NCBI GenBank assembly: GCA_020852515.1
Contig: JADZAS010000021.1
Location: forward strand, 1 to 64,000
Direction: 5' to 3'
Origin: Phycisphaerales bacterium
GTDB lineage: Bacteria > Planctomycetota > Phycisphaerae > Phycisphaerales > UBA5793
Length of the DNA stretch: 64,000 nt
In this document: piece after piece, positions 1 through 64,000 of the stretch
How positions within the stretch are numbered: the stretch's first letter is position 1
Layout: each line of letters begins with the position of its first letter
Made by a program: the position numbers and the translations under genes
Notes under the pieces: generated by a model
Told to the model about the DNA's origin: nothing
Databases searched by the model: none
The model's input: the letters and a program-made list of their open reading frames with translations, nothing else

Positions 1-621
1 GTGCAATCCGCTCATGTCGGCCCGCGCGACGCCGGCCTTGGTGCGCAGCGGGCAGAGGTAGCCCTGCACGATCAGTTCGCGCACGCCGACTTCGTAGCAG
101 ATGTGGTTGAGGATGTTGTCCGGCCCGCAGATCATGCCCGTCTTGAGGCGGAACGGCGTGGCCGTCAAGCCGACGACCCGCACCTCGGGATTGACGGCTT
201 TGGCGTCGGCGATGAAGGTGCGATACATCCCGTCGCCTTCGGCCGGGATCATGTGGGCTTCGTCCACGATGATGAGATTGACGGGGCCGAGATTGCAGGC
301 CCGTTGATAGATGCTCTGAATCCCGGCGATGGTGACGGCGCAATCCAGTTCGCGGCGCTTCAGAGAGGCGGAGTACAAGCCGACGGGCAGATCGGGTGCG
401 ATGCTGCGGAGTTTGTCGAGCGCCTGCTCAAGGAGTTCCTTGACATGCGCCAAGATCAGCACTCGTCCGTTCCACAGGCTCACGGCGTCGCGACAGATCG
501 TCGCCATCACGGGCGTCTTGCCGCCAGCGGTCGGGATCACGATGCAAGGGTTGTCATCGCGGATGCGCAGGTGGTGATACACCGCCTCGACGGCCTCGCG
601 CTGATACGGCCGCAACTCCAT
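1..621 (-). CDS. SF2 DEAH-box helicase, partial (runs off left edge)
   Basis: This is the N-terminal 207 codons of a superfamily II helicase; the rest lies outside the window. Translating the minus strand from the ATG at 621 gives a Walker A motif (TAGGKT, residues 31-36), a DEAH box (120-123) and motif III-like GLTATP (151-156). A strong AGGAGG ribosome site precedes the ATG, which overlaps the TGA of the upstream small gene (TGATG), so the two are translationally coupled. Its neighbours (DUF669, AAA_24 ATPase) suggest a phage or mobile-element replication/recombination helicase. No HD nuclease domain is visible, and the motif context is not that of Cas3. Confidence 0.85.
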   Translation of the reverse strand, partial: MELRPYQREAVEAVYHHLRIRDDNPCIVIPTAGGKTPVMATICRDAVSLWNGRVLILAHVKELLEQALDKLRSIAPDLPVGLYSASLKRRELDCAVTIAGIQSIYQRACNLGPVNLIIVDEAHMIPAEGDGMYRTFIADAKAVNPEVRVVGLTATPFRLKTGMICGPDNILNHICYEVGVRELIVQGYLCPLRTKAGVARADMSGLH

Positions 622-935
622 CACGCCAGCGCCTCCTGCGCGGCGCGGACCGAGGCGGACAGGGCCGGCAGATCTTCGGCAGCAAGACAGATCATGCATT
701 TGGATCGGCGGCGACGGAAGAGGACCACCGGTACGCGTGAACCCGCGGACTTCTGGAGCCGTTTCCATACAGTCCAGAACTGCGGGCACGGCGCCTGGAG
801 TTCCTCGGCATGCACGCCAGGAAGGCATGCATCACGATCATCGAGCGCCAGCGACGCCGCCGCGTCGCGCGAAGTGGTGGACACCTCGCGCAACACGGCA
901 GAGCCGTTCGAACTGGTGGCGGTTGCGGGCGTCAT
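621..935 (-). CDS. Small hypothetical protein, possible tail of a resolvase-like nuclease
   Basis: Encodes a 104-residue protein. The ATG at 935 is chosen because it overlaps the stop of the DUF669 gene (ATGA); a GTG at 947 would add four residues. I do not recognise a firm family. The C-terminal half has a strand-helix pattern, PVVLFRRRRSKCMICL followed by AEDL, which resembles the last strand and helix of phage PD-(D/E)XK or Hjc-type resolvases, but no upstream D...ExK pair is visible. It could be a truncated nuclease or an unrelated small protein. Its place between DUF669 and the helicase suggests a role in the same recombination set. Confidence 0.5.
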   Translation of the reverse strand: MTPATATSSNGSAVLREVSTTSRDAAASLALDDRDACLPGVHAEELQAPCPQFWTVWKRLQKSAGSRVPVVLFRRRRSKCMICLAAEDLPALSASVRAAQEALA

Positions 936-1399
936 TTCCTCGCCCACGGAGGTGTGCTGCCGGGTCCGTTCACGACTGGGGCGCCAGCGGCGCCCGGACC
1001 GGAGTCGCGCTTCGAGTAGGACTTGACCACGTTTGTCAGTTCGCCCGTGTCATCGCGCTTCTTCAAACCGACGGTGACCATCAGCGGGAGGTTGTGCAGT
1101 TCCGCCGAGTCCTTGGGCGCCATGACGCCGACCGCGTGGCAGACGGCCGAGAGCGTGCCCTTGGCGATCTCGACGGTCTGCTGGTTGGAATGCTTGATGA
1201 CGAGGCGGTCCCAGACCTTGCGCCCCTTGTGGGGACCGTCGAGAATGTCCAGTTCAAACTGGAGGTATTCGCCCTTCCCATTGCGGGTAGGCTTCATCTC
1301 CGAGGCTGTGATGATCGCCAGGTACTTCCCGGCGGGAATGGGATCAAAACCGGGGTTTGGATCAACTTCGTTCGCGTCGAATCCGTTGAGATTGGCCAT
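932..1399 (-). CDS. DUF669 family protein (phage recombination-associated)
   Basis: Encodes 155 residues. The N-terminus (FDPIPAGKYLAIITASEMKP) and the body with GEYLQFELDILDGPHKGRKVWDRL are typical of DUF669, a phage protein family usually encoded beside single-strand annealing ATPases and helicases and thought to act with ssDNA. The tail (from about residue 130) is Gly/Pro/Ser-rich, as in SSB-like proteins. It starts 6 bp after the AAA_24 ATPase and overlaps the next gene by ATGA, so it belongs to one operon. The exact biochemical role is not established. Confidence 0.75.
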   Translation of the reverse strand: MANLNGFDANEVDPNPGFDPIPAGKYLAIITASEMKPTRNGKGEYLQFELDILDGPHKGRKVWDRLVIKHSNQQTVEIAKGTLSAVCHAVGVMAPKDSAELHNLPLMVTVGLKKRDDTGELTNVVKSYSKRDSGPGAAGAPVVNGPGSTPPWARK

Positions 1400-1405
1400 G
1401 ATGGG

Positions 1406-2197
1406 TCAGTTTCCTTTCGGTTCAGAAGAAGTGGGTGATTCGGCAGAGATGAGCGGGTTCTCGCCGCGCACAAACGCGGCGTAAATGCGGTAATCGAGCG
1501 GGATCTCGTCGGGGAGATTGAGGCGGTTCTTGGCGACGTGCGCCGGCCGCTCGGTCGTGCGGATGATGCGCTCGCCCGTGCCGATGCCCTGCGTGCGCTT
1601 GCGGTCGAAGCCTTCACTCGTCGTCTTCGTGAGCACGCGGTAGGTCGCGAAGAAGACCTCGTCGCACCACTCCTGGATCAGCGCCGACGCCTGCTTCTGG
1701 AGGCGCGGCACATAGCGGTCGTAGGAATCGGTTTCGGGATTGTTGAACTTCTCGATGGCCGCGTGTGCGATGAGAATCACCGACATGCCGCGGTGCGCTC
1801 GCAGCGCGTCGAGCCCGGCGAGCACTTCGCGCCATTGAGTCAGGGCGAAGACGTAGCCCTTCGCGTAGCCGATGTCTTCGATCGACTCGACGCCGCGCTG
1901 GGCGCAGACCTCGGCGAAGATGAGCCGCTCGAGCCAGTCGAGCGAGTCGATGACGATGGTCAGGTACTCATGCGGCTCGGAGTAGAGGACGGCGAGCGAG
2001 TTGAGCACTGCTCTGTACTCTTTCGCGAGTGGAAATCGATCGACGCCGAGGTCGTTGACACCCTCTTCAGTCTGAATGAAGATCGGTTTCTCAGCCATAG
2101 CCGCGAAGGTGCTCTTGCCCACGCCGTGGACCCCGAACAGGCCCGTGCGTCGTGGCAGGACGGCCCGACCCTTCTGGATGCTCTGGATTGATGTCAT
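1406..2197 (-). CDS. Phage nucleotide-binding ATPase, AAA_24 / Sak4-like
   Basis: Encodes 263 residues. A Walker A motif GVHGVGKST lies at residues 22-30 and a Walker B-like strand IVIDSLDWLE near 81-90; a later SVILIAHAAIEKF strand is typical of RecA-core ATPases of the AAA_24/Sak4 group. These phage proteins are believed to act in single-strand annealing or recombination. It is directly followed by DUF669 and then a helicase, an arrangement common in phage and integrative-element recombination modules. The C-terminal ~60 residues contain the NRLNLPDEIPLDY motif seen in this family. Confidence 0.75.
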   Translation of the reverse strand: MTSIQSIQKGRAVLPRRTGLFGVHGVGKSTFAAMAEKPIFIQTEEGVNDLGVDRFPLAKEYRAVLNSLAVLYSEPHEYLTIVIDSLDWLERLIFAEVCAQRGVESIEDIGYAKGYVFALTQWREVLAGLDALRAHRGMSVILIAHAAIEKFNNPETDSYDRYVPRLQKQASALIQEWCDEVFFATYRVLTKTTSEGFDRKRTQGIGTGERIIRTTERPAHVAKNRLNLPDEIPLDYRIYAAFVRGENPLISAESPTSSEPKGN

Positions 2198-2223
2198 GCG
2201 ATAAAGACTCCTTTGGATGGGGT

Positions 2224-2544
2224 TCAGGTGGCGGCGCCGGCAGTGGGGGTGGTCGCGACGCGCGAGTTGATGGGCTGCGAAGTGCGGCGGACCTCGAACG
2301 CGTCCTCGCCGAATTCGCGGGTGATGAACGCGGTGAACACGCGCACGATGGCGTCGCCGGCGGCGGTCCGCCCGTCGATCAGAATGACGCGGTGGGGAGC
2401 GTCGACGTGGTACGCGACTTCCATCCGCACGCGGGCTTCACCGAACAGGCCTTCGCCGGCGAGAATGGACAAGTGGAGCGTGGCCTCGACCTCGGTCAGA
2501 TCGACGCCGGCTCGGAATGAGAATCGAAACACGGTGTCGGACAT
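2224..2544 (-). CDS. Hypothetical protein of the mobile-element operon
   Basis: Encodes 106 residues with a good AGGAGG ribosome site 8 bases before the ATG. The sequence is rich in beta-type segments (FRFSFRAGVDLTEVEATLHL, RVRMEVAYHVD) and has no recognisable motif. It lies 26 bp upstream of the AAA_24 ATPase on the same strand, so it is probably the first gene of the recombination operon. The 17-bp motif at 2604-2620 sits about 60 bp upstream of its start. Function unknown. Confidence 0.6.
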   Translation of the reverse strand: MSDTVFRFSFRAGVDLTEVEATLHLSILAGEGLFGEARVRMEVAYHVDAPHRVILIDGRTAAGDAIVRVFTAFITREFGEDAFEVRRTSQPINSRVATTPTAGAAT

Positions 2545-2603
2545 GGGCGTTGCCTCCTGTTGTGGTCCGCCAAACGGCAGGCTGACTGCGCGCGTGGGGG
2601 GGT

Positions 2604-2620
2604 ATGGGTTACCTATGCCG
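2604..2620 (-). promoter_or_regulatory. 17-bp motif, copy 1 (shared with 18192-18208)
   Basis: On the minus strand it reads CGGCATAGGTAACCCAT. An identical 17-mer occurs at 18192-18208, also upstream of a minus-strand mobile-element operon and at a similar distance from the first start codon. It could be a promoter or operator used by the element, an attachment-site core, or a remnant of an insertion-sequence end; the sequence alone does not decide. Confidence 0.35.
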
Positions 2621-2640
2621 TGTGCTAGCGCGTTGCGCGC

Positions 2641-3240
2641 TCATTGCCCGGAAAGTCGCGGATCTTCGAATTTGCCGCGGATGCGGAGCAGCTCGTTGCC
2701 GACCTGGCGGCGGGAGAACGGGAAACCGAGCCGCTCGCTCCATTCGCGGGCGGCGCTGGCCACGCCGTGCTGAGCGACATGCAGGAGGATTTCCCGCTCT
2801 TCAGCCGTGAGGCGACTGAGGCCTTCGCGGACCCATTCCTGTTGGAGGAGCAGTTCGAGAGGAGTGAGGCCGTGACAGAAGGTGTGGCGTCGGCCATCGC
2901 ACTCGCTCAAAATGGCGCTCAGCGAGATTTCATCGCCGCCGCACTCGATCTTCGTGCGCTCGATCGAAACGGTGGGTCGGCCGTTCCACCGCTTCTGGCG
3001 GTGCCGGTGGCGCAGTTCCATGCCGATCCAGCTCTTCAGCGCGGTGTTGACGAACGCTTCGATGCTGCCCCGATCCGGGTCGTAGAGGTGGGACTTGCGC
3101 CACACGTAGATGTGCATTTCCTGCTCGCATTCGTCGAGGTCCGACTTCGAGAAGTCGGAGCGGCGGCACAGCTGGCGGGCCTTGGATTTGATGAGTTCAG
3201 CGGTGGATGGGTGATTGACGACGTCATGGCGGGTGGCCAT
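2641..3240 (-). CDS. Sigma-70-like RNA polymerase sigma factor of the element
   Basis: Encodes 199 residues. Residues ~30-85 look like sigma region 2: an acidic helix (SDLDECEQEMHIYVW), then DPDRGSIEAFVNTALKSWIG and a basic stretch RHRHRQKR. Residues ~140-190 (LSRLTAEEREILLHVAQHG, then a second helix pair) look like region 4. The length suits ECF-type or phage sigma factors. It lies between the recombination operon and the uncharacterised pair and may direct transcription of element genes. No anti-sigma factor is seen next to it. Confidence 0.65.
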   Translation of the reverse strand: MATRHDVVNHPSTAELIKSKARQLCRRSDFSKSDLDECEQEMHIYVWRKSHLYDPDRGSIEAFVNTALKSWIGMELRHRHRQKRWNGRPTVSIERTKIECGGDEISLSAILSECDGRRHTFCHGLTPLELLLQQEWVREGLSRLTAEEREILLHVAQHGVASAAREWSERLGFPFSRRQVGNELLRIRGKFEDPRLSGQ

Positions 3241-3335
3241 CGGATTGCTCCGAGGCCGATCGCAGTGCTCCCAGTTCAGTCGCCGTCACGCACGAGGAAC
3301 CGCGCCGCGACAACATGCCGCGAGAAAACGCAGGT

Positions 3336-3379
3336 GCGTCCGATGACTGGCTGGTTATGAGCCAACCGGCCTCGGACGC
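3336..3379. terminator. Large imperfect stem-loop
   Basis: Arms GCGTCCGA (3336-3343) and TCGGACGC (3372-3379) are perfectly complementary, and the interior adds GGC/GCC and GGTT/AACC pairs. It lies between the end of the uncharacterised pair and the start of the sigma-factor gene. Both are on the minus strand, so it may end or attenuate that transcript. No strong U tract follows, so a regulatory hairpin is equally possible. Confidence 0.4.
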
Positions 3380-3458
3380 AGCCCGTGCTGTCGCGGCTTT
3401 GGAGGGTTGAGCATCGCGGCGGCGATGCCGCCGCGTGCTCTAAGTGACGTTAATGCCG

Positions 3459-4427
3459 CTATTTGCCGTACTGCGACATTTTCTTTCCCCTGTCGCGAGG
3501 TTGCGACGCGACAGTTCTGCCGACTGAAGGCGTGTCTAGAGTCTCGCGGAGTTCACCCGCCTCTTGAGCCTGTTTGACCTTGCGTGCAACTGTCGCAGGA
3601 TGGATCTTGAAGCCCTCGGCTTTCAGGGCTTCAGCAGTTTGTCGCACCGTTCCATGTGCTTGGTAGGCGGCAACGATCGCTTCGTCGGTGAGCGAAGCGG
3701 ATTTCTCTGCCTTCACATGGCGCCGAACCACGGAGTTCAGTTCGCGATCAGTCAAAGTGAGACCACCGATGGTGTGAGCGAGCCGATTCGCCTCAGCCAC
3801 CGTTTCAACCATCGCGACGAGATCCAACTCGATTCCATTGCTCGACAGGGTCGCCACCCTCGTGAGCGGAATCACAGCCGGAACGAGGCCCGGCCACAGG
3901 CAGCGTTCGGGAATGAGGTGGGGCACCAGCACGATGTCGCGGCCGTGCGTGCCGACGTGGCACACGACCGACGATGCATCATCATCGATGAGACGGGTGG
4001 CGAAGAGCACTTGGCGAGTGCCGTCCTTCCACTTCGTCCGCCCCAGCCGCCAGAGTCGGCCCGGCACCATTGCCTTGGCGCCGTGCAGGCCGATTGACAC
4101 CGCGATGAGACTGGCCAGCGCCTCGACATCGACCTGCCAACCGCAGCACATCTCGGCCGTCACCTCGACGCGCAGCGATTCGGGGCACGGGATGAAGTAG
4201 CGCCGCCTGCCATCTGACTCCTCGAACACGGTCACGGTTTCCGTGTGCGCGTCGAGGCAATTGGGGCACGGCGCCATGAGCCCGCCCGAGGACGGCCGGA
4301 GCAGTCGGAGCCGCCGGAACTGATCCAGAGTACCCGGAGGCCAGGTGCGGATTTCGGCGTAATCGAACACGCGGCCGACATCGTCAGCCGCGACGATCAG
4401 GAGTTGGAGGATTTCATTCAGCGTCAC
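3459..4427 (-). CDS. Uncharacterised zinc-binding/HTH protein, partner of the upstream gene
   Basis: Encodes 322 residues of unrecognised family. A cysteine cluster (PCPNC at ~53-57 and later single/paired Cys including EMCCGW) suggests a structural zinc site. The C-terminal ~80 residues carry a helix-turn-helix-like segment (SLTDEAIVAAYQAHGTVRQT, then IHPATVARKVKQAQ) resembling DNA-binding domains that iterate over a target. The start overlaps the stop of the upstream 392-residue gene by 14 bp, so the two are translationally coupled and probably form a pair. A DNA-linked role is inferred; the activity is unknown. Confidence 0.6.
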   Translation of the reverse strand: MTLNEILQLLIVAADDVGRVFDYAEIRTWPPGTLDQFRRLRLLRPSSGGLMAPCPNCLDAHTETVTVFEESDGRRRYFIPCPESLRVEVTAEMCCGWQVDVEALASLIAVSIGLHGAKAMVPGRLWRLGRTKWKDGTRQVLFATRLIDDDASSVVCHVGTHGRDIVLVPHLIPERCLWPGLVPAVIPLTRVATLSSNGIELDLVAMVETVAEANRLAHTIGGLTLTDRELNSVVRRHVKAEKSASLTDEAIVAAYQAHGTVRQTAEALKAEGFKIHPATVARKVKQAQEAGELRETLDTPSVGRTVASQPRDRGKKMSQYGK

Positions 4428-5592
4428 GGGACACCTCCCACAGGCGCAGGCAGCGCACGCCGACGACGCGCTGCTCTTCAGGCTTGTGCGTGATATCAGA
4501 CGAATTGGGGGCGGTGACGTTGAAGGTCATCGTCTTCTGCCGTCCCTTGCCGTCGTGAAGGAACTTGAGCGAGAACGTCGCCTGCGTCACCCGCGTCCCT
4601 TCGGCGGGGATGTTCCTGATGTGACGTTCGATCTTCCGGTAGATGTCGTTCGGCGCCGCCTTGGCGTCCGCCTTGACTTCGATCCAGCCGCCGCTGCCGC
4701 GAGGCGAGAAGCGCAGTCGTGTGATCCGAGCCTCTTCGACGAGATCAGCGGGGTCCGTCGGAAGCGCGAAGTTCGGATTGAGCAGGTGATCGAGGTGGTA
4801 CGTCGGGCGGATGGGCTCGGCCGGATCGACCTCCTCATTGAGAACGGCGCGGCAGAACGCGACCTGGAGCGGTCCCCACACGCGCTGGCCGCCCTGCGCG
4901 AACAGTTCCATCGAACCTTCATCGCGGTTGTAGACCATCACGACTTCGAACGCGAACCGGTCGGACCGGACCGTGGGCTCGTCACTGTCCTCGTCGAACA
5001 CCAGGTGCCGGTCCGGGTAGTCGTCGAGGTACGCGAAGAAGTAGTCGGCGTTGCCCGCTCGCACGTAGTGCTCGACTTTGCACTGTCGGCCGCGAAGTTG
5101 GAGCGGACCGTAGAATGCGGTGAGCGCCGCGGCCAGCGCCTCTCGCACCGCGTCGTCAACCTTGAGTTCGATCTGCGGCAGCCCGTTGCGCTTGATCCAG
5201 TACCGGCCGGTGGAGAGAGCATCGGCCCGGGCGAAGACCGCCGCCCGTTCGAACGCCTCGGGCATGTTGAGGAAGACCCACATGGCCTTGTCGTGCCGGC
5301 TCACCTGCGCGCGGTACTCCTCGACGCGCTCGGGCCGCCAGAGAATCTCCTCGGCGAGAACCGCCAGGCCGCGGTGGTCGGCGAGTTCATTGATGTCGCG
5401 CATGATGAGTTTGATCTCCTGCTGGTTGGCGTGCGGCAGCGCGAGCCACGCCTGGAAAACAGGCTCGATCTTGTGCTCCGTGAGTTCACCCCACGGCACG
5501 TTGATGAGTTCGCCTCGTCGGGTGAAGAACTCGCGGAGCAGGGGGTTGGCGATGTGCTTGAGCACCTTGCGGGGGTCGAATGACTTGGCCAT
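4414..5592 (-). CDS. Uncharacterised 392-residue protein of the element
   Basis: I do not recognise the family. The N-terminus (MAKSFDPRKVLKHIANPLL) is helical; the middle has many aromatic and acidic residues (YFFAYLDDYPDRHLVFDEDS) and GGQRVWGPLQVAFCRAVLNE. No nuclease, ATPase or membrane motif is visible. An AAAGGACC ribosome site precedes the ATG. The perfect palindrome at 5608-5622 lies just upstream and shares its half-site with the XRE promoter, suggesting control by the XRE/ImmA switch. It is translated in step with the next gene (14-bp overlap). A candidate for an undescribed element or defence function, but nothing shows this directly. Confidence 0.6.
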   Translation of the reverse strand: MAKSFDPRKVLKHIANPLLREFFTRRGELINVPWGELTEHKIEPVFQAWLALPHANQQEIKLIMRDINELADHRGLAVLAEEILWRPERVEEYRAQVSRHDKAMWVFLNMPEAFERAAVFARADALSTGRYWIKRNGLPQIELKVDDAVREALAAALTAFYGPLQLRGRQCKVEHYVRAGNADYFFAYLDDYPDRHLVFDEDSDEPTVRSDRFAFEVVMVYNRDEGSMELFAQGGQRVWGPLQVAFCRAVLNEEVDPAEPIRPTYHLDHLLNPNFALPTDPADLVEEARITRLRFSPRGSGGWIEVKADAKAAPNDIYRKIERHIRNIPAEGTRVTQATFSLKFLHDGKGRQKTMTFNVTAPNSSDITHKPEEQRVVGVRCLRLWEVSRDAE

Positions 5593-5607
5593 GACGAGAG
5601 GTCCTTT

Positions 5608-5622
5608 CTGTCCCGTGGACAG
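5608..5622. promoter_or_regulatory. Perfect palindrome CTGTCCCGTGGACAG, candidate operator
   Basis: Two 6-bp arms (CTGTCC/GGACAG) flank a 3-bp centre, 16 bp upstream of the start of the 392-residue gene. The same TGTCC/GGACA half-sites, spaced differently, bracket the XRE promoter at 6779-6810. The shared half-site makes it a plausible repressor operator. Confidence 0.4.
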
Positions 5623-5658
5623 TAAACGAAACGGGCAAATAGAAAAGGGCGCGTGCCC

Positions 5659-6366
5659 TCATCCGAAGAGCCCGGGTTGGTACTCCTTAACAAGCAGTTC
5701 CAGTGCTTCGAGTCGGATTCGCATCGCCTGCGCCGATGCGGCGAAATCGTCGGCGAGCGGGCGGCAGAACCGTTCGAATGCGATCTGTTGCTCGAGTTCT
5801 GACGAGGTGGAAGCGTTCAGACCCAGGTCCGCCAGCGAAACCGGGTCGTCGTTTCCTCTCCATTGACGCCACGCGATTCGCAGCAGGTCACGCGGCATGA
5901 GCAGGCAGCCGGCGAAGTGGTTGGCCTGCCACTCCTCCGGCGCCGTGTCGCCGTCGCGGCAAACAAACGCCGGTTCGCCGTTCGCGTTGAAAAACATCGC
6001 CTGGGCCGGATCGCGGCGGAGGTGCTCGCGATGCAACCGCCAGTGGCCCACTTCGTGCGCGATCGTGAAGTTGTAGCGACCGAGCATTTCAGGATGCAGG
6101 ACGGGATCGAGCGACGAATCCACGCGAATCGCTCCATCGCCGAACCAGATGGCGCCGAGCACGTCGTGGCCGCCGAATCGCTTGCGCAGATCTTCGACCT
6201 GAAACGGCAGTCGGAGGTGGCACTCCACGAGATCTTCGAGCGGGATCGGGACAGATACCTTGTGCCCCTTCTCGCTCCATTCGCGGAGCAGAAGTTCGGC
6301 CTCGCTCTCGATCTGACGTTCGTGCAGGTACGGGACTCTGAACTGGTTCGTGGAGACTCGACTCAC
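5659..6366 (-). CDS. ImmA/IrrE-family zinc metallopeptidase
   Basis: Encodes 235 residues from the GTG at 6366, chosen because it overlaps the stop of the XRE gene (GTGA); longer readings run through the XRE gene. The zinc motif HEVGH is at residues 104-108, and EEWQANHFAGCLLMP (from ~144) supplies the expected downstream glutamate ligand. In mobile elements such proteases cleave a cognate XRE/CI-type repressor after DNA damage or other signals (ImmA/ImmR of ICEBs1 is the model). Here the coupled upstream gene is exactly such a repressor, so it probably serves as the induction switch of this island. Confidence 0.85.
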   Translation of the reverse strand: MSRVSTNQFRVPYLHERQIESEAELLLREWSEKGHKVSVPIPLEDLVECHLRLPFQVEDLRKRFGGHDVLGAIWFGDGAIRVDSSLDPVLHPEMLGRYNFTIAHEVGHWRLHREHLRRDPAQAMFFNANGEPAFVCRDGDTAPEEWQANHFAGCLLMPRDLLRIAWRQWRGNDDPVSLADLGLNASTSSELEQQIAFERFCRPLADDFAASAQAMRIRLEALELLVKEYQPGLFG

Positions 6367-6731
6367 GGTGCATCGTCCTCCTGGCTCTGGCGCTTCGCGT
6401 CCTCGATGAGGCGCTTGAGTTTCTCGGCCGACAAACCCCTCGCGGCCCGGAGCAGGGCCGGCATCAGGTCGGGTCGATCGAGAATGATCTCCTTTGACTC
6501 TTCGGACACTCGCCCGGCGAGCGCGATCCACTGTTCGGGGTCGGCACCGAGCAGTTCAGCCATCTTCTTCACCCGATCCGCCGCTGGTGGATAGTCGGCA
6601 TTCCCCGTCTCCACGAGCGAGAGGTAGGTTGGGCTGACGCCGATCATCTCCGCGAACCGGCGCAGGGAGTATCCCTTCTCGAGCCGCTTCTCGCGTAGCA
6701 TGGTGCCGAAGTGGGATGGGGAAGAGGTCAT
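6363..6731 (-). CDS. XRE-family transcriptional repressor
   Basis: Encodes 122 residues. The helix-turn-helix spans ~residues 8-60 (LREKRLEKGYSLRRFAEMIG, VSPTYLSLVETG), and a C-terminal helical tail follows. It overlaps the ImmA/IrrE gene by GTGA, making a repressor-protease pair. A good sigma-70 promoter lies just upstream, bracketed by inverted half-sites, which suggests autoregulation. It is divergent from the CRISPR-Cas operon, with 186 bp between the two start codons, so it could also affect cas expression. Confidence 0.85.
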   Translation of the reverse strand: MTSSPSHFGTMLREKRLEKGYSLRRFAEMIGVSPTYLSLVETGNADYPPAADRVKKMAELLGADPEQWIALAGRVSEESKEIILDRPDLMPALLRAARGLSAEKLKRLIEDAKRQSQEDDAP

Positions 6732-6769
6732 CCGGGTGAGGTGCTTGACCTGGGCGGGGCGATGCGTTT

Positions 6770-6799
6770 AGTATATCCTGGACATAACCGGCGGGTCAA
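6770..6799 (-). promoter_or_regulatory. Sigma-70-type promoter of the XRE-ImmA operon
   Basis: On the minus strand a -35 box TTGACC (6794-6799) and a -10 box TATACT (6770-6775) are separated by 18 bp; the start codon follows about 39 bp further on. Half-sites TGGACA (6779-6784) and TGTCCA (6805-6810) form a spaced inverted repeat across the promoter, a plausible repressor site. Confidence 0.6.
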
Positions 6800-6917
6800 T
6801 TGGCTGTCCAACGTCCGCCAGAGAAGCCTCGCGGCTGAGCAGTCATGAAGGTTGCGCCTGGTCGCGATGAATCGGCGTGACTGAACGAATTGCCTAAGAG
6901 CGTAGGAGCGGCCTTCG

Positions 6918-8363
6918 ATGAGCCCGACCGATCCCTCCGCAACCTTCAACCTGATCGAGGCGCGTTGGATTCCCGTCCTTCGGACCAACGGCCAGTTCGA
7001 GCGGGTGGGTATTCGCATGGCACTGATGGAGGCGGGATCGATTCGCCAGATTGCGGCGAGCAACCCGATGGACAACGTGTCGCTGCTGCGGTTCCTGCTT
7101 GCGGTGCTGCTGTGGTGCCGGCCGGGGCTCGATGAGGCGGAGCGGCGCGGGCTGGACGGGGCGACGAGAATCCCCGAGGGCTGGCTGAAAAAACTCGTGG
7201 GGCAGCAGCCGGAGCCGGCATTCAATCTGCTCGGCGACGGAGTTCGGTTTTACCAGGATTCATCGCTGAAGGGCAAGGAACCTCGGCCGATCGCAGATCT
7301 ACTCGGGGAGTTTCCGGGCGCGGACTCTGTCAACCACATGCGTCATGTCGTGCATGACGGTTCCTACGGCTTCTGTCCAGCGTGTTGTGCGCTCGGGATT
7401 CTGCGACTGTCCGTATGGGCGCCCGCGAATCGCTTCTACCCGGCCTCGGTCAACCCAAGTTCTGCCGCATATGCGGTCGTAGAGGGAAAGGACCTTCTTA
7501 CGACCATGATCGTTAACCTACCGCATGACGCGACTCATTCCGGTGAGGCGCCGTGGCTAACGGACCAACCCCCAGATCCCCAGGGCGCTATAGCCTGCTT
7601 GGCGTGGCGACCTCGCAGGCTGTGGCTGAATGTCGCGGACGGGCGAGGAGCATGCGCCAACTGTGGCCAACCCGGAGTGCTGGTCGAGAGTCTGTGCAAC
7701 GACGGGGGCTGGCCTACGCCGAAGACGGAGGGCCGGTTGAAGAAGTTCTGGGAACTCGATCCTCACCTTCTGATTGACGGCGAACCGGCATCGCTGCCGG
7801 GCTTAGGGGCGAGCGCTGCGGTTCACGCTTCGCGATTCTGGCGCGATGCCGTCCGATTGAGCGCTGGCCTGAAGGGCCGAGTCGTAGCGGTCGGTCCCGT
7901 CGTCAACAAGTTCGTCTTTCAGGACGCTGCCCGTGTCGTTTTCCCACGCCTGCGGGCACAGTCGCGCGTTGAATTCAGTCAGAAAGTCAACGAGAAACTG
8001 AGGGGAGTGCTCCGGAAGGCAACACCGAACGCCGACCGCCAACATCCGCAGATGCACGCCGCTGTGACCATGCTGACTCCAGATGCCGAAGCGCGGGTCT
8101 TTGCAGTGCTGCAGGCGCCCGACCCCGGCGCGGACGAAGGATTACTGTTGTTGCACAATGTGTATGGTCCTCTTGTCGAGCGAGTAGTGTCCTCGACTGC
8201 TCGCGGTTCGCCGCTTCGGCGGCGTGAAGCCGTCAGTCGGGCACTGGCCGCTCTTGACCGAGTGCTGCGTACTGCCGCCGCGCGCCCGGCGGGGCAGAAA
8301 AAGTCCGCACCCAACGCGGCCAAGCCGAATCGCTCGCGAAGGAAGAAGGGGGCTGCGTCGTGA
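6918..8363 (+). CDS. cas8e: Type I-E Cascade large subunit Cas8e (Cse1/CasA)
   Basis: Encodes 481 residues. The N-terminus (FNLIEARWIPVLRTNG) is the hallmark of Cse1, which recognises the PAM and helps unwind target DNA at the crRNA 5' end. Two CxxC pairs (C153/C156 and C246/C249) can form the zinc site seen in several Cas8e proteins. An AGGAG ribosome site (6904-6908) precedes the ATG. It is the first gene of the cas operon; cas3, which usually stands just upstream, is absent, and the next genes upstream face away. The stop overlaps cse2 by GTGA. In ordinary I-E systems Cas8e recruits Cas3; here its partner is probably the HNH domain on Cas5e. Confidence 0.93.
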   Translation: MSPTDPSATFNLIEARWIPVLRTNGQFERVGIRMALMEAGSIRQIAASNPMDNVSLLRFLLAVLLWCRPGLDEAERRGLDGATRIPEGWLKKLVGQQPEPAFNLLGDGVRFYQDSSLKGKEPRPIADLLGEFPGADSVNHMRHVVHDGSYGFCPACCALGILRLSVWAPANRFYPASVNPSSAAYAVVEGKDLLTTMIVNLPHDATHSGEAPWLTDQPPDPQGAIACLAWRPRRLWLNVADGRGACANCGQPGVLVESLCNDGGWPTPKTEGRLKKFWELDPHLLIDGEPASLPGLGASAAVHASRFWRDAVRLSAGLKGRVVAVGPVVNKFVFQDAARVVFPRLRAQSRVEFSQKVNEKLRGVLRKATPNADRQHPQMHAAVTMLTPDAEARVFAVLQAPDPGADEGLLLLHNVYGPLVERVVSSTARGSPLRRREAVSRALAALDRVLRTAAARPAGQKKSAPNAAKPNRSRRKKGAAS

Positions 8364-8938
8364 GTCAGGCGACCGCCTTCATCCAGCGTCTCGAAGGGCT
8401 CAAGGCGGGTGAGCGGTCGCGCCTGCGCTCGCTGGCCGGGATGCCGCTCGACGCGCGGCTTGACGGCTTTGACCTGTTCACGGGCCTGTGGTGGCCGCTG
8501 CGCGCGACAAACAAGGCCGCTCCCCGCCGCGAGACGAGCTGGTTGGTCGCCAAACTCCACGGCGCGTTCGGCTCAGCCGTGCCGCACTTCGTGCCGACAG
8601 GCGAGAGGCAAGGGCGGGCGCTCCCTGCGATCCTCGGCGTCTGCGAGCCGTACGACCCGCCAGACTGCAAGGCGCACGAGCGATTCCGGACGCGCTTCGA
8701 TGCCCTGCTCTGCTCGCCTCTGCCCGCGATCGAGCCTCATCTTCGTTGGGCCTTGGATGTGGTCGCCAAGGCGTGCGACGGGCGCGTGCCATACGCGAAT
8801 GGCGTCAAGGGCATCGATTGGGCGAGGTTGCTCGACGACCTTTCCATCTGGGACCGCGGCGAGGCGCACGCACGGCGGCGCGACGTGCGGGATGAATGGG
8901 CCGAGGCGTACCTAGACCGGGTCCGGAACGTTGGCTGA
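8360..8938 (+). CDS. cse2: Type I-E Cascade small subunit Cse2 (CasB/Cas11e)
   Basis: Encodes 192 residues from a GTG that overlaps the cas8e stop. The all-helical small-subunit pattern is visible (GERSRLRSLAGMPLDARLDG near the N-terminus; DWARLLDDLSIWD near the C-terminus, the usual LL..L..w motif). Cse2 forms the belly dimer of Cascade, stabilising the displaced strand. Length is typical. The gene ends 20 bp before cas7e, inside which the cas7e ribosome site lies. Confidence 0.9.
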   Translation: MSQATAFIQRLEGLKAGERSRLRSLAGMPLDARLDGFDLFTGLWWPLRATNKAAPRRETSWLVAKLHGAFGSAVPHFVPTGERQGRALPAILGVCEPYDPPDCKAHERFRTRFDALLCSPLPAIEPHLRWALDVVAKACDGRVPYANGVKGIDWARLLDDLSIWDRGEAHARRRDVRDEWAEAYLDRVRNVG

Positions 8939-8958
8939 TCGACCCCAAGGAGGATGAC

Positions 8959-10131
8959 ATGCTGATCGAAATCCACATGATCCAGAACCACAGCCCCGCG
9001 AACCTCAACCGCGACGACCTCGGCGCGCCCAAGACCTGCCTCTTCGGCGGCGTCACGCGGGCGCGCATCTCCAGCCAGTGCCTCAAGCGCAGCATTCGGC
9101 GGAGCGATCAGTTCGCCGCGGCGCTGGAGCGCGATGGCGGCGTGCGGACGCGCCGATTGATCGAGCAGATCGCCCAAGCCGCGGCAGGGAATGGCAATCA
9201 GCCCGCCGATAAGCACCTCAAGGCCATCCGCAAGGTCTTCGATGATGGCGGCGTCCCCTTGGACAAGGGCGACGGGTACAGATTTGACATTCTCTTCTTC
9301 CTGCCTCAATCCGCCATCAACGAGATGGGCCTTGCCGTGAGGGCCGGAAACGGTGATCTGGGCGAGCAGTTCGCCGGGATCATTGCCAAGTTTGTCAAAA
9401 CGCCGGACATCGCCCTCTGCGGCCGCATGACGGAGTTTGATGCCAAGGGTCCGTTCGCTGATCTGAAGGGCAGGTTTGCCGTCGAGGCCGCGCTCTCCTC
9501 GGCGCATGCCATCTCCACACACGAGGTCGTGAACGAGGTCGATTACTTCACGGCGGCCGACGACATCCCGGGTTCTGACGCCGGCGCTGCGCACGTCAAC
9601 GAATCCGTGTTCAACTCCGCCTGCTTCTACAAGCATTTCTGCATCGACTGGGACCAGCTGCTCACGAACCTCGGCGGAGACGCTGACCTCGCCACGCTGA
9701 CGGTCAGGTGCTTCCTCGAAGCCGCAGCCTCGGCCGTGCCGTCGGGCAAGCAGCACGCCTACGCGGCTTTCAACCACCCCGACGGCATCCTCGTCGAGGT
9801 GAAGGCCGATTCACGCACGCGCGTCAGTTATGCGAATGCCTTCGCGAGGCCCGTCGTCGCGAGCGCGCAGCAGGGCCTGATCGAGGGAAGCATCGCGCGC
9901 CTCGGACAGCATGTCCACGAGATGGTGGAGGGCTACGGCATCGAAGCCGATCGGTTCTGGTTCTCGCCAGGCCGGCGGCACGCCCTGATGTGGGTCGATC
10001 GCAACGAGCAGCGCGAAGCGCACAAGGAGCAGCCGGTCGTGGGCGGTCAGCAGTTTGTGGGCAGGCTCGATGACCTCGTGCAGGGCGTCATGGGCGTGGT
10101 CTCGCGGGCAACGGCAGGAGCCGCGTCGTGA
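8959..10131 (+). CDS. cas7e: Type I-E Cascade backbone subunit Cas7e (Cse4/CasC)
   Basis: Encodes 390 residues. The start is the ATG at 8959, supported by AAGGAGG at 8947-8953 and by the family N-terminus (IEIHMIQNHSPANLNRDDLG); a longer in-frame reading begins inside cse2. The segment GGVTRARISSQCLKRSIRRS is the diagnostic Cas7e RNA-binding region. Six copies normally line the crRNA spacer. Late segments (AYAAFNHPDGILVEVK, SYANAFARPV) also fit. The stop overlaps cas5e by GTGA. Confidence 0.93.
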   Translation: MLIEIHMIQNHSPANLNRDDLGAPKTCLFGGVTRARISSQCLKRSIRRSDQFAAALERDGGVRTRRLIEQIAQAAAGNGNQPADKHLKAIRKVFDDGGVPLDKGDGYRFDILFFLPQSAINEMGLAVRAGNGDLGEQFAGIIAKFVKTPDIALCGRMTEFDAKGPFADLKGRFAVEAALSSAHAISTHEVVNEVDYFTAADDIPGSDAGAAHVNESVFNSACFYKHFCIDWDQLLTNLGGDADLATLTVRCFLEAAASAVPSGKQHAYAAFNHPDGILVEVKADSRTRVSYANAFARPVVASAQQGLIEGSIARLGQHVHEMVEGYGIEADRFWFSPGRRHALMWVDRNEQREAHKEQPVVGGQQFVGRLDDLVQGVMGVVSRATAGAAS

Positions 10132-11252
10132 CCGCGGCAGGAACGAACACGCTCTTCCTGCGCCTCGAAGGCCCGCTCCAGTCATGGGGCGACACGTCCA
10201 AGTTCGTCATCCGGCGGAGCATGGAGGCGCCGACAAAGTCCGGCGTGTTGGGGCTGGTCTGCTGCGCCATGGGCCTATTGCGCGCCAAAGCGCGGGAGCG
10301 GCTTCCGGAACTCAACACGCTGGCCATGGGCGTGCGGATCGACCGCCCCGGCACGCGCTGGTGGGATTATCACACCGTCGGGGCCGACGTCGGCATGACG
10401 ACGGCCGGAGGCGGCATCAAGACCGGCGCCCAGGGCACGCTCATCACGCGCCGCGAGTACCTCGCCGACGCGAGTTTCCTCGTCGCGCTCCGGGGCGAGG
10501 CGGAACTGATCCAGCGCGTCGCCGGTGCGCTGGCCGCGCCGGTCTGGCCCGTGTTCCTGGGCCGAAAGTCATGCCCGCCAGGGCTTCCAGTGCTAGCGAC
10601 TCCGCGCGAGGGCGATGGCTGGCGCAACCCTTCGACGCATGCCTCGCTCGCCGATGCGCTGGCTTCGGTGTCGTGGTCGTCACGCTGCGAGGGCGATCCC
10701 GTGCCCAGGGAGGTTGGGACGCTCATCGAGTGGTGCGGCGACGGAGAGGAGGACATCGCGCCCGAGGATGCCGAAGTCTGGTACGACTCGCCCGTTTCCT
10801 TCGAGCCGCCCGTCCACGAGCCGCGACTTGTGATGCGGGGCACGGTCGCCGTGACGGCCGGGAAGCCGATGCACGACCGCCCCCCGGGACCGGCGCGTCC
10901 TCGCGCCGACTACACCAACGCCGAGTACCGGGCGCGCCGCGCCGCACGGCTCGAATCTGACCACGGCCTGTGCGTCTTCTGCAAGTCGTCCGCCACGACC
11001 GTTCAGCACGTCACATACCGCCGCGCCGGAGGCGACGAAGCGCACGACGACCTGCGCGCCCTCTGCCGCCTCTGCCACGACGCGGTGACCATGATCGAGT
11101 ACGGACATGGAATGGGCCTCGACCGCATCGACCCCTGTGATAAGCGCTGGCGCGACGAGATCCTCCGCACGCGTTCGGAGATTGTGCGATTCCGTTCGCT
11201 GGAGATGCGCCGCCGCCACCTTGCCTCGCAGGCGCCGGAGGAGGTCGAGTGA
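10128..11252 (+). CDS. cas5e-HNH: Cas5e fused to a C-terminal HNH endonuclease domain (Cas5-HNH)
   Basis: Encodes 374 residues, about 130-150 more than a normal Cas5e. Residues 1-245 are Cas5e: LFLRLEGPLQSWG and PTKSGVLGLVCCAMG are its signature, binding the crRNA 5' handle. A Pro/Arg-rich linker (246-262) leads to an HNH domain: C282xxC285, H294 in VQHVTYRRAGG, D307/D308 in the asparagine position (HDDL), then C313xxC316-H317. The four cysteines are the structural zinc set; H294 and H317 fit the ββα-metal active site. A basic helical tail (330-374) follows. The reading frame is continuous, starts GTGA-coupled to cas7e and ends GTGA-coupled to cas6e. With no cas3 in the locus, the HNH domain is the likely effector nuclease of Cascade. 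Confidence 0.93.
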   Translation: MTAAGTNTLFLRLEGPLQSWGDTSKFVIRRSMEAPTKSGVLGLVCCAMGLLRAKARERLPELNTLAMGVRIDRPGTRWWDYHTVGADVGMTTAGGGIKTGAQGTLITRREYLADASFLVALRGEAELIQRVAGALAAPVWPVFLGRKSCPPGLPVLATPREGDGWRNPSTHASLADALASVSWSSRCEGDPVPREVGTLIEWCGDGEEDIAPEDAEVWYDSPVSFEPPVHEPRLVMRGTVAVTAGKPMHDRPPGPARPRADYTNAEYRARRAARLESDHGLCVFCKSSATTVQHVTYRRAGGDEAHDDLRALCRLCHDAVTMIEYGHGMGLDRIDPCDKRWRDEILRTRSEIVRFRSLEMRRRHLASQAPEEVE

Positions 11253-11986
11253 GCATGTTCATCTCCTGTCTCTTGGTTGACACCGGCGCCAACGTGGACC
11301 GCCCGCGCCCGGGTCGGCTCTGGCTCAGGAACGTGTACCGGGTGCATCAGCGGCTGTGCATGGGGTTCCCGACTGCGGTGAGGTTCGGCGCTGACGCGGA
11401 TTTCCTACTTCCGTTCAAGCCCGACGATTTCGGCCCCGGGCACGTCCGCGTGCCGAGAACGCGGCAGGCGGGATTCCTGTTCCGAGTCGATCCTCTCCAG
11501 CGCGGCCGCGCGGTGATCCTCGTGCAGTCGGCTGATGAGCCGGATTGGGGCTACGCGTTCCGCAACGCGGGACACCTGCTCGCCGCCGACCCCGCGGTGC
11601 GGGCGTGGGACCCGTCGTTCGCGGCGGGAGAGCGATGGCGCTTCCGCCTCCGCGCAAACGCGGTCCGCCGCATCGCGCCGGTGGAGCCGGGCCGCGACGG
11701 ACCACGCGTGCCGGTGCCTCCCACGGAGGAGCGCCTGCGGGAGTGGCTGGTGCGCCGCGCATCTCGCGCCGGCTTCGGTTTGGAGGCGCTCGAAGCGATG
11801 GTCCCGGGCTACGTCTACATGAGCAAGTCGGTGATGCGCGGCTCGGGATTGAGGTTGCGTTCGGTATTGTACGAGGGGACGTTGCGAATCGTGGATCCGG
11901 GCGCTCTCTCGAGCGCTCTCGCCTCCGGAATCGGCCCCGCCAAAGCCTTCGGCTTCGGCCTGCTGTCGATCGCTCCAGTCCGATAG
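11249..11986 (+). CDS. cas6e: CRISPR pre-crRNA endoribonuclease Cas6e (Cse3/CasE)
   Basis: Encodes 245 residues from the GTG that overlaps the cas5e-HNH stop; an ATG two codons later is an alternative. The segment VYRVHQRLCMGFP holds the catalytic histidine (H33; equivalent to the HQ.L motif of E. coli Cas6e), and the C-terminal glycine-rich loop GIGPAKAFGFGLLSIAP (from 227) is the family signature. It should cleave the repeat hairpin and keep the 3' handle. It is the last gene of the Cascade block; 104 bp then separate it from cas1. Confidence 0.92.
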   Translation: MSMFISCLLVDTGANVDRPRPGRLWLRNVYRVHQRLCMGFPTAVRFGADADFLLPFKPDDFGPGHVRVPRTRQAGFLFRVDPLQRGRAVILVQSADEPDWGYAFRNAGHLLAADPAVRAWDPSFAAGERWRFRLRANAVRRIAPVEPGRDGPRVPVPPTEERLREWLVRRASRAGFGLEALEAMVPGYVYMSKSVMRGSGLRLRSVLYEGTLRIVDPGALSSALASGIGPAKAFGFGLLSIAPVR

Positions 11987-12090
11987 ATCATCAGACCCAC
12001 GAAACTCCCCTCCAAAAGGGGCCGATCTTTGACAAGTGAATACCTTGGCGGTTCGTCGGCACCGGTTTCGCCTGGCAAGGAGCACTCGGC
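11987..12090 (+). other. Intergenic gap between cas6e and cas1
   Basis: The 104 bp include a short CCCC/GGGG hairpin (12007-12021) and a TTGACA box at 12029-12034, but I see no convincing -10 box at the right distance. The adaptation genes may therefore have a separate weak promoter or simply be read through from cas8e. Confidence 0.3.
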
Positions 12091-13044
12091 ATGAAGACGA
12101 GCCTCCACGAGATCGGTCGATTCGACGATCGCATGTCCTTCCTGTATGTCGATCGCGCGATCATTCGGCACACCAGCAACGCCATCGCGATCCACGAGTT
12201 TGACGGCGTCACCGATGTGCCCATCAGTTCAATTGCAACGCTCATGCTCGGGCCCGGAACCAAGATCACCCACGAGGCGATCAAGGCGCTTGCCGACAAC
12301 AACTGCCTCGTCATCTGGGCTGGTGAGTTTGGCATTCGCTTCTATGCATGCGGGATGGGCGGTAGCCGGCACAGCCGGAATCTGCTTCGCCAGGCGGCGC
12401 TGGCACTCGATGAACGGACCCGCCTTCAGGTCGTCGTGCGGATGTACCTGCGCCGCTTCGCAGACGATGCGATCGATCCCGAGATCACGCTTCAGCAGCT
12501 CCGCGGCAAGGAGGGCTTCCGCGTGCGCCAGGCATACGCGGACGCGTCGAAAGCGACAGGCGTGCCGTGGGATGGGCGCAACTACGCTCGCAAGGACTGG
12601 TACGCAGGCGATCCCGTGAATCGCGCCCTCTCGGCCGCCAACGCGTGCCTGTATGGCCTGGTGCATGCGGCGATCATCTCCGCAGGGTACTCGCCCGCGA
12701 TCGGCTTCATCCACACCGGCAAGCAACTCTCGTTCGTCTACGACATCGCTGATCTCTACAAGGTGGAACTGACGATACCGCTCGCCTTCGAGATGGCCGG
12801 CCGTCATACTCAGAACATGGAGCGTGAGATTCGCACCGAAGCAAGGCGCAGATTCCACCGAGCGAAACTCCTCCAGCAGATCCTGCCGGACATCCGTCAC
12901 TGCCTCGACGTGAAGGCAGAGGAACAGGATGAATTCGCCGACGACCCCGCGCTTCCGGCAGGGCTGTGGGAGCCTGAGTCGTTCACATCAGAAACTCCCA
13001 TCGGGCAGATACTCGGGCTTCACCATGGAGACGATGCCGCATGA
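12091..13044 (+). CDS. cas1: CRISPR integrase Cas1 (type I-E)
   Basis: Encodes 317 residues. Metal-binding residues fall at the same numbers as in E. coli Cas1: E141 (GKEGFRVRQAY), H208 (IGFIHTGKQ), D218 and D221 (YDIADLYK). The start MKTSLHEIGRFDDR is typical of the I-E group. With Cas2 it inserts new spacers at the leader end of the array. It overlaps cas2 by ATGA. All active-site residues are present, so adaptation should work. Confidence 0.95.
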   Translation: MKTSLHEIGRFDDRMSFLYVDRAIIRHTSNAIAIHEFDGVTDVPISSIATLMLGPGTKITHEAIKALADNNCLVIWAGEFGIRFYACGMGGSRHSRNLLRQAALALDERTRLQVVVRMYLRRFADDAIDPEITLQQLRGKEGFRVRQAYADASKATGVPWDGRNYARKDWYAGDPVNRALSAANACLYGLVHAAIISAGYSPAIGFIHTGKQLSFVYDIADLYKVELTIPLAFEMAGRHTQNMEREIRTEARRRFHRAKLLQQILPDIRHCLDVKAEEQDEFADDPALPAGLWEPESFTSETPIGQILGLHHGDDAA

Positions 13045-13328
13045 TGGTCCTGATCCTTCACAAGATCCGCCCCGGCGTTCGAGGCCGATTGACCCGGTGG
13101 CTAATCCAGCCGCAGTCCAATGTGTACGTCGGCCATCCCTCCGCCCGCATCCGCGAGGTGATCTGGAAGCACATCTGCGATGAGATCGACACCAGAGGTG
13201 GTTCGGCAGTCCTGATCCACACAGATCCGAGCGAGCAAGGCTACAGGATCGCGACTCGCGGCGAGACGCCCAAGACCACGCGAGACTTCGATGGCCTGAT
13301 CCTCCCAAAAGCCGCGAAAGCACGCTAG
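13041..13328 (+). CDS. cas2: CRISPR adaptation protein Cas2 (type I-E, CasF/ygbF type)
   Basis: Encodes 95 residues, normal for Cas2e. The segments RGRLTRWLIQPQSNVYVGHP and AVLIHTDPSEQGYRIATRG are the I-E Cas2 signatures. The start overlaps the cas1 stop (ATGA). The stop codon ends only 8 bp before the first CRISPR repeat, so any leader sequence must lie largely inside this coding region. Confidence 0.94.
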   Translation: MMVLILHKIRPGVRGRLTRWLIQPQSNVYVGHPSARIREVIWKHICDEIDTRGGSAVLIHTDPSEQGYRIATRGETPKTTRDFDGLILPKAAKAR

Positions 13329-13336
13329 TATTCAGT

Positions 13337-15382
13337 GATGTCCCCACGCACGTGGGGGTGAACCGGTCGGCAAGCAGGCGGCATTGAAGGCGATCGCGAT
13401 GTCCCCACGCACGTGGGGGTGAACCGGGGACGATCAGGCTGTTTGCGCGCGAGAGCGAGATGTCCCCACGCACGTGGGGGTGAACCGATCGCGACGCAGG
13501 CGATCGGCGATGTGGTGCGGATGTCCCCACGCACGTGGGGGTGAACCGTACAACGGCAACTTCTCCGTCGGCGCTTCGAGATGTCCCCACGCACGTGGGG
13601 GTGAACCGCGGCGCTCCATGAACTTGATCATGAGCCGCTGCGATGTCCCCACGCACGTGGGGGTGAACCGTGATCGAAGTACCGCGCGTGCGCTTCGGCG
13701 ATGATGTCCCCACGCACGTGGGGGTGAACCAGAATGAGCATGAACACATCCGGCCACGCCGGCCGATGTCCCCACGCACGTGGGGGTGAACCGTCGGCGA
13801 TCATGCGGCGCGGCGTGTCGTTCTCGATGTCCCCACGCACGTGGGGGTGAACCGTCCGCCTGGGGCGTCGCGTGGACGGTGACTGAGATGTCCCCACGCA
13901 CGTGGGGGTGAACCGGTGTGCTGCGGGCAGAGGGCCATCACGGCGAAGATGTCCCCACGCACGTGGGGGTGAACCGGCCGCCTACAAAGAGGACGGCAGC
14001 GTGTCCGTGATGTCCCCACGCACGTGGGGGTGAACCGGAGGCCCCCGATGCCGAGTGACGCAGCGATGAGATGTCCCCACGCACGTGGGGGTGAACCGAG
14101 GTTGACGACCTCGAGGGCCCCGTAGCCCCAGATGTCCCCACGCACGTGGGGGTGAACCGGCATCATCGAGCGGCCGCTCGAGCGACCACGGGATGTCCCC
14201 ACGCACGTGGGGGTGAACCGATCGAAGCGCTCGGGGCCCGGCGGGCGGTGTTGATGTCCCCACGCACGTGGGGGTGAACCGTACGCGCATCTCGTCGAGT
14301 TCGGCACGGCCCCGATGTCCCCACGCACGTGGGGGTGAACCGCCATCCTCGACGACCCGCGTTTCCGCCGCGCGGATGTCCCCACGCACGTGGGGGTGAA
14401 CCGAGCGCGTCCGCCTCGGCCTGGCTGTCCGGGGCCGATGTCCCCACGCACGTGGGGGTGAACCGGCGCATGGACGCGTGGCCATCAGTTTACAGAAGAT
14501 GTCCCCACGCACGTGGGGGTGAACCGGACGAGACGACGGTGATTCGTCAGCCGCGCACGATGTCCCCACGCACGTGGGGGTGAACCGTCTCGCCAGGAGT
14601 GCGTCAACGATCTGCACGGGATGTCCCCACGCACGTGGGGGTGAACCGAACGGCTCGGCTCGCGCAAGGTGGACGAGATCGATGTCCCCACGCACGTGGG
14701 GGTGAACCGTTGAACCGCAGGCTGCCCCAACGGACGCGAATGATGTCCCCACGCACGTGGGGGTGAACCGTTCTGGGTCCAGGTCATCAACGGCAAGGTG
14801 GTGATGTCCCCATGCACGTGGGGGTGAACCGTTCTGGGTCCAGGTCATCAACGGCAAGGTGGTGATGTCCCCACGCGCGTGGGGGTGAACCGTGGGCCTC
14901 GCTGTACGGCGCAGTCGGGACGGTGATGTCCCCACGCACGTGGGGGTGAACCGTATGAGCAAGCCACCGTCTCAATCACCGTAGAGGATGTCCCCACGCA
15001 CGTGGGGGTGAACCATCCTCACGCACCGGCCGGATGAACTCGTCGATGATTTCCCCACGCACGTGGGGGTGAACCGTACCTCGCAATCTTCGGCGACAGC
15101 ATCCTCAAGATTTCCCCACGCACGTGGGGGTGAACCGGTGTATGCCTTCCCGTGGTAAGATTCATTCAGAGATTTCCCCACGCACGTGGGGGTGAACCGA
15201 TCGCCACGCTGTCGGCGTCGAGGCTCGGGTTGATTTCCCCACGCACGTGGGGGTGAACCGACATCGGCGGTGTAGTGGAGCGTGTGGGGGTGAGATTTCC
15301 CCACGCACGTGGGGGTGAACCGCCAGGCCGAACCAGTCCCTAGTGCCTGTGAGGATTTCCCCACGCACGTGGGGGGAGAACC
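13337..15382 (+). CRISPR. Type I-E CRISPR array, 34 repeats / 33 spacers
   Basis: By hand count there are 34 copies of a 29-bp repeat with mostly 32-bp spacers (31-33), period about 61. The repeat starts GATG, has a hairpin CCCCAC-GCAC-GTGGGG and ends GTGAACCG, the I-E layout, so crRNA is read on the plus strand, in line with the cas operon. Repeats 1-28 begin GATGTCC; repeats 29-34 (from 15048) begin GATTTCC, and the last (15354) is degenerate at its 3' end, marking the distal end. Copies at 14803 and 14864 have single-base changes in the loop region. The spacers before these two copies are identical to each other. Confidence 0.97.
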
Positions 15383-15406
15383 CGGCCGAGCGCATCCCTC
15401 GCGCCA

Positions 15407-15811
15407 TCAACTCGACCGGAATCCTTGTGCAGTTCCTCGCCACGCACTGCGCTGAGCAGCCCAAGTTGGCACTTGCAGAACCGGCCGGACCTCACGCTCT
15501 GTGATCGGGTCGCGCCCCTCCGTCACCTCCGGCAGGTGCAATATCTCCTCCTGAATGTCCGGCGCCAGGTTGAGCAGGTTCATAATCTGCGTCATCCGCG
15601 GCTGGGTGACGTGGGCGAGGCGGGCGAGTTCGGACTGATTGGCGACGACGCCGTCCTGGATCAACTGGTCGAAGCGGATCGCTAGAGCCATCAGTTTGGA
15701 GATGCGCGGGATGCGGCCCTTCGGCGCCGACTTCGACGGCGCCGGGCCGGCGATGGCGCGCTTGCGGTTGCCCTTGACGGCGAAGTGAATCTCGCGAGTG
15801 ACCGTGGTCAT
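15407..15811 (-). CDS. Small HTH protein coupled to the serine recombinase
   Basis: Encodes 134 residues. A helix-turn-helix of the ParB/KorB-like kind is visible (NQSELARLAHVTQPRMTQIM, then NLLNLAPDIQEEIL), with a basic N-terminal region. Small proteins of this type are often encoded directly after large serine recombinases in integrative elements; a role in DNA binding or recombination directionality is possible but unproven. Its ATG overlaps the recombinase stop (ATGA), so it is translated from the same message. Confidence 0.7.
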   Translation of the reverse strand: MTTVTREIHFAVKGNRKRAIAGPAPSKSAPKGRIPRISKLMALAIRFDQLIQDGVVANQSELARLAHVTQPRMTQIMNLLNLAPDIQEEILHLPEVTEGRDPITEREVRPVLQVPTWAAQRSAWRGTAQGFRSS

Positions 15812-17400
15812 GCGGCTTGCTCCTTGCGGCGGCGAGCGAGCGCTCCGATGCTGGTGGGGCGGAAGGTGACTGACACGCTTCCAGCCTTTGCGTCGTACTC
15901 GACGGTGGAGATCAGCAGGTTGAGCACTCGTGCCTGCTCGCGTGGGCTCAGGTCGTTCCAGAGCCCGTCGAAGTCGGCGAAGGCAGCCTCGGCCTCGGCG
16001 CGCGTGATGGTCTCGCGTTCGAGTTCGGTAATGCGGGCATCCAGTTCCCGCAGCCGCTGGTCTCCGCTGCGGATGCGATCATTGAGGTCGGCGGTTCGAG
16101 CCGTGGTCTCGCGGTCCGTTCGGCCATCCTTGACGAGCCGCCGCAGTTCCTGATGCTGGCGGCGGAGTTCGGCCTTGATGTTGTCTCGCTCGTTCGTGAG
16201 CGTTGATCGTTCGCCCGCAACGGACGCCTGCGCCCCAGCCAGAACCTCGGCGACGAGCGCCTTGTCAGTTGCCAATGCTCGCACTTCATCGACGACGACG
16301 CGCTCGATCTCCGCCGCTGGTAGGGTGCCCGACTCGCACACGTGCGCGCCGCTCTTGATCGCCCGCACGCAGCGGTAATAGCGGTAGAACCGCCCCTTGC
16401 GGCCGCTGCTGAACGTGTGCGTCATGGCGTAGCCGCATCCCTTGCACTTGAGCAGGCCGCGCAGCAGTGCCCCGTACTTGTTGCGGACTTCGGCCCCACC
16501 GGTGCGGGCGTTCGTCCTGAGCAGCGACTGGACCTGGTCGAACATCTCCTGCCCGATGATCGCCTCGTGCTCGCCTTCATAGGCCTCGCCCTTGTAAACG
16601 ACCTTGCCGGTGAGTATCGGGTTGGTCAGAAGGACATGGAGCGTGGCCTTGTCGAAAGGCCGCCCGCCGAGTTGCTGCCCCTTCTTGGTGAGCCGACGCT
16701 TGTTGACCCAGCCTCGCCGGGTGAGTTCGCTCGCCACCGGCTGGAGCGAGCCCTTCTGGAGGTAGAGGGCGAAGATCTCGCGCACCCGCGCCGCCTCCCG
16801 GGCGTTGATGACCAGTCGCGGACTCGGGCCGCTGCGATCAACGTCGTAGCCCAGGACCGGAACGCCACCCGCCCATTTGCCCTTGCGTTTCTGGGCGGCC
16901 ACCTTGTCGCGGATGCGCTCGCCAATGATCTCGCGCTCGAACTGGGCGAAGGACAGGAGGATGTTGAGGGTGAGCCGACCCATGGAATGGGTGGTGTTGA
17001 ACTGCTGCGTGACGGAGACGAACGAGACGCCGTGCTTCTCGAAGGTCTCCATGATGCGCGAGAAGTCCAGCAGCGAGCGGCTGAGCCGATCGACCTTGTA
17101 GACGACGACGCAGTCGATGCCGCCGGACTGGATGTCGCGGAGGAGTCGGGCCAGCGCCGGCCGTTCCATGCTGCCGCCGGAGAAGCCGCCGTCGTCGTAT
17201 CGCTCGGGCAGACAGGTCCAGCCCTCGGCCTTCTGGCTCGCGATAAATGCTTCAGCCCCCTCGCGCTGGGCGTCGAGCGAGTTGAACTCCTGGTCGAGGC
17301 CCTCTTCGCTGGACTTGCGGGTGTAGATGGCGCAGCGAATTCGCCGCGTCTCGGCATTGCCGTTGCCGTTCGCGGCCGCCGTCGTGCGTCGCCGGCTCAC
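15808..17400 (-). CDS. Large serine recombinase (integrase/resolvase)
   Basis: Encodes 530 residues from the GTG at 17400, which overlaps the DUF2924 stop (GTGA); longer readings enter that gene. The resolvase domain starts at IRCAIYTRKSSEEGLDQEFN, with catalytic Ser30 in YTRKS, and contains YDDGGFSGGSMERPAL and YKVDRLSRSLLDF. It is followed by a recombinase domain (~190-290), a zinc ribbon with CKGCG and two later cysteines, and a coiled coil (~380-480). Such enzymes integrate and excise phages and islands at short att sites without host factors. It is complete and looks active; it is the obvious mobility gene of this CRISPR-bearing island. Confidence 0.92.
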   Translation of the reverse strand: MSRRRTTAAANGNGNAETRRIRCAIYTRKSSEEGLDQEFNSLDAQREGAEAFIASQKAEGWTCLPERYDDGGFSGGSMERPALARLLRDIQSGGIDCVVVYKVDRLSRSLLDFSRIMETFEKHGVSFVSVTQQFNTTHSMGRLTLNILLSFAQFEREIIGERIRDKVAAQKRKGKWAGGVPVLGYDVDRSGPSPRLVINAREAARVREIFALYLQKGSLQPVASELTRRGWVNKRRLTKKGQQLGGRPFDKATLHVLLTNPILTGKVVYKGEAYEGEHEAIIGQEMFDQVQSLLRTNARTGGAEVRNKYGALLRGLLKCKGCGYAMTHTFSSGRKGRFYRYYRCVRAIKSGAHVCESGTLPAAEIERVVVDEVRALATDKALVAEVLAGAQASVAGERSTLTNERDNIKAELRRQHQELRRLVKDGRTDRETTARTADLNDRIRSGDQRLRELDARITELERETITRAEAEAAFADFDGLWNDLSPREQARVLNLLISTVEYDAKAGSVSVTFRPTSIGALARRRKEQAA

Positions 17401-17924
17401 TGGCGTGCCTCCAACTGGAAGAAGCGAAAGCCGTTCAGGTGGCTGCCGGTGACCTTCTTGGCGATCGCCGTGAGCGTGCGGTAGCGCTGGCCGTCCCACT
17501 CGAACCCCTGCCCGTCGTCGAGCACGACGACGCGGATGGTTCGGCCCTTGTACTTGCGGACGATCGCCGAGCCGGGCGGCGGCAGGCGCGGGTCGCGCGG
17601 ATCGGCAGTCGAGACCGCACGCGTCGCGGTGGGAGGGGTGTCCGGCTGGGGCGGAATAGTCTGTGTGCGGGGCGCCATGACACGCACCTCCGCGTCGTCG
17701 GCCAGTTCGGCCGCTCGGCGGCGGGCACGCTCGGAGAGGTCGCCTTCGGCGTTGGCCTGAATTCGCCAAGCGATCTTGCGGATGAGGTACGCCCGATGTC
17801 GGGTGCGGCAGGGCTGTTTGCAGAGTTCCTCGTACCGCTCGACGAGTTCACTCGTGGTCATCCGTTGCAGGGCATCGATCTCGCGTTCAATCGTCGTCGG
17901 CACGTGGTGGCTCCTTTCGGACAT
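17397..17924 (-). CDS. DUF2924 family protein
   Basis: Encodes 175 residues. The N-terminal part (ALQRMTTSELVERYEELCKQ, then RHRAYLIRKIAWRIQ) and the C-terminal part (GRTIRVVVLDDGQGFEWDGQ, then SLTAIAKKVTGSHLNGFRFF-like ending) are typical of DUF2924. This family is almost always encoded just upstream of a large serine recombinase in phage-like elements; its function is unknown, though a DNA-targeting accessory role is assumed. It is GTGA-coupled to the recombinase. Confidence 0.85.
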   Translation of the reverse strand: MSERSHHVPTTIEREIDALQRMTTSELVERYEELCKQPCRTRHRAYLIRKIAWRIQANAEGDLSERARRRAAELADDAEVRVMAPRTQTIPPQPDTPPTATRAVSTADPRDPRLPPPGSAIVRKYKGRTIRVVVLDDGQGFEWDGQRYRTLTAIAKKVTGSHLNGFRFFQLEARQ

Positions 17925-17936
17925 GGAGACTCGGCC

Positions 17937-18146
17937 CTAACCGCGGGGCCGGTTCACGACAGTGAGGCGCGATTGCTCGCCGAGTTCAAGTGCGATGTTG
18001 CCGGAATCTGCGGATTCCCCGGGGGGCGAAGATGCTCGCGCCCGGGCGGCCCCGACGTACCGGACGAGGCCGCATGCCAGAATGCGGGCGACCTCGGCGC
18101 GGCGGTCGGCGGCGGACATGGTGGTGGGATCAGTGATGGCGGGCAA
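17937..18146 (-). CDS. Small hypothetical protein at the head of the recombinase operon
   Basis: Encodes 69 residues beginning MPAITDPTTMSAADRRAEVARILACGLVRY. A short protein with the pattern SAADRRAEVARILA.GLVR commonly precedes DUF2924-recombinase pairs, which supports this frame. An inner ATG (MSAADRR) is an alternative start. No domain is recognised. It lies 12 bp upstream of DUF2924 on the same strand. Confidence 0.6.
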   Translation of the reverse strand: MPAITDPTTMSAADRRAEVARILACGLVRYVGAARARASSPPGESADSGNIALELGEQSRLTVVNRPRG

Positions 18147-18191
18147 GGCAGGCTCCGGCAGGGCATGATGCGGCGCGCGAAGAGCGCCGTC

Positions 18192-18208
18192 ATGGGTTAC
18201 CTATGCCG
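18192..18208 (-). promoter_or_regulatory. 17-bp motif, copy 2, with an imperfect copy at 18249-18265
   Basis: Identical to 2604-2620. It lies about 46 bp upstream of the recombinase operon, in the same orientation relative to the genes as copy 1. A third version with 13 of 17 matches starts 57 bp further right (18249). This is near the right border of the island, since rmuC begins at 18304. Candidate promoter/operator, att core or insertion-sequence remnant. Confidence 0.35.
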
Positions 18209-18303
18209 GGAGGATGGGGGCTGCGCACCGACCGCGAGGCTCAGTTTCATGGGGTACACTTGCCGTGGGTGGGAAGAACGCCCACGGGATCTTGAATCTA
18301 TGC

Positions 18304-19992
18304 ATGGTCGGAAGGATGCGCGTGGTTGAGGCTCTGCTCGTCGTAATCACTGTTCTCGCGCTGGTTCTGTTAGTCATCTGCGTGCTCATCTGGTATCGTA
18401 CTTCACCAGACGAAGCGCTCGCGACGGCCGTGCGCGACGTTGGCGCCGAGGTCGCACGAGTCGATCGGTCGACTACGGAGGGACTTACCGCCGCGCGCAA
18501 GGAGGCCGAGGAGTCGGCACATCGACAGCGCGAGGAGCTGAGCAAGTCGATGGAGCTGTTTCGTTCGGCGATATCGGACACGCTGTCAAAGCTGTCCGAT
18601 GCACAGAAGGAGCGCCTTGAGGAATTTGGCAAGAGACTAACCGAGAATAGTGAAAAAGGAATCCGGCAGCTCGATGAGATGAGGACTTCCGTTGATGCGC
18701 GATTGAAGTCATCGCAGGAGGAAACAGGAAAGCTCCTGGAGAAGGCGCGCGAAGATGCCACAGCCAACACGAAGGCGATGCGCGAAGAGCTGACGACCAC
18801 TCTAAAGACGGTGACGGACAGCTTGGTCAAGCGGATCGGCGATGCATTCAAAGTTCAGGATGATCGGCTTGACGCATTCTCGCGACGACTTGCGGATCTC
18901 ATCGAGGCCAGCGACAAACGCGGCGAGACGCTGAAGACGACTCTGGAACAGAGGCTCGACAAGTTGCGTGAGGAGAATTCGCAGAAGCTGGACGAGATGC
19001 GAAAGGTGGTCGACGAGAAGCTTCAAGGGACTCTTGAAAGGCGACTGGGAGAGTCCTTCAAGCAGGTCAGCGACCGCCTTGAACAGGTGCACAAGGGATT
19101 GGGTGAAATGCAGACGCTGGCAAGTGGCGTCGGCGATCTCAAGCGAGTAATGACCAATGTCAAGACAAGAGGTACGTGGGGCGAGTTCCAGCTTGCCGCG
19201 ATTCTCGAAGCCATTCTTTCGCCAACTCAATTCGAGGCGAACGTTGCCACGAAGGCTGGAAGCGGAGAACGGGTCGAATTCGCAATTCGCCTTCCTGGAC
19301 GAGACGGGAGTGACGCATCTGTCGTCTATCTGCCAATCGACGCCAAGTTTCCGAAGGAGCATTATGAGCGCCTGATCGAGGCGCAGGAGTCGGCTGATCC
19401 CGACGCTGTGGCCACCGCATCTCGACAGCTGGAGGCGTCGGTGAGAGCGTGCGCAAAGGACATCTGCGAAAAGTACATCAATCCGCCAAATACGACGGAC
19501 TTTGCGATCATGTTTCTCGCAACAGAAGGGTTGTTTGCTGAAGTCGTGAGGCGAGTCGGTGTCGTCGAGCAGTGTCAGCGCGACTGGCGTGTCACAATCT
19601 CTGGCCCGACCACGCTGGCCGCTACTCTCAACTCGCTACAGATGGGATTCCGTACGCTGGCCATTCAGCACCGGTCCAGCGAGGTCTGGAATGTTCTCGG
19701 AGCAGTCAAGACCGAGTTTTCGAAGTTTGGCGGAGTGATACAAAAGGTAAAGAAGAAGCTGCAGGAGGCGAGCAACACTGTGGAGGCGGCAGAGAGCCGC
19801 ACGCGCGTCATGAATCGGAAGCTTCGAGGTGTCGAAGAACTTCCGGCAAGAGAAGCCGCGGGAGTGCTTGAGTTAAGTCCGGAAGACGGTTCGATTGTGG
19901 TTGAAGTCGAGTCGGTCGGCGGACCGGAGGTGCCGGACGAATCAACAGGTGTAGAGCCCGACAAGAGTCTCGGATCGCAATGGCCAGAATGA
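18304..19992 (+). CDS. rmuC: RmuC-family DNA recombination protein
   Basis: Encodes 562 residues from the ATG at 18304 (an ATG at 18316 is also possible). One membrane span near the N-terminus (LLVVITVLALVLLVICVLIW) is followed by a long coiled coil (~50-280) and the RmuC domain (GTWGEFQLAAILEAILSP, VYLPIDAKFPKEHYERL). RmuC proteins limit DNA inversions and resemble nucleases of the restriction fold. This copy directly borders the mobile island, and two small genes follow in the same direction, so it could be core or an accessory defence-type gene. Confidence 0.88.
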   Translation: MVGRMRVVEALLVVITVLALVLLVICVLIWYRTSPDEALATAVRDVGAEVARVDRSTTEGLTAARKEAEESAHRQREELSKSMELFRSAISDTLSKLSDAQKERLEEFGKRLTENSEKGIRQLDEMRTSVDARLKSSQEETGKLLEKAREDATANTKAMREELTTTLKTVTDSLVKRIGDAFKVQDDRLDAFSRRLADLIEASDKRGETLKTTLEQRLDKLREENSQKLDEMRKVVDEKLQGTLERRLGESFKQVSDRLEQVHKGLGEMQTLASGVGDLKRVMTNVKTRGTWGEFQLAAILEAILSPTQFEANVATKAGSGERVEFAIRLPGRDGSDASVVYLPIDAKFPKEHYERLIEAQESADPDAVATASRQLEASVRACAKDICEKYINPPNTTDFAIMFLATEGLFAEVVRRVGVVEQCQRDWRVTISGPTTLAATLNSLQMGFRTLAIQHRSSEVWNVLGAVKTEFSKFGGVIQKVKKKLQEASNTVEAAESRTRVMNRKLRGVEELPAREAAGVLELSPEDGSIVVEVESVGGPEVPDESTGVEPDKSLGSQWPE

Positions 19993-20291
19993 CGTTCTTT
20001 CAAGCCGAGTGCGTGGATCCGCAAACTGGACACACCTTCACGCTGAGACTCGCGGGCGACGATGCCAATGAGGCTCGAAGTGTTCCAGTTGCATGGGGGT
20101 TCGTTGTCTCAACTCCACTGCCCTTCGATCCTGTGACGGCGGGTCCGGTTCGTGGTCGAAGTGCTGTACGGGGCGGTCGATCCGTTCCCTTCTCGGTCGT
20201 CGCCAATGCTGCACAGTCCGGCGACCTCAAAGTGATGCTGGCAGTACGCGACTACGACTGCCACCCTGTTGAACGACACTTCCTTCTTTAG
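19989..20291 (+). CDS. Hypothetical protein downstream of rmuC
   Basis: Encodes about 100 residues. The ATG at 19989 overlaps the rmuC stop (ATGA); an in-frame ATG at 19980 would add three residues. The sequence is beta-rich (FQAECVDPQTGHTFTLRLAG) and ends in VERHFLL. No family recognised. The overlap shows it is co-translated with rmuC. Confidence 0.55.
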   Translation: MTFFQAECVDPQTGHTFTLRLAGDDANEARSVPVAWGFVVSTPLPFDPVTAGPVRGRSAVRGGRSVPFSVVANAAQSGDLKVMLAVRDYDCHPVERHFLL

Positions 20292-20294
20292 CTC

Positions 20295-20603
20295 TTGTCC
20301 GATGTAGCGTACAAGTTTCGGGAGACGCGAGCCGATGGCCTCACTTGGTCAGAGTGGGCTTGTTGGCAGTGGTTGATGGAGGCGCCCATTTTGATCGAAG
20401 CCATGCGCCATGAGTTTCAGGCAGAGGGATTCGTGCGTATGGGTGTGCCGAGGCGCCTTGTGCTCATTTTGGAGAAGTACGGGCACTCCGAACGAGCGCT
20501 TGATGTTGCAAGGACCTGCCAAACGCTGAATCTGTCGCAGGATGATCTCCAGTACCTCGCCACTAAGGCCGCGCGGCTGGATCGCTCACTCAGGCGGCCA
20601 TGA
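20295..20603 (+). CDS. Hypothetical protein, third gene of the rmuC cluster
   Basis: Encodes 102 residues if the TTG at 20295, 3 bp after the previous stop, is used. It is helical, with WSEWACWQWLMEAPILIEAM and a final basic stretch. No domain is recognised, and the TTG start is uncertain. Its tight spacing suggests it belongs with rmuC and the preceding small gene. Confidence 0.5.
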   Translation: MSDVAYKFRETRADGLTWSEWACWQWLMEAPILIEAMRHEFQAEGFVRMGVPRRLVLILEKYGHSERALDVARTCQTLNLSQDDLQYLATKAARLDRSLRRP

Positions 20604-20850
20604 AGCGCGCGAACACGGTCGCGCCCCCTCACCGGGCGCAACAGTGGGTGTTGCGCTCCCTATAGGGGAGACAACACCCTCATAACCCAGTACCCCGCGA
20701 AACAGAGACTCGGAGAGACTTTTGGCCCGAATCGGCCGCTTTGGTGGTCCCGGTCGCGCCCATCGGTTATGACCTCGGCGCAGGCAGAGACAGGGCCTTG
20801 CATCGACGCCTTCGCCAAGTCCTTGCAGAACAGTGGCCTGCAAACGCAAA

Positions 20851-20874
20851 CGCCGCCGAGGTCTCTCGGCGGCG
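20851..20874. terminator. Perfect 10-bp GC hairpin
   Basis: Arms CGCCGCCGAG and CTCGGCGGCG flank a GTCT loop. It lies downstream of both the rmuC cluster (plus) and the tRNA (minus), so it may act as a bidirectional terminator, though no clear U run follows on either side. Confidence 0.45.
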
Positions 20875-20890
20875 TCTCCAGAAAACCACA

Positions 20891-20916
20891 GGGCCGGCTG
20901 CGTTTGCAACCGGCCC
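20891..20916 (-). terminator. Terminator hairpin of the initiator tRNA
   Basis: Arms GGGCCGG and CCGGCCC enclose a 12-base loop. On the minus strand the hairpin begins 5 bases after the tRNA end and is followed by TGTGGTTTTC, a modest U tract. Confidence 0.6.
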
Positions 20917-20921
20917 GGCAA

Positions 20922-20995
<74 letters not shown>

Positions 20996-21228
20996 ATCCT
21001 TTTGCGGAAATGGACCTTAGGCTCCCGCCGGGGAACCGTCAACATTCTCCACTCCACCCAGCCATCGAATGCGGGTCCGGCCCCGGTCCGACCGATGCTC
21101 TCCACAGCGCCGCCCTCCGCGCGCCGGCTGAGCCGCTGCGAGCCGCCCGATCGACGCGAACACCGCTGCGGCTGATCCGTCTTTGCCGACCCAGCGCGAA
21201 CCACCCTCGCCGACCTGGAGCCATTCGC

Positions 21229-22092
21229 ATGTGCCGCTTCACCCTCTACGTCGGGCCGCCCATCACGCTGTGTTCGCTCATCACCGAGCCGACCCACTCG
21301 CTCATCCACCAGAGTTTCGAGAGCCGCGAGCGCGAAGAGCCGCTCAACGGCGACGGGTTCGGCGTGGCGTGGTACGCGCCGTCGATCAGCCCGCACCCGG
21401 CGACGTTCCGATCGATCTCGCCGGCCTGGAGCAATCGCAACCTGCGCGAACTCTGCCGCGTCACGCGGACGCACTGCGCCCTGGCCCACGTCCGCGCGGC
21501 CACGGCCGACTTGCCGGTGACGGAAACCAATTGCCACCCGTTCACGAGCGGCCCGTTCGCCTTCATGCACAACGGCGACGTGGGCGGGTTCGAGCGGCTT
21601 CGCCGGCGCATCATCGCCGACCTCTCGGACCACGCGTTCCACAGCATGTTCGGCACGACCGATTCGGAGCATCTCTTTGCGATGTTCCTCGATGAACACG
21701 CCGGACTGGGCTCGACGGCCTCGACGACGGAGACGCTCGCCGAGGCCTTGGAGCGGACGCTTCAGCGACTCGTGCGCCTGACGAGCGAGGCGGGCGTGGA
21801 GCAGGCGTGCTACCTGAACATCGCCGTGTCCGACGGGCGGCACGCGGTGGCGTCGCGTTGCAGCACCGACGTGCGCGGGCGGGCGGACACGCTCTACGTG
21901 CACACCGGCCGGCGCTACGTCTGCGAAGGCGGAGTGTGCCGCATGATCGAGCCCAGCGACGGCGGGGGCCCGACGGTGATCATCAGCTCCGAGCCGCTCA
22001 GCGACGATCCGGGCTGGACCGAAGTTCCCGTCAACCACCTCGTCATCGTCGCCGAAGATCGGACTGTCACGATGCGGCCATGCGCGATGTGA
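21229..22092 (+). CDS. Class II glutamine amidotransferase (EgtC/YafJ-like)
   Basis: Encodes 287 residues from the ATG at 21229; this start puts the nucleophile Cys at position 2 (MCRFTLYVG). The fold markers are NGDGFGVAWY, HVRAATADLPVTETNCHPF and FAFMHNGDVGGF. These Ntn hydrolases release ammonia from glutamine or hydrolyse gamma-glutamyl amides. It converges with the N-formylglutamate-amidohydrolase-like gene, 2 bp away on the other strand, and may work with that amide-ligase cluster, for example removing a gamma-glutamyl group as EgtC does; the substrate is unknown. Confidence 0.85.
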   Translation: MCRFTLYVGPPITLCSLITEPTHSLIHQSFESREREEPLNGDGFGVAWYAPSISPHPATFRSISPAWSNRNLRELCRVTRTHCALAHVRAATADLPVTETNCHPFTSGPFAFMHNGDVGGFERLRRRIIADLSDHAFHSMFGTTDSEHLFAMFLDEHAGLGSTASTTETLAEALERTLQRLVRLTSEAGVEQACYLNIAVSDGRHAVASRCSTDVRGRADTLYVHTGRRYVCEGGVCRMIEPSDGGGPTVIISSEPLSDDPGWTEVPVNHLVIVAEDRTVTMRPCAM

Positions 22093-22094
22093 AC

Positions 22095-22814
22095 TCACAT
22101 CGCGCGCAGCGCCGTTCGACACGTCGTGATCAGATCGGCGGTGAGGCGCCTCCACGCCGCGCGCGGGTCCGCGGCGAAGCGCTGATTCACTTCGAGTTCC
22201 ATCGCGGCATAGCGCGCAGCCGGCCAGCGTCGGCGGAACGTCGTCTGAATGCCGTCAGACACGCCGCGATACGGCTGGTTGCGGTGTACCGTCAGGTCTG
22301 GCCTCGCCTGCCGCAGCGCCGCCTGCCAGCGTGTGCAGAGCAACCGCTCGGCCCGGCGTGATGGGTCGAAGAGCAGGCCGACGTCGGTGCGCCTGACGTC
22401 GCCATCGAGCACCGGTGTGAAGGTGTGCATAGCCAGGTGAACGACCAGCGGAGCGTGCGCCAGAGCGCCTTCGATCGTCTGCTCCACCTGCTGCCGGTGT
22501 GGGTGATAATGATCACGCAGAATCCTCTCTCGCTTGGCGCGAGGCAGCGGACGCGTGATCTTCGAAAACAGCGCGCGGTGGTGCGGCGAGCGGTTGAGTT
22601 CCACAAGCAGTCGCGTCGTGGTGGAGGCGATGAGCGGCGCGTCCAGCGCGGCCGCGAAGGCGCGGCCCATGTCGAGCGACCCGGGATCCCAGCCGCGGTG
22701 AGAGGCGAGCAATTCAGCGCAGCCGGCAAAGAGCGGCGCGTAGCGACGCGGCACGCGATTGCCGCCGTGCTCGCACGTGACGATGACCGCGATGCGCTCA
22801 GACCCCTGGGCCAC
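22095..22814 (-). CDS. N-formylglutamate amidohydrolase-like protein
   Basis: Encodes 239 residues. The motif VTCEHGGNRVPRRYAPLF near residue 13 and HRGWDPGSLDMGRAF near 40 are typical of the HutG2/N-formylglutamate amidohydrolase fold, a metal-dependent amidase; VVHLAMHTFTP supplies another likely ligand. It ends a four-gene run and overlaps the GCS2 ligase by 17 bp. In this context it probably trims an amide product of the ligases rather than acting in histidine breakdown. Confidence 0.8.
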   Translation of the reverse strand: MAQGSERIAVIVTCEHGGNRVPRRYAPLFAGCAELLASHRGWDPGSLDMGRAFAAALDAPLIASTTTRLLVELNRSPHHRALFSKITRPLPRAKRERILRDHYHPHRQQVEQTIEGALAHAPLVVHLAMHTFTPVLDGDVRRTDVGLLFDPSRRAERLLCTRWQAALRQARPDLTVHRNQPYRGVSDGIQTTFRRRWPAARYAAMELEVNQRFAADPRAAWRRLTADLITTCRTALRAM

Positions 22815-24054
22815 GGAACATCACTCCGCGCTGCAGACAATCGCACAGCTGCTCGCAAACCTCGCGCAGCCGTGGCCGCGACGGCTCCGGCCCCAACACG
22901 CGCATCATTCGAGTGGCCAGCGTGCCTTCGTCGAGTATGACGCCCAGCGCCGCCTTGATTTCATCGGCAATGTCAGCATTAGCCAGCACGAGCGACTCGG
23001 CGAGATGCCGCCAGAGTCCCCCGATCGTGCATGAGTTCACCGCAAGCCCGAGCGTCTCGAGATAGGCCCGATTGTCGATGCTTGCTGTTTCGGCGTGGCG
23101 GACCGCCGCGAGGAAGATCTCCGCGAGCGGCTCGATCGGCCAGCGCTGCTGGCTGAGGGTGTCCGACCAGCGCTGCTCGCACAGGGCGCGGACGAGTTCG
23201 ATGACCATGCGGATGACCGCCAGATCGGCCACGACCGTTTCCTGCACGTCCAGCACGCGGATCTCGATGGCGTCGCGGTCGAAGCGCGCGATGGCGCCGC
23301 GCGCATTGAGCCATTCGTGCTGCAGAATGCCCGCAGGGTCGTGCGGCGCGATGTCGGCGTAGAGGCGCTGGAGGATGTCGGTTTCGTAGGCGGCGCGGGA
23401 GTAGACGGCTTCTGGAATGACCGCGCCACTAATCGACGGAATCCGCCGCGCGTTGGAGCGATACACCTCGAGCCGGTTGTCGAGCAGGCCCGTGGCGCGC
23501 GCATCGAGCACCGGGCTGCTCGCGGCCAGTCCGGGCAGGATGGGCAGCGCGAGGCGGATCGCCGCGTGCAGCCGGCCGAATTCTTCGTCATTGCCGAACG
23601 GCAGGTTCAGGTGCGCGCTCTGCAGGTTCGCCCAGCCGTGCCCCTGGCAGGAGAAGATCCGGTCAAACGCCTCGTAGGTCGGGCTGTATTCGTGCGGCCA
23701 GAGGCGCATTTCCTTGTGCGGATCCATCCACGGATGCATCGCGCCGGGCATGAGGCGCCCGCCCATCGGCTCAAGGATGGTGTTGATCGCGCGCACCTGT
23801 TCATTGAACGGCTCGACAAGCGGCCCCAGGGCCCGGGCGGGCTCGGTCGTCTTCAGTTCGATCACGTGCAGCGCCAGTTCGTTCGACCACGTGATCACGC
23901 CCGCTTCGTAGTCGGAGGTGTACGACCCGACGGCGGAGCGGATGACCTCGTCGCAGATGGGCATCACGTCGAGCGACTGCCGGTTCACGATCATGTATTC
24001 GAGTTCGACGCCGAAGCCCTCGAAGAGGTGCAGCGTCCGGTCAGACGCGGTCAT
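22798..24054 (-). CDS. Glutamate-cysteine-ligase-like carboxylate-amine ligase (GCS2 family)
   Basis: Encodes 418 residues from the ATG at 24054, which overlaps the ATP-grasp stop (ATGA); longer readings enter that gene. FGVELEYMIVN at the N-terminus and QSAHLNLPFGNDEEF match the GCS2 group, glutamine-synthetase-fold ligases that join an amine to a gamma-carboxylate with ATP. The neighbours (RimK-type ligase, peptidase, amidase) point to a small peptide or amide product rather than glutathione. Confidence 0.82.
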   Translation of the reverse strand: MTASDRTLHLFEGFGVELEYMIVNRQSLDVMPICDEVIRSAVGSYTSDYEAGVITWSNELALHVIELKTTEPARALGPLVEPFNEQVRAINTILEPMGGRLMPGAMHPWMDPHKEMRLWPHEYSPTYEAFDRIFSCQGHGWANLQSAHLNLPFGNDEEFGRLHAAIRLALPILPGLAASSPVLDARATGLLDNRLEVYRSNARRIPSISGAVIPEAVYSRAAYETDILQRLYADIAPHDPAGILQHEWLNARGAIARFDRDAIEIRVLDVQETVVADLAVIRMVIELVRALCEQRWSDTLSQQRWPIEPLAEIFLAAVRHAETASIDNRAYLETLGLAVNSCTIGGLWRHLAESLVLANADIADEIKAALGVILDEGTLATRMMRVLGPEPSRPRLREVCEQLCDCLQRGVMFRGPGV

Positions 24055-25520
24055 GGTCGTGCCTTCCCTTCCGTGCGGGCCCGGACCCGTGCGAGGAACC
24101 CCTGCATGATGCGGACGTAGAGATCGTCCTTGAGCACCTGGTCCTCGTAGCCGGCGTCGATGTTGGGGTTGTCGTTGACTTCGATGACCACGCCCCTGCG
24201 GCCGATCTCCTTGAGATCCACGCCGTACAGTCCGTTGCCCATGAGCGCCGCCGCCCGCACCGCGGCCCGGAGGATCGGCTTGGGCACTGACTCGAAGGGA
24301 AGCGACTCGACCTTGCCGTACGAGCGCTCGCCGTCGCGGTCGTGCTTGACGATCTGCCAGTGCTTGTGGGCCATGTGATAGCGGCAGGCCCAGAGCGGAT
24401 GCCCGGCGAACACGCCGATGCGCCAGTCGAATTCGGTCGGCAGAAACTCCTGCGCCACAAGCAGGTCGGACTTCTCGAGCAGTTCCTCGACGCTCTGCGC
24501 GAGGTCTTCTTCCGAGTGCACCTTGACGACGCCGTGCGAGAATGAACTGTCGGGTTGCTTGAGCACGCACGGCAGGCCGAGCGTGGACACGATCTGATCG
24601 ACGTTGCCGCGATGCACGATGAGCGTGCGCGGCGAGGGGATCTGGTGCCGTTGCAACGCCTCGGCGAGGAAGACTTTGTTCGTGCAGCGCACGATCGACT
24701 CCGGATCGTCGATGACGACGAGTCCTTCGGCGGCCGCGCGGCGCGAGAATCGGAACGTATGGTGGTTCACCGCGGTCGTCTCGCGGATGAACAGGGCGTC
24801 GAACTCCGCGATGCGGCCGTAGTCGTCCTTGGTGATCATCGTCGCGTCGAAGCCGACGTTCTCGGCAGCGCGTGTGAACTTCCTGAGCGCCTTGTCATTG
24901 GAGGGCGAGTCGGCGGCCTTGGGGTCGTGCAGGATCGCCAGGTCGTAGAGCGCCGGCTTGCGCCGCGCGACGCTGCGCGTGTGCCCGGCAAAGTGCCGCG
25001 TCGCCACGTCGATAAGAAACGGCCAGTGCGGATCGGGCACGTCGCTGGCGGGAATCGGCTTGATGTGCACCAGCCGCCAGCGGTCATCGCGCACGAAGTG
25101 GGCCCGCAGCATCGGCGCCGGGAAGAGGTTGAACAGCTGCAGCGCCAGGCGCGTGTATCGCTGGGCCATGTTGTGGCCGAAGTACACGCTGAGCACGAAG
25201 TGGTCCGACTGAATCGGACTCAGGCAGTGCTGCACCAGATCGTCGAGATCGTCGGTGACCGAGCGGACAATCGTGAGCGAGCGCATGTCCTGGATGGTCG
25301 TCACGCTCGGCAGCGGCCGGTGTCCGCGCGCCGCGGCCAGCAGCGAAACGTAGTACCCGATGGACTGATAGCGGTACGACCGGCTGAGATTGAACACGCG
25401 CGTGTGCCGGCGGCCGCTGTAGGCGGCGTCGGTGAGGTAGTTGCGCCCGGAGACGACTTCGACTCCGGGCAGGTTCGAGGGCCAGTCGGATGGATCACTG
25501 ACCACGATCAGCGCGGACAT
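24051..25520 (-). CDS. RimK-family ATP-grasp ligase with RLAN N-terminal domain
   Basis: Encodes 489 residues. The N-terminal ~200 residues (RVFNLSRSYRYQSIGYYVSL and following) match the RLAN domain found in front of RimK-like ligases. The C-terminal half is an ATP-grasp: NKVFLAEALQRHQIPSPRTL, GLPCVLKQPDSSFSHGV, EFDWRIGVFAG and the metal-binding VIEVNDNPNIDAG. It likely adds amino acids, often glutamate, to a small molecule or peptide. It overlaps the C39-like gene by 26 bp and the GCS2 ligase by 4 bp. Confidence 0.88.
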   Translation of the reverse strand: MSALIVVSDPSDWPSNLPGVEVVSGRNYLTDAAYSGRRHTRVFNLSRSYRYQSIGYYVSLLAAARGHRPLPSVTTIQDMRSLTIVRSVTDDLDDLVQHCLSPIQSDHFVLSVYFGHNMAQRYTRLALQLFNLFPAPMLRAHFVRDDRWRLVHIKPIPASDVPDPHWPFLIDVATRHFAGHTRSVARRKPALYDLAILHDPKAADSPSNDKALRKFTRAAENVGFDATMITKDDYGRIAEFDALFIRETTAVNHHTFRFSRRAAAEGLVVIDDPESIVRCTNKVFLAEALQRHQIPSPRTLIVHRGNVDQIVSTLGLPCVLKQPDSSFSHGVVKVHSEEDLAQSVEELLEKSDLLVAQEFLPTEFDWRIGVFAGHPLWACRYHMAHKHWQIVKHDRDGERSYGKVESLPFESVPKPILRAAVRAAALMGNGLYGVDLKEIGRRGVVIEVNDNPNIDAGYEDQVLKDDLYVRIMQGFLARVRARTEGKARP

Positions 25521-26253
25521 GCATGGCCTCTTCCGTTGTTCTCCGTTCCTTCGGTTCGAGGATCAGGAGATTGGCATCGTATGTAATCGATCCGAGCATA
25601 ATGGAGCAGATGAGCCGGTCAATATCCACGTGGTAGCGCAGGTCCGGCGAGAGCGGGTTGCTCGCCAGCGGATCAGCCACGAGCACCTGCCGCGTCGCGG
25701 CGTCGTAGCCGCAGAGCACGACGAAGTGCCCCGTCGGCTCGCCGCGCAGGTCGTCCGCCACCGCCCGATCACTGGGAAACAATTCGCGCGAGCACTGGTA
25801 CAGGTAGGTGGCGCTCAGGCCCGTGAGGATCGGAATCTTCCGCTTGAGAAACTTGCGAAAGAGCGCCGCGTTCATTTCCTCAAAGCGAATCTCACCACCG
25901 GTGGCGAGGAACTCAAGGTACAGATGGGTCGCGTGGTGGAGGCGAGGCGAAGTCTTGAACGCCAGTTGCGCCTTGAGGCGCTCGCTGAGATTCGGCGCAT
26001 CGGGTCCGAACCACGTCGGGTCGAACAGGTCGAGGTTCCACGTGTAGATGCGCGCCTTGTAGCCGCGCCGGATGCCGTGAATGCCCAGCATCACCGCCAG
26101 CGTGCCGCCGTCCGCGAGCCGGCCGGCCTGTTCGATCACGTCTTCGAGCGGCAGGTGGTCGTTGAAATAGCCGTACACCGCCTGCAGGCACGTCGGCCCG
26201 CACGTCGTGTCGTTCGGCTGCGCCTGGATGTCAAAGTGCAGTTGCGTCTTCAT
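25495..26253 (-). CDS. C39-like papain-fold peptidase
   Basis: Encodes 252 residues. The segment PNDTTCGPTCLQAVYGYFND holds the catalytic cysteine (C18), and PTGHFVVLCGYDAATRQVLVADP holds the histidine and aspartate of a C39-type triad. There is no signal peptide, so it probably acts in the cytosol on the product of the ligases. Peptidase-RLAN/ATP-grasp-GCS2-amidohydrolase neighbourhoods were noted in surveys of amidoligase gene sets by Iyer and Aravind; the product of this one is not known to me. Confidence 0.8.
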   Translation of the reverse strand: MKTQLHFDIQAQPNDTTCGPTCLQAVYGYFNDHLPLEDVIEQAGRLADGGTLAVMLGIHGIRRGYKARIYTWNLDLFDPTWFGPDAPNLSERLKAQLAFKTSPRLHHATHLYLEFLATGGEIRFEEMNAALFRKFLKRKIPILTGLSATYLYQCSRELFPSDRAVADDLRGEPTGHFVVLCGYDAATRQVLVADPLASNPLSPDLRYHVDIDRLICSIMLGSITYDANLLILEPKERRTTEEAMHVRADRGQ

Positions 26254-26271
26254 GGCAAGCGACAGCGCGAC

Positions 26272-27435
26272 TCAGGCCGGCCAGAACCCCTTGATCACTT
26301 CGATCAGAATCAGGATGATAATGATCCACTCGAGCACTTCCATGCGCACCGTCGTCTGCCGGTCAGTGATCTTCGCATAGATCGTGTCAACCGTCTGCAG
26401 TTTGCGGTTGATGTTCGCGCCCCACTGCGGCAGGTGAAAGCGCTGCGAGACGGCCCGGTAGACGCGGGCGAGGTACTGGTCGCCCACGAGCTTCATCGAG
26501 TGGGTCACGCCCTCGAAGAGGATGGCCGAGTCGGCGTGGAAGATACCCAGCCGCCGCAACTGCCCGCCGCCGATGCCCAGAAACGTCTGGCGAGGCCCCT
26601 TGAAACGCGCCAGCAGCTCGTATGACGCGTCGAGCACGCGCTCGAGTTCATCATCGAGCGATCGCATCTGCACCAGTTGCACGTTGGCGTATTCGAGAAT
26701 CGACCGCACGTCACCCGGATCGGGCCCGAGCAGAATCGCCGCGTGCCAGTCGATCACCGCCCGGTCGCCGGCCCCGTAGCCGATCGACAGCGAGAGCGCA
26801 TCGTCGATCTCCTGGTTCGACAGCGGCTCGCGCTCGGCGCGGAGGATGCGGGCGACGGTCGATCGGCGCCGGCCGATGAACTCCTCCGCCCCTTCGCCGG
26901 GGACCGATTCGATTTCGAAGATGACATAGTCCTCGATCGGCGGCGCGATGCCCGGCTTGCTGACGGCAGCGCCCAGCGCAGCCAGCGTCTTCTCCACGTG
27001 CTCGCGGGCCCGCTGCGCCAGCGGCAGGTGGTCATAGAGCAGATCGCTCAGTTCAGCCAGGTCGTCAAAAGGGCATGCGAGCGGAATCGAGAAGCGGACC
27101 GACGCGGCACCGAAAGCGTAGAGCACCACATCGACCATCGCGTCAATCTGAAACGCGCCCAGCGCCATCGGCTCGGTCTGCACCGCGATCGACAGCGGCA
27201 CGGTCGGCCCGGGGACCGACTGCGGCGCCCGCTTCTTCTTCTGGATGATCATGCGGCGGCTGCTGGCGGCGATCGCCTTTTCCGCTTCGTTGAGATTGAT
27301 GCCGAAACCGACGTCGAACGCAAAGCAGGTGTGGCACACGCCGCGCACGATCGCCGACGGCGCGCCCTCGCCGGCCGGCGTTGTGGAGCCGGTCTGTGGG
27401 GGCATCGGCGAGAGGTTGGAAGCGTTGTGCGTCAC
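26272..27435 (-). CDS. RMD1/YagE-like (DUF155) membrane protein
   Basis: Encodes 387 residues. The C-terminus (VDTIYAKITDRQTTVRMEVL followed by a hydrophobic span WIIIILILIEVI) is the characteristic tail of the RMD1/YagE family, a single-anchor membrane protein of unclear role. The middle has an acidic segment (DYVIFEIESVPGEGAEEF). Bacterial members have no established activity. It lies 18 bp upstream of the C39-like gene on the same strand and could be co-transcribed with the ligase cluster. Confidence 0.7.
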   Translation of the reverse strand: MTHNASNLSPMPPQTGSTTPAGEGAPSAIVRGVCHTCFAFDVGFGINLNEAEKAIAASSRRMIIQKKKRAPQSVPGPTVPLSIAVQTEPMALGAFQIDAMVDVVLYAFGAASVRFSIPLACPFDDLAELSDLLYDHLPLAQRAREHVEKTLAALGAAVSKPGIAPPIEDYVIFEIESVPGEGAEEFIGRRRSTVARILRAEREPLSNQEIDDALSLSIGYGAGDRAVIDWHAAILLGPDPGDVRSILEYANVQLVQMRSLDDELERVLDASYELLARFKGPRQTFLGIGGGQLRRLGIFHADSAILFEGVTHSMKLVGDQYLARVYRAVSQRFHLPQWGANINRKLQTVDTIYAKITDRQTTVRMEVLEWIIIILILIEVIKGFWPA

Positions 27436-27483
27436 GGAAAGAGTCGAGCCGCGCCGTCCGACCGCCGCCGCTCGACCCGTTGA

Positions 27484-29043
27484 TCAACTCAGGTTCATGG
27501 TCATCAGGAATTCAGCGTTCGAACTCGTCTTCTCGAGCCGCGACTTGAGCAGCTCCATCGCTTCGACCACGTTCATGTCGCTGAGCACCTTGCGCAGGCG
27601 GTAAACGAGTTCGAGTTCCTTGGGATCGAGCAGCAGTTCTTCGCGGCGCGTGCCCGAGGCGCTGATGTCGATCGCCGGGTAAATGCGCTTGGCCACCAGC
27701 CGGCGGTCGAGGTGCAGTTCGCTGTTGCCCGTGCCCTTGAATTCTTCGAAGATGATGTCATCCGCCCGGCTGCCGGTGTCGATCAGCGCCGTGGCGATGA
27801 TCGTCAGCGACCCGCCGTTCTCGATGTTGCGTGCGGCGCCGAAGAACTTCTTGGGCTTCTGCAGCGCGCCGGTGTCGATGCCGCCCGTGCCGATCTTGCC
27901 CGAGTGCGGCATCTCGTTGTTGTACGCGCGGGCCAGTCGCGTGATCGAGTCGAGCAGGATGACCACATCCTCGCCGAACTCCACGTAGCGCTTCGCCTTG
28001 TCGATGACCATCTCGGCCACCTGCACGTGCCGCGCCGTCTGCTCGTCGAACGTCGAAGCCACGACCTCGACCTCAGGCGGCGTGCTGCGCCGAAAGTCAG
28101 TCACTTCCTCCGGACGCTCGTCGATGAGCAGCACGATGATCTTCGTGCCCGGGCAGTTCTTGATGATCGCGTTGGCCATCTTCTGCAGCAGCACCGTCTT
28201 GCCGGTGCGCGGCGGGGCGACGATCAGCGCCCGCTGGCCCTTGCCCAGCGGCGTCACCAGATCGACCACCCGCATGTTCACTTCCTTGCTGGTCGTCTCC
28301 AGCACCAGGCGCTGATCCGGGTGCAGCGGCGTGAGATCCTCGAACGTCGGCAGGTGGTGCAGCACGTCGGGCGTGCGGCCGTTCACCTGGTCCACGCGCA
28401 GCAGCGCGAAGTACCGCTCCGATTCCTTGGGCGGCCGCACCGTGCCCTGGACGATGCACCCTTGGCGCAGGCCGAAGCGGCGGATCTGGCTCGGACTCAC
28501 GTAGATGTCATCGGGGCAGGGCAGGTACGAGTAGTTGGGCGAGCGCAGGAAGCCGAAGCCATCAGGCAGGATTTCCAGCACGCCCTCGCCGATCATCAGG
28601 CCCTGGTTGGCCATCCGGGCCTTGAGGATGCGGAAGATGAGTTCCTGCTTCTTGAGCCCGGCCGTGTCGCCTACGCCCTCGCTCTCGGCGACTTTGAGCA
28701 GGTCCTCGAGTTCCATGTTCTGCAGTTCGGAGATGTGCAGCACTTCGCCGTTCTCACCCGTCGCGACGCCGTCCGATGGAAGGCTGGCGAGCGATTCGGC
28801 CTCGGCCTCGAGATCTTCGTCCTTGGGCAGCGCGGCCGGGTTCACCGGCGGCTGCACGCTCGCGGCGCCGCTGGGTGCGCCACCGCCTCCGCCTTTCTTG
28901 CGCCGGCGACGATTGGCTTTCTTTTGACCGTTCTTGCGCTTGGTGGCGGTCGGGTTACTTTCCACTGTTGAACTCCAGGATTGCGAAGATGCGCCGGCCG
29001 AGGGCTCGGCAGAAGAGGGGTGTTGAAGTGCGTCGCCCGGCAT
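27484..29043 (-). CDS. rho: Transcription termination factor Rho
   Basis: Encodes 519 residues, about 100 more than E. coli Rho. The excess is an N-terminal low-complexity region with a basic block ([20 protein letters not shown]), as in many high-GC bacteria. The RNA-binding OB fold contains [20 protein letters not shown], and the ATPase core has Walker [13 protein letters not shown] and [16 protein letters not shown]. The hexameric helicase ends untranslated transcripts and silences foreign DNA. Complete. Confidence 0.96.
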
Positions 29044-29205
29044 GAGTTGACCGTTGAATTACTGTCCGGGAAACGATGGTGCTGAGGCCACGCCGCAAAG
29101 GAAAGTGCACCATCAGCGGAATGGCACGGCTGTCGGGCTTTTGCAGAAGCGCGGACAACCGGAAAGTGCGGGGCAGGGGGGAAACCTTGGCCTGAGCGGC
29201 CGATC

Positions 29206-29898
29206 CTACGGAGCAGGACGCGACCCTTTACGGGGCTCGCAGCCGGCGGACTTCGTCAGGATCTCGTCGAGCGTCAACCGGACCCGCCGTGAAAGATCGG
29301 CGACGTCCCCTTCGTTGACAATCACATAATCGGACCGTTCCCGCTTGGTTTCAAGCGGCCACTGGTTTTTTTCTCGACGGTGCAGTTCGGCTGCATCCCA
29401 CCCTCGTCCCTCCTTTACGCGGGCCAGGCGCGTTTGTTCGGCAGCGTCCACGAAGATCACCGCATCGCAATTCCGGTCCAGACCGGCCTCAAAGAGCAAG
29501 GGAGCGTCAATGACAAACGCCGTCACCGGCCCCGTTGCCGCCGCCTGGGCCCACTTCCTCTTTCGCCGGGCATCGACCTTCGGATGCACGAAACCTTCCA
29601 GCCGCCGCCGCTGGGTTTCATCCTCGAACACGATCCGGGCCACGGCCCGGCGGTCGATCCGCCCCGCCTGGTCGAGCACCTGCGGACCCCACCATTCCAC
29701 CAGCCGATCCCGAACATCCTGCTCGAGCAGGACTTGCCGCACATCCTCATCTGAGTGCGTCACGACACAGCCCATCGCCGCAAGCAGCCGGGCGACCTCG
29801 CTCTTGCCCGAACCGATCCCGCCGGCAATCCCGATGACCGGGGAGCCGAGGTGGGATGCATTCGGCGACGGCGAATTGGCAGACTCGGGCATCCTCAA
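29206..29898 (-). CDS. coaE: Dephospho-CoA kinase
   Basis: Encodes 230 residues. The P-loop GIAGGIGSGKSEVARLLA starts near residue 23; FVHPKVDARRK, VIDAPLLFEAGLDRNCDAVI and RSDYVIVNEGD are CoaE signatures. It makes CoA from dephospho-CoA in the last step of the pathway. The first ~20 residues are poorly conserved, so translation may start slightly later. It overlaps nothing on its strand. Confidence 0.93.
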   Translation of the reverse strand: MRMPESANSPSPNASHLGSPVIGIAGGIGSGKSEVARLLAAMGCVVTHSDEDVRQVLLEQDVRDRLVEWWGPQVLDQAGRIDRRAVARIVFEDETQRRRLEGFVHPKVDARRKRKWAQAAATGPVTAFVIDAPLLFEAGLDRNCDAVIFVDAAEQTRLARVKEGRGWDAAELHRREKNQWPLETKRERSDYVIVNEGDVADLSRRVRLTLDEILTKSAGCEPRKGSRPAP

Positions 29899-29948
29899 TC
29901 ATAAGCCACCCGGACATGCAATCGGGCGGCCGATCTCACGGCAGCGGT

Positions 29949-31460
29949 ATGATCTTCGGGATGAACTTTGCAATGGCACACATGCTGCGCTCGGCGCGGT
30001 CAATCGGATTCGGGCTGGTGCTGCTCTTCGCGCTGCTGGCCCGCACCGGCTTCGCGGCCGGCGAGCCGGAGAACTCCGATCTCTGGTACACCGTGCTGCT
30101 TCAGGGCCAGCACGCCGGGTGGATGCACTGCTCCGAGTCCACCGCCGACGGACGCATCACCACCGAGGCCGAGTGGCTCCTCAGTGTGTCGCGCGCCGGC
30201 ACGCCGGTCGAGTCGCGTAAGTCCGGCCGCTTTGTCGAGACCGTCGATGGCGAGCCCGTGTCATTTTGGCTGCTCCAGGATCTCGGCTCCACGCCGCGCG
30301 AAGTGCTCTACGACTTCGGCCCCGACGGCCTGACTCGGCGCATCACCGAGGCCGGCCGCACGAGCACCTCCACGCTGCCGCTGCCGCAAGGCGACTGGCA
30401 GACGCCGCGCGAGGCGGGCGAATTCGCACTGGCGCGCCTGCGCAGCGGCACGGATCGATTCACCATCACCTCTATTGACGTGCTCGGCGACATCGAGCCC
30501 GTCACCACCACGCGCGAATTGCTTGAGCGCGACGCCGCCATCATCGTGCGCGGCAAGAAGATACTCGCCTCGAAATGGAGAGCCGTGACATCGAGCAGCC
30601 CCGACCTCGCCGCGACCGAGTATTACGACTCGCAGGGCGTGCTCGTGCGCAGCGAAGTCGAACTCGGCGGCGCCTCCATCGTCACACTGCTTTCCGACCG
30701 CGCCACCGCGATGCGCATCGGCGCCGGCCCGGAGATGATGCTCAAAACGTTCGTGCGGCCGAGCAGGCCCATCCCCAGCCGCGCGCGCCTCAAAAAGGCC
30801 GTGTATGACCTGAGCGTGACCGAGGGCGATCTGCCCGACATCCCCGCCGGCGGAGCACAACAGGTTGAGCGCCTCGACGGGCAAGGCCGCATCCGCCTGA
30901 CCATCGAACCCGCCGCACGCGCGCCCGTCGAAGATCGCGCCGAAGACTACCTCAAATCCTCCGACCTGATCACCTGCGATGACGAGCAGGTCGTCGATCT
31001 CGCGCAGCGCGCCGTGCGCAACGTGCCCGCCAGCCCGCAGCGCCGCGCCGAGGCGATTCGAACCTTCGTCGGCCGCTACATCCGCCGCAAGAGCCTGGGT
31101 GTCGGCCTCGCCTCTGCGGCCCAGGTCGCGCGCGATCGCGAAGGCGACTGCACCGAGCACGCGGTGCTCACCACCGCTATGCTCCGCGCCGCCGGCATCC
31201 CGTCCCGCCTCGCCACCGGGCTCGTCCTCGTCGATGACTTCGCCGGGCAGAAGTCCATCTTCGGCTACCACATGTGGTCGCAGGCGCTCATCGACGGCGC
31301 CTGGGTCGATTTCGACGCCACGCAACCCCAGCGGTTCGACGCCACGCACATCGCGCTGCGCTTCACCGCCGCCAACGAAGACGAGTTCCTTGCCGACATG
31401 ACCTCGCTGCTGCCCATCATGGGTCGCCTGAAGATCGACGTGGTCAGCCTGGGATACTGA
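29949..31460 (+). CDS. Exported transglutaminase-like protein
   Basis: Encodes about 503 residues if the ATG at 29949 is used (29961 is also possible). A signal peptide (SIGFGLVLLFALLARTGFAAG) sends it out of the cytosol. The C-terminal ~150 residues form a transglutaminase core with Cys in DREGDCTEHAVLTTAML, His in GYHMWSQALIDG and Asp in WVDFDATQP, a complete triad. The long N-terminal part (SDLWYTVLLQGQHAGWMHCS) is beta-rich. Such proteins are usually proteases or amide hydrolases of unknown target. Confidence 0.82.
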   Translation: MIFGMNFAMAHMLRSARSIGFGLVLLFALLARTGFAAGEPENSDLWYTVLLQGQHAGWMHCSESTADGRITTEAEWLLSVSRAGTPVESRKSGRFVETVDGEPVSFWLLQDLGSTPREVLYDFGPDGLTRRITEAGRTSTSTLPLPQGDWQTPREAGEFALARLRSGTDRFTITSIDVLGDIEPVTTTRELLERDAAIIVRGKKILASKWRAVTSSSPDLAATEYYDSQGVLVRSEVELGGASIVTLLSDRATAMRIGAGPEMMLKTFVRPSRPIPSRARLKKAVYDLSVTEGDLPDIPAGGAQQVERLDGQGRIRLTIEPAARAPVEDRAEDYLKSSDLITCDDEQVVDLAQRAVRNVPASPQRRAEAIRTFVGRYIRRKSLGVGLASAAQVARDREGDCTEHAVLTTAMLRAAGIPSRLATGLVLVDDFAGQKSIFGYHMWSQALIDGAWVDFDATQPQRFDATHIALRFTAANEDEFLADMTSLLPIMGRLKIDVVSLGY

Positions 31461-31528
31461 TCGCCGCGCGCTCGCATCAGCCGCAACGCGCCCGAGTCTG
31501 GCCGGCCAAACTCCTACACTTGCTGTGC

Positions 31529-32473
31529 ATGTCTATCGATCTCACCCAACTCCCGCCGCTGCCGCCGCGCCCCGACCAGAGCCACAAGGGCACCTTTGGC
31601 ACGGTTCTCATCGTCGGCGGCTGCGACGACGGCACGCACACCATGATCGGCGCGCCAGCGCTGACCGCCATCGCCGCGCTGCGCACCGGTTGCGGCCTGG
31701 CCAAACTCGCCCTGCCCGCCACCGTCCTCGCGCCCGCCATTATCATCGCGCCCAGCGCCACGGGCATCGCGCTGCCCGTCGAAGATGATCTCAGCCTCTG
31801 CTCGAGCGACGCCGCGGCGCTGCTCGCGCCCGAACTGGAGAAGACAACCTGCCTCGCCGTCGGGCCCGGCTGGGGCGTCGGATTCGATCGCCAGCAACTG
31901 CTCATCTGGCTGCTCGCACAGGATGAAGTGCCCGTCGTCCTCGACGCCGACGGCCTTAACAACCTCGCCTCCCTGCGCGACTTCACCGCCGACCTCCGCG
32001 CTCCGCTCATCATCACGCCGCACCCCGGCGAGTTCGCCCGCCTCGCGCAAGCCTTGGGCATCGAGCGCGCCGGCGGCGACGATGCCGATCCCGCCCGCGA
32101 CGCCGCCGACATGGCCCGGCGCCTGGGCTGCGTCGTCGTGCTCAAGGGCGCTGCGACCATCATCACCGACGGCCAGCGCACCTGGACCGCCGCGCATCCC
32201 AACGCCGCGCTCGCCACCGCCGGCGCCGGCGACGTGCTCACCGGCGCCATCGCGTCGATCGTCGCGCAGTTCTGGAAGCCGCATCTCGGCCGGGTAAATC
32301 CCAATCAGATGGGCGGGCTCGACCTCTTCGACGCCGCCTGCTGGGGCGTGGCGCTGCACAGCCTCGCCGGGCAGCGCTGGGCGCACCAACACGGCAGCGC
32401 CGGCCTGCTCGCCGCCGAACTCGCCGATGAACTTCCCCACGTCCTGCGCACACTACGCGAAGCGAAAAACTGA
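31529..32473 (+). CDS. nnrD: ADP-dependent NAD(P)H-hydrate dehydratase
   Basis: Encodes 314 residues from the ATG at 31529. Signatures are SHKGTFGTVLIVGGCDDGTH, DADGLNNLA, ITPHPGEFARLAQALG, VVLKGAATII and the catalytic loop GAGDVLTGAIAS. It repairs hydrated NAD(P)H. It lacks the NnrE epimerase half often fused in front. The C-terminal SLAGQRWAHQHG and LRTLREAKN fit the family. Confidence 0.9.
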   Translation: MSIDLTQLPPLPPRPDQSHKGTFGTVLIVGGCDDGTHTMIGAPALTAIAALRTGCGLAKLALPATVLAPAIIIAPSATGIALPVEDDLSLCSSDAAALLAPELEKTTCLAVGPGWGVGFDRQQLLIWLLAQDEVPVVLDADGLNNLASLRDFTADLRAPLIITPHPGEFARLAQALGIERAGGDDADPARDAADMARRLGCVVVLKGAATIITDGQRTWTAAHPNAALATAGAGDVLTGAIASIVAQFWKPHLGRVNPNQMGGLDLFDAACWGVALHSLAGQRWAHQHGSAGLLAAELADELPHVLRTLREAKN

Positions 32474-32477
32474 TTCG

Positions 32478-32579
32478 CCGCAAAGAGGCACAAAAGTCAC
32501 AAAAGAAGAATACCAATTCACATTTCCGAACCATTGAATTCATCCGTTCTGTTTCTGTGTATTCTGTGCCTCTTTGCGG
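32478..32579. repeat. Dispersed element with inverted ends, copy 1
   Basis: Arms CCGCAAAGAGGCACA (32478-32492) and TGTGCCTCTTTGCGG (32565-32579) are perfectly inverted around a 72-bp A/T-richer core. Related elements lie at 45277-45357 and 60291-60390. It sits between nnrD and bioD. Confidence 0.8.
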
Positions 32580-32628
32580 CCATCTCCTCCTCACTTCCGT
32601 CTTCATGCCTCATCGCGGCTGAGTTACC

Positions 32629-33423
32629 ATGCCCGAGCCCCTCGCCAACTCCTTCGACCTTCCGCCGCGCGCCAAGCCCGGCCTGTTCATCACCGCCACC
32701 GACACCAACGTCGGCAAAACCGTCATCACCTGCGCCATCGCCGATGTTCTCGTCCGCCTCGGCCTGCGCGTGGGCGTGTGCAAACCCTTTGCCACCGGCG
32801 CCCGCACCGAGCGCGAGGGCCTCGTGAGTGATGACGCCCAGGCGCTGGCCTACTTCTCACAGTTCGACCCGGCGATCGGCGGCCTGCCCATGGTCACTCC
32901 CATTCTCGAGCGCCTGCCCCTTGCGCCCGCCGTCGCCATGGAGCGCAGCGGCCGATCGCTCGATCTTCAGCCCGTCCGCCGCAGCCTCGCCGCCATTGAT
33001 CGCGGGTGCGACGTCGTACTCATGGAAGGCGTGGGCGGCGTGATGGTCCCCGTCGATCCCGGCGACCCCCAGCGCACCGTGCTCGATCTCATCGCCAGCG
33101 CCGACTACCCCGTGCTCGTCGTCTGCCGCGCCGATCTTGGCACGCTCAACCACACGGCTCTCACCGTCGAGGCCCTCCGCCGCGCCGGCTGCCGCATCGC
33201 CGGCCTGGTCATGAACTTCTACAACCCTGATGACCCCGACCCCGCCATGCAGACCAATCGCGACTGGCTCGCCCGCATGAACCGTCTGCCCGTGCTCGCG
33301 ACCGTGCCGCGCGTGAGCGAGCGCGAGATGAACGTCGCCGAGGGCGTGCTGCACGACGAGGTCCGAGCCGCCGTGGCTCTCACCGACTGGCGCCTCTACG
33401 CCAAGGCCCCGCGCCGGCGGTAG
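32629..33423 (+). CDS. bioD: Dethiobiotin synthetase
   Basis: Encodes 264 residues. The P-loop ITATDTNVGKTVITCAIAD (from ~20), the lysine in VGVCKPFATGA and the motif MEGVGGVMVPVDP define BioD, which closes the ureido ring of biotin using ATP and CO2. Other bio genes are not in the window. A BioD-like or cobyrinate-synthase relative is less likely given the length. Confidence 0.9.
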   Translation: MPEPLANSFDLPPRAKPGLFITATDTNVGKTVITCAIADVLVRLGLRVGVCKPFATGARTEREGLVSDDAQALAYFSQFDPAIGGLPMVTPILERLPLAPAVAMERSGRSLDLQPVRRSLAAIDRGCDVVLMEGVGGVMVPVDPGDPQRTVLDLIASADYPVLVVCRADLGTLNHTALTVEALRRAGCRIAGLVMNFYNPDDPDPAMQTNRDWLARMNRLPVLATVPRVSEREMNVAEGVLHDEVRAAVALTDWRLYAKAPRRR

Positions 33424-33614
33424 TTGCCGCCCACGCGCGCCCCGCTCACCTGCGCAGCTTGCCTCTCTTATCACGAGCAACGGCTTCGCCTGACCGCGCG
33501 CCGAACCTCATCGCCGAGGTCAATATTAAAGTATGACGTGAGCATTCTGCCTATCGCCGGCCGCCCGCGCACTCATAAAGATGACATCTTTCTCGCTCAA
33601 CCGGAGGTCGCCCG

Positions 33615-33944
33615 ATGCCATCGATCCCGCTCCATGAAGAGTTCGCGGGCGGAGCGGTGGTGATCCTGCTCGATGCGCGCGAGGCGGCCCATCTGCGCGA
33701 GTTGCTCCAATCGCGCGGCCACGCCGAGATCCACCTCCACCAGCGCGGCACGGCGGAAACCCTCTACCGCTCGCTCACCGTCGATGCGCTCGACCAGGAC
33801 CACTTCGACTGGCTCACGGGCGTGCAGGAGGGCGACCATCGCTGGCTCGCTGTCACCATCAAGGGGCCGGACGCCCCCCCGGCGGCCGGCCAGTCGCATC
33901 AGCCAGCCGACCACCCGGAGAGCGATCCGCCGTCTCAGGCGTGA
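33615..33944 (+). CDS. Hypothetical protein
   Basis: Encodes 109 residues with a GGAGG ribosome site 9 bp before the ATG. Compact N-terminal domain (VVILLDAREAAHLRELLQSR) and a Pro/Asp-rich disordered tail. No family recognised. It converges with the next gene, overlapping it by 10 bp at the 3' ends. Confidence 0.55.
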   Translation: MPSIPLHEEFAGGAVVILLDAREAAHLRELLQSRGHAEIHLHQRGTAETLYRSLTVDALDQDHFDWLTGVQEGDHRWLAVTIKGPDAPPAAGQSHQPADHPESDPPSQA

Positions 33945-34285
33945 AGAGCGCCGCGGGCCGCTTCATTGAACACGTCAATGAACGCCGCCTGCGCATCCGC
34001 CACGTCCCCGAAGCGAGCTGCCGGCGCCCCGTCGGCGTTCGGCTCCGCCGAATCGCCCTTCGAGAGCGCCAGATTGCGCCGGTACTCGACATAAAGCAGT
34101 TGCGAAAGCCCCCGCAGCACTTCGCCGCGCAGTCGCGCCAACTCGCGCTCGGACACCGGCGTGCCGGGCGCGGCAGGGCCTGAAATCTCGCTCAGCGCCT
34201 CGAGCAGCGCTGCAAGGGCCAGGCCCGGGTCGGTTCGCGCCTTGGCGAGCCGATCCCGCGCCACCTCCACCAGGTCGAACGTCAT
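33935..34285 (-). CDS. Hypothetical protein
   Basis: Encodes 116 residues, largely helical (EVARDRLAKARTDPGLALAA, ERELARLRGEVLRGLSQLLY). No motif recognised. A GAGG ribosome site stands before the ATG. It may share the small-protein neighbourhood with the gene facing it; function unknown. Confidence 0.5.
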   Translation of the reverse strand: MTFDLVEVARDRLAKARTDPGLALAALLEALSEISGPAAPGTPVSERELARLRGEVLRGLSQLLYVEYRRNLALSKGDSAEPNADGAPAARFGDVADAQAAFIDVFNEAARGALHA

Positions 34286-34453
34286 GGTTCAACTCCTTGA
34301 GGACAACGGAATGCTGTATTCCATTAGCCGAGATCGGTCCGCCCATGCGCTAGCTTCATGAGGCTTTCGCTTACGTCGGCGGAAAGTTCTTCAACCGCCT
34401 CAGGCCGCGACTGCCCCGTCGCCTGCTCAAGAGCCACCGCCGCCCGCCACCGC

Positions 34454-35116
34454 CTACTGCCCTCGGATGATCTCGACGAGCGACTTCTCCCTCGCATCCA
34501 TCTCGATCAATCCGCCCAGCAGCATACCCACTGCGATCGCGGCGCCGGCGACGAACCCGCCGATGTGCGCCCAATTCGCCACGCCGGTGTCTTCTCCCGT
34601 CGCGCCCCAGATGTCGAACAGGAACCAGAGCAGGATCATCCAGTATGACGAGATGCAGAAGGTCACCGCGCCCCACCACAGCCCGCCGAGCCAGAAGCAC
34701 GAGATGCCGTTGAGCGGGTAGAGAATCAGAAACATCCCGACCACGCCGTTGATGGCGCCGCTGGCGCCCACGGCCGGCGCGCCGTCGATGATGTTGTGCG
34801 TCGCGGCCGCGAGCATCCCGAGCGTGAAGTACACCGCCGGGTACCACAGGTTGCCGATCTTGGCGCAGATGGCGTTGCCGAACACCCAGAGAAAGAGCAT
34901 GTTGCCGATGAGGTGCAGCAAGTCGGCGTGCACGAACACGTGGCCCAGCAGCCCGCCGATCGACCAGCCGTCAAGGATCATCGGCCCGACCCACCCCGCC
35001 GCATCCTCGCCCTGAATCATCATGAGCACGAACACGAGCGACGTGACGCCGATGATGGCAAAGTTCGCCACCGGCCACCGGCTCATCGGGACATCAACCT
35101 GGTAGGGGATGATCAT
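34454..35116 (-). CDS. Rhomboid-family intramembrane serine protease
   Basis: Encodes 220 residues from the ATG at 35116, preceded by GGAGCG; a longer in-frame start is less likely. Six or so membrane spans are visible. The catalytic serine is in VGASGAINGVVG and the histidine in NWAHIGGFVAGAA; the conserved GHVFVHADLLHLIGNMLFLW segment is typical. It cleaves substrates within the membrane. Confidence 0.88.
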   Translation of the reverse strand: MIIPYQVDVPMSRWPVANFAIIGVTSLVFVLMMIQGEDAAGWVGPMILDGWSIGGLLGHVFVHADLLHLIGNMLFLWVFGNAICAKIGNLWYPAVYFTLGMLAAATHNIIDGAPAVGASGAINGVVGMFLILYPLNGISCFWLGGLWWGAVTFCISSYWMILLWFLFDIWGATGEDTGVANWAHIGGFVAGAAIAVGMLLGGLIEMDAREKSLVEIIRGQ

Positions 35117-35246
35117 CGCCGCGCTCCCGTCGGTGCAAGTCAGCCGCGTGTCGGTCGAGGCTCCGACATGATACCGCACCAACTATGCTCATGGGGCCGG
35201 GCCGCGGACTCCGCGGGAGCAGTGGCGGTCGCGCAAGGCTCGGCCT

Positions 35247-35765
35247 ATGCCGATACCGTTCCCTGCCGCCGCTGAGCCCATCGGCCGTATCGCAACGAGA
35301 ATCATGCCCGACCCCGCTGAAGAATCCGCCTCCCCGACGCTGCTCGAGCAACACCTCGCCGCCTGCGACGACGCCTGCCCGATGTGCGGCTACAACCTCC
35401 ACAACCTGCGCGGCGACAAATGCCCCGAATGCGGCCAGGAACTGACACTCCAGATCGCCCTCGCCGAGCCGCGCATGGCGGCGTTCATCACCGGCCTCGT
35501 CGGCTTGGCCGCGGGCGCCGGCTTCTGCGGCTTCGCGCTGATCATCACGATCATCGAGTCGCTCATGTACGATTACTGGGATTGGGGCGACACGAGCATG
35601 CTCGCCATTGGAGCAGTTGCTTTCACGTTCGTCGTGATCGTCTGGTGTCGCCGATCCGCAAGAATTCGGAGGATGAGTTCATCCAGCCGCTGGAAATTCG
35701 CGGTCGGAGCGTGGCTGCTTCCAATCCTCGCTGTCGCGCTATTTGCCCTGATCGCCTGGTGGTGA
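35247..35765 (+). CDS. Zinc-ribbon membrane protein
   Basis: Encodes 172 residues (or 153 from the ATG at 35304). A double CxxC zinc ribbon (CPMCGYNLHNLRGDKCPECG) is followed by three hydrophobic segments. This arrangement is common in planctomycetes, especially Phycisphaerae, and helps suggest the host group. Function unknown. Confidence 0.75.
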   Translation: MPIPFPAAAEPIGRIATRIMPDPAEESASPTLLEQHLAACDDACPMCGYNLHNLRGDKCPECGQELTLQIALAEPRMAAFITGLVGLAAGAGFCGFALIITIIESLMYDYWDWGDTSMLAIGAVAFTFVVIVWCRRSARIRRMSSSSRWKFAVGAWLLPILAVALFALIAWW

Positions 35766-35985
35766 TGTGCCACATCTAGGGAGGCTGTCATTGGTCGGTG
35801 CCCGCATCGCGCCCTTCCGTGACTCCGCGGCGAGCCTCGCGCCACCATCGCCAACCCATCACCGATGCGGGCGCTCGTCGCCCTCGCGGCCAACGCGGGC
35901 ATTCGCCGTACCTGACCTTGACCGAACAGGACTCGGTCATAGAGTGAACCCCGGATCAGGCGTGCTCAATCACTGGAGGCGGCCC

Positions 35986-36810
35986 GTGGCAATCCCGAAG
36001 CGAGTAACCGAGCGCATCGTAAAGCATCTCAAGCCGTACCAGGCGATCCTCCAGCAGCAGAAGGCAAGAGACGTATCCGAAGCCGACACGGTCACGATCG
36101 TCAAGGACATACTCAGCGACATCTTCGGCTACGACAAGTACGCCGAACTTACGAGCGAGCATTGCGTGCGCGGCACCTACTGCGACCTCGCGGTGAAAGT
36201 CGATGGCAAACTGTGCTTCCTGCTCGAAGTCAAAGCCATCGGGCTGGAACTGCGCGATGCGCACGTGAAGCAGGCCATCGACTACGCGTCGAACCAGGGA
36301 TGCGAGTGGGTTGTGCTGACCAACGGCGTCGAGTGGTGTCTCTACCACGTTCTGTTCCGCAAGCCGATCGACAAGCAGGAAGTCGCCCGCATCGACCTCA
36401 CCGCCGTGAGCGCCAAGAGCGCGAGCGACCTTGAACGGCTGTACCTCCTGACCCGCGAAGGCCTGAGCAAGAGTGCCCTGGCGGAGTACCGCGATCGGAA
36501 GGATGCGACGAGCCGATTCATGCTCGCCGCGATTCTTCTCAACTCGCCGGCGATCATCAGCGAGATCAAACGCAGCATCCGCCGAATCAGCGGCCTCAAC
36601 ATCGAACCCGATCTGATCTCCAAAATGCTTCGCGAGGAAGTGATCAAGCGAGAGACGATCGAAGGCGACCAGGCCGAAAGCGCCGGTCGCCGCGTGCACC
36701 GCGACAAGAATTCGAAGCGGCAGAATTCAAAGCCGACCGCGCCCGAAGGGGCATCGGCTGCGCCCACGCGAGAATCGATAGGGCATGTGGTACCCTCGAT
36801 ACCGGCATAG
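35986..36810 (+). CDS. Type I restriction R-subunit N-terminal-like (HSDR_N) nuclease-domain protein
   Basis: Encodes 274 residues from the GTG at 35986, which has a GGAGG site 7-11 bases upstream. CDLAVKVDGKLCFLLEVKAIG carries D67, E81 and K83, the PD-(D/E)XK set of the HSDR_N family; QAIDYASNQGCEWVVLTNGVEWCLY is the conserved following segment. There is no helicase part and no modification or specificity subunit nearby, so it is a stand-alone protein. The C-terminus is charged and disordered. Possibly a defence or DNA-handling gene. Confidence 0.8.
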   Translation: MAIPKRVTERIVKHLKPYQAILQQQKARDVSEADTVTIVKDILSDIFGYDKYAELTSEHCVRGTYCDLAVKVDGKLCFLLEVKAIGLELRDAHVKQAIDYASNQGCEWVVLTNGVEWCLYHVLFRKPIDKQEVARIDLTAVSAKSASDLERLYLLTREGLSKSALAEYRDRKDATSRFMLAAILLNSPAIISEIKRSIRRISGLNIEPDLISKMLREEVIKRETIEGDQAESAGRRVHRDKNSKRQNSKPTAPEGASAAPTRESIGHVVPSIPA

Positions 36811-36882
36811 CCGGTAGTCACCGTCGCCATCGTCACTCGCCGTCATAGATCGGCCGAAGGCCTTAGCCGGATCCAACTCGAC

Positions 36883-37218
36883 ATGCTATCTGAAGTTTAC
36901 GTCGTCACTCTGTTCCTTGCCTCGCTTGCGAACTACGATTACTACAAGACTTCGGGCAGCATTGGATTGAGGCCATTCGGCATCCTCGAATTACCGTATG
37001 AACTCGCTGGATTCGGTGCCTGGATTCTGATTGCGCTGCTGTTCGTCGCGGGTTTTTTTGCGCTACCGTGGTGGGTACCGCCTCTGGCTGTCTTTGGGTG
37101 CGCCGGATTCGCTGGCTATGTCTATTGGCGGGTGCCTCTGAGCGCAACGTACGCCATCGTGGGTTTCCCACTGGCGGTCATAGGCGCGATTGCATTCGTG
37201 GCGATTGCTTTTTTTTAG
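36883..37218 (+). CDS. Small membrane protein
   Basis: Encodes 111 residues with three to four hydrophobic spans (GAWILIALLFVAGFFALPWW, AIVGFPLAVIGAIAFVAIAF). No family recognised. Base composition is less GC-rich than the neighbours, which fits acquisition from elsewhere. Confidence 0.5.
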   Translation: MLSEVYVVTLFLASLANYDYYKTSGSIGLRPFGILELPYELAGFGAWILIALLFVAGFFALPWWVPPLAVFGCAGFAGYVYWRVPLSATYAIVGFPLAVIGAIAFVAIAFF

Positions 37219-37336
37219 TGCAGGAACTCATGTTGGGCTAGCCGAGTTCTCACACGCGCGGACGACGACGCTGGCGACTGACCGCACATCGAGCGAGGAG
37301 TAACACATAACAAATCACGACAATCAACGCCGATGG

Positions 37337-37987
37337 GTGAACGATTACTTCAAAGACAGCATCGAAGTGTATACGATCCCGTGTATCCGTCGGTTGCGCG
37401 ATGAGATTCGACCGGACGAACAAGGACTGCAGGGATGTACCGTCGCGCTTGCACTGGCCACCTTCGCAGTTCTGGACCTCTTTGGGTTCTTGCTCCGCCC
37501 TGATTCAGATGCCGTTAAGACCGAAGCTCGGAAGAACCTTGAGTTTATCTTCACTCGCTGCGAAACTCTGTTTGAGCCGCAACTGGATGAAGCGGTTGCG
37601 GAACTCTTGATTCTGGTGTTCCGACACGGAGTCGTTCATCAGTATTTTGCCAAGAGCGCCGGGCTGGCAAGGGAGGGAAACCGACTTCCGCTGGTCACTC
37701 AGACTACCAACGGCCGACGACAAACCCCGATTCTGAATGTTGATGCGCTGGCAACTTCTACGATCGAATTCTCGGAGAAGGTGAAAAAGCACCTACTCGC
37801 TTCCGGAAACGAAATAGAACTCTCTCGCTTCTGCGGACGGCTTCGATCGCTGCTTCAAGAGGATCGGTGCGCATTACAGCGGTGCATGACATGTGAGTCT
37901 CGACTCCTGATGGTCGATATTCAGCACGCCACCCTCGGTCCCCCGTTGTCACACTCGATGGAACCCGAGCTGCCTCCCATTGGCTAA
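37337..37987 (+). CDS. Hypothetical protein in accessory patch
   Basis: Encodes 216 residues from a GTG. Helical throughout (VALALATFAVLDLFGFLLRP, EKVKKHLLASGNEIELSRF), with no recognised motif. GC content is lower than in the chromosomal neighbours. Its stop codon lies in GGCTAAC, 27 bp before a short hairpin and the first copy of the ~59-bp flanking repeat, so it borders that unit. Confidence 0.5.
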   Translation: MNDYFKDSIEVYTIPCIRRLRDEIRPDEQGLQGCTVALALATFAVLDLFGFLLRPDSDAVKTEARKNLEFIFTRCETLFEPQLDEAVAELLILVFRHGVVHQYFAKSAGLAREGNRLPLVTQTTNGRRQTPILNVDALATSTIEFSEKVKKHLLASGNEIELSRFCGRLRSLLQEDRCALQRCMTCESRLLMVDIQHATLGPPLSHSMEPELPPIG

Positions 37988-38014
37988 CATGAAGCCGGTA
38001 GGTCAGCGCGTCGG

Positions 38015-38073
38015 TCAGGTGGAACCTGACAGTTAGGCGTGTGTCGGAGCCGCGCCCGGCCGCGTGATTTGGC
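38015..38073. repeat. ~59-bp direct repeat, copy A
   Basis: Begins with a small hairpin (TCAGGT...ACCTGA) and continues through GGCGTG.GTCGGAGC.GCGCC.GGCCGCGTGA.TTGGC. It matches 39792-39851 with about six mismatches in the last 43 bases and the same hairpin. The two copies flank the nuclease-like gene pair. Confidence 0.75.
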
Positions 38074-38150
38074 CAGCTCGCCGTCTGACCTTCGACGCCG
38101 CTCGGCACATCCTCGCGTCAGCGGATGGTGATGGCGGGGGACCTCCGCTC

Positions 38151-38855
38151 TTACTCTCCGGACCAGATCCCCTGTATCCGTTGCGCCACACGGTCAATGC
38201 TTTCGAGCGACGAAAGATCGAACAGCGGAACCGGCGCTCCGCTCTTGAGCACGCGGAAACTCACGCGGCGATCCACGGCCTTCTGCCTGCTGCGCGACTT
38301 CTTGACCACCGCTCGCGTTACGGTGGGCTGATCCGGTCGATCAAGATCGAAGGCGGCGATGATCCTGCGAAGCATGTAGCGAGCCAACCAGTCATCGGCC
38401 CGGATGGGATCGTGCTTGGGCCCAACCGTCCAGTCGCCAATCACGGCATACTGCAGATGGGGCTCGAACTTCTCTCTCTTCGGGTCGTGCAACTTCAATT
38501 TTACGGCAAGCAGTCGGCCGCTCAGCTGCACCGGAGTCTTGCCGCCCTTCTTGGGAGTGCTCTCTTCGTCGATCTCTTCCTCCTCGTCATCTTCCATCTC
38601 CTCGTCTTCCTGCGAGAGGTCGTCGATCAGGCTCGGCTCAAAGAGTTGGCCGAAGAAACTCCTGGCAATGGTCCGCGATCCGTCTCGCGACACTTTGGCT
38701 GGAAACCCGCCGATGGCGACAAAGGGCACGGGCTCCGCCTGCAGCGCATCACGAAGCGCCACGTAGAGTCGGCCCACTTCTTTGTACAGGTGATGTACGC
38801 TGCTTATCGTCGAGTGTACAGCAACCGCAAACTCTTCGCGCGTGAGATCAGTCAT
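38151..38855 (-). CDS. Hypothetical partner of the nuclease-like gene
   Basis: Encodes 234 residues. An acidic linker (EDEEMEDDEEEEIDEES) divides an N-terminal helical part from a C-terminal part with conserved-looking basic residues (VVKKSRSRQKAVDRRVSFRV). No family recognised. Its start overlaps the stop of the PD-(D/E)XK gene by 8 bp, so they are one unit. Confidence 0.55.
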   Translation of the reverse strand: MTDLTREEFAVAVHSTISSVHHLYKEVGRLYVALRDALQAEPVPFVAIGGFPAKVSRDGSRTIARSFFGQLFEPSLIDDLSQEDEEMEDDEEEEIDEESTPKKGGKTPVQLSGRLLAVKLKLHDPKREKFEPHLQYAVIGDWTVGPKHDPIRADDWLARYMLRRIIAAFDLDRPDQPTVTRAVVKKSRSRQKAVDRRVSFRVLKSGAPVPLFDLSSLESIDRVAQRIQGIWSGE

Positions 38856-39765
38856 CGCTACTCTTTCTGAATCTGAACTGTGTAAGTTGGCTCATTGATC
38901 GCATCCGCTCGGCGAGTGGCGTCTTCATGAATACACCCAGCGATCGTCGGGATGGCTCGAACTGCCATCCTTTCACAGCCGTCGCACGGCGCGAGCCTTT
39001 AAGAGCATCCCAGCGTTCATTCTGCCCGCTCGCGCCGAGCCTCCATCGCTTCAATGGCCTGCATGCGGTCGCGGTCGTTCGATTCATCGAGTGAATGCCG
39101 CAGTATGCATCGAGACCGGCGTATTCAAGGTAATCCCGCAGCGGCCAAGCCCAATGGCTGCCGCGGTCTTCGATCAAATGCAGCAGACGGTGAAGCCGTT
39201 GCCATGTCAGGATGCGCAGGTCGGCGCGCGGCGGGGCAAGCTTGACCGAGGCGCGGAACTCCCGCATGCACCTTCGCAACCGTCGCTCATCCACAATGTA
39301 GAGGAACCGAAGACGCGCGTTCTGTACGGCCCGTGTCAGCCCTGCCTCGGAAGCCCAGCCGCCGTTGCACAGGTCTTCAATGCTCCTCACCTGCCGGCAG
39401 AGTTGATCTGCCAGCGCGAGCGGGCCTTCGCCGGTCGCGTCCGTTTCCGCCACAGCGTGATCGTGCTTTCCACTGCGATATTTCGCTTCAATCACAACGA
39501 TGTGATTCCCGATGCGCAGAATCAGGTCGGGCTCGGACCACCTGAGGCGCGGCCAGAACCAAGCCTCGGCGGGTTCGGCGGGCGCATCGAGAGCGTCAGT
39601 CGCCTCGCCCGCCGCGGTCCGGGCTTCGCTGAGCCAGTGGGCAAGGATACTTCGCGCGTTCGCAAACAGGAGCGTTCCAAATACAGTCGAAGTCAGCGCA
39701 TCTTCGAGCCGCTGAGGTTCGGGGATGTGCTCCGCCAGTTTGCCTCGGAGAATTGCGTGAAGCAT
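38848..39765 (-). CDS. PD-(D/E)XK nuclease-like protein
   Basis: Encodes 305 residues from the ATG at 39765; longer readings run through the flanking repeat. SEPDLILRIGNHIVVIEAKY holds D80, E93 and K95, a clear PD-(D/E)XK core, and the early helix LEDALTSTVFGTLLF fits the fold's first helix. The rest (ALADQLCRQVRSIEDLCNGG) is helical. Family uncertain; possibly a restriction-type or defence nuclease acting with the coupled 234-residue partner. Confidence 0.65.
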   Translation of the reverse strand: MLHAILRGKLAEHIPEPQRLEDALTSTVFGTLLFANARSILAHWLSEARTAAGEATDALDAPAEPAEAWFWPRLRWSEPDLILRIGNHIVVIEAKYRSGKHDHAVAETDATGEGPLALADQLCRQVRSIEDLCNGGWASEAGLTRAVQNARLRFLYIVDERRLRRCMREFRASVKLAPPRADLRILTWQRLHRLLHLIEDRGSHWAWPLRDYLEYAGLDAYCGIHSMNRTTATACRPLKRWRLGASGQNERWDALKGSRRATAVKGWQFEPSRRSLGVFMKTPLAERMRSMSQLTQFRFRKSSDD

Positions 39766-39791
39766 GGGATCCGGAAAGCCTAGCAGGTGGT

Positions 39792-39851
39792 TCAGGTCCA
39801 GACCTGACACTTGGGCGTGCGTCGGAGCAGCGCCGGGCCGCGTGACTTGGC
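39792..39851. repeat. ~59-bp direct repeat, copy B
   Basis: Same sequence as copy A at 38015-38073, in the same orientation, with hairpin TCAGGT-CCAG-ACCTGA. It lies just upstream of the nuclease-like gene start. Confidence 0.75.
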
Positions 39852-40009
39852 GGAACGGCTGGCCGGATTGCGCCTTCCGGGCGTTGGCCCTCGTTGCATG
39901 TTTCCACATGCGGGCGTTTCCAGCAGTCGTGGGGCGCAGACCCTCCCTCACCCTTCGATCGACTCAGGGTCTCACAGACGGTCGGGGCTCGGTGCATTTA
40001 TCATCCCCC

Positions 40010-40054
40010 TTCGTGCTCTTCGTGCTCTTCGTGCTCTTCGTGTCCTTCGTGGTC
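40010..40054. repeat. Tandem 9-bp repeat TTCGTGCTC (x5, last two variant)
   Basis: Three perfect copies of TTCGTGCTC are followed by TTCGTGTCC and TTCGTGGTC. Similar strings occur in intergenic regions of several environmental phyla. It lies upstream of the YhaM-like gene. Confidence 0.85.
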
Positions 40055-40134
40055 AACGTTCGACGCATTCGCGCGGATGACCCCACGCCTACCATGAAAC
40101 CCACGAATCCCCGATCGGAAGGCCGCCTGACCGC

Positions 40135-41121
40135 ATGTCCACGCACACGTTCATCGCTGACTTTGAGAACTCGCAGTACCTCGACGGCGTCTACTGCATC
40201 TACAACGCCCAGCTGGGTCAGACCAAGGCCGGCAAGCCGTATCTCAAGGCCCTGATCCGCGACAAGAGCGGCCAGATCGCCGCCCGCATGTGGAACATCA
40301 CCGAGCAGCAGTTCAAGTGCCTGCCCACCAACGGCTTTGTCTGGCTCGAAGGCCAGACCCAGCCCTACCAGGGCGAGCGGCAACTCATCGTCATGGACAT
40401 CCGGCCCGTCGAGGTCGCTGCCGAAGACCTGCCCAATCTTCTCCCGGCCACGACCAAAGACGTCGAGAAGATGACCGACGATCTGCTCGCGCTGCTCGAA
40501 TCGCTCAAGCACCCGGCCATCCGCGCCCTGATCAACGAGTACCTCACCGATGAGAAGCTGATGGATTCGTTCCGCGCCTCGCCCGCGGCCGTGTCGATGC
40601 ATCATGCCTATCTCGGCGGGCTGCTTGAGCACACGCTGCAGCTGTGCACGCTGGCGGATCGCATGCTGCCGCTGTATCCCAAACTCAATCGCGACCTCGT
40701 CATCGCCGGGCTGTTCCTGCACGACCTGGCCAAGTGCATGGAACTGTCGTACGAGTACGGCTTCACGTACACGACCGAAGGGCAGCTCGTCGGGCACATC
40801 GTGCTCGGCTCGCTCATGCTCCAGCGCAAGGCCGATGCGGTCAAGGCGCGCGGCGGGCCGGAGCTGCCGCCCGCGGCGCTGCTCGTTCTCCACCACATCA
40901 TCCTCTCGCACCACGGCATCCCCGAGTACGGCGCGGCCAAGGTGCCCTCGACGCCCGAGGCGATTTTCGTCTCGCGCCTCGATGAACTCGACGCCAAGAC
41001 GCAGATGGGCATCGACAACGCGCGGCCGGAGGTGGGGGTGGTCACGGAGGGCGACTCGGATTTCACCGACAAGGTGTGGGCCCTGGACACCCGGCTCTAC
41101 CGCCCCGACCCGCTGGCGTAG
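40135..41121 (+). CDS. YhaM-like 3'-5' exoribonuclease (OB fold + HD domain)
   Basis: Encodes 328 residues. The N-terminal OB fold (LIRDKSGQIAARMWNITEQQ) is followed by an HD phosphohydrolase domain: HHAYLGGLLEHTLQLCTLAD, AGLFLHDLAKCMELSYEYGF and LLVLHHIILSHHG supply the metal-binding His and Asp residues. This is the YhaM layout of Gram-positive RNA/DNA exonucleases; the length agrees. Confidence 0.85.
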   Translation: MSTHTFIADFENSQYLDGVYCIYNAQLGQTKAGKPYLKALIRDKSGQIAARMWNITEQQFKCLPTNGFVWLEGQTQPYQGERQLIVMDIRPVEVAAEDLPNLLPATTKDVEKMTDDLLALLESLKHPAIRALINEYLTDEKLMDSFRASPAAVSMHHAYLGGLLEHTLQLCTLADRMLPLYPKLNRDLVIAGLFLHDLAKCMELSYEYGFTYTTEGQLVGHIVLGSLMLQRKADAVKARGGPELPPAALLVLHHIILSHHGIPEYGAAKVPSTPEAIFVSRLDELDAKTQMGIDNARPEVGVVTEGDSDFTDKVWALDTRLYRPDPLA

Positions 41122-41238
41122 GGCGACGACGAAGACCGGCGACGCTCGCCCGGCGGGCGGCACGCGGGAAATCTGCTCTGCCGACGCGAAATTCTCGCGC
41201 AATTCCGGGATTTCTTCCCACAATCCCCGCAGATCGGG

Positions 41239-41328
41239 TATATTGAGGCGAGACTCTGAGCGCCGGCCTGTGCCGGGCGCAAGAGAAGGGCGGAGGCGCC
41301 GTCGTGGGGGCCTCCGCCTTTGTTTTTG
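41239..41328 (+). ncRNA. Possible small RNA ending in a strong terminator
   Basis: A TATATT box at 41239-41244 precedes two stem-loops: GCGCCGGC/GCCGGGCGC (~41260-41280) and the terminator. No clear -35 box is seen. The arrangement would give a short two-hairpin RNA, but it may simply be the 3' end of the YhaM-like transcript. Confidence 0.25.
41289..41328 (+). terminator. Rho-independent terminator
   Basis: Perfect 9-bp stem GGCGGAGGC (41289-41297) / GCCTCCGCC (41310-41318) followed by TTTGTTTTT. It ends transcripts coming from the YhaM-like gene side, before the convergent OmpA-type gene. Confidence 0.85.
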
Positions 41329-41406
41329 CTGCCCTGGCTTTCGCTCGCGGCTTCGCCCGGCTCGGCTCCTGGCGGGCTGGCGGGCTGGCGGTGGCGGGCC
41401 GGCGGC

Positions 41407-42057
41407 TTACTGCAGCAGGACGACGACCTCGACCCGGCGGGACTGGGCCTTGTTGCCCTTGGGCTCGTTGGGCCCGAAGCCGGCGACGTACATCCGCTTG
41501 CTGTCCACGCCCTTGCTCACGAGGTAGTCCTTGACGGCCATGGCCCGCTCGCAGGCGAGGCGGTCGTTGGTCTTCCACTGGCTCTTCTTGATCGGGTCGG
41601 TGTCGGTGTGGCCGGCGATGCGGATCGTGTGGCCGGCGTACTCGCTGTTGAGCACACGGGCGACCTGGTCGAGCGACGACTTGGCCGACGACTTGAGCGT
41701 GACCTTGCCCGAGTCAAAGAGGAGATCGCCCTCCACGACGGCTGCCATCTCGCCGGGCCGCGCCTCGCCGGAGACGCCGCTGATGCCCTCGAAGCCGGTG
41801 CGCTGCGGCTGGGCCGCGGGCTTGTTCTGCAGGTCCTGGACCTGCTGGCGGTAGCGGCTGGCTTCCCCGGCCAGCTCGGAGCGTTGCCGCTCTGCGGACT
41901 GGAGCGCATCTTCGGTTTGCGCCAACTGATCGCGCAAGCCGGCGTTTTCATCCAGCAGCCGCGCGTTCTCTTCCTTGAGGCTGTTGTTGCAGCCCGTCAG
42001 AGCCATCGCCAGCGCGAGCAGCCCGGCCATTCCCATCACCCTGAAAGTGCTTCGCAT
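41407..42057 (-). CDS. OmpA-family peptidoglycan-binding lipoprotein
   Basis: Encodes 216 residues from the ATG at 42057, with AGGAA in front. A lipoprotein signal ends in LTGC (C23 region), then a short coiled coil (EENARLLDENAGLRDQLAQT) and an OmpA_C domain: LFDSGKVTLKSSAKSSLDQV, IRIAGHTDTDPIK, NDRLACERAMAVKDYLVSKG, VAGFGPNEPKGNKAQSRRVE. It should tether the outer membrane to the cell wall, implying a diderm cell. Confidence 0.9.
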   Translation of the reverse strand: MRSTFRVMGMAGLLALAMALTGCNNSLKEENARLLDENAGLRDQLAQTEDALQSAERQRSELAGEASRYRQQVQDLQNKPAAQPQRTGFEGISGVSGEARPGEMAAVVEGDLLFDSGKVTLKSSAKSSLDQVARVLNSEYAGHTIRIAGHTDTDPIKKSQWKTNDRLACERAMAVKDYLVSKGVDSKRMYVAGFGPNEPKGNKAQSRRVEVVVLLQ

Positions 42058-42186
42058 CGACCCGTTCCTTTCCTGTCTCTTGTGCGGTCTGAGTATCGTC
42101 ATTCAGGCTCGAGGTTCAACAAAGGCGCATCATCAATAGCGAATTCACCGGGCGAGTCCAGCACTGGCGCGCCGGCGGGACGGAAA

Positions 42187-43446
42187 TCAAGGGAGATTCA
42201 CGGGAACCTTCAGAATCGCCTCCAGAACAATCTCGATCCACCGGTCGCCGATGATGACCACCACCGCCGCCAGCGCGATCCACGGCCCATAGGGAATGTA
42301 GCGCGCAAAGCCCTTGAGCCAGCGGCTCAGAGCCGTGCCGATGAGCATGCCGAGGATGGCCAGGAACGGGGCCAGGAAGAACACGAGGATTGGATCCACC
42401 CAGCCCAGCACCGCGCCCACGCAGGCGAGCATGTGGGCGTCGCCCAGGCCCATGGCTTCCTTGCCGAACGCCACCGTCCCCGCCAGCCGGAAGAGCCAGA
42501 TGAGCCCGGCCCCGACAAGATAACCCATCAGCGAGCCGCCCAGCGAGCCCGCCCACAGCGGCAGGCTGACGCCCGCCCAGTGCGAGCCGATCTTCAGCCC
42601 CAACAGCACGCCGAGCACGATCGGGCCGAGAAAGTCCAGTTCCCACTCCAGCTCGCGCCGCGGGTGGGGGTAGTCGATGATTTCATCGTTTTCCTTGACG
42701 TAGAGATCGAAGTCGAGGAAGGAATAGCGCAACTGGTTGAGGCGGATGAGCGCCGTCGAGATGACGATGCCCAGAGCGCCGCCCAGCGCCGCCGCCAGGC
42801 CAGCCGGGCCCACCAGCGGAATGGTCCACGCGCCCAGGTCAAAGCCATCGGCGCCCGCGGGCATCTGAGAGAGCGGCAGCCGCAGCGATCCGCCCGGCCA
42901 GATGGGCATGATCGCGTGCACGAGCAGGGCCGGCAACGTGACCGCCCAGGTGAGTTCGATGGGGATCGTGTAGGTCCGCAGGTCGATCATCGTCATCGCC
43001 AGCAGCGCCGAAAAGAGAATGCAGTAGAGCAGCGGGATGGGCCAGGTCGCGCTGAGCCCGGGAAAGCGGCCGAGATAGGCCGGCAGCAGTTCGCCGATGA
43101 ACGGCGCCGTCGGCAGGACCATGTACCCCAGCACGAAGATGAGCGTGAAGACCGTGCCGCACAGCGCCTCGATGAGCGGGTACTGGATGCTGATGGGCGC
43201 GCCGCAGTGGCCGCAGCGTCCGCGCAGGCGGATCCAGCCGACCACTGGCAGGTTCTCATACCAGCGCAGTCGCTCGTTGCACACCGGGCAGTGCGACGGC
43301 GGCGAGATGATGTTCTGCCGCGCCGGCAGGCGGAAGATCACGACGTTGAGGAAGCTGCCGACGATTGCGCCCAGCGCAAACACAAACGGCACGTAAACGA
43401 GTTGGTACATCCAGAACGGCCGGAGATACGCGTCGATGCCGTTCAT
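42187..43446 (-). CDS. Prepilin peptidase / N-methyltransferase (A24 family) with a long central insertion
   Basis: Encodes 419 residues from the ATG at 43446, which overlaps the xseB stop (ATGA). The N-terminal methyltransferase part has two CxxC pairs (HCPVC, CGHCG). The peptidase aspartates are in MTMIDLRTYTIP and GLGDAHMLACVGAVLGW. About 150 residues, including DFDLYVKENDEIIDYPHP, separate the two aspartate regions, so it is longer than the usual ~250-290 residues. It processes type IV pilins or pseudopilins. Its link to xseB is positional. Confidence 0.88.
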   Translation of the reverse strand: MNGIDAYLRPFWMYQLVYVPFVFALGAIVGSFLNVVIFRLPARQNIISPPSHCPVCNERLRWYENLPVVGWIRLRGRCGHCGAPISIQYPLIEALCGTVFTLIFVLGYMVLPTAPFIGELLPAYLGRFPGLSATWPIPLLYCILFSALLAMTMIDLRTYTIPIELTWAVTLPALLVHAIMPIWPGGSLRLPLSQMPAGADGFDLGAWTIPLVGPAGLAAALGGALGIVISTALIRLNQLRYSFLDFDLYVKENDEIIDYPHPRRELEWELDFLGPIVLGVLLGLKIGSHWAGVSLPLWAGSLGGSLMGYLVGAGLIWLFRLAGTVAFGKEAMGLGDAHMLACVGAVLGWVDPILVFFLAPFLAILGMLIGTALSRWLKGFARYIPYGPWIALAAVVVIIGDRWIEIVLEAILKVPVNLP

Positions 43447-43739
43447 CGATTCGGCTCGTCCTCGTCCTGGCACTCTTGATCGACCGTCTCGGCGGCGGAG
43501 GCGGCGGTCTCGTCGGCGATCGCCTTGAGGTGCTCGATCTTCTGCTCGGCCCAGCTGATGATGGAGCGGCAGCGCTTGAGCAGCGCCACGCCCCGCTCGT
43601 AATCGGCCAGCGCCTGCTCGAGCGGCGTCTCGCCCGATTCCATCTGGTCGATGATCTGCTCGAGTTCCGTCACCGCCTGCTCGTAGTTGAGCGTCTCGGC
43701 TGCGGACGGCTCGGAAGCGGCATTCTTGCGCTTGGACAT
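43443..43739 (-). CDS. xseB: Exodeoxyribonuclease VII small subunit
   Basis: Encodes 98 residues from the ATG at 43739. NYEQAVTELEQIIDQMESGE and TPLEQALADYERGVALLKRC are the XseB signature. Together with the large subunit it degrades single-stranded DNA. The start lies 10 bp after the xseA stop on the same strand, and the stop overlaps the prepilin peptidase start. Confidence 0.93.
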   Translation of the reverse strand: MSKRKNAASEPSAAETLNYEQAVTELEQIIDQMESGETPLEQALADYERGVALLKRCRSIISWAEQKIEHLKAIADETAASAAETVDQECQDEDEPNR

Positions 43740-43749
43740 GGCATCGACT

Positions 43750-45267
43750 CTACCGGAGGTGATCGAACAGTTCCATCTGGTTCGGTGGCGCCGCGCCACG
43801 CCGCGACCGCCGACGAGCGGGGGCGGCCGGGGGCTGTCCGGGAGAGCCGGCCGCCGGCCGGGGCGGGCGCAGCGCCGAACCCGTCACTTCGCTTTCAATC
43901 GTGCCGTCCGAGACGTTGGTGAGCAGTCGCTGGCCGGGGCCGGCGTCAGCCACAGTGCGCACGACGGTTCCATCGGGCTTGTGGGTGATGGAGTACCCCC
44001 GCGCCAGCACGCGGCGCGGGTCGATGCTCCGCAGTGTGGCGTGCGCGCGGTCGAGGCGGTTGCCCGCGCTGCCGAGGCAGTCAGCCGCTGCGCGATTCAG
44101 CGCCTGCGCCAACGAAGTGGGTTGCGGGCGCCGTTGGCTGATGGTGTGTGCGGCGGCGGCGTGCAGCCGGTGCGCCGCCAGGCCGAGCCGGCGGCCGCGC
44201 TCGACGATGACGCGATCCGGCCGCAGCGGCCCGAGGCGCAGTGCCAGTCGCTGCGCTCGCCTCGCGCGATCGTGCAGCGCTTCGCGCCCGGCGGTGCACA
44301 GCGCCGTCTGCAGCGCGTGCAGTTGCTGAGCCGCGTAGCGCAAGCGATGGCGCAGATGCAGCGACAGGCGCCGCTCGTTCTGGTCGATCTGCGCGAGCAG
44401 TTCGCGCTGATCCGGCGCCAGGCGCATGGCCGCCTGCGTGGGCGTGGCGCAGCGCAGATCGGCAACAAGTTCGGCGATCGTCGTGTCGGTCTCATGCCCG
44501 ATGGCCGCCACCGTCGCAATCGGGCAGGCCCGCAGCGCGTCGGCGACGATGCGCTCGTTGAACGCCCAGAGATCTTCGATCGGACCGCCGCCGCGCGTGA
44601 GCAGCAGGGCATCGACGCGCAGCCGGGCATGGCGTCTTGAGATATGCCGGATCGCGCGGGCGATCTCGCCCGCCGCCTGAGCGCCCTGCACTCGGACATC
44701 GACGACGAGAATCTCGACGGCGGTGCAGCGGCGGCGCATGGTGTCGAGACAGTCCTGCAGCGCAGCACCTTTGGCCGAGGTGATGATCGCCACGCGGCGC
44801 GGGAACATCGGCACCGGCTTCTTGCGCTGTACATCAAAGTAGCCAAGCGCCCGCAACTCTTCGCACAGCGCGCGAAAGCGGAGCTCAAGGGCCCCGGCCC
44901 CGATGGGCTCGAGCGAATCGACATACAGCTGCGTCTGCCCCTGCGGGCCGTAGTGCTGGATGGCGCCTTTGGCGACGACCGACAGGCCGTCCTTGGCGTC
45001 GAAGCCGAACTTGCCCGCTTTGCTCGCCCACGCGACGCACTTGAGCACCGCCGTCTCATCCTTGAGCGAGAAGTACCAGTGCCCGCGGCGCGAGAGATTG
45101 CTGATCTCGCCCACCACGCTGACCTTGCGCGGCAGGTGGTCGACCAGCGCCTGGTTAATGAGTTCAGTGACCTGCGAAACGCTGAGCGGCGCCTCGCCGA
45201 CGGCGCGCTTGGACGCCGCAGCTTCGCCGCCGCGCACGCGATCAGGATCGAAGGGAAGTCGTGACAT
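43750..45267 (-). CDS. xseA: Exodeoxyribonuclease VII large subunit
   Basis: Encodes 505 residues from the ATG at 45267. An N-terminal OB fold (VVGEISNLSRRGHWYFSLKD) precedes the catalytic core (VAIITSAKGAALQDCLDTM, LLTRGGGPIEDLWAFNERIV, AAIGHETDTTIAELVADLRC) and a helical region, ending with the ARGYSITHKPDGTVVR segment. The last ~60 residues are Pro/Arg-rich. Pairs with xseB. Confidence 0.94.
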   Translation of the reverse strand: MSRLPFDPDRVRGGEAAASKRAVGEAPLSVSQVTELINQALVDHLPRKVSVVGEISNLSRRGHWYFSLKDETAVLKCVAWASKAGKFGFDAKDGLSVVAKGAIQHYGPQGQTQLYVDSLEPIGAGALELRFRALCEELRALGYFDVQRKKPVPMFPRRVAIITSAKGAALQDCLDTMRRRCTAVEILVVDVRVQGAQAAGEIARAIRHISRRHARLRVDALLLTRGGGPIEDLWAFNERIVADALRACPIATVAAIGHETDTTIAELVADLRCATPTQAAMRLAPDQRELLAQIDQNERRLSLHLRHRLRYAAQQLHALQTALCTAGREALHDRARRAQRLALRLGPLRPDRVIVERGRRLGLAAHRLHAAAAHTISQRRPQPTSLAQALNRAAADCLGSAGNRLDRAHATLRSIDPRRVLARGYSITHKPDGTVVRTVADAGPGQRLLTNVSDGTIESEVTGSALRPPRPAAGSPGQPPAAPARRRSRRGAAPPNQMELFDHLR

Positions 45268-45276
45268 CAGGCTTCG

Positions 45277-45357
45277 CCGCAAAGAGGCACAGAAGACTCA
45301 GAATGAAAGACCCTGAATCCGAGCATTCTTTCTTGCGCCTTGTGTGCCTCTTCGCGG
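45277..45357. repeat. Dispersed element with inverted ends, copy 2
   Basis: Arms CCGCAAAGAGGCACA (45277-45291) and TGTGCCTCTTCGCGG (45343-45357) pair with one mismatch. It lies between purC and xseA, both on the minus strand. Confidence 0.8.
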
Positions 45358-45363
45358 CTGATC

Positions 45364-46299
45364 TCAGCTGAACAACTTGTCGTGTGCTTCCTGATACTTG
45401 GCGATGGTGTTGCGCACGATGTCTGCTGGAATCTCCGGCCCCGGCGGGGTCTTGTCCCACTTCCCGGCAGCGACCAGCGTTTCGAGGTGGTTGCGCACGT
45501 ACTGCTTGTCGAAACTCTCCTGGTCGCGGCCGGGTTCGTACTTGTCCAGCGGCCAGAAGCGGCTGCTGTCGGGCGTGAGCACTTCGTCGATGAGCAGCAG
45601 TTCATCCGTGACGTTGCCCTTGGCGTCGATGGCGTGGCCGAACTCGAACTTGGTGTCGGCGATGATGATGCCGCGCGCTTTCGCATAGTCGTGCGCCTGC
45701 TTGTAGAGATCGAGCGTGATCTTCCGCAGGCGGGTCATGAGACCTTCGCCGACGAGTTCGCAGGCGCGCTCGAAGGTGATGTTCTCATCGTGGCCGACGT
45801 CTTCCTTGGTGGCGGGGGTAAAGATCGGCTCGGGCAGTTTGTCGCACTGCCTGAGGCCCGCAGGCAATTTGATGCCGCAGACGGTGCCGTCCTTCTTGTA
45901 CTCTTTCCAACCAGAGCCGGTGATGTAGCCCCGCGCGACGCATTCGATCAGCACGACCTTGCTGCGACGGCAGACCATGATGCTGCCGTCAAGCGCCTTG
46001 CGGTCGGCCTCGGAGACGGGTAGGTCAGAGCTGGCGGTGCTGAGCACGTGATGCTTGATGCCCAGCGGAGCCTGCTTCTCGATCCAGCGGAACCACTTCA
46101 TGCTGATGGACGTGAGCAGACGGCCCTTGCCGGGAAAGGCCGTGGGCATGACGACGTCGTAGGCGCTCAGGCGGTCGGTGGCGACGATGAGCAGGCGCGG
46201 CCGGCCGGCGGAGTCGGCGGGGAGTTCGTAGATGTCGCGGACCTTGCCCTGGCGGCGGTTGGGCAGGGGGAGATCGGTCTTGTAGAGTGCGTTGGTCAT
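45364..46299 (-). CDS. purC: Phosphoribosylaminoimidazole-succinocarboxamide synthase (SAICAR synthase)
   Basis: Encodes 311 residues from the ATG at 46299, the longer purC type. Signatures: GKVRDIYELP, VATDRLSAYDVVMPT, KHHVLSTASSDLPVSE, VVLIECVARGYITGSGWKEY, IADTKFEFGHA and LLIDEVLTPDSSRFW. It adds aspartate to CAIR in purine synthesis. Complete and monocistronic-looking. Confidence 0.95.
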   Translation of the reverse strand: MTNALYKTDLPLPNRRQGKVRDIYELPADSAGRPRLLIVATDRLSAYDVVMPTAFPGKGRLLTSISMKWFRWIEKQAPLGIKHHVLSTASSDLPVSEADRKALDGSIMVCRRSKVVLIECVARGYITGSGWKEYKKDGTVCGIKLPAGLRQCDKLPEPIFTPATKEDVGHDENITFERACELVGEGLMTRLRKITLDLYKQAHDYAKARGIIIADTKFEFGHAIDAKGNVTDELLLIDEVLTPDSSRFWPLDKYEPGRDQESFDKQYVRNHLETLVAAGKWDKTPPGPEIPADIVRNTIAKYQEAHDKLFS

Positions 46300-46739
46300 G
46301 GGTGAAATGTATGCCTCGATCGGCCGCGCGGCCCAGCGCCTCGCCGCCAAGGCAAACGGCGTGCCCCGAACGGTTCAGCCTCGCCGCGCCGGCGAAGAAA
46401 GTGCGTGGCAAAAGCCGTGCCGCGCACGGAATCGCACCACGGGGCGCACCCATGCGCGCTCGCGGCGAGCCGCTCTGGGAGAAAAAGTGACCGCGCCCGT
46501 GCGCGCGGAGGCGCGCCTTTGACCTATCGTGCCAGATCGCGGCCCAATGCCCGACGATTTCGAACGATTTTCGTCGAATTCCGCGCGCCGGATGGGCGTG
46601 TGAACGAGCTTTCATGCGGTTTTGAGAGCACCAGCGCACAAAGCGCGCCGACCCCGGTGCGCCGCCGTGCGCGATGCGACGGGAGGGCGATGCGCTGTGG
46701 CCCTGTGCGCGCAAGCGTGCGCTTCGGTCGGCGGGCTGG
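46300..46739. other. Gene-free GC-rich stretch
   Basis: 440 bp between purC and an exported unknown. Short possible reading frames exist on the plus strand but lack ribosome sites and family features. GC-rich partial palindromes occur near 46485-46515. Confidence 0.4.
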
Positions 46740-47693
46740 TTACCGATCCTGACCGGCCTGCCCGACGCGCTCGATCTCTCGGTCGAACAGGATTCCCGCG
46801 AGGAACACAGCCGATTCGTCGGCTACCTTGTCCTCCGCATCATCCCATTCGAATCGAATTCCTATCCCGCCGTCGCGCACTCCGATGCCAAGTGCGTCCA
46901 AGTCAAGCCAGTTCAGACGTACATTGCATCCGCCGGTGCCATCTGGCGCCACGTCGGTGGGGAACATGATGATTTCACTGCCGGATGGATGCTTCAGGCG
47001 AATGATCGTGCCGCGCAGTTCTTTATCCTTTGCCTCAAAGCCTTCGCGAATGTACATCGCGAAGACGATGCTGACGAGTTCATCAGTTGTTTTCGCCTTC
47101 GTCCAGCACTGCGATTCGGCGGTCAGAGCCAGATCAAGCAGTTCGCGATCTTTCATCTTGCGCAGCGATAAGAAAGCCTGACGATACGCTGCCTTACTGT
47201 CAATTGAGTCGGGATCGCCATCTCCCAAAGCCGCCAGTGTCGCTCTCGTCGCCTTCCAGTCGGTGGAAGACCAATAGCGATCGAGGCGATTGCGACCTTC
47301 ATCGATCGGATTACCCTCCTCGTCCTGCTCAGGGACCGGGCTGAAGCTGATGAAACTGCACGCCTCGAAACGGAATGACATGACGTCAAGTTCGGAAGCG
47401 GATCTGACGCTGATTACATTGACAGATCGCGGAGCGTGATAGTCGTGCGCTCGGGTGCTCACCACGATCCGATCCGAGTTCGGCGCCGCTTCTTCAGCCG
47501 GCACGATGGCGTAGTCGATTGACTTGTATGGCGCTTTCTCGAGCATCGCCGCGACGCGCGGGTCGCGCGACAGGATCGTGCGGGCCTGTTCGACCGAGAG
47601 TGTTGCCTCTGGCGGCGGCGCTGCCGGCGGTGGGGCGGTGACGGCAGTGAGCAACCAAACCAGCGGCAGCACGCCATGCATCGCATTCCACAT
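46740..47693 (-). CDS. Exported hypothetical protein
   Basis: Encodes 317 residues from the ATG at 47693; the frame stays open far upstream but that part opposes the GH10-like gene and is not coding. A signal peptide (GVLPLVWLLTAVTAPPPAAP) is followed by a mixed domain (FRFEACSFISFSPVPEQDEE, RLKHPSGSEIIMFPTDVAPD). The acidic C-terminal part is unrecognised. Codon use fits the host. Confidence 0.6.
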   Translation of the reverse strand: MWNAMHGVLPLVWLLTAVTAPPPAAPPPEATLSVEQARTILSRDPRVAAMLEKAPYKSIDYAIVPAEEAAPNSDRIVVSTRAHDYHAPRSVNVISVRSASELDVMSFRFEACSFISFSPVPEQDEEGNPIDEGRNRLDRYWSSTDWKATRATLAALGDGDPDSIDSKAAYRQAFLSLRKMKDRELLDLALTAESQCWTKAKTTDELVSIVFAMYIREGFEAKDKELRGTIIRLKHPSGSEIIMFPTDVAPDGTGGCNVRLNWLDLDALGIGVRDGGIGIRFEWDDAEDKVADESAVFLAGILFDREIERVGQAGQDR

Positions 47694-47975
47694 CGGCGAG
47701 TCTCCCTCTTGATGGCTATGAGCGATGACCATTCTACCGGGGTGGTGCGCATCGCCGCCGATGATCGAGGCGTGTGCGGCGATTTCGTCACCCGGGGTCG
47801 TCACCCAAATGCCGGGCGTGCGCAAAGCCTTGTCCCGACCTGCGCACGGCAGCGGCATCGGTCTCACAAGCCCTCGCCCCTGCGCGGCTACAATCGGCTG
47901 CCCGGCCGATGCTGGGGTCCGCGCGGGCCCGGCCCGGCTCACCGCGACCATCCCAGACGGCTGGAGCGTTCCCGG

Positions 47976-49580
47976 ATGCTTGTGTATTCCGTTTACGACG
48001 GACAACAACCCGCCGCCGACTTTCCCTTGCAGCAGGCTCACCTCATCGGCGCCAACGACATCGGCGTGCAGGGCGACGTCACCTTCCGCGAGGGCATGAT
48101 CCAGTGCGACAAGCGCTCGCCCGAGTCCGCCTCGCTCGTGCTGCTCATCGACGCCGGAGAGCACGGCCGGCTCATGCTGCCGACCTGCCTGCTGCCGGAT
48201 CGCGAAGAGCCGTACCTCCTCTATCTCGAACTCGCCCGGCACCGCATCAAGATGTTCATCGTCAAACTCGAAGACTGGATGCTCTTCGAACTTGAAGAGG
48301 ATCACCCGATCATCAGGCAGTGGGCCGCGGCCCGCGACCTGTTCACGCAGGCGCTGAGTCTCGAATCGACCGATCCTCCCAAGGCGCAGGAACTCGCCCG
48401 GCAGGCGCTCATCCAGGCCATCGCCGCGGGTGAGAAGCTGACCTTCATGCACGCGGACATCCTGCTGGCCAAGCGATTCGCCAACCGAGGCGAGCCGGCG
48501 CCGGCGCTGGGGGTGCGGACGTACCAGAGCCAGTTCGCCGAACCGCTCACCGAGATCATCACGCGCGACTTTGATTTCATCTCGGCGCCGATCCGCTGGC
48601 GCGAGGTCGAGCCGGAGGAGGGGGAATACGACTGGAGCAAGTTCGACCGGTGGATCGAGTGGGCGGGCAAGAGCAAGTTCCCCGTGATGCTCGGGCCGAT
48701 CATCGACTTTCGCGCCCTGAGCGTGCCCGAGTGGCTCTACATCTGGGAGCACGACTACGACACGCTCTACGACCTGCTGCACGAGCACATCGAGGCGATC
48801 GTCAAGCGCTACCGCTCGTCGGTCTCGATCTGGAACATCGCCTCGTCGCTGCACATCAACGAGAGTTTCACCTTGGCGTACGACCAGTTGATGGATCTGA
48901 CGCGCATGGCCACGGGGTTGGTCAAGACGCTGCACCCGCAGGGGCGGACGCTCGTCGAGGTGACCGAGCCCTTCGGCGAGTACTTCTCGGGGCATCCGCG
49001 CTCGGTGCCGCCGATCGTCTACGCGGAGATGATCGCGCAGTCGGGATTCAAACTCGACATGGTGGGCATCAACCTGCAGTTCGGCCACCACGAGCGCGGG
49101 CAGGCGACGCGCGATTTCATGCAGATCAGTTCGATCCTCGACTCGCTGCTCTATCTCGAGTTCCCGGTGGTGGTGACGGGAATGGGCGGGCCGAGCCACC
49201 GGCCGGCGCGGAATGCGAAGGCGCAAGCGGCCGGGGAAGGCGAGGCGAAAAAGAATGCGGAGGCTGCGGGCGAAGAGCCTGACGCAGCGGGGTATTACCG
49301 CGAGCCGTGGACGCCGGTGCGGCAGGCGGAGTGGCTGCGCAAGGCAATGTCGATCGCGCTGAGCAAGCCGTTCGTCGAGTCGGCGGTGTGCCACGAACTC
49401 TTCGACCACCAGTCGGCGGAACTGCCGGGCGCGGGGCTCATTTCCTCGATGGGCCGCCCCAAGCCGGCGCTGACGGCGATGGGCGATCTGCACCGCGAAC
49501 TGCGGCGGCGCATCTTGCGCTGCTCGCTGCCCAGCGAGCGCGACTGGGTCGTCAGCGTCCCCGCCGAGGATGAGCAGTGA
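47976..49580 (+). CDS. GH10 xylanase-fold protein lacking catalytic glutamates
   Basis: Encodes 534 residues from the ATG at 47976 (GGAG in front). Residues ~185-410 follow the GH10 barrel: FDFISAPIRWREVEPEEGEY, LHEHIEAIVKRYRSSVSIWN, SGFKLDMVGINLQFGHH. The position of the acid/base glutamate (after WDVVN in active enzymes) is S291 within WNIASS, and the nucleophile site (ITELD) is VTGMGG (G402). The WH pair of the first barrel strand is also missing. No signal peptide. It is therefore probably not an active xylanase; it may bind carbohydrate or have changed activity. The N-terminal ~180 residues are unrecognised. Confidence 0.75.
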   Translation: MLVYSVYDGQQPAADFPLQQAHLIGANDIGVQGDVTFREGMIQCDKRSPESASLVLLIDAGEHGRLMLPTCLLPDREEPYLLYLELARHRIKMFIVKLEDWMLFELEEDHPIIRQWAAARDLFTQALSLESTDPPKAQELARQALIQAIAAGEKLTFMHADILLAKRFANRGEPAPALGVRTYQSQFAEPLTEIITRDFDFISAPIRWREVEPEEGEYDWSKFDRWIEWAGKSKFPVMLGPIIDFRALSVPEWLYIWEHDYDTLYDLLHEHIEAIVKRYRSSVSIWNIASSLHINESFTLAYDQLMDLTRMATGLVKTLHPQGRTLVEVTEPFGEYFSGHPRSVPPIVYAEMIAQSGFKLDMVGINLQFGHHERGQATRDFMQISSILDSLLYLEFPVVVTGMGGPSHRPARNAKAQAAGEGEAKKNAEAAGEEPDAAGYYREPWTPVRQAEWLRKAMSIALSKPFVESAVCHELFDHQSAELPGAGLISSMGRPKPALTAMGDLHRELRRRILRCSLPSERDWVVSVPAEDEQ

Positions 49581-49948
49581 CACCAGAGCAGGACGACGGC
49601 GCGATGCCCGTCCAGTGGGCGGTGGCGGCTGGCGTGCTGCTGATCCTGGCGTGCGCCATGGCCTGGCTCGCGGCGTCTCGTCCGATTCACGTGTCAACGC
49701 TTGCCGCGGACCACCCGCAGATCGCGCCGCCCGACATGCGGCTGGATCTCAATACGGCCAGCGCTGCGCAACTGCAGGCGCTGCCGCGCATCGGCCCGGC
49801 GATGGCCGAGCGCATCGTGGCCGATCGCGAAGCGAATGGGCCGTTCACGTCGCTCGATGATCTGCAGCGCGTCAACGGCGTCGGCGACCGGACGGTTGAA
49901 CTCATTGCGCCGCACGTGTTTGTCTCACCTGCGCAGGCGGGGCGCTAG
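49577..49948 (+). CDS. ComEA-like helix-hairpin-helix protein
   Basis: Encodes 123 residues from a GTG overlapping the previous stop (GTGA). One membrane span (WAVAAGVLLILACAMAWLAA) precedes a tandem helix-hairpin-helix (LDLNTASAAQLQALPRIGPA, GPFTSLDDLQRVNGVGDRTV). This is the ComEA layout, a DNA-binding protein of the competence uptake system; no other competence gene is near. Confidence 0.85.
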   Translation: MTPEQDDGAMPVQWAVAAGVLLILACAMAWLAASRPIHVSTLAADHPQIAPPDMRLDLNTASAAQLQALPRIGPAMAERIVADREANGPFTSLDDLQRVNGVGDRTVELIAPHVFVSPAQAGR

Positions 49949-50126
49949 TTCGTTCAGTTGTGGTTCGGACCGCGAACTCCTGTTGACTCGACCGCCTCGC
50001 TTCACTTTGATGACGCTCCGACTTCTTGCGCGAGCCATCGACCGATGTCCGGGCGAGCGCGTCAGAGGCGAGAGTGGCGCTGTATTGAACAATCGATTGC
50101 CGCCCGGCGGCTGAAAGGGGATCAGG

Positions 50127-51404
50127 ATGAAATTGCGCGCTATGAGCACGTGTGCGGGAATGCTCGGAGGCGCTGCGCTTTGCGCAGCTGCGATGGGCCA
50201 GGCGTACACGGTGACGGACCTGAACATGACCAACGCATACGGCATCAACAACAACGGGCAGGTATGCGGCAGCACGCTGAACTATCGGCCCGGTCGGTGG
50301 ACCGCAGGCGTCGTGCTCGACCTGGGCACCTTCGGCGGCTCGGAGGGATACGCCGACAAGATCAACGACTCGGGGCACGTATGCGGAGCGGCTGATCTGG
50401 CCAACGGCAATCGCGTCGCGTTCTTCTACGACGGATCGCTGCACAACCTCGGCACGCTCGGCGGGACGGAAAGCGACGGCCGCGCGCTGAACAACTCGGG
50501 CATCATCGTCGGCGGCGCGTGGACCGCCGGGAACGCGCTCTTCCGGCCGTTCCGATACCAGAACAGCCAGATGGTCGATCTCGGCAGTTTCGGCGGCACG
50601 TACACGGCCGCGGAGGGCATCAATGACTTCGGCGTGATCGTCGGCTGGTCAGACTACAACAGCGTCAGCAGCCGGCGGGCGTTCCGCTACGAAAACAACC
50701 AGATGGTGGACCTCGGCACGCTCGGCGGGATCAGCGTGGCCAACGACATCAACAACGGCGGTCGCATCGTCGGCTACTCGGAGAACGCGCAGGACCGGGC
50801 CCGGGCGTTCGTGTACACGAACAACCAGATGTACAACCTCGGCGTGTTGCCGGGCGAGACGACGAGTTATGCCGATGCGATCAACAACAAGAACCAGATC
50901 GTCGGCCGCAGCGGCGGGGACATCGCGACGATCTACCAGCCCACGGGCCCCAAGAATCTGAATGACTTCATCGCGCCCAACTCCGGCTGGAACCTGCGCC
51001 GCGCCCAGGACATCAACGACAGCGGGCAGATCGTCGGACTGGCGTACAAGAACGGCCAGAACCGCGCGTTTCTGCTGACGCCGATCCAACTGCAGCTGGC
51101 CAATCCCGTGCCGGGTCTGCCAGGCCAGAACAACACGTTCACCATCAGCGCGTGCACGCCCGGCAAGCGCGTCTATCTCACCTACAGCCTGCAGGCGGGC
51201 ACGACGAACATCGAGGCGTACTGCTACGGCGTGTCGCTGGACCTCCGCCAGCCGGTCGTGGCCGGCAGCGCGATCGCCAACAACAACGGCGTGGCGACGT
51301 TCGTGGGTTTCACGCCCAATGGTGCGGCGGGTCGCACGGTGCGCTACCAGGCGCTCGAACTGGACAGTTGCCGCAAGACCAATCGCGTGGACTGGACGTA
51401 TTGA
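50127..51404 (+). CDS. Exported HAF-repeat protein
   Basis: Encodes 425 residues. A signal peptide (CAGMLGGAALCAAAMGQAY) is followed by repeats of the HAF type: DLGTFGG, NLGTLGG, DLGSFGG, DLGTLGG, each ~45 residues apart and paired with INNNG/INDSG and IVG segments. About 110 C-terminal residues form a different, beta-rich part (VPGLPGQNNTFTISACTPGK). HAF proteins form a propeller-like extracellular structure of unknown use; the abundance of such proteins fits planctomycetes. Confidence 0.82.
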   Translation: MKLRAMSTCAGMLGGAALCAAAMGQAYTVTDLNMTNAYGINNNGQVCGSTLNYRPGRWTAGVVLDLGTFGGSEGYADKINDSGHVCGAADLANGNRVAFFYDGSLHNLGTLGGTESDGRALNNSGIIVGGAWTAGNALFRPFRYQNSQMVDLGSFGGTYTAAEGINDFGVIVGWSDYNSVSSRRAFRYENNQMVDLGTLGGISVANDINNGGRIVGYSENAQDRARAFVYTNNQMYNLGVLPGETTSYADAINNKNQIVGRSGGDIATIYQPTGPKNLNDFIAPNSGWNLRRAQDINDSGQIVGLAYKNGQNRAFLLTPIQLQLANPVPGLPGQNNTFTISACTPGKRVYLTYSLQAGTTNIEAYCYGVSLDLRQPVVAGSAIANNNGVATFVGFTPNGAAGRTVRYQALELDSCRKTNRVDWTY

Positions 51405-51433
51405 GAGCCGACGAGATTGGCTGACTGATCAAG

Positions 51434-51465
51434 GGCCGGACTCATCATGAGTCCGGCCTATTTTC
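51434..51465 (+). terminator. Strong Rho-independent terminator of the HAF gene
   Basis: GGCCGGACTC and GAGTCCGGCC form a perfect 10-bp stem around ATCAT, followed by TATTTT. It lies 30 bp after the HAF stop and before the convergent sigma-54 regulator. Confidence 0.85.
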
Positions 51466-51476
51466 GTCGCATCGGT

Positions 51477-52931
51477 TCATCCCGCCTGCGGGTACTCGTC
51501 GAGGCGGAAGGCGCGGATCTTCTTGTAGAGCGTGGTGCGATTGATGCCCAGTTGGGCCGCAGTCTGATTGCGGTTCCAGTTGTTGGCGTCGAGCGCGGCG
51601 AGGATGATGCGGCGCTCCTGCGCCTCGAGCGCTGCGGCCAGCGTCTCGCCATCCCAGGGGATCGGATCGGCGTCGCCCCGGCGGTGGTGGAGCAGCGCCA
51701 TCTGGCCGGGGCGGTTTTCGACGACGGTCGGCGGAAGATCTTCGGCGCCTATTTTCGGCCCGCGGCAGAGCACGACGGCCCGCTCGACGATGTTCTCGAG
51801 TTCGCGCACGTTGCCGGGGTAGGAGAAGCGCTGCAGCGCCGCCATGGCGTCGGGCGTGAAGCCGAGGATCTCGCGCCCCGCAGCGCGGCTTTGCTTTTCG
51901 AGAAAGTGGCCGGCGAGCACGGGCACGTCGGTGAGCCGGTCGCGCAGCGGCGGCAGCTCGATCTTCACGACGTTGATGCGGTAATACAGGTCCTGGCGGA
52001 ACTGGCCCTGCGCCACGAGCTGCTCAAGCGGTTCGTTGCTTGCGAGCACGACGCGCACGTTCACTTCGACCGTCTTGGTCGAGCCGACGGGCTCGAAGCG
52101 CCTTTCCTGGAGGACGCGGAGCAGTTTGAGTTGCATGCCCGGCGAAGCGGAGTTGATTTCGTCGAGGAAAATCGTTCCGCCGTCGGCGGCGAGGAAGCGG
52201 CCGATCTTGTCGGCGTGGGCGCCGGTGAAGGCGCCTTTGACGTGGCCGAAGAGTTCAGATTCGAGCAGCGTTTCGGGGATCGAGCCGCAGGAGATTTCGA
52301 TGAAGGGCTTGTCGCGCAGCGGCGAGCGCTGGTGGATGGCGCGGGCGATGAGGCTCTTGCCCGTCCCGGATTCGCCGGTCATCAGCACGCTGGTCTTGGT
52401 CGGCGCGACCGCCTCGACGAGGTCGTAGATGCGCTGCATGCGCGGGTCGCGGCCGACGATGTTGTCCAGCGCGAAGCGGTCATCGAGTTGCCGGCGCAGG
52501 TGATGGTTCTGCGCGAGCAGCGCCCCGTGCCGGACCGCTTTGTCGAGCAGCGCGAGCAGTTCCTCTTCGACGAGTGGGTGCGTGAGGTAGTCGAACGCGC
52601 CGAGTTTGATGGCGTTCACGGCGGCCTCGATCGTGCCGTAGGCGGTGAGCACGATGACGACGACGTCGGGATGGCGGCTGCGAATGCGGCGGAGCAGTTC
52701 GGTGCCGTCGGTGCCGGGCAGATTGAGATCGGTGATCACGAGGCCAAATGGCCGGGCGGCGCGATCATCCTGAGGCCGCTCGGCGTCGGCGAGTGCGGCC
52801 AGGGCTTCCTCGGCGTTCAGCGCGGTTGCGGTGTCGTAGTCGTGCGTGCGCAGGACTTCCCGCAGGCCTTCGCACGCGATGGGGTCGTTGTCCACGACGA
52901 GGATGCGCGGCGGTGGATCGGATGCAGTCAT
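51477..52931 (-). CDS. Sigma-54-dependent response regulator (NtrC family)
   Basis: Encodes 484 residues from the ATG at 52931. The receiver (1-~135) has the phosphorylation site D68 (LVITDLNLPG) and T96, but the usual lysine of the KP motif is H118 (DYLTHPL). The sigma-54 AAA+ domain has GESGTGKS, GAFTGA and DLYYRINVVKIELPPLRDR, and the C-terminus a Fis-type HTH (NRNQTAAQLGINRTTLYKKI). It should activate sigma-54 promoters; no histidine kinase is adjacent. Confidence 0.94.
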   Translation of the reverse strand: MTASDPPPRILVVDNDPIACEGLREVLRTHDYDTATALNAEEALAALADAERPQDDRAARPFGLVITDLNLPGTDGTELLRRIRSRHPDVVVIVLTAYGTIEAAVNAIKLGAFDYLTHPLVEEELLALLDKAVRHGALLAQNHHLRRQLDDRFALDNIVGRDPRMQRIYDLVEAVAPTKTSVLMTGESGTGKSLIARAIHQRSPLRDKPFIEISCGSIPETLLESELFGHVKGAFTGAHADKIGRFLAADGGTIFLDEINSASPGMQLKLLRVLQERRFEPVGSTKTVEVNVRVVLASNEPLEQLVAQGQFRQDLYYRINVVKIELPPLRDRLTDVPVLAGHFLEKQSRAAGREILGFTPDAMAALQRFSYPGNVRELENIVERAVVLCRGPKIGAEDLPPTVVENRPGQMALLHHRRGDADPIPWDGETLAAALEAQERRIILAALDANNWNRNQTAAQLGINRTTLYKKIRAFRLDEYPQAG

Positions 52932-53315
52932 GGCGGCCTGTGGTTTCCTCAAGCGGCGTTTCGGAGGGGCGGGCGAGTCGCCCCCTGGCGAATAGATTCC
53001 GTGATCGGTGCCGAAGTCCTGTGCAGTTCGCGCAACAGCGCGGCCAGGTGGCCAGTTGGAGTTGGCGCCCCGGCAGGCGGAGCGGCACGACCCGGGCCGC
53101 CGGTGTCGCGCCCGGCCGATATGGAGGCGCCCGCCCGCGAGAGGCGGATGATGCACCCAGAAGCCGACAGCGTGTCGCATTGCGGCAACATGTCCATGAG
53201 GCGGATCGGCCATCGGCGCGCCAGACTGAAGCGCCATGTTGCCGGAATGCAACGGTCGGCCGGCGTCCAGCGGCCCAGTCCAACTAAGAAAAGGTGCCAG
53301 GTACCTTTTCCGGTG
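52932..53315. other. Gene-free stretch between the regulator and topA
   Basis: The 384 bp show no coherent protein on either strand. The only structure is the palindromic element at 53289-53311. Confidence 0.45.
53289..53311. repeat. Palindrome AAAAGGTGCCAGGTACCTTTT
   Basis: Near-perfect inverted repeat immediately downstream of topA on its strand. Similar palindromes occur between genes in many environmental genomes. It may act as a bidirectional terminator or be a REP-like element. Confidence 0.55.
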
Positions 53316-55925
53316 TTATGCGGCGTCGTGAGACACGTTGCCGGAGGCGCTTTCGCCGCGATCTGCCGGCTTCTCGAGCGGCTGGCCGCGCTCGTCGGTC
53401 AGCGGGTGGCCCTTGAGGTCGGTAATCACGGGAATCGGATGTTCCTTCTCATGCGCCGCCAGCGCCTTCTCGAGACGCTGCTGATCCTTGGCATCGAGTT
53501 TCGTCCAAGCGCCCCGGCCGCGGCACTTGGGGAACGCGGAGCAACTCAGCCACGGGCCGCGCTTGCCGCTGCGAAGGTTCAGCGGCTCGCCGCACTTGGG
53601 GCACGGCAGATCAGTCGCATAGGGCGGCGGCTGGGGCGCGACGGGGCGCTCCTTCTTGTCGAGTTTCAGGATGCCGTCGCAGTCCGGGTATCTCGTGCAG
53701 CCCAGGAAGGCGCCGAAGCGCCCGGTGCGCTTGTTCATCGGCGCGCCGCACTTGGGGCAGGCGACATCGACCGGCTCGATCTTGCGCGGCCGGCCCTCCG
53801 TGTCGATGGGCGACGCGTAATCGCAATCCGGATAGCGCGAGCAGCTGAGGAAGCGGCCGTTCTTGCCGAAGCGGTAGACGGTGGTGGCGCCGCACTTTTC
53901 GCAGCGGATGTCGTCGGGCGCGGGTTCGATTTCGGCCTTGGCGTGCTTGAGCGTCTCGTGCGCTTCTTCGAGCCGCACGCTGAACGGACCGTAAAACTCG
54001 TCGAGCACCGCGACCCAGTCCACTTCGCGCGACTCGATGCGATCGAGTTCGCCTTCCATCTCGCGCGTAAAGCCGAGGTTGAGAATGTCGGGGAATGCCT
54101 CGACGAGTTTGTCGGTGACGACTTCGCCGAGGTCGGTGGCAAAGAAGCGGCGCTCGCGCTGCTCGACGTACTTGCGATCCTGAATGGTCTGGATGATCGC
54201 GGCGTAGGTGGAGGGCCGGCCAATGCCTTCTTCTTCGAGCGTCTTGACGAGCGATGCTTCGGTGTAGCGCGGCGGCGGACTGGTGAACTTCTGCAGAGGC
54301 TTGAGATCGAACGGGCCGAGATGGTCCTGCTCCTTCATCGCCGGCAGCGTCTGCTCGTCGGAAGCGATGGGCACGCCGGCGACCTTGAGGAAGCCGTCGA
54401 AGACGAGCACCCGTCCGGTGGACTTGAAGACGAGGCCCTGATCGCGCACCGGGCTGGAGAGCACGGCTGTCGAATCCCACTGGGCCGGCGTCATCTGGCA
54501 GGAGACGAAGCGCTCCCAGATCACGCGGTAGAGTTTGGCCTGGTCGGGGCTGAGCGCGCCGGCAACGGCGTCGGGGTGGATGCTCACGTCGGTGGGGCGG
54601 ATGGCTTCGTGGGCTTCCTGCGCGGCCTTGTTCGAACTGCTGTAGGAGTTGGGCGCATCGGGGAGGTACTTGTCGCCAAACGTCGAGCCGATGTACTGCC
54701 GCGCCATGTTGATCGCTTCGCTCGACAGGTGGGTCGAGTCGGTTCGCATGTAGGTGATGAGGCCGACGGTGCCGTGGCGCGGCAGATCGACGCCTTCGTA
54801 CAGCTGCTGGGCGATGCGCATGGTGCGCTGCGCGCCGAAGCCCAGGCGGGTCGAGGCCGCCTGCTGGAGCGTCGAGGTGATGAACGGCGCGCCGGGGCGC
54901 GAGGTGGTGCGCTTCGTCTCGATCGAGGTGATGACAAAGTCGCTCGGGTCGGTCGCGCCGACGAACTCGACGAGATGCTGGGCGGGGCCCTTGGCTTTCT
55001 CGTCGCGCTTCTCGATGCGGTCGCTGAGCGTGAAGCCGGCGCGCCTGGCGATTTTCAGCGCGGCGTCGGCGCTTCCGATCTCGGGCTTGACGCCGTCGAT
55101 CTCGAAGAGGTCGGCGCGGAATGCGTCATGTTTGGCCAGCCAGGCGTTCTGCGCCTTGATTGTGGGCGGATTGCCCTTCTCATCGAGTTTGCCCGCGAAG
55201 GCCATCCACTGCTGGGCGATCGTCGAGAGCTTGGCGCGCTGGGTGGTGAGGCGGACGCTCAGGTTCCAGTATTCATCGGGAACGAAAGCGCGGATCTCCC
55301 GCTCGCGCTCGACCACGAGCCGCACGGCGACCGACTGGACGCGTCCGGCACTGAGGCCCCGAGCCACCTTCTTCCAGAGCAGCGGTGAGACCTGGTAGCC
55401 CACGATGCGGTCGAGGATGCGCCGCGCCTGCTGCGCGTTGACGCGATCTTCATCGATCGGATGCGGGTTCTCAAAGGCGCGTCTGACCTCGCTGCGCGTG
55501 ACAGCGTTGAAGACGACGCGTTTGGCATCGCGGGATTCGATGCCCAGCTCCTGCGCGAGGTGCCAGGCGATGGCTTCGCCCTCGCGATCAAGGTCGGTGG
55601 CGAACCAGACGTCGGCGGCGTTGCGCGCGGCCTTCTTGAGTTCGCTGATCGTCGTCTTCTTTCCGGGCAGAATCTCATAGGTCGGTTTGAAGCGGTGCTC
55701 GAGATCGACGCCGGGCACCGGCTGCTTGACTCCCTTGGGCGACTTGTTGGGCAGGTCGCGCACGTGCCCGACCGACGCCTTGACGACGTAGTCGGGGCCG
55801 AGGTACTGGTTGATGTTGCGAGCCTTGCTGGGTGACTCGACGATCACCAGGTGCTTGCCCTTCGTGTCCACGGCGGCGGGGTTTTTGCGTCGGGAGGAAG
55901 ATTTCGACTTGGTCTTTTTGGCCAT
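53316..55925 (-). CDS. topA: DNA topoisomerase I
   Basis: Encodes 869 residues from the ATG at 55925. TOPRIM motifs VIVESPSKA (~28-36) and FATDLDREGEA (D111, D113) and the active tyrosine Y392 (GLITYMRTDSTHLS) are present. Three C-terminal zinc domains start CEKCGATTVYRF, CPKCGAPMNKRT and CPKCGEPLNLRS, with the final Cys in SRYPDC, TRYPDC and SAFPKC. It relaxes negative supercoils. The N-terminal ~24 residues are a basic tail. Confidence 0.97.
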   Translation of the reverse strand: MAKKTKSKSSSRRKNPAAVDTKGKHLVIVESPSKARNINQYLGPDYVVKASVGHVRDLPNKSPKGVKQPVPGVDLEHRFKPTYEILPGKKTTISELKKAARNAADVWFATDLDREGEAIAWHLAQELGIESRDAKRVVFNAVTRSEVRRAFENPHPIDEDRVNAQQARRILDRIVGYQVSPLLWKKVARGLSAGRVQSVAVRLVVEREREIRAFVPDEYWNLSVRLTTQRAKLSTIAQQWMAFAGKLDEKGNPPTIKAQNAWLAKHDAFRADLFEIDGVKPEIGSADAALKIARRAGFTLSDRIEKRDEKAKGPAQHLVEFVGATDPSDFVITSIETKRTTSRPGAPFITSTLQQAASTRLGFGAQRTMRIAQQLYEGVDLPRHGTVGLITYMRTDSTHLSSEAINMARQYIGSTFGDKYLPDAPNSYSSSNKAAQEAHEAIRPTDVSIHPDAVAGALSPDQAKLYRVIWERFVSCQMTPAQWDSTAVLSSPVRDQGLVFKSTGRVLVFDGFLKVAGVPIASDEQTLPAMKEQDHLGPFDLKPLQKFTSPPPRYTEASLVKTLEEEGIGRPSTYAAIIQTIQDRKYVEQRERRFFATDLGEVVTDKLVEAFPDILNLGFTREMEGELDRIESREVDWVAVLDEFYGPFSVRLEEAHETLKHAKAEIEPAPDDIRCEKCGATTVYRFGKNGRFLSCSRYPDCDYASPIDTEGRPRKIEPVDVACPKCGAPMNKRTGRFGAFLGCTRYPDCDGILKLDKKERPVAPQPPPYATDLPCPKCGEPLNLRSGKRGPWLSCSAFPKCRGRGAWTKLDAKDQQRLEKALAAHEKEHPIPVITDLKGHPLTDERGQPLEKPADRGESASGNVSHDAA

Positions 55926-56092
55926 CTTGGTGGTCTTTGTCCGTCGATCCGAGGGTACCCCGCTGCCGGCCGGCGCGGCGGCAGGTTGAGGCAGGGCTGC
56001 GATTGGGTGGATTTCGTACCCCAAGGCAGTCGGCTGGTCAAGTGGCATACCTTTAATGCAACTGGGCCGCCATCGCGGTGAGAGTGATAGCC

Positions 56093-57064
56093 TCAAGCCG
56101 GAGTGTGCGCTGCCGGCGGATTGCCACCGGTCCGGGTGCTGATGAAGTTAAAGGCTTGGTGTGCAATGTCTTGCGCCTGCAAGCCTGCGCAGGCAATCCA
56201 GCAAGAATCAGGGTAGAGCCGGAAACTCTTGAGCCATGTCCGCTGTTTGCGGGCGAAGCGCCGCGTCTCGATCTTGATCTGCTCGACCGCCGCTTCGAGG
56301 CTGTCGTTGCCCTCGAGAGCGGCCAGCAACTGCTTGTAACCGAGTGCTTCGCGCGCCTGCGAACCGAGCCGGCTGGCGGCGTGCAGGGCCTTCACTTCAT
56401 CGACCAGGCCCGCCTCCAGCATGGCCTTCACCCGGGCGTTGATGCGCGGATTGATCGCTTCAACGGGCCAGTCGAGACCGATCAGGGTGACGTCGCCGCG
56501 ACGCGCCCTGCCGCTCCACTGCGACTGCCACTGGCTCAGCGGCTTTCCGGTGGCGCGATGCACCTCCAGGGCCCGCGTCAGGCGCTTGCGGTCGTTGCGG
56601 TGGATGCGCTGGGCGCTGGCGGGATCGACGCGCGCGACCTCGGCGTGCAGATCGGCGAGCGACCACCCGGCAAGTTGGGCGCGCAGCGAGTCATCGGGCG
56701 GCGGACCTTCGAAGAGGCCTTCGAGAAACGCCTTCACGTAAAGATTCGTTCCGCCTACGACAATCGGCCAGCGGCCGCGGGCGCGAATCTCGGCGATGCA
56801 GCGCTCGGCCGCCTTGAGCCAGTCGTCAACGGAAAAAGGCTCGTCGGGCTCGACGACGTCGATGAGGTGGTGGGGGACGAGTTGCTGTTCTTCGCGGGTT
56901 GGCTTGGCGGTGCCGATGTCCATGCCGCGATAGACCTGCATCGAATCGGCGCTGATGATCTCGCCGCCGCCGGGCAGGCGCTGGGCGAGTGACAGCGCCA
57001 GGCCGCTCTTGCCGCCTGCGGTCGGTCCGACGATGAGAATGACCGGGCGCTGCTCGGTCGTCAT
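56093..57064 (-). CDS. miaA: tRNA dimethylallyltransferase
   Basis: Encodes 323 residues from the ATG at 57064. P-loop VGPTAGGKSGLALSLA, SADSMQVYRGMDIGTAKP, IVVGGTNLYVKAFLEG and RNDRKRLTRALEVHRATG define MiaA, which adds an isoprenoid to A37 of tRNAs reading UNN codons. It follows nuoN by 35 bp on the same strand. Confidence 0.95.
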   Translation of the reverse strand: MTTEQRPVILIVGPTAGGKSGLALSLAQRLPGGGEIISADSMQVYRGMDIGTAKPTREEQQLVPHHLIDVVEPDEPFSVDDWLKAAERCIAEIRARGRWPIVVGGTNLYVKAFLEGLFEGPPPDDSLRAQLAGWSLADLHAEVARVDPASAQRIHRNDRKRLTRALEVHRATGKPLSQWQSQWSGRARRGDVTLIGLDWPVEAINPRINARVKAMLEAGLVDEVKALHAASRLGSQAREALGYKQLLAALEGNDSLEAAVEQIKIETRRFARKQRTWLKSFRLYPDSCWIACAGLQAQDIAHQAFNFISTRTGGNPPAAHTPA

Positions 57065-57099
57065 GGCCAATCCTATGAGTTGAGAGGTGCAGCCGGGGC

Positions 57100-58680
57100 T
57101 CAGTGGCGCGAGGCGGATTCGGCGGCGGCCGGCGCAGCAGCGTGATCCACCGCGGCGGCGGGTGATCGCAGTTGCACGGCCGCGTCGCCCGCGGTGATGA
57201 GCCGCGCCGTGAGAATGACCAGAGCCACGGCGGCGACGGCGGACAGCCCAGCCGCAAAGCGGCGGCCTGGCGCCGGCGTGCGTTCGACCTCGGCTGCGGC
57301 GCTGCCGGGCCGGTGCACCCAGCCGACGCCGGCGAGACGGAGGTAGTACCACGCGGCGGCGGCGCTGTTGAGGCCGGCGATCACCACCAGCGTGTACTCG
57401 CCGGCGCGGATCGCCGAGGTGAACAGGAACAGTTTGGCAAAGAAGCCGATCAGCGGCGGCAAACCCATGAGCGAGAGCGCGCACAGCGCCATGATGGTGG
57501 CGTATCCGCCGTGGCGATCCCACAGGCCCTCGAGGTCGTCAAAGGTTTCCAGCTCTTCGCCGCGCCGCTGCAGGCAGGCGAGGACGTAGAACGCGCCGAG
57601 ATTGGTCAGCCCGTACGCAACGAGATAGAAGAGCACGGCGGCAAAGCCGTTGGTCGTGGGTGAATCGGCGGCCGAGCCGGCCGTCTCCATCGCCGCGACG
57701 AGGCCGACGAGCATGTACCCGCTGTGTGCAATCGAAGAGTACGCCAGGACGCGCTTGATGCGATTCTGCCACATGGCCAGCGCATTGCCGATGGTCATGG
57801 TCAGCGCCGCGAGCACCCACAGAAGAACGCGGATGGCCTCGGGCCAGGGCTGGCCGCCTTCGCCAAGGTGCAGCGCCGTTGAGAGCAGGAGCATGAGCGT
57901 GACGAACCCGGCGGCCTTGGGCACGAACGCGAGAAAGGCCGTCACGGGCGTGGCGGCGCCTTCGTAGACGTCAGCGGTGTAGAAGTGCATGGGCACGGCG
58001 GCGATCTTGAACGAGATGCCGATGATCGACAGCGTCAGGCCGAGGATCGCCAGCGGGCTGATGCCGCCTGCGGCCGCCTGAGCCTCCAGCGCGGCGCGGA
58101 TGTCGATGAGGTGCAGCGAACCGGTCGCGCCGTAGAGCATGGCAAAGCCGTAGAGGAACACCGCCGCCGCCGCAGCGCCGAGGAAGAAGTACTTGACCGC
58201 GGCTTCGCGCGCGGCGACCTTGCTGCGGCCGGTGGCCACCATGATGTACGTCGGCAGGCTGGTCATCTCGAGCGCGAGGAACAGCCAGATGAGATCGCTC
58301 GCCGTCGTACAGAGCATCAGCCCCGCCAGCGAGAGCAGGAAGAAGCACAGGAACTCGCCGTGCGTCGCCTCAAGCGGATCGAAGCGCCGGCCGGCGTCGA
58401 TGTCCTTCTCGAAGCGGGCATCCACGTTGCCCAGCCCGAGCAGAAGGAGAACGCCGACCACGCACGCGGCCGGCCGCATGAAACCCGCGAGCCTGGGCAG
58501 CAGCGTGTCGGGCTCGGACATGCGCGCGGCGAGAACGAAGGCGATGAACAGGCCCAGGCCGGCGATCCACGAGCCGACGCGGCGGAAGTCCTTGTCGCCG
58601 CTGGTGCCGGTGATCATCAGCAGAAGAACGGTGATGAGCAACGTGATCTCGGGCCAGAGCGTGGCAACGCGGTCGAGCAT
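57100..58680 (-). CDS. nuoN: NADH-quinone oxidoreductase subunit N
   Basis: Encodes 526 residues with about 14 membrane spans. The proton-pumping subunit motifs are visible (EMTSLPTYIMVATGRSK, KIAAVPMHFYTADVYEGAAT, RIKRVLAYSSIAHSGYMLVG, GLPPLIGFFAKLFLF). The start is 1 bp from the nuoM stop. The tail beyond ~residue 480 is Ala-rich. Last of nuoJKLMN. Confidence 0.95.
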   Translation of the reverse strand: MLDRVATLWPEITLLITVLLLMITGTSGDKDFRRVGSWIAGLGLFIAFVLAARMSEPDTLLPRLAGFMRPAACVVGVLLLLGLGNVDARFEKDIDAGRRFDPLEATHGEFLCFFLLSLAGLMLCTTASDLIWLFLALEMTSLPTYIMVATGRSKVAAREAAVKYFFLGAAAAAVFLYGFAMLYGATGSLHLIDIRAALEAQAAAGGISPLAILGLTLSIIGISFKIAAVPMHFYTADVYEGAATPVTAFLAFVPKAAGFVTLMLLLSTALHLGEGGQPWPEAIRVLLWVLAALTMTIGNALAMWQNRIKRVLAYSSIAHSGYMLVGLVAAMETAGSAADSPTTNGFAAVLFYLVAYGLTNLGAFYVLACLQRRGEELETFDDLEGLWDRHGGYATIMALCALSLMGLPPLIGFFAKLFLFTSAIRAGEYTLVVIAGLNSAAAAWYYLRLAGVGWVHRPGSAAAEVERTPAPGRRFAAGLSAVAAVALVILTARLITAGDAAVQLRSPAAAVDHAAAPAAAESASRH

Positions 58681-58681
58681 G

Positions 58682-60280
58682 TCAGCGGCCCTCCACGTCG
58701 GGCGCGGCGACGGCGGCTGCGAGCGGCTGGCTCGCGGCCAGGTTGACGCTGGTGACGACCTGCGTCACCGGCGCTTCGATGCGCGAAAGAATGACGCCCG
58801 GCTGCACGCCGAGCCAGATGCACAACACGGCCAGCGGGGCGAGCACGATCATCTCGCGCAGCGAGAGGTCGCGCGGCAGGCGATGGTGGTGGCCGTGATC
58901 GTGCACCGCGGCGTGGGCCGCATCGGGAACGTGGTAGGCGCCAAAGAGCAGGTGCCCGCAGAAGTAGAGCAGGTAGATGGCGGCGAGGATCATGCCCGTG
59001 CCGGCGAAGGCGGCATACCACGGTCCGAGGGGGCCGGCGGTGGGCAGGCCCTGCAATGGCTGGCCCGACGTGAAGGCGCCGAAGATGGTGAGGAACTCGC
59101 CGACAAAGCCGTTGAGGCCCGGCAGGCCGACGCTGCTCATGACAAAGAAGACGGTGAAGGCGGTCCAGAGCGGCATCCGCCGCGCCATGCCGCCGAGTTC
59201 ATCCATCGAGCGGGTGTGGTAGCGCTCATAGACCATGCCGATGCACAGGAACAGCGCGCCGGTGGACAGGCCGTGGTTGATCATGTACATGACCGAGCCG
59301 CTCACGCCGGCGGTGTTGATGGCCGCAAGCCCGAGCACGCAAAAGCCCAGGTGGCTTACCGAAGAGTAGGCGATGAGGCGCTTCACGTCGCGCTGCACCC
59401 AGCAGACCAGCGCGCCGTAGATGATGCCGATGATGCACAGTACGGCGATGAGCGGCGCGTAGTGGCTGAACGCGACCGGGCACATGGGCATGGCGAAGCG
59501 GTACAGGCCATAGGTGCCGAGTTTGAGCAGCACTGCGGCGAGGATGACCGAGCCGGCGGTGGGGGCTTCGGTGTGCGCCAGCGGCAGCCAGGTGTGCACG
59601 GGGAAGAGCGGGACCTTGACGGCAAAGCCGCAGCACAGGGCCAGCAGCAGCCAGCCCTGTTGAGAAGCCGACATCGACGCGGCCGTGGCGGTGAGAATGC
59701 CGATGTCAAACGTCCAGTTGCCGCTGTGGCTCCACTGCACCCAGGCGACGTACAGCAGGCCGATGAGCGTGATGATCGAGCCCGTGAAGGTGTAGAGGAA
59801 GAACACGATCGAAGCGCGAGCCCGGTTGGTCGAGCCGTAGACCGCGATGAGAAAGAACATCGGCACGAGCGTGAACTCGAAGGCCAGATAGAACACGAGC
59901 AGATCGCGGGCCATGAACACCGCGAGCATGGCGATTTCGAGAATCACCAGCCAGAGGTAGAACTCGCGCACGCGCTGCGTGATGGCCGTCCACGAGCCGA
60001 GCACCGCCAGGGGCGTGAGCAGGGCGGTGAGCATGACGAGCATGAGCGCGACGGAATCGACGCCAAGCGAGAAGCGGAGCCCCATCGGCTCGATCCAGGT
60101 CCACGAGGCAACAAGTTGAATGGCGGCGCTGTCGCCAAAGTCGAACGCTCGCCAGACGAACCATGCCCAAAGCAGCGCCAGCAGCGAACCCGCCAGCGCG
60201 ATCGGTGCGGCTTGTCGCGCCGGGCGCAGCATGATGGCCAGGGCAGTGAGCGTTGGGATGAGCAGGAGGGTAAGGAGCAT
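58682..60280 (-). CDS. nuoM: NADH-quinone oxidoreductase subunit M
   Basis: Encodes 532 residues, polytopic. Motifs: LGVDSVALMLVMLTALLTPL, KVPLFPVHTWLPLAHTEAPT, RDVKRLIAYSSVSHLGFCVL and SSVGLPGLNGFVGEFLTIFG, all typical of the antiporter-like subunit NuoM. It is followed by nuoN and preceded by the dispersed repeat copy 3, which separates it from nuoL. Confidence 0.96.
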   Translation of the reverse strand: MLLTLLLIPTLTALAIMLRPARQAAPIALAGSLLALLWAWFVWRAFDFGDSAAIQLVASWTWIEPMGLRFSLGVDSVALMLVMLTALLTPLAVLGSWTAITQRVREFYLWLVILEIAMLAVFMARDLLVFYLAFEFTLVPMFFLIAVYGSTNRARASIVFFLYTFTGSIITLIGLLYVAWVQWSHSGNWTFDIGILTATAASMSASQQGWLLLALCCGFAVKVPLFPVHTWLPLAHTEAPTAGSVILAAVLLKLGTYGLYRFAMPMCPVAFSHYAPLIAVLCIIGIIYGALVCWVQRDVKRLIAYSSVSHLGFCVLGLAAINTAGVSGSVMYMINHGLSTGALFLCIGMVYERYHTRSMDELGGMARRMPLWTAFTVFFVMSSVGLPGLNGFVGEFLTIFGAFTSGQPLQGLPTAGPLGPWYAAFAGTGMILAAIYLLYFCGHLLFGAYHVPDAAHAAVHDHGHHHRLPRDLSLREMIVLAPLAVLCIWLGVQPGVILSRIEAPVTQVVTSVNLAASQPLAAAVAAPDVEGR

Positions 60281-60290
60281 TTTCGTTCAG

Positions 60291-60390
60291 CCGCAAAGAG
60301 GCTCAGAAGGCGCAAAAAAGGTACAGTTCATTGGGGTGGAGGCAGCGTTCGCTTTGCATTCTCTCTTGTGACTCTGGTGCCTCTTCGTGG
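60291..60390. repeat. Dispersed element with inverted ends, copy 3
   Basis: Left arm CCGCAAAGAGGCTCA (60291-60305) and right arm GGTGCCTCTTCGTGG (60376-60390) are imperfect inverted repeats of the kind at 32478 and 45277. It lies between nuoL and nuoM, inside an otherwise tight operon. Confidence 0.7.
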
Positions 60391-60411
60391 CAAAAAATCC
60401 TTTCGGGCTTC

Positions 60412-62445
60412 TTAGAGCATCCACCAGACAATGATGACGAGCATGGCGGCGCCCCCGGCCATTCCCAGGCCGTAGCCCTGCAGCCGCCCGTTCTGCAGCG
60501 GCCGGACCGCGGCGCCGATGAGTCTGGGTGTCCAGCCCGCCAGCGCGACCAGGCCGTTGATGATCAGCGTGTCGCCCAGCGCGTAGCAGATGTGGCCCAG
60601 TGCGCGCAGCGGGCGGCGGATGAGCAGTTCGTAGCCTTCATCCACGCACCACTTGTGTTCAGCGAGCACGGCCACGGGCAGGATCGCGCGGCGCCAGCGT
60701 TCGGCCGCCGCCCGGTTGAAAAGGTGCAGATACGCCGCGATGGCGATGCCAACAATGCCCACGACCGAAGAAGCGAGCATCATCCACTTGTGCGGATCGC
60801 TGAAGAAACCGTGCGAGCCGCCCGCCTCATGCGCGACTTGGTAGTTGGCGGAGGAGGCGTGAATCATCCCGCCGAACCAGCCGTGATGCCCACCGCCCAC
60901 GCCGATCCAGCCGGCGAGCAGTGCGCCCAGGCCGAGCACGATGAGCACGAAGTTGATCGCCGGACCCGGCGCGTGCGGGTGGAAGTGCTGGTCGTCGTGC
61001 GCGCCGTGGTGTTCCTCGCCGGGCTTGTAAGCGACTGGGCCGAGGAAGACGCGGAAGAACACGCGGAAGGTGTAGTAGGCGGTGATCCCGGCGGTCATGA
61101 GGCCGATCCAGCCGAGCAGTTGGTAGCCCGGCCCGTGCGTGACGAACGCCTGGGCGAGGATCATGTCCTTGGAGAAGAAGCCGGCGGTGAGGGGGAAGCC
61201 CGCCAGCGCGAGGCAGGCGACAAGCATGGAGGCGGTAACGACCTGCCAGCCCGGCACGCGCCAGAGGCCCGAAAGTTTGCGCAGATCGAGTTGCCCTGCA
61301 AAGCCGTGCATCACGGCGCCGCTGCCGAGGAACAGCGCCGCCTTGAAGAACGCGTGGGTGAAGAGATGAAACGTGCCGCCCACGCTGCTGAGCACGCCGA
61401 TCCCCATGAACATGTAACCCAGCTGCGAGACGGTCGAGTAGGCGAAGATGCGCTTGATGTCGTACTGCGCCATGCCGATGGTGGCCGAAAACAGCGCCGT
61501 GATGCAGCCGACCCACGCGACGGTGGGCAGCGCGTACGGGCTGAGCAGGAACAGCGGCAGCATGCGCGCGATGAGGTAGACGCCGGCGGTGACCATGGTC
61601 GCGGCGTGGATGAGCGCGGAGACGGGCGTCGGGCCTTCCATCGCATCAGGCAGCCAGACGTAGAGCGGGAGCTGGGCGCTCTTGCCGAACGCGCCGAGCA
61701 TCAGCAGGAACGGGATGACCTTGGTCGCGGCGCTCGCCTCGATGCCCGCAGCGGTCCACTGCTCGATCTGGCGGAAGATGACGTCGAACTCGACGCTGCC
61801 GAACTCCAGGTACGTGAGCATGATGCCCAGCGCAAAGCCGAGATCGCCGATGCGGTTGACGATGAACGCCTTCTTGGCGGCGGCGACGGCGGCAGGCTTC
61901 TCGTAGTAGAACCCGATCAGCAGATACGAGCACAGGCCCACGCCTTCCCATCCCATGTACATGAGGATGAGATTGTCAGCGAGCACGAGGCAGGTCATCG
62001 CGACGATGAAGAGGCTGACAAAGGCGAAGAACCGCGCGTAGCCGCGATCGCCCCACATGTACTCCGAGGCGTAGACGGCCACAAGCGTGCCGATGCCGGT
62101 GACGACGATGAGCATGATGCTCGTGAGCGGGTCGAGATAAAAGGCGAAGTCGGCCTTGAGACGGTCGATGCGGATCCACTCGAAGATCGAGGCATGGCCC
62201 AGGCCGTGGCCGACGTTGATCGCGAGCACCACTGAAAGCACAAACGACAGCGCGAGGCCCGCGATGCAGCACCACGCGGCGCGCTTCGTCTTGGCGCCGC
62301 TCGGAAGGAAGGCGAGCACGCCGCAGGCGACCGAGGCGATCAGCGGCAGCAGGGGAATCAGGGCCGTCCAGGCGCCAATGGTCTGGGGCGCACCCATCGG
62401 TGCACCTTCCGAAGCGTGTCCGAGTTGGGCGAGCAGCGTGTGCAT
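60412..62445 (-). CDS. nuoL: NADH-quinone oxidoreductase subunit L
   Basis: Encodes 677 residues with ~16 spans including the C-terminal lateral helix. Motifs: YLDPLTSIMLIVVTGIGTLV, FVIAMTCLVLADNLILMYMG-like region, GKSAQLPLYVWLPDAMEGPT, IKRIFAYSTVSQLGYMFMGI, ALAGFPLTAGFFSKDMILAQ. A His-rich insert (HHGAHDDQHFHPHAPG) occurs near residue ~470. It pumps protons as part of complex I. Confidence 0.95.
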   Translation of the reverse strand: MHTLLAQLGHASEGAPMGAPQTIGAWTALIPLLPLIASVACGVLAFLPSGAKTKRAAWCCIAGLALSFVLSVVLAINVGHGLGHASIFEWIRIDRLKADFAFYLDPLTSIMLIVVTGIGTLVAVYASEYMWGDRGYARFFAFVSLFIVAMTCLVLADNLILMYMGWEGVGLCSYLLIGFYYEKPAAVAAAKKAFIVNRIGDLGFALGIMLTYLEFGSVEFDVIFRQIEQWTAAGIEASAATKVIPFLLMLGAFGKSAQLPLYVWLPDAMEGPTPVSALIHAATMVTAGVYLIARMLPLFLLSPYALPTVAWVGCITALFSATIGMAQYDIKRIFAYSTVSQLGYMFMGIGVLSSVGGTFHLFTHAFFKAALFLGSGAVMHGFAGQLDLRKLSGLWRVPGWQVVTASMLVACLALAGFPLTAGFFSKDMILAQAFVTHGPGYQLLGWIGLMTAGITAYYTFRVFFRVFLGPVAYKPGEEHHGAHDDQHFHPHAPGPAINFVLIVLGLGALLAGWIGVGGGHHGWFGGMIHASSANYQVAHEAGGSHGFFSDPHKWMMLASSVVGIVGIAIAAYLHLFNRAAAERWRRAILPVAVLAEHKWCVDEGYELLIRRPLRALGHICYALGDTLIINGLVALAGWTPRLIGAAVRPLQNGRLQGYGLGMAGGAAMLVIIVWWML

Positions 62446-62446
62446 G

Positions 62447-62767
62447 TCAGCCCTTCAACTCCGACCAGGTTTCCGCATCAAGGGTCGAGCCGCGGCGATA
62501 GAGCATGACCACCAGCGCCAGGGCCAGCGCCGCCTCAGCCGCGGCGACGGTGAGGATGAAGATGAGAAACACCTGTCCCTGCACGTTGCCGTGGTAAGCG
62601 CCAAAGGCGATCATGGCGATCGCGGCGGCCTGAAACATGAGTTCGGTGCACAGGAACATGATGATGAGGTTGCGCCTCGTCAGAAAGCCGATCAGGCCGA
62701 TGACGAACAGCACCCCGCTGAGCAGCAGATAGTGGTTGAGCGCGAGCACCGAGAGCGGCAGGCTCAT
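62447..62767 (-). CDS. nuoK: NADH-quinone oxidoreductase subunit K
   Basis: Encodes 106 residues, three membrane spans. E42 (CTELMFQAAA) and E78 (TVAAAEAALALALV) are the conserved intramembrane glutamates of NuoK. Its start overlaps the nuoJ stop (ATGA), and it ends 1 bp before nuoL. Confidence 0.95.
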   Translation of the reverse strand: MSLPLSVLALNHYLLLSGVLFVIGLIGFLTRRNLIIMFLCTELMFQAAAIAMIAFGAYHGNVQGQVFLIFILTVAAAEAALALALVVMLYRRGSTLDAETWSELKG

Positions 62768-63693
62768 GGCGAACCCGCCTTTCGTGGCCCGGCGCCGAGC
62801 TTGAAATGCTCAACGGCCCCATCGGCCGTTCCGCCGGCCGGCTTGCGCGCCAGCACGACCGCTCCGAGCATGGCGAGCATGAGGATCACCCCGGCCACTT
62901 CGAGGCTCACGGGAAACTCGGCAAGCAGCGACACGCCTACGGCATCGACATTGTCCACGTGCAGACCGGCCGGCCATTCCACGGCGCGCGGCTGGTCGAG
63001 CGACGGCGAAATCACCCACGCGATGCGCGCAGCCGGGTCGACGCTGTCAATCGTCTCATGCGGCCCGATCAGATCCGCCTCGCGCATGGCGCTGTCCACC
63101 TTGCCCACGAGCAGCGCCAGTTCGGCGTCGGCGGCGTGGTGCGGAGCCTGGGCCGGCAGGCTGCCCGTCCCGCGGTACATCATCCCCAGCAGGGCGGCCA
63201 TCAGCACGAAGCCGACGATCGTCGCGGCAATCGGCTCGCGGGCGGTGGCGTCGTAGTCGGTCAGGGCGTCGGCGTGCCGGTCGTCGGGCGCTTCCTGCGC
63301 GAGCATGATCACGAAGAGGTAGGTGATGAGGATCGCGCCGGCGTAGACGATGATGAGCGCGAACGCCATGAACTCCGCGCCGAGTTGCACGAAGAGCCCG
63401 GCCGAGGCGAGCACGACGAGGATGAAGTAGAGCGCGGCGTAGACGGGCCGGGGATTGCTGATCATCCGCACGGCGCCGGCGACGGCGATGAACCCGAGGA
63501 CGTAAAAGAACATATCAGGGTGATCACCCGAGGACCGAGCCGGGCGCGACAGCGCGAGCATGCCGGCTCCGAGCGCGCCGGCGCCGAGAACTGCGCCGAT
63601 CAGGCCCCAGCGGCTGCCCCGTCGCGGCAGCAGAAACAGCAGCCCGACGGCTCCTGCGACGCATGCGGCATAGATGATGCTCATTTCGACCAT
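62764..63693 (-). CDS. nuoJ: NADH-quinone oxidoreductase subunit J
   Basis: Encodes 309 residues, longer than usual for NuoJ (~170-200). GAVRMISNPRPVYAALYFIL, FMAFALIIVYAGAILITYLF and VIMLAQEAPDDR are typical; the extra length is a periplasmic-type loop of ~100 residues (VDSAMREADLIGPHETIDSV) before the last span. First gene of the J-K-L-M-N cluster; upstream nuo genes are not next to it. Confidence 0.93.
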   Translation of the reverse strand: MVEMSIIYAACVAGAVGLLFLLPRRGSRWGLIGAVLGAGALGAGMLALSRPARSSGDHPDMFFYVLGFIAVAGAVRMISNPRPVYAALYFILVVLASAGLFVQLGAEFMAFALIIVYAGAILITYLFVIMLAQEAPDDRHADALTDYDATAREPIAATIVGFVLMAALLGMMYRGTGSLPAQAPHHAADAELALLVGKVDSAMREADLIGPHETIDSVDPAARIAWVISPSLDQPRAVEWPAGLHVDNVDAVGVSLLAEFPVSLEVAGVILMLAMLGAVVLARKPAGGTADGAVEHFKLGAGPRKAGSP

Positions 63694-63883
63694 CGTCGGT
63701 GCGCATTCCCGGCAATCGGCGGAATTGCGGCCGGCGCCGCGACGGGCGAACGCCTCGCCTCCACCCCTTCATACAGGCCAGCACGATAGGTGCATCGCTC
63801 TCAACGTGCCACAGGGATTATGCCCCGCGCGACGCGCCGGCGGCGCGTATACTGCGCCGGTCCGCTGCTTCAGGGAGATCGGT

Positions 63884-64000
63884 ATGAGCCCGACGGCATT
63901 GCCTCCGATCGCGCTCCAGCTTTTCACCATTCGCGATCAGACCGAGAACGATCTGCCCGCCGCGCTTGAGCAGGTTGCCAGCATCGGCTTTGACGGCGTC
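63884..64000 (+). CDS. Sugar phosphate isomerase/epimerase-like protein, partial (runs off right edge)
   Basis: The first 39 codons are visible from the ATG at 63884, with AGGGAG in front. IALQLFTIRDQTENDLPAAL and EQVASIGFDGV match the start of the AP-endonuclease-2/xylose-isomerase-like barrel family common in planctomycetes. Divergent from nuoJ. Confidence 0.7.
   Translation, partial: MSPTALPPIALQLFTIRDQTENDLPAALEQVASIGFDGV

Follow-up and report, generated by a model that had tools for sequence, protein, structure and literature searches.

A GTAG-tagged palindromic repeat adjoining variable, often defence-type genes in a genus of Phycisphaerales

REPs are usually regarded as scattered by-products of RAYT transposases. 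Those of the GTAG-tagged class are described as dispersed, extragenic hairpins of 6-13 bp with a short loop and a terminal GTAG, and are reported from Planctomycetes (PMC3733652). The same source reports them close to gene 3' ends and as a supply of stop codons, and describes an E. coli RAYT that cuts single-stranded REP DNA at its GTAG motif (PMC3733652). An association with RAYT genes is common in this class, not universal. Judged from sequence, the repeat family described here (R1) fits a dispersed palindromic repeat of this class in its hairpin, tag, loop and dispersal. At the GTAG end of R1, the adjoining DNA tends to look foreign, is often of defence type and, at a given site, varies from one sister species to another, while the tail side is conserved; this position relative to the neighbouring genes is what is novel about R1. 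A literature search, limited in depth, found no earlier report of such repeats beside defence genes, nor of PDC-M15/S41.

The analysed window (the whole stretch of 64,000 nt, belonging to genome G000) contains two R1 copies in the same orientation. Copy A (38005..38073, +) consists of AGCGC, a GTCG tag, the hairpin and a conserved tail, and starts 17 nt past the stop codon of a 216-aa gene; copy B (39782..39851, +) consists of AGCAG, a GTGG tag, a hairpin with one pair lost and the tail, with a gap of 16 nt to the start codon assumed for a nuclease gene that reads away from it. The original prediction had located these flanking repeats to within a few bases, and segments 38024-38073 and 39802-39851 are 88% identical over 50 nt; the complete alignment covers 70 nt at 81% identity with one gap (E 1e-11 in a search space of 4.7 Mb), a relatedness far beyond chance. 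The small hairpin that it had described was recovered as GGTCAGGT-GGA-ACCTGAC in copy A, the imperfect palindrome of copy B having a 4-nt loop, and the A-B interval holds, as it had said, only the nuclease gene and its partner (38848-39765 and 38151-38855, both on the minus strand). Matches of the R1 model at 38010-38068 (74.1 bits) and 39787-39846 (62.8 bits) exist by construction, because A and B were among the nine copies used to build the model; by conservation the units start 5 nt before these matches, at 38005 and 39782. The next best match in the rest of the window scored 12.2 bits, and an Rfam search of the window returned a tRNA elsewhere as its sole match, with none at the repeats.

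Copies of R1 are ~60 nt long, roughly 80-90% alike, and have the architecture AGCnn-GTAG-hairpin-AGTTGGGCGTGTGTYGGAGC. Covariance-model searches found at least 28 copies at E<=0.01, spread over many contigs, in G000 (4.72 Mb; nine model copies included; 150 of 1,635 candidates scored), 13 in G004, 3 in G003, 2 in G001 and none in G002, all of the same genus, these copy numbers being lower bounds since 150 candidates were scored per genome. Among the 26 other relatives (30 searched in all), six had one weak match each. An exact-pattern scan of genome contigs returned two contigs, both from Phycisphaerales bacterium UBA5793, near relatives being possibly excluded from that scan. In these searches R1 was thus seen to be strong in this genus only.

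Structure and context were studied on 23 copies (the 16 best of the 28 in G000, the 5 best of the 13 in G004, and the two that G001 has); the information profile was made without C13:504535 and C37, and the edge, tag, box and inverted-partner counts were redone on all 23. The hairpin has a 7-bp stem (92.8% of cells paired, covariation not significant) and, in most copies, a loop of 3-4 nt. The GTAG tag is exact in 16/23 copies, A and B being among the variants. The profile rises abruptly at AGCnnGTAG and declines gradually beyond the hairpin, and this sharp GTAG-side edge is found in 19/23 copies as an A at -5 and a G at -4, with no conservation farther out. A same-strand gene lies within ~110 nt of the tag in 9/23 copies, and the tail-side neighbour gene is on the strand opposite to R1 in 15/23, mostly at a convergent site. 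Same-orientation pairs enclosing genes occur in the window and at C21, C19, C14 and C13:384805/385822. Two same-orientation copies at L109 9806-10878 enclose two small minus-strand genes with no assigned family (ORFs 9881-10270 and 10300-10992), in an interval of 59% G+C versus 65% in the flank.

With the GTAG-tagged REPs R1 shares the short-loop hairpin, GTAG at one end, dispersal, nearness to gene 3' ends, the use of TAG as stop and some inverted (head-head) dimers, and its extragenic position likewise belongs to the features of the class (PMC3733652). It differs from the description given there (PMC3733652) by its few copies (at least 28), by ~30 nt conserved past the hairpin and a mostly single occurrence, and by a GTAG side that adjoins foreign, exchanging genes; a linked RAYT gene was looked for and not found. 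The likeness to REPINs, which have RAYT transposases, is confined to a few copies that form two inverted hairpins ~130-200 nt apart: a clear inverted partner was found in 4/23 copies (<=3 edits; 2 more with 6 edits; chance 23/420 shuffles), none within 420 nt of A or B, which do not qualify as REPINs, and no flanking RAYT gene was found. The draft genome G000 has six Y1_Tnp matches, five of them over the cut-off, and R1 is absent within 1.5 kb of all six. A perfect hairpin of the GTRG type, sought in their 1.5-kb flanks, was likewise absent. In G002, Y1 matches number four, yet R1 matches at E<=0.01 number zero.

The gene next to copy B encodes a predicted PD-(D/E)XK nuclease of 305 aa (38848..39765, -), whose core residues E21, E78, D80, E93-A94-K95 and Q121 are invariant in 7/7 sequences, and overlaps by 8 nt the gene of a 234-aa partner with an acidic stretch (38151..38855, -). 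The nuclease had no match in 60/60 relatives searched, nor in Pfam and PDB sequence searches, and the predicted structures of both proteins (mean pLDDT 38) were set aside as too poor. Its N-terminal region partly resembles the A subunit of the PADLOC candidate PDC-M15 (PDC-M15A, E 2.4e-6 over ~97 aa), whereas the partner had no M15 match and just a weak IIG match (0.0072), so that the two-subunit composition of that candidate was not recovered. Nuclease homologues were detected in 6/391 other genomes of the phylum (at most 5 candidates scored per genome), one of the six also having a partner match. In the closest case, the distant planctomycete G102, the partner is again adjacent and overlapping, at 30% identity, and there is no strong R1 match (best 14 bits). 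The pair therefore exists without R1 and is a module of its own, of which R1 is no part; it is probably a defence module, here a candidate one, independent of R1. At the G102 locus (L165, contig C114), the pair (4565-6477) lies directly upstream of genes that by eye are HsdM, HsdS and HsdR-like (7778-12004), and a serine-recombinase-like gene is present at 418-1254, in a region that has the appearance of a defence island in a 12-Mb planctomycete.

In the window, the nuclease pair is the second of two cargo units lying between a left border gene (35304..35765, +), whose homologues in G004 (72% aa) and G003 (49% aa) occupy the corresponding position, and a right border gene (40135..41121, +), which has an HD domain and an OB-fold below cut-off and is present in 31/31 genomes searched (own included). 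The first unit comprises a gene with the HSDR_N_2 domain of type I restriction R-protein N-termini (35944..36810, +; 27.6 bits against a cut-off of 25, the scanned ORF beginning at 35767), a 111-aa gene (36883..37218, +), membrane-like by eye and with no Pfam or PADLOC family, and the 216-aa gene without family (37337..37987, +) that ends just before copy A. The two cargo stretches have 57% and 61% G+C versus 67-68% in the flanks. Coding scores per aa are low for the 216-aa gene (0.07), the nuclease (0.12) and the partner (0.41) and native-like for the HSDR_N gene (0.63), scores below 0.35 being found in 19% of 52 background genes of the window. These scores come from a gene caller that uses dicodon statistics learned from long ORFs in the DNA analysed, and that misses or mis-starts short foreign genes. 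Around R1 copies (L009, L010, L103, L107), many small proteins of membrane-like type were noticed that are divergent and carry a zinc-ribbon motif, the product of window gene 35304-35765 being one of them.

At the orthologous locus in G004 (contig C58), the flanks are 89-90% identical to those of the window, except for a stretch of 79% over the left border gene, and the ~4 kb between them are unrelated save for one R1 copy; the nuclease pair is absent and other genes are present. The stop codon of the neighbouring gene in G004 lies inside this R1. A gap of 82 nt separates the border genes in G003, where R1 gave no match; in the window the gap is 4,369 nt. The locus thus occurs with no R1 and no cargo (G003), with one R1 and other genes (G004) and with two R1 and two cargo units (G000); at the HD gene of G001 and G002, no R1 match exceeded 11.9 bits in the stretch examined, the G001 contig ending ~1.3 kb past the gene. 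Copies A, B and the G004 copy have in common a locus-specific tail, GGCCGCGTGRYTTGGC, which suggests that the second copy arose by duplication on the spot.

Seven orthologous loci were compared. In six of them R1 is present in both species and the GTAG-side DNA differs; at C15, C5, C21 and C13 the sharing of R1 is not itself a result, the relative's stretch having been chosen there because it bears R1. The window, C14 and C19:18407 loci were found by gene or flank. At C15, a NERD gene and an SLFN-g3 helicase gene (PDC-S41, 4.6e-281) stand against Eco57I methylase, T5orf172 helicase and DUF3800 genes on C59 of G004, with firm alignment on the tail-side flank only. At C5, where both flanks align, a TIR protein (ThsB model, 1.1e-18) is replaced on G004 C20 by a protein whose sole match, to a propeller, stays below threshold. 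Both flanks also align between C14 and G004 C68, where an 809-aa protein and a 250-aa one, the former without family, end 10-14 nt before R1, the G004 repeat being decayed (15.6 bits). The 809-aa protein (L105 10926-13355, -), which has no Pfam or PADLOC match, shows by eye a nuclease-like N-terminus and a P-loop, its stop lying 10 nt before R1. At C21, zinc-ribbon genes stand against FRG (PDC-S15, 2.8e-32) and TIR genes on C1 of G001, only the tail-side flank aligning; the tandem FRG-domain and TIR-domain genes (L117 8005-10018) apparently form a two-gene defence unit that ends 15 nt before R1. At C13:384805, firm alignment with G004 C61 is again tail-side only: past the GTAG end, the 160 nt of G004 up to its contig end are unmatched, and G000 continues with two small genes that belong to no assigned family, followed by a second same-orientation R1. 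The seventh locus, C19:18407, is conserved on both sides in G004 with no cargo change, the G004 contigs breaking there. An eighth, C19:52238/53579, was kept outside the count, the G004 contig ending at that point.

Cargo families at the compared loci thus include restriction-modification, TIR, FRG+TIR and SLFN-helicase genes, and several R1 copies adjoin membrane or zinc-ribbon genes without defence match, many cargo genes having no family at all. Ten further cargo genes searched against PADLOC gave one weak match (0.0046); of 10 native genes used as a control, four had matches at E<=0.01 (best 2.2e-10), so that only strong, long matches were relied on.

Exact breakpoints were found at the GTAG end in a few cases. 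Between C13 and C61, a block of 1,062 nt at 96.4% identity, R1 included, stops 3 nt beyond the GTAG end. C14 of G000 and C20 of G004, which are different loci, have in common a 426-nt unit of R1 and a 60-aa gene at 86% identity, homology beginning at GTAG and, in G000, stopping 2-3 nt short of a second R1; this second R1 supplies a TAG stop, by which the 60-aa gene is shortened. Together with the G004 stop codon inside R1, these two cases indicate that the GTAG end is there a physical joint. A polarity was also measured on the copies with genes on both sides (4/23 lacked one side): the GTAG-side neighbour has a coding score below that of the tail-side neighbour in 16/19 copies (p 0.004, the copies being not independent) and, in a hand count by locus with one mixed locus dropped, in 12/14 (p 0.013), with C19a, C14c and C21a of opposite polarity. 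The partner was used as the neighbour of copy B in this count because the gene caller over-extends the window nuclease.

The reading preferred here, which has in our estimate about an even chance of being right, is that R1 is a REP-class repeat turned recurrent junction for the turnover of foreign, often defence-type genes, A and B resulting from local duplication on stacking. R1 would have been seeded by a single-strand transposase of Y1/RAYT type that acts on the hairpin; recombination would afterwards have recurred at the GTAG end of R1, with foreign genes being exchanged or stacked there. The nuclease pair would be one such stacked unit, and A or B the local duplicate that stacking left behind. 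If this is true, an R1-like family would offer a concrete sequence handle on defence-gene turnover where the sites show no obvious transposon or integron, and unknown defence genes could be found by reading the GTAG side of each copy. The original prediction of a small mobile cassette or duplicated insertion site is supported by the G004 locus, which has a single repeat and lacks the pair, by G003, with neither repeat nor cargo, and by the shared local tail; its suggestion of an integron attC is not. A widely scattered repeat unrelated to the gene pair was to count against it, and this is found in part, the repeat being widely scattered and the pair occurring without it in G102. Against the junction stands the fact that copies of ~60 nt, only 80-90% alike, are poor substrates for homologous recombination; the C5/C20 and C21/G001 copies have different tails, so R1 may have arrived there independently, and C19:18407 is a counter-example. 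Weighing against it too are the choice of four loci for their R1, the copies of opposite polarity, the cargo genes with no defence match or no family, the absence of R1 near the Y1 matches, the scarcity of inverted partners and the non-significant hairpin covariation. The main rival, somewhat unlikely in our view, considers R1 as an ordinary REP family inserting after gene stops, with foreign genes entering the same tolerant intergenic sites, neither acting on the other, and A and B as two ordinary insertions. It agrees with the nearness to gene 3' ends and the supply of stop codons reported for REPs (PMC3733652), with other dispersed repeats at the same loci, with the 15/23 opposite-strand tail-side genes, whose mostly convergent arrangement makes a safe site, and with the unchanged cargo of C19:18407. 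Tolerant sites account poorly for the three different sequences found directly at the GTAG ends of copies that have one locus-specific tail in common (A, B and that of G004), for the C13/C61 block that stops at that end, for the 426-nt unit bounded by R1 ends and for the polarity of coding scores; the exact breakpoints at one end thus speak against this rival, but they rest on few loci and draft genomes.

Unlikely is a system of active cassettes, in which an enzyme (Y1/RAYT-like or other) would cut AGCnn|GTAG of successive hairpins, excise the R1-to-R1 unit with its gene and insert it at another R1, giving integron-like same-orientation arrays without an integron integrase. The same-orientation pairs around genes at the window, C21, C19, C14 and C13:384805/385822, the sharp GTAG edge and the presence of the 426-nt unit in two species at different loci would be expected of it, and GTAG cleavage in single-stranded REP DNA is reported for an E. 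coli RAYT (PMC3733652). No R1-linked candidate enzyme gene was found when looked for, G002 combines four Y1 matches with no R1 at E<=0.01, and the locus-specific tails in the window are better explained by recombination on the spot than by an origin elsewhere. That R1 would be the working site of such integrase-free exchange, with a single-strand nuclease cutting the GTAG ends of successive hairpins, and these Phycisphaerales swapping cassettes of defence and other accessory genes at several places in the chromosome, is similarly unlikely. True integron cassettes resemble the R1 units in being same-orientation units of a gene and a 3' hairpin site, and their attC boxes follow the consensus RYYYAAC ... 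GTTRRRY. The two box words invoked by the original prediction are present (GGCTAAC at 37982-37988, GTTAGGC at 38032-38038), but the former does not fit RYYYAAC. Among the 23 copies, RYYYAAC lies within 60 nt upstream in one (G1C1, which carries both words) and GTTRRRY within 60 nt downstream in 11. The best TIGR02249 match for an integron integrase scored 78.9 bits against a cut-off of 265 (genome 96.67% complete). The z values of six single-strand folds ranged from 0.01 to -1.98, none of the folds being attC-shaped and the best one (57-nt bottom strand of A, 9/200 shuffles as good) owing its rank to the small hairpin. R1 further differs from integron cassettes by one or two units per locus and by a tail conserved across loci past the would-be crossover, unlike what an attC junction predicts. 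Despite same-orientation repeats after gene stops and the GTTAGGC of copy A, an attC identity is therefore barely credible. A regulatory role, as dyad operator or as RNA hairpin controlling or stabilising transcripts that end at R1, would suit a palindrome near gene stops and the 9/23 copies with a close same-strand gene; it is very unlikely, given that R1 adjoins unrelated genes at unrelated sites, is absent from G002 at E<=0.01 and has neither an Rfam match at the window repeats nor significant covariation.

Further repeated features were observed near R1. A second dispersed intergenic repeat (L099 5418-5613, L111 405-565, L117 7041-7205, L103 1-170, L096 5628-5784) often forms the left edge of R1-bordered cargo; it was considered as the other end of an element and rejected, its orientation being inconstant and the window having no copy. 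The 60-aa gene (MDRDEMFEAAQ...) was seen next to R1 at L105 10487-10672 (-) and L113 10300-10482 (+), with highly similar coding parts. An extended head (GGTCAGYGMGT...) precedes the hairpin in copies A, C19c and C14c (window 37999-38020; L104 9890-9910; L105 4074-4090), and copy A may be a hybrid repeat in which this head is joined to the local tail.
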